DNA from: an uncultured Porphyromonas sp. | GTDB lineage: Bacteria > Bacteroidota > Bacteroidia > Bacteroidales > Porphyromonadaceae | Direction: 5' to 3' | DNA: 14,683 nt | NCBI GenBank assembly: GCA_947253195.1 | Contig: CAMXXM010000009.1 | Location: 1-14,683, forward strand | Shown: in pieces, positions 1-14,683 of the stretch | Numbering within the stretch: position 1 is the stretch's first letter | How the letters are laid out: every line of letters starts with the position of its first letter | Made by a program: the position numbers and the translations under genes | The notes under the pieces: generated by a model | The model's database searches: none | What the model was told of the DNA's origin: nothing | The model's input: the letters and a program-made list of their open reading frames with translations, nothing else

Positions 1-52
1 TACGAGCTTAGAATAACGGTCTCGTGGGCTCGGAGATGTGTATAAGAGACAG
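1..52. other. Illumina Nextera/P7 adapter remnant (artefact)
   Basis: Bases 19-52 match the 34-base Nextera read-2 adapter exactly, from memory, ending in the 19-base Tn5 mosaic end AGATGTGTATAAGAGACAG at 34-52. Bases 1-8 (TACGAGCT) differ by one base from the end of the P7 oligo (TACGAGAT), which leaves 9-18 as a probable 10-base i7 index. This is library DNA, not genome. Real sequence starts at 53 and the contig end is artificial. Confidence 0.97.
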
Positions 53-1017
53 CGGGTGTAGACCTGCTCCTCGGTGAGGTCGGTGCGTGCGAGGATGGAC
101 TTAATCGCCTGCTCCTCATCCGACCACGTGCGGACGCTCCGTCCCTCGGCAAGCATCATCCCCGGCCACTCGTGCCCCTCGGAGACAGCCCGCTCGGTGG
201 CATAGTCCTGCAGCTCCTTGAGCCACTTGATGGCATCGTCGGCGTAGCTTAGGAAGTACGCCTGCTCCTCCTCCGAGAGGGCATTGGCGGGGCGGTGCAG
301 ATCGGCGAGGGTCGGTGTGCCGTCCGTATGCACACGGCAGATAGCCTTGGCACGGCACCAGCGGCACCAGTCGCCACGGACAGCGATGCCATCGCCTTTG
401 TAGGCATACTTAGCCTGCTCCTGCACGTTGCGAGCCAGCCACTCCTCGAGCTCGGTGCGAGTGAGGGCCCACTCCTTGACCTTATCCCCCTCGATGCGGG
501 GCTGGACGATAGTCATGATGACATAGCTTACCTTGGTGTGATCCGGGATGACCTCGGCATCGTTGAGCGCACCCCAGGCGTAGATGGCGAGCTGGTAGTT
601 ATCCTCCGCCTGCACCTCGACCCCCATGCCGTATTTGTAGTCATAGATGTAGAGGTCGGTGGTGCCGTCACGCTTGACGTCCGTGACGATGGCATCACAG
701 GTGCCGTAGCCCTCGGGGACCAGCCCGCTGAGGTCCAGCTTGCGCTCCGTGTAGATAGTCCCCACGGGGTTGGCGTGGACGGCATCCTTGTAGAGGTATG
801 CCCCGTCGACCATGTCGAGGTCGTAGGCTGAGAGGTCAGCGTCTGCGATGCGGTCGCTCGCCACCTGCTCGGCAAGGGCGTGCGCCTTAGTCCCCTCAAG
901 AGCGGCCTCGCTGGCCTGCTCCTCGGGCATAAGCTCCTCCATACGTGCGGACGGGGTGCAGTGGCACCAGCGGGCCGCCTTGGATGGTGATAGTAGTGCG
1001 TGTGTAGTAGGTGTCAT
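53..1017 (-). CDS. DUF2800 phage nuclease, Cas4/AddB-like PD-(D/E)XK fold (3' truncated)
   Basis: This frame stays open from its ATG at 1017 to the adapter, giving about 321 residues, so the C-terminal end is missing. The N-terminus has the LSPSKAxRWxxC pattern common in phage DUF2800 proteins. Around residues 106-130 lie GTCDAI and DYKYG, which supply the Asp and the D-x-K pair of a PD-(D/E)XK active site, followed by a QLAIYAWGAL helix. Cys218, Cys221 and Cys227, with Cys18 or Cys20 at the other end, resemble the four-cysteine iron-sulphur staple of Cas4 and AddB; that is inference. The protein probably acts on DNA in phage replication or recombination. In many phages DUF2800 is followed by DUF2815 and a DNA polymerase, which would lie left of the cut. 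Its ATG overlaps the stop of the preceding gene by 4 bases (ATGA), suggesting coupled translation. Confidence 0.88.
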
Positions 1018-1394
1018 AGCTTATCGAGCTGTGTGTAGAGTGCGTCCCGCTTGTCCTCCGGGACCATCTGAGGGCGCACGGAGCCGTCCGTGCTGTATCC
1101 GGCTATCAGTGCGGCTATCGCCTTGCGCTCAAGCTCGCCACCTGCCTGCCACTTGGCATTGAGCTTGTTTTTGAGCTCCGTGAGGGTGTGCGCGGGAGCC
1201 GTGGCTGTCTCTACCTTGGCGACCTCTTTAGCTGTCTTTTTGGGCTCCTTGGCTGGCTCCTCGAGGGCTGCGGTCTCCACCTTGCCCTCCTCCGCTATGG
1301 TATTGGCTACTACCTGAGCACTGGCACGGGATGCCAAGTAGGTGATGGCATCAGCCAGCATCTGGTCAGTTGTCTCAATTGTTATCTGTCTCAT
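1014..1394 (-). CDS. Hypothetical phage protein with Ala/Glu/Lys-rich linker (126 aa)
   Basis: I do not recognise a named family. The protein has two predicted ordered parts. Residues 1-35 look helical (MLADAITYLASRAS). Residues 36-70 are a low-complexity Ala/Glu/Lys/Pro/Thr linker. Residues 70-126 form a small C-terminal domain (LTELKNKLNAKWQAGG, then a hydrophobic helix, ending in PEDKRDALYTQLDKL). Similar short helical tails occur in phage accessory proteins, but I cannot assign a function. The gene sits directly before the DUF2800 nuclease with an ATGA overlap, so it probably belongs to the replication or recombination module. Its start lies inside the end of the membrane-protein gene before it (20-base overlap), and ATG is the first plausible start. 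Confidence 0.8.
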   Translation of the reverse strand: MRQITIETTDQMLADAITYLASRASAQVVANTIAEEGKVETAALEEPAKEPKKTAKEVAKVETATAPAHTLTELKNKLNAKWQAGGELERKAIAALIAGYSTDGSVRPQMVPEDKRDALYTQLDKL

Positions 1395-1596
1395 TGTTAT
1401 ACTCCGTTACTCCGTAGATGATTAGTTGCAAGCCGGCATACATTGCCGCCGTGGACATTATCAGTGTCGTGACACTGAGGTGGCAGACGATCTGCACCGC
1501 AGCGATCAGTAGGATAAGCACTCCGAGGAGGCTGTAGCCGAGGGTGGACATAAGCAGTACCGCAGCCGTCACAGCCTTATCCAGTCGCCGTCCCAT
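1375..1596 (-). CDS. Small two-helix membrane protein (73 aa)
   Basis: The frame can be opened upstream to 1785, but that extension runs over the HTH gene in another frame and has shadow-like composition, so I place the start at the internal ATG at 1596 (MGRRLDKAV). From there it encodes 73 residues with two hydrophobic segments, about residues 9-37 and 41-64, and a polar tail ending in YNNETDNN. The positively charged N-terminus suggests that both ends face the cytoplasm. It overlaps the HTH gene by 28 bases and the next gene by 20. Small two-helix proteins in phage early operons can be holins, exclusion proteins or toxins; nothing here decides among them. No lysis genes are next to it, which argues mildly against a holin. 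Confidence 0.6.
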   Translation of the reverse strand: MGRRLDKAVTAAVLLMSTLGYSLLGVLILLIAAVQIVCHLSVTTLIMSTAAMYAGLQLIIYGVTEYNNETDNN

Positions 1597-1775
1597 ACTC
1601 GCAGTATCTCCTCCCCGCTGATGTACTTGCGAAGCGTCTTGCGCTGTATGGAGGCTCTCAGGCTCCCCTCCTCGAGCCATCTGTAGACGGTCATACGAGA
1701 CACGCCGAGGAGCCTTGCCGTCTCGCTGATGGTGTACCGCCCCCTTGCGGCGGCACGTGGTCGTAGTGGTGTCAT
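1569..1775 (-). CDS. Excisionase/MerR-like HTH DNA-binding protein (68 aa)
   Basis: Residues 13-45 read as a winged helix-turn-helix of the HTH_17/excisionase type: YTISETARLLGVSRMTVYRW followed by a short wing. The C-terminal ISGEEILRVW is typical of this family, whose members end in an I-x-x-EE-I/L segment. The likely role is DNA binding as a recombination directionality factor (Xis) or as a small early regulator. It lies in the middle of the leftward operon, 6 bases after the preceding gene, so it would be made only when that operon is switched on, which fits a role in excision. No integrase is next to it, so the Xis role is inference. The residues before 13 are Arg/Ala-rich and disordered. 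Confidence 0.8.
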   Translation of the reverse strand: MTPLRPRAAARGRYTISETARLLGVSRMTVYRWLEEGSLRASIQRKTLRKYISGEEILRVWDGDWIRL

Positions 1776-1781
1776 AGTGTC

Positions 1782-1982
1782 TCATCTCGCTCCCAGCTTA
1801 TTAATAGTTATCGTCATGGTCTTCTGGTCGATGTTGACCTCGACCCTTTGCCCCCTCCTCATCGCCAGCTTATAGGCGTGGCTCTGAGCATTAAGCATCG
1901 TCTTAGTATCTGGTACTTTGTACGTCGCACTCCCCGGGCAGGGGATCTTGTCGTAATCGTCGGCAGTCAGTCTCTGTACCAT
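1782..1982 (-). CDS. Hypothetical phage protein (66 aa)
   Basis: This short protein has no family I recognise. Residues 35-50 (AQSHAYKLAMRRGQRV) look like an amphipathic basic helix, followed by two probable beta strands (VEVNIDQKTMTITINKL), an alpha-beta arrangement common in small phage proteins. A single Cys in PCPGS precedes the helix. The frame is tightly packed, 5 bases after the 178-residue gene and 6 bases before the HTH gene, and its composition is protein-like. That supports it as a real gene of the operon with unknown function. Confidence 0.7.
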   Translation of the reverse strand: MVQRLTADDYDKIPCPGSATYKVPDTKTMLNAQSHAYKLAMRRGQRVEVNIDQKTMTITINKLGAR

Positions 1983-1987
1983 ATTCT

Positions 1988-2524
1988 TTAATCATATCGT
2001 TGTATGTCTATCGTCATCATCTCCTTTGCCTCATCCGTCAGTCGACGGGCTGCATACTTTTGGAGTATCAAGCAGTAGAGGCCATCATCATCCGTGCATA
2101 CGTACCAGTAGCAGTAGCGGTGAGCGTCAGGATCAAGCGTGTAGATTCCAAATTGCTCAAGGCTCTCTCCTGAGAGCCCTTTCGCGCAGTCGTACGTCTC
2201 CCACTTCAGGAGGAACTCCCGCCCTACTTTTGTCCGTCGGTCTACGGTGAGTAGCCCGTTATCCGTCTCCTTGACGCCTTTTTTCAGGGTCTCAGGTATA
2301 TACTCTGGTCTTATGCCCCGCGCCGAGATCATACAGGTATATCCGACGCACCAGTATTGCTCAAACTCGACCGGCTTAACGCCGTAGTAGTCTGTTAAGA
2401 TCTCTATAGCCTCCTCCTTATTCCTGAGGTTCTGGTCATATAGCTCTTTGAGCACCTGCTCAAAGGCTGTCCCTTTCTTGGCCGTTAATATCATAGCTCT
2501 CTGTATCGTTATTCTCTTCCTCAT
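1988..2524 (-). CDS. Hypothetical phage protein (178 aa)
   Basis: I do not recognise the family. I use the ATG at 2524 (MRKRITIQ) rather than the TTG one codon earlier; a GGAG lies about 10 bases upstream. Residues 15-45 look helical and charged (FEQVLKELYDQNLRNKEEAIEIL). The rest is mixed alpha/beta and rich in aromatic residues and cysteine, with WCVGYTC near 58 and YCYWYVC near 138. The paired Cys clusters might bind a metal, but the spacing matches no standard motif I know. The protein is the largest unknown of the early operon and lies between a zinc-finger-like gene and a run of small genes. No membrane segment or signal peptide is visible. Confidence 0.78.
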   Translation of the reverse strand: MRKRITIQRAMILTAKKGTAFEQVLKELYDQNLRNKEEAIEILTDYYGVKPVEFEQYWCVGYTCMISARGIRPEYIPETLKKGVKETDNGLLTVDRRTKVGREFLLKWETYDCAKGLSGESLEQFGIYTLDPDAHRYCYWYVCTDDDGLYCLILQKYAARRLTDEAKEMMTIDIQRYD

Positions 2525-2554
2525 CAAGGAGCTCCAGCACGTGCAAAAGCCCCG

Positions 2555-2722
2555 TTATTCTGTACATTTATTCTCGTGCAGTATGTGGATGATTGTCGCT
2601 CCATCGCTGTATCTAATGGCGCAGTTCTCGTTTTTCTCCCGGTGCATCTGCAGGTGTTGCTCAAGCTCATCCTCTTCAAATACCTTACTGCAGTTAAGGC
2701 AGCAGCATTCATTCTCTTTCAT
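2555..2722 (-). CDS. Small zinc-finger-like protein (55 aa, near-C2H2)
   Basis: This 55-residue frame starts at the ATG at 2722, inside the last codons of the preceding gene (14-base overlap). Residues 8-27 read CLNCSKVFEEDELEQHLQMH: C-x2-C-x3-F-x4-L-x2-H-x3-H, which is the classical C2H2 zinc-finger layout with one residue fewer between Phe and Leu. Extra cysteines lie at 6, 7 and 34 and near the end (Cys53). I prefer it to the overlapping 62-residue frame at 2524-2712, which starts inside it and lacks any motif. The likely role is a small DNA-, RNA- or protein-binding regulator, given the family; its function in this phage is unknown. Confidence 0.7.
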   Translation of the reverse strand: MKENECCCLNCSKVFEEDELEQHLQMHREKNENCAIRYSDGATIIHILHENKCTE

Positions 2723-2963
2723 CGTGTAATTGTCTCTTCTTAAGTGTTTCCTTTATGCTGTCCCGATGGGCTTTTTTCTCCCTGCTCTTCTTCCTCAAGT
2801 ACTGCTTGATGGCATACTCCGGGATCTCTTCCAAGACCTCTTCATATCCCTTCTGAGGGAGGTTCCATTGGTGTAGGATTTGAGCACAGATGCAACCTGC
2901 TTCCCTGTCGTCAACGATGTTTTCAGCAAGCTCATAAGGCTCTATTGTCGTATATATATCCAT
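2709..2963 (-). CDS. Hypothetical charged phage protein (84 aa)
   Basis: I recognise no family. The N-terminal part (residues 7-40) contains YELAENIVDDREAGCICAQIL, probably helical, with two Cys separated by one residue. The second half is strongly charged and helical (YLRKKSREKKAHRDSIKETLKKRQ), likely to bind nucleic acid or to be disordered. Its ATG shares one base with the stop of the KilA-N gene (TGATG), and its end overlaps the zinc-finger gene by 14 bases. Both ties make it the second gene of the leftward operon. No membrane segment is visible. Confidence 0.78.
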   Translation of the reverse strand: MDIYTTIEPYELAENIVDDREAGCICAQILHQWNLPQKGYEEVLEEIPEYAIKQYLRKKSREKKAHRDSIKETLKKRQLHDERE

Positions 2964-3778
2964 CAGTGGTGCAGGTATCGTCTTATAAAGTATTGCTGTC
3001 CCTTGGGGGTTACCTTGGTCGTGGTGCAGACACGGGAGGTGCCGTCGGGGTTATTGATGGCGGTCTTTTTGAGCTCAAAGAGCCCAAGCTCCATCGCCAT
3101 CTGTGTCGGCTGGTTGTACCTCTCGCCCTTGCAGGACTGCAGGTAGCCTTGCTCCCGTAGCTCGGCAAATAGGCGGTTTTGCCCTGTGTCGTGTCCGTTT
3201 TGCTTTAAGATTTTGGCGAGCTCGCCCACGAGGATCGACCGCTTGGAGGCGGTCACCGCATCGGCAAAGAGCACCTTTGGTGCGTCCTCCTCGGCTCTGT
3301 CCCGCAGGAATTGCGCCTCCGCCTGTGCCTCCAGCTCGCTCTCTCGGAGCCGTGCCGTCTCCCGCTTAGCCTCCTCGAGACGGCCCTGCAGGATCTCCAT
3401 AGCCTTGGCGATCGTCTGGTCGTCCGTGGCTGTCGTGGTCACGCCATCCCTCAGCAGCTCCTTGATCCGGTCATTGCACCAGAGGCGGAAGTCCACGGAT
3501 AGCCACTGAGCAAAGTCAAGTGCAACGGTCTCGGTCATCCACGTACCGCCTCCATTTTCTGGGCTCCCTGCCTTTGTCGTAACTGCTTGATACTCTGAAT
3601 TACCAGATTTTCTGGTAATTGCCCTAAGTAGCTCAATTGTAGAGGGTAACGACAGATAGTCGTTTGGGCGCTTTTTGAATGCCCTTGCCATCTGCGTGGC
3701 ATTGACCATCACCTCATCTCCTCGGAGGAAAGAGACCGGTGCACTCTGATAAGAGTAGGTGTAAGTAATGTTACTCAT
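2963..3778 (-). CDS. KilA-N / KilAC phage antirepressor-like protein
   Basis: The protein has 271 residues with two known phage domains. Residues 1-110 form a KilA-N domain (GDEVMVNATQMARAF near 20-34, then TETVALDFAQWLSVDFRLWCNDRI near 82-105), a DNA-binding domain of phage and large-virus regulators. Residues 122-165 are a charged Glu/Ala/Arg-rich coiled coil, probably for oligomerisation. Residues 166-271 match the KilAC/ANT antirepressor C-terminal domain (VGELAKILKQNG, then FAELREQGYL, ending KGQQYFIRRY). Proteins of this type act as phage antirepressors or early regulators. It is the first gene of the leftward operon, facing the CI repressor, which fits a role in the lysis-lysogeny decision. 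The exact action (binding CI or binding DNA) cannot be read from the sequence. Its leader from the promoter at 3920-3951 is about 135 bases. Confidence 0.92.
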   Translation of the reverse strand: MSNITYTYSYQSAPVSFLRGDEVMVNATQMARAFKKRPNDYLSLPSTIELLRAITRKSGNSEYQAVTTKAGSPENGGGTWMTETVALDFAQWLSVDFRLWCNDRIKELLRDGVTTTATDDQTIAKAMEILQGRLEEAKRETARLRESELEAQAEAQFLRDRAEEDAPKVLFADAVTASKRSILVGELAKILKQNGHDTGQNRLFAELREQGYLQSCKGERYNQPTQMAMELGLFELKKTAINNPDGTSRVCTTTKVTPKGQQYFIRRYLHH

Positions 3779-3796
3779 AACGTTGTGTTAAAATAT

Positions 3797-3827
3797 TTTG
3801 CAGAATGAGCGAGATTACCTACCTTTA
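3797..3827 (+). promoter_or_regulatory. Weak candidate promoter for the repressor
   Basis: TTTG (3797-3800), 19 bases, then TACCTTTA (3820-3827) matches the Bacteroidota promoter form with one mismatch. It would give a leader of about 150 bases for the repressor and would face the leftward promoter, so the two transcripts would overlap by about 80 bases. I see no better candidate nearer to the repressor start. Confidence 0.3.
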
Positions 3828-3854
3828 CCCGTGAGTTTTAGGATTGAATGGGTG

Positions 3855-3869
3855 GCGAGATTTTCTCGC
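3855..3869. other. Small hairpin in the leader of the leftward operon
   Basis: GCGAGA-TTT-TCTCGC is a perfect 6-bp inverted repeat with a 3-base loop, between the leftward promoter and the KilA-N start. It could be a leader hairpin on the phage early transcript or a protein site. There is no T-run at its leftward end, so it is not an obvious terminator. The half-sequence GCGAGATT also occurs at 3809-3816. Confidence 0.4.
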
Positions 3870-3914
3870 TGCTCTGCTTTGCTATCTATGCCGTCCGTCT
3901 AATCGGTCGGTCAG

Positions 3915-3933
3915 TGTTACAAAGGTAGTAACA
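3915..3933. promoter_or_regulatory. Candidate CI operator over the -7 box
   Basis: TGTTAC-N7-GTAACA is a perfect inverted repeat with 6-bp arms. Its 7-base centre is essentially the -7 box of the leftward promoter (3920-3927), so a dimer bound here would block that promoter. Half-sites starting TGTTA also occur at 3786 and 3972. The assignment to the CI repressor is inference from position. Confidence 0.55.
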
Positions 3934-3951
3934 GTATGGCAACTTTCCAAA
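3920..3951 (-). promoter_or_regulatory. Promoter of the leftward phage operon
   Basis: On the minus strand, TTTG (3951-3948), 20 bases, then TACCTTTG (3927-3920) fits the Bacteroidota vegetative promoter form TTTG-N19/20-TAnnTTTG with no mismatch. Transcription should start near 3912 and run into the KilA-N gene. Confidence 0.75.
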
Positions 3952-3959
3952 CGATTTGG
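3947..3959. promoter_or_regulatory. Candidate second operator over the -33 box
   Basis: CCAAA-CGA-TTTGG is an inverted repeat with 5-bp arms that covers the -33 element of the leftward promoter and lies about 25 bp before the repressor ATG. Its arms differ from the TGTTAC site, so it may be a site for another protein or chance. Confidence 0.35.
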
Positions 3960-3983
3960 CAATATTTTAAGTGTTAAAGTCCT

Positions 3984-4649
3984 ATGAGTGCAAGTATAGA
4001 TTTGATACTCAATGAGATAAAAAGCGCACTTGGTTATGACACGGATGACCAATTGGCAACTGCGATCGGTATTACCAAGGCAAATCTATCTCAGTGGAGG
4101 CGACGCAATAGCATGGACATAAACAAGGTGGCAACCGCCTTACCTGCTGTCTCTGCTAACTACCTGCTACGTGGAGAGGGTCCGGTGCTCGGCGACAGTA
4201 GCATTGACCCAGTCTCTACGGCATCGGATGTGGTACGATACTATCCTAACATACCGGCAACAGCTGGCGATGTCGAGAATATGCCCGAGCCCTCGTACGA
4301 GGACCAGCAGCCAACACTCTACGTTATCCCGGGGCTTGGCGGTTGCGATGCTATGCCAGCGACTGGTAACAGTATGTATCCAACCATAACAGCTGGTGAT
4401 ATGGTTGTGCACAAGGTGTGGCAGGATGGGAGCTACATCCGTAATGGAGAGATATATGTAATCCTCACCAATGACGGCCAGCGTATGATTAAGCGACTTA
4501 CGTACGTCTCCACGGATGAGGATGGAGACAAGCATTACATATGCCGATCAGACAACCCAGACCAAGACAAGTATGCACCTTTTGAGGTGCTCGGGAGCTC
4601 CATACGTCAGCTCTCTATTGTCAAGGCAATACTTAGCAGATTAGAGTAA
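3984..4649 (+). CDS. CI-type phage repressor, HTH plus S24 self-cleaving peptidase
   Basis: The protein has 221 residues. Residues 4-66 form a CI-family helix-turn-helix domain (DDQLATAIGITKANLSQWRRR). A linker follows, and residues 110-218 are a LexA/S24 peptidase domain with the nucleophile Ser130 in GNSMYP and the general base Lys170 in MIKRL. An Ala94-Gly95 pair (PATAGD) lies 36 residues before Ser130, close to the cleavage-site spacing in LexA and lambda CI, so RecA-stimulated self-cleavage after DNA damage is likely. It would keep the leftward lytic operon off by binding the operators at 3915-3933 and nearby. The next gene starts 6 bases after its stop, so the lipoprotein is almost certainly on the same transcript. 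The gene looks more AT-rich than the chromosomal genes to the right. Confidence 0.93.
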   Translation: MSASIDLILNEIKSALGYDTDDQLATAIGITKANLSQWRRRNSMDINKVATALPAVSANYLLRGEGPVLGDSSIDPVSTASDVVRYYPNIPATAGDVENMPEPSYEDQQPTLYVIPGLGGCDAMPATGNSMYPTITAGDMVVHKVWQDGSYIRNGEIYVILTNDGQRMIKRLTYVSTDEDGDKHYICRSDNPDQDKYAPFEVLGSSIRQLSIVKAILSRLE

Positions 4650-4655
4650 TACATT

Positions 4656-5366
4656 ATGATTAAGAGACTACTTACAGCCACTACAACACTCCTGCTCGCA
4701 TGCAGTTGCAACTCGTCCTCTGAGTTAAAAAGTTGGAGAGACGAGAACAGACTGTCGGATGATGTCTATAGGGTCGAGGAGGTATCTGTTGTTAACAATC
4801 CGTTTGGAAATGACCACAAACACACATCTCGGACGGTCTACTCTCTTGACGAGCTCGGTCGTACAGAGTATGTCACGACTAATAGTCAGCGGACGGATTA
4901 CTATTATGCCGGCAAGAGCCTGCTCCTTGACAGCTGTGTCTATTCAGACGGCAGTAAAATGATATTTAAGTATAGCGGGGACAAGTGCATTGAGCTAATC
5001 ACCGTAGACCGCAATGGTGATGTCAGCTCTGACGTGCATGTTACTTCTCACACCCGCAAAGGGCTACCGATAGATAGCTCTACAGATGGTTGGACTACGC
5101 ACATGGAGTACGACAATGACGGACGTATGGTCTCTATGAGCCTATCTCATAACGGAGAAGTATACTCCAAGATGATTTACGAGTATAACTCGCACGGAGA
5201 CAAGATAAGCGAGAGGGAGCTTGTCGATCCTGACCGCTCTACCCCATATGACTACGACTACGACTACGAGGGCGATTATTGGGTAACACAGCGAAAATAC
5301 AAGGTCTACGATAGCGGAGACAGAGATCTGCGACTACTGACCACCCGCAAGATTTTCCGCAAGTAA
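4656..5366 (+). CDS. Lysogeny-module lipoprotein with YD-like repeats
   Basis: The protein has 236 residues. A short signal peptide (basic MIKR, then a hydrophobic stretch) ends in a lipobox, Leu13-Leu14-Ala15-Cys16, so it should be lipid-anchored after Cys16. No clear Bacteroidota surface-export signal (acidic run right after the Cys) is visible, so it may face the periplasm. The mature part is beta-rich with several short repeats of the Y-x-x-D-x-x-G-R type (near 62, 151 and 176), loosely like YD/RHS repeats, and an acidic Tyr/Asp run near 198-208 encoded by three copies of GACTAC. It lies 6 bases behind the repressor and is the last phage gene before the att site, so it is likely to be made in the lysogen. 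Superinfection exclusion, as for the Ltp lipoprotein of Streptococcus phage TP-J34, or another surface change is plausible but unproven. I recognise no specific family. Confidence 0.82.
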   Translation: MIKRLLTATTTLLLACSCNSSSELKSWRDENRLSDDVYRVEEVSVVNNPFGNDHKHTSRTVYSLDELGRTEYVTTNSQRTDYYYAGKSLLLDSCVYSDGSKMIFKYSGDKCIELITVDRNGDVSSDVHVTSHTRKGLPIDSSTDGWTTHMEYDNDGRMVSMSLSHNGEVYSKMIYEYNSHGDKISERELVDPDRSTPYDYDYDYEGDYWVTQRKYKVYDSGDRDLRLLTTRKIFRK

Positions 5367-5443
5367 CCCCGCAATTATCCCGCGACGACATACCACACAA
5401 TCACGTAAGTAGACCATATACAGAGGCTTACAATTGTCCTAAT

Positions 5444-5490
5444 CCTGACTCATAATCAGGGAGTCCACGGTTCAAGCCCGTGTGGGACCA
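5444..5490 (+). pseudogene. tRNA(CAT) 3' fragment, prophage attachment site
   Basis: The fragment contains a perfect anticodon arm (CCTGA 5444-5448, loop CTCATAA, TCAGG 5456-5460; anticodon CAT 5451-5453), a 5-base variable region, a perfect T arm (CACGG-TTCAAGC-CCGTG, 5466-5482), the acceptor 3' strand TGGGACC and discriminator A5490. CCA is not encoded. The matching 5' acceptor strand GGTCCCA and a D arm are absent upstream, so this is not a working tRNA. It fits the att copy left when a phage integrates in a tRNA gene and restores the intact gene at its other end. Met, initiator Met and Ile2 (CAT) cannot be told apart from this half. Confidence 0.88.
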
Positions 5491-5508
5491 CTGGATCGAC
5501 TTCGATCA

Positions 5509-5552
5509 GCCGGAGAGTGCGGAAGAAGCTTCTGCACTCTCCGGCTTTTTTT
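5509..5552 (+). terminator. Rho-independent terminator behind the tRNA remnant
   Basis: A perfect 12-bp stem (GCCGGAGAGTGC at 5509-5520 with its complement at 5534-5545) extends inward through GGAAGAAGCTTCT and is followed by seven T (5546-5552). It is probably the host tRNA's own terminator, left beside the att remnant, and would now also end the repressor-lipoprotein transcript of the prophage. Confidence 0.92.
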
Positions 5553-5563
5553 GGGGGCCTTCT

Positions 5564-5645
5564 CTAATACCGATATTAGTTGAGACTATTACCGGTATTA
5601 GTCGACACTATTATCGGTATTAGTCGTCACTATTACCGGTAATAG
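5564..5645. repeat. Array of four 16-bp palindromes at 22-bp spacing
   Basis: Sites at 5564-5579, 5586-5601, 5608-5623 and 5630-5645 follow CTAWTAYCGRTAWTAG; the last, CTATTACCGGTAATAG, is a perfect palindrome. Centre-to-centre distance is exactly 22 bp each time, about two helical turns, so proteins on all four would face the same side. The 6-base spacers begin with T and end with A, and each junction reads TAGT-N4-ACTA, a second set of small palindromes. The array lies on the host side of the att site, between the tRNA terminator and the rnr promoter box. Confidence 0.9.
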
Positions 5646-5748
5646 ATTTTACCCACACCGACATCGATCCGGAGCGCTTGCGAGGAGCGGCTCTGCTACA
5701 CCCCCGGAGGGTCGTGGATGAGGACGGCAGGAGGTGTGGAAATTTGGG

Positions 5749-5756
5749 TAACTTTG
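5749..5756 (+). promoter_or_regulatory. rnr: -7 promoter box ahead of rnr
   Basis: TAACTTTG matches the Bacteroidota -7 form TAnnTTTG exactly and lies 30 bases before the rnr ATG, giving a short leader. I see no good -33 TTTG at the usual distance, so the promoter is either weak or needs an activator. Confidence 0.5.
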
Positions 5757-5785
5757 TCGGTCACTAATGATACACAGAAGAATCA

Positions 5786-8092
5786 ATGGGTAAGAAATTT
5801 AAGTCAAGAAAAGAGAAGAGTAGTCAGGAATTTAGGGAGTCGTCCTACAAGCCAAGTAAAAAAGAGCGGGGTTTCTCTCGCTACAGGAGGGATGTCATCG
5901 ACTACTTCACCAGCCATGCCAATGTCTGTGTATCTGTCGACGAGATCTGTGAGACGGTCGGCGCTGATGATGGATCGGAGAAGCAGATGGTCAGAGAGGT
6001 GCTTGATCAGCTGATGCGCGAGAAGCTCATCCAGGCAGGTGCCGCCAGTGACGAGTACATCTACAGGACAAAGAATACGAAGCTGATAGGATCCTTCCGC
6101 CGCAAGGCCGGCAAGGGACACAATTTCTTCTTCCCCGAGGATGGGAGCGACCCGATCCGCGTGGCGGAGCGAAACTCTGCTCACGCCTTTGATGGCGACA
6201 AGGTAATGGTGCAGCTGCTGGCTCTGCGTCCTGGTCAGGAGATTGAGGGCGAGGTGATCGAGATACTGGAGCGGGTTGTGACTAATTTCGTCGGTGTTAT
6301 GTCGATCAGCCACGGCTACAACTTCCTCATCACGGACAGCCGTAAGCTGGACAATGACATCCTGATCCCGGATCGCAACCTCAATGGCGCTCAGGATGGC
6401 GAGAAGGTACTGGTCCATGTACTGGAGTGGCCGGACCATGCCAAGAACCCTGTAGGTGAGGTGATCTCCCGCCTCGGAAAGCCGGGGAGCAACGACACCG
6501 AGATGCATGCGATACTGGCAGAGTATGGTCTGCCCTACTCCTATCCGGAAAATCTGGAGCAGTACGCCAATGACCTCGATGAGCAGATGGCATACGACCC
6601 GAAGTATAAGAGAGAGGACTACCGTGACCGACTCACCTTTACCTGCGACCCGGAGTCGGCGAAGGACTACGATGATGCGCTCTCCTACAAGGATCTCGGC
6701 GACGGCACCTACGAGGTGGGTGTCCACATCGCTGACGTCACCTCTTACGTCACCCCCGGGGACCCGATCGATGAGGAGGCCTCTCAGCGTGCGACCAGCG
6801 TCTACTTGGTCGACCGCACCGTGTCGATGCTGCCGGAGCGGCTCTGCAACGACCTCTGCTCCCTCCGCGCAGGTGTGGACAGACCCGCATTTTCCTGCAT
6901 CTTCCGGATGAATCCCCTCGGCACTGTGCTCGACTACCATGTCGCCCGCACGGTGATCCACAGTGACTACCGATTTAAGTACGAGGAGGTGCTGGAGGTG
7001 ATCAATGGTCAGCCCGGCGTGACTCCCGAGGTGGAGGAGGCGATCCACAGGCTGGATGAAATGGCCAAGGCACTGAGGAAGATGCGCTTCGAGCACGGCT
7101 CGATCGAGTTTGAGCAGGAGGAGCTGGTGTTTGACCTCGATGAGAAAGGCAAGCCGATCTCCGTCCATGTGAAGGAGAATACCGATGCCAATCGCCTGAT
7201 CGAGGACTATATGCTGCTTGCCAATCGCACCGTCGCCAAGCACATCGCTAAGCTGGCCAAGGAGCGGGACGAGAAGATCCCACCCTTTATCTATCGTGTG
7301 CACGACAGACCGGATGAGGAGCGGCTACAGAACTTTGCCGAGTACGTAGGGCGGCTGGGATACAAGTTTGTCTACACGGGAGATGCCCGGTCCATCTCCG
7401 ACAATCTCAATAAGCTCCTCGAGGAAATCAAGGGGAAGCCGGAGGAGAATGTGATCCAGATTTTGGCGATCCGCACGATGTCCAAGGCTGTGTACCAGAC
7501 AGAGAATATTGGTCACTTCGGGCTCGGATTTGAGTTTTACACCCACTTCACCAGCCCTATCCGTCGCCACCCTGATATGATGGTTCACCGCCTCCTGTGG
7601 CAGTATATGACCACCGGGAAGGGTGCCGACAGGAGCGACCTCGATGCCATCTGTGAGCACGACTCTGAGATGGAGAAGACGGCTGCCGATGCGGAGCGCT
7701 CCTCTGTTAAGTACAAGCAGATTGAGTATATGCAAGAGCGACTGGGGCAGGAGTTTGAGGGCATGGTCAGTGGTGTCAAGGACTTCGGGATCTTTGTGGA
7801 GATCAAGGAGAATGGTTGCGAGGGACTGGTGCCGATCCGTGACCTCAGCGATGACTTCTACGAGTACGACGACAAGACTATGGCGCTCGTGGGGATCAAT
7901 ACCCGCCGTCGCTACGCCCTCGGCGATATGATCAAGATCCGTGTCGCACGGGCCGATCTCCAGAAGAGGTTCCTCGACTTTGAGCTGGCGGATAAGCCGG
8001 CCGGTCAGCCCCAGGAAGATCATCGCAGAGGAGGCTACGACTCACACCGCGGTGGTGGTCGTGGCGGTAACCGATCAGGTCGCAGACACTGA
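5786..8092 (+). CDS. rnr: Ribonuclease R (3'-5' exoribonuclease)
   Basis: The 768-residue protein is full length. In order it has an N-terminal helix-turn-helix region (about 30-95), two cold-shock-like OB domains (about 100-240), an RNB catalytic domain (about 275-610), an S1 RNA-binding domain (about 651-730) and a basic Arg/Gly-rich tail (745-768). The catalytic metal ligands are in CDPESAKDYDDA as Asp288, Asp294, Asp296 and Asp297, with the same spacing as Asp272, 278, 280 and 281 of E. coli RNase R. TSPIRRHPDMMVHRLL near 590-605 is the conserved RNA-end motif. The enzyme degrades structured RNA one nucleotide at a time in the cytoplasm, in RNA quality control and cold or stress response. 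It is the first gene of a five-gene operon and is followed after 18 bases by ruvB. The start at 5786 begins the usual Lys-rich N-terminus. Confidence 0.97.
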   Translation: MGKKFKSRKEKSSQEFRESSYKPSKKERGFSRYRRDVIDYFTSHANVCVSVDEICETVGADDGSEKQMVREVLDQLMREKLIQAGAASDEYIYRTKNTKLIGSFRRKAGKGHNFFFPEDGSDPIRVAERNSAHAFDGDKVMVQLLALRPGQEIEGEVIEILERVVTNFVGVMSISHGYNFLITDSRKLDNDILIPDRNLNGAQDGEKVLVHVLEWPDHAKNPVGEVISRLGKPGSNDTEMHAILAEYGLPYSYPENLEQYANDLDEQMAYDPKYKREDYRDRLTFTCDPESAKDYDDALSYKDLGDGTYEVGVHIADVTSYVTPGDPIDEEASQRATSVYLVDRTVSMLPERLCNDLCSLRAGVDRPAFSCIFRMNPLGTVLDYHVARTVIHSDYRFKYEEVLEVINGQPGVTPEVEEAIHRLDEMAKALRKMRFEHGSIEFEQEELVFDLDEKGKPISVHVKENTDANRLIEDYMLLANRTVAKHIAKLAKERDEKIPPFIYRVHDRPDEERLQNFAEYVGRLGYKFVYTGDARSISDNLNKLLEEIKGKPEENVIQILAIRTMSKAVYQTENIGHFGLGFEFYTHFTSPIRRHPDMMVHRLLWQYMTTGKGADRSDLDAICEHDSEMEKTAADAERSSVKYKQIEYMQERLGQEFEGMVSGVKDFGIFVEIKENGCEGLVPIRDLSDDFYEYDDKTMALVGINTRRRYALGDMIKIRVARADLQKRFLDFELADKPAGQPQEDHRRGGYDSHRGGGRGGNRSGRRH

Positions 8093-8110
8093 TAGAGGAG
8101 ATCGGACGAC

Positions 8111-9217
8111 ATGCGCGATGAGGATCGTAAGATAGAGGGGCTGGAGGACTTCGACATACGTGGTGTCGAGCTCGGGAGTGATCCACTGCCCCCCTCTCTC
8201 TCAGAGGATGGGCGTAAGGATCCCGACAAGCTCCTGAGACCGCAGCGCTTCGAGGACTTTACCGGTCAGCCCGATGTGGTGGGCAACCTCAGCGTCTTCG
8301 TCAAGGCGGCGAAGATGCGGGGTGAGACGCTCGACCACGTCCTGCTCCACGGTCCACCCGGACTGGGGAAGACCACCCTCTCTCAGATCATTGCCAATGA
8401 GCTCGGTGTGGGGATCAAGGTCACCTCAGGCCCTGTGCTGGATAAGCCGGGAGACCTCGCCGGTGTACTCACCTCGCTCGAGCCGGGAGAGGTGCTCTTC
8501 ATCGATGAGATCCATCGCATGCCGCCTGTGGTGGAGGAGTACCTCTACTCTGCCATGGAGGACTACCGGATCGACATCTTGATCGACAAGGGTCCCGGGG
8601 CGAGGAGTATTCGCCTTGACCTTGAGCCCTTTACCCTCATCGGTGCCACCACACGAAGCGGCCTCCTGACCGCTCCGCTGCGGGACCGCTTTGGGATCAA
8701 TATGCACCTTGAGTACTACGATGCGGAGATGCTGCGGGAGATCGTCCTCCGTAGTGCCGGCATCCTGGGGATCGAGTGCGAGGAGCGCGCGGCGACAGAG
8801 ATCGCCAATCGCAGCCGCTGCACGCCTCGTGTGGCCAATGCACTCCTGAGGAGGGTGCGCGACTTCGCTCAGGTCAAGGGGACCGGTAAGGTGACGCACG
8901 AGGTGGCTTGCTATGCCCTCGAGGCGCTTAATATCGACGAGTACGGGCTGGATCAGATCGATCGGAAGATCCTCCTGGCGATCATGGACAAGTTTGAGGG
9001 CGGTCCGGTGGGCGTCGAGACCATCGCCACCTCTATCGGGGAGGATGCCGGCACCGTCGAGGATGTCTACGAGCCCTTCCTCATCAAGGAAGGCTTCCTG
9101 AAGAGGACCCCAAGGGGGCGCGTCGTCACATCGCTGGCCTATACCCACTTTGGCCGACCCTCTCAGGCACCGGCTCGGGGACAGATGCTCTGGGACGAGC
9201 AGGATCTCTCACTCTAA
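8111..9217 (+). CDS. ruvB: Holliday junction branch migration helicase RuvB
   Basis: The 368-residue protein is the AAA+ motor that, with RuvA, drives branch migration of Holliday junctions. Walker A is GPPGLGKTT (81-89), Walker B is IDEIH (131-135), sensor 1 is GATTRSG (178-184) with the following TAPLRDRF segment, and sensor 2 is [15 protein letters not shown] (238-252). A winged helix closes the protein (about 275-345, [18 protein letters not shown]). Two changes stand out at sensor 2: Cys237 stands where most RuvB have Gly (GTPR), and Ala244 where Arg is usual (ANR). The N-terminal 45 residues are acidic and slightly long. It lies 18 bases after rnr and 6 bases before the flippase gene. 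No ruvA or ruvC is nearby, as in other Bacteroidota, where these genes are often dispersed. Confidence 0.98.
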
Positions 9218-9223
9218 AGACTT

Positions 9224-10711
9224 ATGGCACAGGGCGGCGGCATGAAGAGTCTGGCCAAGGACACAGTGGTCTATGGCCTTACGAATATCGTCAGCAAGTT
9301 TCTCAATTGGCTTCTGGCACCCCTCTACATCCGGGTGCTGGCAACCTCGGCTGAGTATGGCATAGTGACCAATCTCTACGCCTGGGTCAGCGTGATCTTA
9401 GTGGTGCTGACGCTTGGGCTGGAGACGGGGCTATTTCGCTTCATCAATACCTACGATAAGCCGCAGCAGGTCTATGCGACGTGCCTCAAGGTGCTGTCGG
9501 TCCCGGTGCTGATCTTCCTCCTCGTCGGTCTCACCCGGACGCAGGCGATAGCAGACTTCCTGAAGTACCCCCTTCACCCGGAGTACGTGGGGATGTTTGT
9601 CGTCATCGTGGCACTGGATGCACTGATGTCACTCCCCTTTGCCTACCTTCGGTATCAGCATAAGCCCTGGAGCTTTGCCTTCTACAAGTTCCTCTTCATC
9701 GGGCTCAATATCTTCTTCAACCTCTTCTTCCTCATCGTCTGTCCGAGACTGGAGGCGGCTGGGTACGCTCTCCCCGGCTGGCTCTACCGACCCGGCATGG
9801 GAGTGGGCTACATCTTCATCTCCAACCTCCTCGCCTCCGGCATCGAGGCGCTGATGATGCTGCCACTCTTTCGGTACGGGATCAAGGGCTTTGACCGGGA
9901 GCTACTGCCCAAGCTGGCGCTCTACTGCGGTCCGCTGGTGCTGCTCGGGCTGGCGGGGGACTTCAATAAGATGGCCGGTCAGGTGCTGATCCCCTACCTC
10001 TATGCCGACCACGGCGAGGGGATGACGGCGCTCGGGATCTTTGGCGGAAACCTCAAGATCTCGGTCATCATGGTGATGTTCCTGCAGGCGTTCCGCTTCG
10101 CTTACGACCCCTTTGTCTTTAGCAAGATGAAGTCGCGGGACGCCGGTCAGGCCTACACGATGGCGATGACCTACTTCATCCTCTTCGCCTCAGTGATCTT
10201 CATCGGTGTGATGTACTGGATCGATGTCTTCAAGATCATCGTCCGCCCCGACTACTACTCCGGCCTGGTGATCGTGCCGTGGATGATGTTAAGCGAGATC
10301 CTATTTGGGATCTACTACAACCTCTCGGTGTGGTACAAGGTGACCGACCGGACCTACTACGGGGCGCTCTTTGCCGTGATCGGACTGGTCGTCACGCTGA
10401 CGATCATCACGCTCGGAGTCCCGCGCTACGGCTTCATCGCCTGTGCCTGGGCCGCTGTCAGTTGCAATCTCGTCATGCTCCTGCTCTCCTACGTCCTCGG
10501 TCAACGCAACCATCCGATAGCTTACCGGACACGGTCGGATCTCGGGATCCTGGTACTGGGTGCGCTCTTCTACTTCGGTGGAATGCAGATCCACCCAGAG
10601 AGTGTGGCACTCACACTTGTGCTACGGACGCTCCTCCTGCTGATCTACATCGGTCTCGCAGGCCACCTCTTTACTCCTGTTTTTGTCCGATTACGTCATC
10701 GTAGAAAATGA
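9224..10711 (+). CDS. Polysaccharide flippase of the Wzx/MOP type
   Basis: The 495-residue protein has about 12-14 hydrophobic segments and little outside the membrane, as in the MOP/PST (Wzx-like) exporters that flip lipid-linked sugars across the inner membrane. The N-terminus MKSLAKDTVVYGLTNIVSKFLNWLLAPLY is typical of Bacteroidota lipopolysaccharide or polysaccharide biosynthesis proteins of this class, and the second half contains the usual FRFAYDPF segment. ATG at 9224 gives six extra residues (MAQGGG); many relatives begin at Met7 (9242), so the true start could be either. The gene follows ruvB by 6 bases and ends in an ATGA overlap with the DUF389 gene. It is not in a sugar-gene cluster, so its substrate (O antigen, capsule or other glycan) cannot be named. 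MurJ-like function is less likely by sequence. Confidence 0.9.
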   Translation: MAQGGGMKSLAKDTVVYGLTNIVSKFLNWLLAPLYIRVLATSAEYGIVTNLYAWVSVILVVLTLGLETGLFRFINTYDKPQQVYATCLKVLSVPVLIFLLVGLTRTQAIADFLKYPLHPEYVGMFVVIVALDALMSLPFAYLRYQHKPWSFAFYKFLFIGLNIFFNLFFLIVCPRLEAAGYALPGWLYRPGMGVGYIFISNLLASGIEALMMLPLFRYGIKGFDRELLPKLALYCGPLVLLGLAGDFNKMAGQVLIPYLYADHGEGMTALGIFGGNLKISVIMVMFLQAFRFAYDPFVFSKMKSRDAGQAYTMAMTYFILFASVIFIGVMYWIDVFKIIVRPDYYSGLVIVPWMMLSEILFGIYYNLSVWYKVTDRTYYGALFAVIGLVVTLTIITLGVPRYGFIACAWAAVSCNLVMLLLSYVLGQRNHPIAYRTRSDLGILVLGALFYFGGMQIHPESVALTLVLRTLLLLIYIGLAGHLFTPVFVRLRHRRK

Positions 10712-12147
10712 ATACTCAACCATCCAATCCCACTCCTGAAGAGGCCGAAAAGCAAGAGCCTCAGATTAAGAAAAACGAAGGTCTCGTCGGCTTCCTCAAG
10801 GAGTACTTTGACCTCCGTCTCGACAAGGACAATGAGCTGAAGACCATCGAGTCCATCGCTGCTGACGTCGACTTTAAGGGTCCCAAGATGTGGATCCTGA
10901 TCTGTGCGATCTTCATCGCCGCACTTGGGCTCAATATGAACTCGACCGCCGTCATCATCGGTGCAATGCTCATCTCCCCGCTCATGGGTCCTATCCTCGG
11001 CTTTGGTCTCGGGCTCGGGATCACAGATTTCGATCTGGTCAAGCGTAGTCTCAAGAACCTCGGCATGATGACCCTCATCGGTATCAGCACAGCTACAGTC
11101 TACTTCCTCCTATCACCGGTAGAGGCCCCCACGACAGAGCTCCTCGCTCGCACGCAGCCCACTTTTTACGACGTGCTGATCGCCTCCTTCGGCGGTCTGG
11201 CCGGCATTACCGCCGGTGCCAGTAAGAATAAGGGGAATGTGATCCCCGGCGTCGCCATCGCCACCGCCCTCATGCCACCGCTCTGTACGGCCGGTTATGG
11301 CATCGCGACGATGAACCTCCACTACTTCATCGGAGCCTTCTACCTCTACATCATCAATGCCGTCTTTATCGGGCTCGCCACCTACATCACGGTCCGAGCA
11401 CTTGATTACCCTCGGGTCACCTATGTCGATAAGAAGCGGGGTCGATTGCTCAATCGCGCTGTTGCCGCCATCGTCATCTGCACACTTCTTCCCAGTATTT
11501 ACCTAGCGTGGCGGATGATACATACCTCTGTCAAGGAGCAGGCGGAGCGAAATTTCATCCGCTCTGAGATCACCGGTGATGACCGCTATGTGCTCTCCTA
11601 CGACTCCTACAAGCGTGGCGACTCCACCTTTATGACCGTGAATGTACTCGGGTCGGAGATCACCGAGGAGGAGAAGAAGGTGCTGGATGCCAAGCTCGAC
11701 GGCTATGGTCTCCGCAAGACCGCCCTGATGATCCAGCAAAACTACGACCGGCAAAACGTACAGAGACTCCGCTCATCAATCCTCAACGACGTCTACAGGG
11801 GCGATGGCAGACGCGGAACTGCCGACCTCGTTGCTTATCAGCACTTCCAGATCGACTCCCTCCAGAGGTTGCTCTCTCGGTACGACATCCTCAGCGAGGA
11901 GTCGCAGCGACTTGCCGTCGATATGAAGGCGCTCTTCCCTGAGGTGAGTCAGCTGGAGGTCGGCGACGTGATCACCTACAAACAAGACTCCCTCGAGGTC
12001 ATCAGTCCGGATACGACCTTCATTGTCAGGATCTATACGCCCTTGAGCAAGCTCTCCGAGGAGAGAGAGCAGACCATACGCCGCTGGGTGGCCATTCGGA
12101 TCCCCAAGTCGAGGGTAGACATCTTCACGTCAGCCAAGAAGGAGTAG
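10708..12147 (+). CDS. DUF389 integral membrane protein
   Basis: The 479-residue protein has a cytoplasmic N-terminus (1-60, charged), a DUF389 core of about six to seven membrane segments (60-268) with the conserved Gly-rich and Asn/Ala motifs (MNSTAVIIGAMLISPLMGP, FGGLAGITAGASKNKGN and IATALMPPLCTAGYG), and a soluble C-terminal domain of about 205 residues after the last helix (251-268). DUF389 proteins are widespread in bacteria and their reaction is not established as far as I know. The C-terminal domain is longer than in minimal DUF389 proteins, a form common in Bacteroidota, and contains VDIFTS near its end. The start overlaps the flippase stop (ATGA), and aroC begins 4 bases after its stop, so it is translated as part of the operon. 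Confidence 0.92.
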   Translation: MNTQPSNPTPEEAEKQEPQIKKNEGLVGFLKEYFDLRLDKDNELKTIESIAADVDFKGPKMWILICAIFIAALGLNMNSTAVIIGAMLISPLMGPILGFGLGLGITDFDLVKRSLKNLGMMTLIGISTATVYFLLSPVEAPTTELLARTQPTFYDVLIASFGGLAGITAGASKNKGNVIPGVAIATALMPPLCTAGYGIATMNLHYFIGAFYLYIINAVFIGLATYITVRALDYPRVTYVDKKRGRLLNRAVAAIVICTLLPSIYLAWRMIHTSVKEQAERNFIRSEITGDDRYVLSYDSYKRGDSTFMTVNVLGSEITEEEKKVLDAKLDGYGLRKTALMIQQNYDRQNVQRLRSSILNDVYRGDGRRGTADLVAYQHFQIDSLQRLLSRYDILSEESQRLAVDMKALFPEVSQLEVGDVITYKQDSLEVISPDTTFIVRIYTPLSKLSEEREQTIRRWVAIRIPKSRVDIFTSAKKE

Positions 12148-12151
12148 CGGT

Positions 12152-13240
12152 ATGAATACCCACGGCAAACTCTTTCGCCTTACCACCTTTGGCGAGTCGC
12201 ATGGTCCCTGTATCGGAGGGGTCATCGACGGCTGCCCTGCCGGTCTCAGAGTCGACAGCGATGAGGTGACGCATCAGCTTGCCCGCAGGCGCGGAGGAGC
12301 CACCGAGGGATCGACCACACGGTGGGAGAGTGATCGGGTCGATTTCGTCTCCGGTCTCATGGACGGGGTCACTACCGGCACGCCGCTCGCCTTCCTGATC
12401 CCCAATGAGCAGCACCGGAGCTCCGACTACGACCGGCTCAAGGACGTCTATCGCCCATCCCACGCGGACTATACGTATATCAAAAGGTACGGCACCCGGG
12501 ACTGGCGGGGTGGAGGCAGGGCATCAGCTCGCGAGACAGCAGTCCGCGTGGTGGGCGGGACTATTGCCCGACAGATCCTCCGAGAGGAGGTGGGGCTGGA
12601 GATCGTCTCCTACACCTCTCGGCTGGGAGGCTTGGAGCTGCCGGGCAGCTACAGGGATGAGATAGATAGCGCCGTGGTGGAGGCATCCGAATACGGCTGT
12701 CCCGACCCGGCTACAGAGCAGCAGATGGAGGCGTTGGTCCGTCAGGCTCGTGCCGACGGTGACACTCTCGGAGGTGTGGTCTCTACGGTGGTGCGAGGCG
12801 TGCCGACCGGGTGGGGAGACCCGCTCTACGACAAGCTCTCTGCCGACCTTGCTTCGGCGATGATGAGTATCAATGCCGCCAAGGGCTTTGAGATCGGGGA
12901 CGGCTTTGCCCTCGCTGAGATGAGGGGGACAGAGGCCAATGATCCTTTTATTACAAATGAAAAGGGCAAAATACGAACCTCCACCAATCACTCGGGAGGC
13001 ATCCTGGGCGGCATCTCGAATGGGGAAGTAATCCGCTTCCGAACCGCCTTCAAGCCCATCGCCTCCATTGCTCGCCCACAGTCAACGGTAGACACCGATG
13101 GTCACCCCACCGATCTCACTATCTCCGGTCGCCACGACTGCTCCGTCTTCCCACGTGTGCTACCGGTCGTCGATGCGATGACGGCACTCGTCCTCATCGA
13201 CCAGTACCTGCTCCTCCGTGGGGCAGGACCCCTGTCGTGA
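12152..13240 (+). CDS. aroC: Chorismate synthase
   Basis: The 362-residue protein catalyses the last shikimate-pathway step, 5-enolpyruvylshikimate-3-phosphate to chorismate, using reduced flavin. Conserved signatures are TFGESHG (residues 12-18), the RASARETAVRVVGG segment near 126-139, HSGGILGGISNG near 282-293, a RPQSTV segment near 313-318 and GRHDCSVFPRVLPVVDAM near 330-347. The last of these usually reads GRHDPCxxPR, so here one Pro is lost and the Cys is shifted; the rest is intact and the length is normal. Start ATG is 4 bases after the DUF389 stop. It is the last gene of the operon and converges on nadD with only 3 bases between the stop codons. Confidence 0.98.
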   Translation: MNTHGKLFRLTTFGESHGPCIGGVIDGCPAGLRVDSDEVTHQLARRRGGATEGSTTRWESDRVDFVSGLMDGVTTGTPLAFLIPNEQHRSSDYDRLKDVYRPSHADYTYIKRYGTRDWRGGGRASARETAVRVVGGTIARQILREEVGLEIVSYTSRLGGLELPGSYRDEIDSAVVEASEYGCPDPATEQQMEALVRQARADGDTLGGVVSTVVRGVPTGWGDPLYDKLSADLASAMMSINAAKGFEIGDGFALAEMRGTEANDPFITNEKGKIRTSTNHSGGILGGISNGEVIRFRTAFKPIASIARPQSTVDTDGHPTDLTISGRHDCSVFPRVLPVVDAMTALVLIDQYLLLRGAGPLS

Positions 13241-13243
13241 GGC

Positions 13244-13867
13244 TTACTCCTCCGCCCCGTTTCTATGCCCTGCGGTGCGGATCAGCTCCAATAGCTCCTG
13301 GTACAGCGGATCATCAATAGAGGTGGCGAGGAGATAGGGAAGATCCTTCCCCTCCTCGAGGCGCTCCCTGATATCTGTCGAGGAGACCTCGTACGTCGGC
13401 ACATCGTCGATCACTCGCGTCCTCGCCGGCATCTCGAAGCCCTCCGGCAGGTGGTATCCCGGTCGCGGGTAGACCAGTATGTCCGTCGTCTGTGTCAGCT
13501 CATCGCTGTGGTACCACTTATGTAGCCAAAGCAGGCTGTCGAGACCCATCAGGAGGGTGAAGTGGCTGCTCGGGTACTTCTCGTGGAGGTACTGCATCGT
13601 CCGGAGGGTGTAATTGGGCTGCGGCAGCTCCCACTCATCGAGACTTAGGCGGATCTTAGGGTGCTCCCGCAGGAGACTCTCCGCCCAGCGACGTCTGAAG
13701 TCATCCGGCAGCAGCAGGTTATCCTCCTTGAAGGGGTTGCTTGGTGTGAGCGAAAACCACAGTTCATCAAAGCGGTCTCGCATCTGCTCGATGATGTAAT
13801 TGGCGAGGCAAAGATGACCGATATGCAGTGGGCTGTAGGAGCCCGGGTAGAAGAGTATCTCGCGCAT
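13244..13867 (-). CDS. nadD: Nicotinate-nucleotide adenylyltransferase
   Basis: The 207-residue protein transfers AMP from ATP to nicotinate mononucleotide, giving deamido-NAD, in cytoplasmic NAD synthesis. It has the nucleotidyltransferase motif GSYSPLHIGHL with HIGH at 15-18 and the second ATP motif SSTDIR at 162-167, with MGLDSLLWLHKWY near 107-119 for substrate binding. The Phe usual in the first motif (GxFxPxHxGH) is Tyr here. Length is normal. It follows gmk with 3 bases between genes, so the two are co-transcribed leftward; gmk-nadD is a common pair in Bacteroidales. Confidence 0.97.
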   Translation of the reverse strand: MREILFYPGSYSPLHIGHLCLANYIIEQMRDRFDELWFSLTPSNPFKEDNLLLPDDFRRRWAESLLREHPKIRLSLDEWELPQPNYTLRTMQYLHEKYPSSHFTLLMGLDSLLWLHKWYHSDELTQTTDILVYPRPGYHLPEGFEMPARTRVIDDVPTYEVSSTDIRERLEEGKDLPYLLATSIDDPLYQELLELIRTAGHRNGAEE

Positions 13868-13870
13868 CTG

Positions 13871-14446
13871 TCACAGGTCAGCAGTAAGGAAGTCCTCGAC
13901 GACACGGGCAGCAGCCCGACACGCCTCCTCGAGGTCGTCATTCACTACAATCGCATCGTACTTTGGTGCAAAGGAGAGCTCCGTCTCGGCCTTGGCGAGC
14001 CTGCGCTCAATCACCTCGGGGGCATCCGTCCCCCTCCGCTCCAGTCGCTCCCGCAGACGTTCAATGCTTGGGGGCTGTATGAAGAGCGTCAGCGCTCTGT
14101 CACCATAGATCTTCTTGACATTAAGCCCCCCCTGCACGTCGATGTCGAGGATCACATTCTCCCCCCGATCCAGCGTCCGGTCCACCTCACTCCGAAGCGT
14201 CCCGTAGAAGCATCCGGGATAGACCTCCTCATACTCCAGGAAGTCCCCTTCCCCGATCCGCTTCCTGAAGTCCTCCTCAGAGAGGAAGTAGTACTCGACG
14301 CCATCCCGCTCGCTGCCACGCGGCTTGCGCGAGGTGGCAGAGATGGAGAAGCGGCCTCGGAGGCCATACTCACTCATAAGCTTATTGATGATCGTGCTCT
14401 TACCCGAGCCGCTTGGGGCAGAGAAAATGATTAGCTTGCCTTGCAT
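13871..14446 (-). CDS. gmk: Guanylate kinase
   Basis: The 191-residue protein phosphorylates GMP (and dGMP) to GDP with ATP, an essential step in GTP supply. The P-loop is PSGSGKST (11-18). The GMP-binding region includes SISATSRKPRGSERDGVEYYFLS (about 34-56) and DFLEYEEVYPGCFYGT (about 68-83). DIDVQGGLNVKK (about 99-110) and the Arg-rich lid ERLRERLERRG (about 129-139) follow. Length is standard. It is the first gene of the leftward pair, with a promoter box 41-48 bases upstream of the ATG. In many Bacteroidales a yicC-family gene stands directly before gmk; here there is none, and a non-coding stretch begins. Confidence 0.98.
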   Translation of the reverse strand: MQGKLIIFSAPSGSGKSTIINKLMSEYGLRGRFSISATSRKPRGSERDGVEYYFLSEEDFRKRIGEGDFLEYEEVYPGCFYGTLRSEVDRTLDRGENVILDIDVQGGLNVKKIYGDRALTLFIQPPSIERLRERLERRGTDAPEVIERRLAKAETELSFAPKYDAIVVNDDLEEACRAAARVVEDFLTADL

Positions 14447-14486
14447 GTAGGGGAGTAAAAAGTGATTGATACCATCTATCTCAAGT

Positions 14487-14494
14487 CAAAGGTA
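14487..14494 (-). promoter_or_regulatory. -7 promoter box of gmk-nadD
   Basis: On the minus strand this reads TACCTTTG, an exact TAnnTTTG match and the same octamer as in the phage promoter at 3920-3927. Transcription would start near 14480, about 34 bases before the gmk ATG. No clear -33 TTTG lies 19-20 bases upstream. Confidence 0.55.
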
Positions 14495-14630
14495 CCAACT
14501 TTTTGCCGTCTCCCCTTTTCCCTCCCCGAGAGTTTCCTGTCACCTCCGGGGAAATTCGACTAATTCGCATTTTGATGTATATGCGGACAACTCCTTCTAC
14601 AGAATGTTGCACGAAAAGCAGGCGCAAATT

Positions 14631-14662
14631 ATTGCCTATATCATTGATCATTAGTATACTTA
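14631..14662 (+). promoter_or_regulatory. Candidate promoter for a gene right of the window
   Basis: ATTG (14631-14634), 20 bases, then TATACTTA (14655-14662) resembles the Bacteroidota promoter form with mismatches in both boxes. Behind it TGAGGAAAGAAAC runs to the end of the window, where a ribosome binding site would be expected. The AT-rich stretch 14555-14683 contains no gene I can support. Confidence 0.35.
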
Positions 14663-14683
14663 ACGTAAATTGAGGAAAGAAAC

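Follow-up and report, generated by a model that had tools for sequence, protein, structure and literature searches.

What might four phased palindromes be doing between the remains of a tRNA gene and the gene of a ribonuclease? The question is raised by an intergenic array at positions 5564–5645 of a 14,683-nucleotide stretch of DNA from an uncultured Porphyromonas sp., hereafter called the window. The array consists of four 16-bp dyads at exact steps of 22 bp, located at 5564–5579 (CTAATACCGATATTAG), 5586–5601 (CTATTACCGGTATTAG), 5608–5623 (CTATTATCGGTATTAG) and 5630–5645 (CTATTACCGGTAATAG), and all four match CTAWTAYCGRTAWTAG with 0 mismatches. They are separated by the 6-bp spacers TTGAGA (5580–5585), TCGACA (5602–5607) and TCGTCA (5624–5629); neither dyads nor spacers are assigned to a strand. 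Tandem Repeats Finder reported a period of 22, 3.7 copies and a score of 115. The second set of dyads claimed by the original prediction, TAGT-N4-ACTA, recurs at each of the three junctions, and the array itself is real and positioned as described. Upstream, it is preceded by a separate terminator-like hairpin on the forward strand (5508–5546, 3' of the tRNA fragment), which is conserved in both close relatives and was the sole result of a terminator scan of the window, the array not being called. Downstream lies a forward-strand ORF (5786–8092), which we take to be rnr (ribonuclease R) from recognition of its protein, with 98% identity to Porphyromonas sp. HMSC065F10 and 95–96% to P. bennonis. 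The motif TAACTTTG at 5749–5756, presumably the −7 box of rnr, is found about 100 bp past the end of the array. No Rfam match was obtained anywhere in the window.

The array had further been described as the neighbour of a prophage attachment site. Positions 1–5470 of the window encode phage-type genes (KilA-N/ANT, a CI/S24-type repressor and HTH_17) and end at a 3' fragment of tRNA-Met(CAT). ARAGORN detected no whole tRNA in the window, where this fragment alone is present; a whole tRNA-Met(CAT) stands at the matching place in P. bennonis, and the pair of observations fits an integration site. Among 25 loci retrieved with the Rnr protein, those of HMSC065F10 (L002, 98%) and P. bennonis DSM 23058 (L001, 95%) were the nearest, and the window and P. 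bennonis share 90.3% DNA identity across 9,083 bases. At the matching place, an array of three units is present in both relatives, so that a random or absent array in close relatives, the outcome named beforehand as speaking against the prediction, was not observed. Since P. bennonis has the array together with a whole tRNA and no prophage, the array is independent of the prophage, and a link between the two is unsupported. The spacers TTGAGA and TCGTCA are common to the window and P. bennonis arrays. In both three-unit relatives a 22-bp alignment gap falls at the fourth unit, and the alignment with P. bennonis suggests that the array gains or loses complete units.

The genome-wide figures given here refer to the genomes of these relatives, P. 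bennonis (G001) and HMSC065F10 (G002). Scanning for the motif and its 22-bp tandem form, as originally proposed, revealed a large family. Allowing up to two mismatches, we counted 493 copies of the motif in G001 and 345 in G002, compared with 3 and 4 matches of reversed-pattern controls. Exact matches number 291 and 225, respectively, with one in G012 and none in the other nine of the 12 genomes of the genus. The tandem form, allowing one mismatch, was detected in 3/38 genomes of the family (337 copies in G001, 188 in G002 and one in G012), and controls for the first two gave 0. In P. bennonis (1,360,202 bases from the 24 largest contigs of a genome of ~2.0 Mb, one contig trimmed by 829 bases and two by fewer than 150), we identified 115 arrays, comprising 66 with four units, 35 with three, 2 with two and 12 with one; three or four units are thus found in 101/115. 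Among 471 distances of at most 200 bp between core copies, 251 measure 22 bp, 157 measure 44 bp and 61 measure 66 bp, the remaining two being 42 and 64 bp. This phasing (469/471) fits what had been expected of a cooperative dimeric protein, and the contrary pattern of scattered, unspaced single copies is confined to 12/115 places.

Based on crude ORF calls, 97/115 of these arrays overlap no ORF by more than 10 bp. Their distribution over tandem, divergent and convergent gene pairs (53/25/18 of 96, versus 182/84/48 of 314) reveals no clear orientation preference, in which they are unlike promoter or terminator elements. The adjoining genes are many and unrelated, mostly housekeeping genes or spurious ORFs. 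Among the three options initially offered for the array, the repeat family is borne out in two close relatives and the nucleoid site has become the leading inference, whereas an operator of rnr is unsupported, as arrays lie beside many unrelated genes. Other repeats are dispersed in the same P. bennonis genome: 9-bp tandem repeats of the GTCGGACAA/GTCCGACCC type occur at C9:37674, C10:42209, C14:3889, C17:5775 and C22:10336, some of them inside predicted ORFs, and spurious ORFs with common stretches (PLGCRTDCL, CDTLAG) on contigs C8, C11, C12, C15, C17 and C22 point to another dispersed repeat.

The arrays are also spaced along the chromosome with considerable regularity. In P. bennonis, the 92 gaps between arrays have a mean of 10.6 kb, a median of 9.6 kb and a coefficient of variation (CV) of 0.42, and three are shorter than 5 kb. 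Random intergenic placement, simulated under three definitions of intergenic sites with 2000 shuffles each, gave a mean CV of 0.92–0.98 (lowest 0.67) and 34–37 gaps below 5 kb. For full arrays of at least three units (n = 101), 0/78 gaps fall below 5 kb, compared with 27–29 under the null (lowest 16). Among the longest array-free stretches of P. bennonis are the contig of a Mu-like prophage, a stretch of lower GC content and others in which long intergenic gaps are few. Regularity is present more weakly in other genomes: with motif families pooled, and the four lowest-scoring seed-based array rows (two each from G005 and G007) left out, 3/51 gaps are shorter than 5 kb versus 11.5 ± 2.6 expected (combined Z −3.7, 7 stretches). 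Dispersal at regular intervals, as a nucleoid site should show, is accordingly seen in P. bennonis and in the other genomes combined; it is weak or absent in one G005 contig (G005a, CV 0.79), in G003 family A (0.81) and in G006 family A (0.64).

The sequences of the individual units suggest how they may be read. The 369 P. bennonis units hardly vary in their outer and central bases; the positions inside are free as to A/T and purine/pyrimidine. Identical half-sites are rarer than expected both within a unit (57/369 versus 81.5 ± 6.9) and across a junction (31/268 versus 64.2 ± 6.1), and the same holds for identical adjacent units (5/268 versus 12.7 ± 3.4). Spacers are diverse (148 distinct among 268), fully palindromic ones being in excess (23/268 versus 14.4 ± 3.7, mostly TGATCA), and the flanks of P. 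bennonis arrays pair no more than shuffled flanks. The rarity of identical half-sites looks as if recognition were maintained and perfect repeats shunned, which would be expected of a protein that binds double-stranded DNA. The excess of palindromic spacers speaks against this, as do two G005 arrays that by eye resemble long, covarying inverted repeats.

We investigated other species with a score blind to the motif, requiring three palindromic, mutually similar units at periods of 17–31 bp, in stretches of 11 genomes; its hits are overlapping windows rather than arrays, and a stricter first version missed most P. bennonis arrays. In G001, period 22 accounts for 45/46 hits on contig C1 and 34/35 on contig C2. 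The corresponding shares are 17/23 in G003, 21/27 in G004, 65/116 in G005, 31/32 in G006, 33/54 in G007 and 5/5 in G008; samples of 3–23 kb each gave 1/2 in G009, 0/0 in G010, 0/2 in G011 and 0/0 in G012. Arrays of 22-bp pitch thus occur in six further genomes of the genus (G003–G008), built from other motifs and often from several families per genome: ACAGAAT-type and AAGTCGTAAGACTT-type in G003, GGTAAACGTGTTTA in G004, TTATTCCTAGGAATAA, AGGGACT and others in G005, GAGTTGCAACTC and GCGGAATGCATTCCGC in G006, and a TTCCTATAGGAA-like motif in G007. The motif TTATTCC has 148 copies in G005 against 14 of a control, and a GGGACT family is common to G002, G005, G007 and G012. Seed-based array calls are weak in G007 (11 clusters at 22 bp versus 5–10 at control periods) and G004 (10 versus 7 at period 21); in G003 and G006 the controls were 0, except for 3 at period 23 in G003. 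Contig C1 of G004 holds an eight-unit 22-bp array of a different motif near position 144267.

Rnr identity to the window is only 45% in G004, 42–48% in G009 (two pieces) and 55–63% in the others. Over 30 surveyed rnr loci, an array was found upstream of the gene in 5/11 loci of the genus, with a 22-bp pitch in G001, G002, G006 and G012 and a 23-bp pitch in G005 (L184, ~3905); none was found beside rnr in G003, G004, G007, G008, G010 and G011. Among 19 rnr loci from other genera of the family, a single one (G032) showed 22-bp hits, on the opposite side of rnr, and in other lineages (23 loci, 319,788 bases) period 22 made up 1/43 motif-blind hits. The arrays are therefore likely limited to the genus. 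Conservation of array positions across species appeared strong from gene lists and was gone once intergenic length was controlled (8/31 versus 31/128 gene ends).

Arrays also coincide with changes in gene order. Between P. bennonis and HMSC065F10, 11/14 end sides of synteny blocks have a P. bennonis array no more than 360 bp away, and gaps are broken in 9/13 cases with an array versus 1/10 without (minimum length of the array-free gaps 100 bp; one-sided p 0.0065), an excess that shrinks for gaps of at least 200 bp (9/12 versus 1/4, p 0.12). For G003–G007 against P. bennonis, gene order across gaps of at least 200 bp is conserved in 1/14 cases with an array and 12/45 without; gap lengths differ between the two groups, and the direction is the same as for G002. 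Within 100 kb of HMSC065F10, four of the five CTA arrays have a P. bennonis array at the corresponding place on at least one side. A GGGACT-type 22-bp array lies at a synteny break on contig C41 of this strain (~86118–86241, L210–L211), in mid-gap between CTA arrays.

The pitch, the number of repeats, the mostly intergenic position and the spacing together argue for the role of a cooperative DNA-binding protein acting chromosome-wide. Our tentatively preferred explanation, held with somewhat less than even confidence, is that each array would be a docking station on double-stranded DNA, at which each 16-bp palindrome takes one dimer of a sequence-specific protein. As 22 bp correspond to two helical turns, three or four dimers would come to lie on one face of the DNA and could bind cooperatively. 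An intergenic station about every 10 kb would serve the whole chromosome rather than the gene next door, and such stations would most likely be anchors or boundaries of ~10-kb nucleoid loops or supercoiling domains. The motif differs from one species to another, and the protein would change with it; what is retained is the pitch, the number of units and the approximate spacing.

The 16-bp geometry made ParB/Noc proteins worth considering as binders. Their sites, parS and NBS, are 16-bp palindromes of two abutting 8-bp half-sites, and those of Noc are dispersed. The arrays are alike in both respects but differ in their 22-bp tandem arrangement, their species-specific motif and the presence of one ParB-type gene per genome. 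A dedicated paralogue was rejected: HTH_ParB gave one match in 36/38 family genomes and none in G009 and G032. In a comparison of three ParB sequences, the HTH stretch looked alike by eye in G001 and G012, which have different arrays, and a search of the 1.36 Mb of P. bennonis with the TCACGTGA core turned up no canonical parS. HU-HIG was considered since the sole non-CTA 22-bp array in this sequence (contig C21, ~19504–19608; L079, L112), on the Mu-like prophage contig, lies directly upstream of an HU-HIG gene; it was discarded, as HU-HIG occurs in 38/38 family genomes with 1–17 matches and does not single out the genus. TetR was rejected likewise (TetR_N in 37/38 genomes, 0–8 matches, with overlapping counts inside and outside the genus). 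The listed neighbours of the arrays included no recurrent candidate for an autoregulated DNA-binding gene. That the ParB, HU-HIG and TetR gene counts do not set the genus apart, and that no binder was found among them, speaks against the nucleoid reading. So does the change of motif between species, as nucleoid sites with housekeeping roles, parS among them, are as a rule conserved; further points against it are array positions that across species are conserved no more than intergenic length predicts, the weak regularity of spacing in some stretches, the excess of palindromic spacers and the inverted repeats of G005.

Motif turnover would also fit a rival reading, in which the arrays are marks, in species dialects, that allow a cell to tell its DNA from that of others, either in uptake and recombination or in defence against foreign DNA. 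At one mark per ~10 kb, most long fragments would bear a tag; several families coexist per genome, and spacing is regular. Viral contigs gave no exact tandem matches for two motifs, and the one Mu-like prophage contig examined, from P. bennonis, has no CTA array, two observations that also count for the docking-station reading. DNA uptake sequences offer a precedent, as they are likewise present in many copies, are called evenly spaced where their spacing is discussed (PMC1939737) and have dialects (PMC3630211), in the parts of these sources available. However, the former describes them as non-palindromic and, in H. influenzae, largely within ORFs, versus palindromic units clear of ORFs in 97/115 cases here; uptake sequences have no fixed tandem pitch, the 22-bp pitch is left unexplained, and overall we regard this reading as doubtful. 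An intergenic repeat of the MITE, BIME or REPIN kind, spread by mobility or recombination as whole arrays and avoiding insertion near an existing copy, is unlikely as well, yet some observations favour it: the G004 arrays and two GCGGAAT arrays of G006 are near-identical including their spacers, the GGGACT family spans four genomes, and synteny blocks end at arrays. Like REP/BIME and REPIN-RAYT elements, the arrays are palindromic, lie dispersed between genes and fall into several families within one genome (PMC3116915). As far as that source was available, REPINs differ in that compensatory changes preserve their hairpins and RAYT genes accompany them, whereas P. bennonis units seem to avoid perfect inverted repeats. 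The Y1/RAYT transposase was rejected as a candidate, since PF01797 (Y1_Tnp, E ≤ 0.001) is found in 7/38 family genomes and is absent from 8/12 of the genus, including the array-carrying G003, G004, G005, G007 and G008. The diversity of P. bennonis spacers, the absence of recognised terminal repeats at arrays and the smaller breakpoint excess with longer gaps also count against mobility.

Two more local roles have much less in their favour. An element working as a hairpin or terminator, either at the RNA level or as a cruciform, would account for the palindromic units and for those G005 arrays that by eye are whole inverted repeats, and 35/53 arrays between tandem genes are closer to the upstream stop codon. 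It is nevertheless very unlikely: in the window a separate terminator already precedes the array, which itself was not called in the scan for intrinsic terminators (GC-rich stem and T run at gene ends) and has no Rfam match. In P. bennonis, half-sites are identical less often than by chance, flanks show no pairing above shuffled ones, and arrays are in no clear excess between convergent genes. A local operator for rnr or the tRNA could explain why an array precedes rnr in both close relatives and, with unrelated motifs, in G006, G012 and G005. But arrays stand next to unrelated genes at 115 places in 1.36 Mb, and in six genomes of the genus none was found at rnr; this is the least probable of the readings and a scarcely credible one.

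We found no account of such a lattice in the open-access literature searched. The 22-nt repeats of P. gingivalis W83 reportedly stem from the 2003 genome paper of this strain. Tandem repeats of 41, 23 and 22 nt in W83 are mentioned in PMC4596501 as described earlier with no exact locations given, so that the lattice may partly have been glimpsed before. The same source describes BrickBuilt, with 23-nt direct repeats in 1 to 22.8 copies at 19 loci, a leader and tail and IS5-like ends, and matches restricted to P. gingivalis and P. gulae. The arrays share with these repeats the genus Porphyromonas, the intergenic position and tandem units of similar length. They differ from BrickBuilt, as far as it is described there, in consisting of 16-bp palindromes at a 22-bp pitch, mostly in 3–4 units, at 115 places in 1.36 Mb with regular spacing and with no such ends recognised.

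Taken at the same guarded level of confidence, selection in the genus Porphyromonas would act on the architecture and spacing of a chromosomal lattice in which three or four phased palindromes recur every 10 kb or so. The recognised sequence would be replaced from species to species, with several codes in some genomes, and the lattice would serve both to mark or fold the chromosome and as a favoured seam for its rearrangement. Even as a mere repeat family, the arrays are markers at synteny breakpoints. A scale of ~10 kb is often quoted for supercoiling domains. If the docking-station explanation is true, evenly spaced stations with a fixed helical pitch would constitute a built-in ruler for loops or domains, and the lattice would open the determinants of domain size to experiment. 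The turnover of the motif at 100 or more places would then represent an unusual genome-wide change of DNA-binding specificity.
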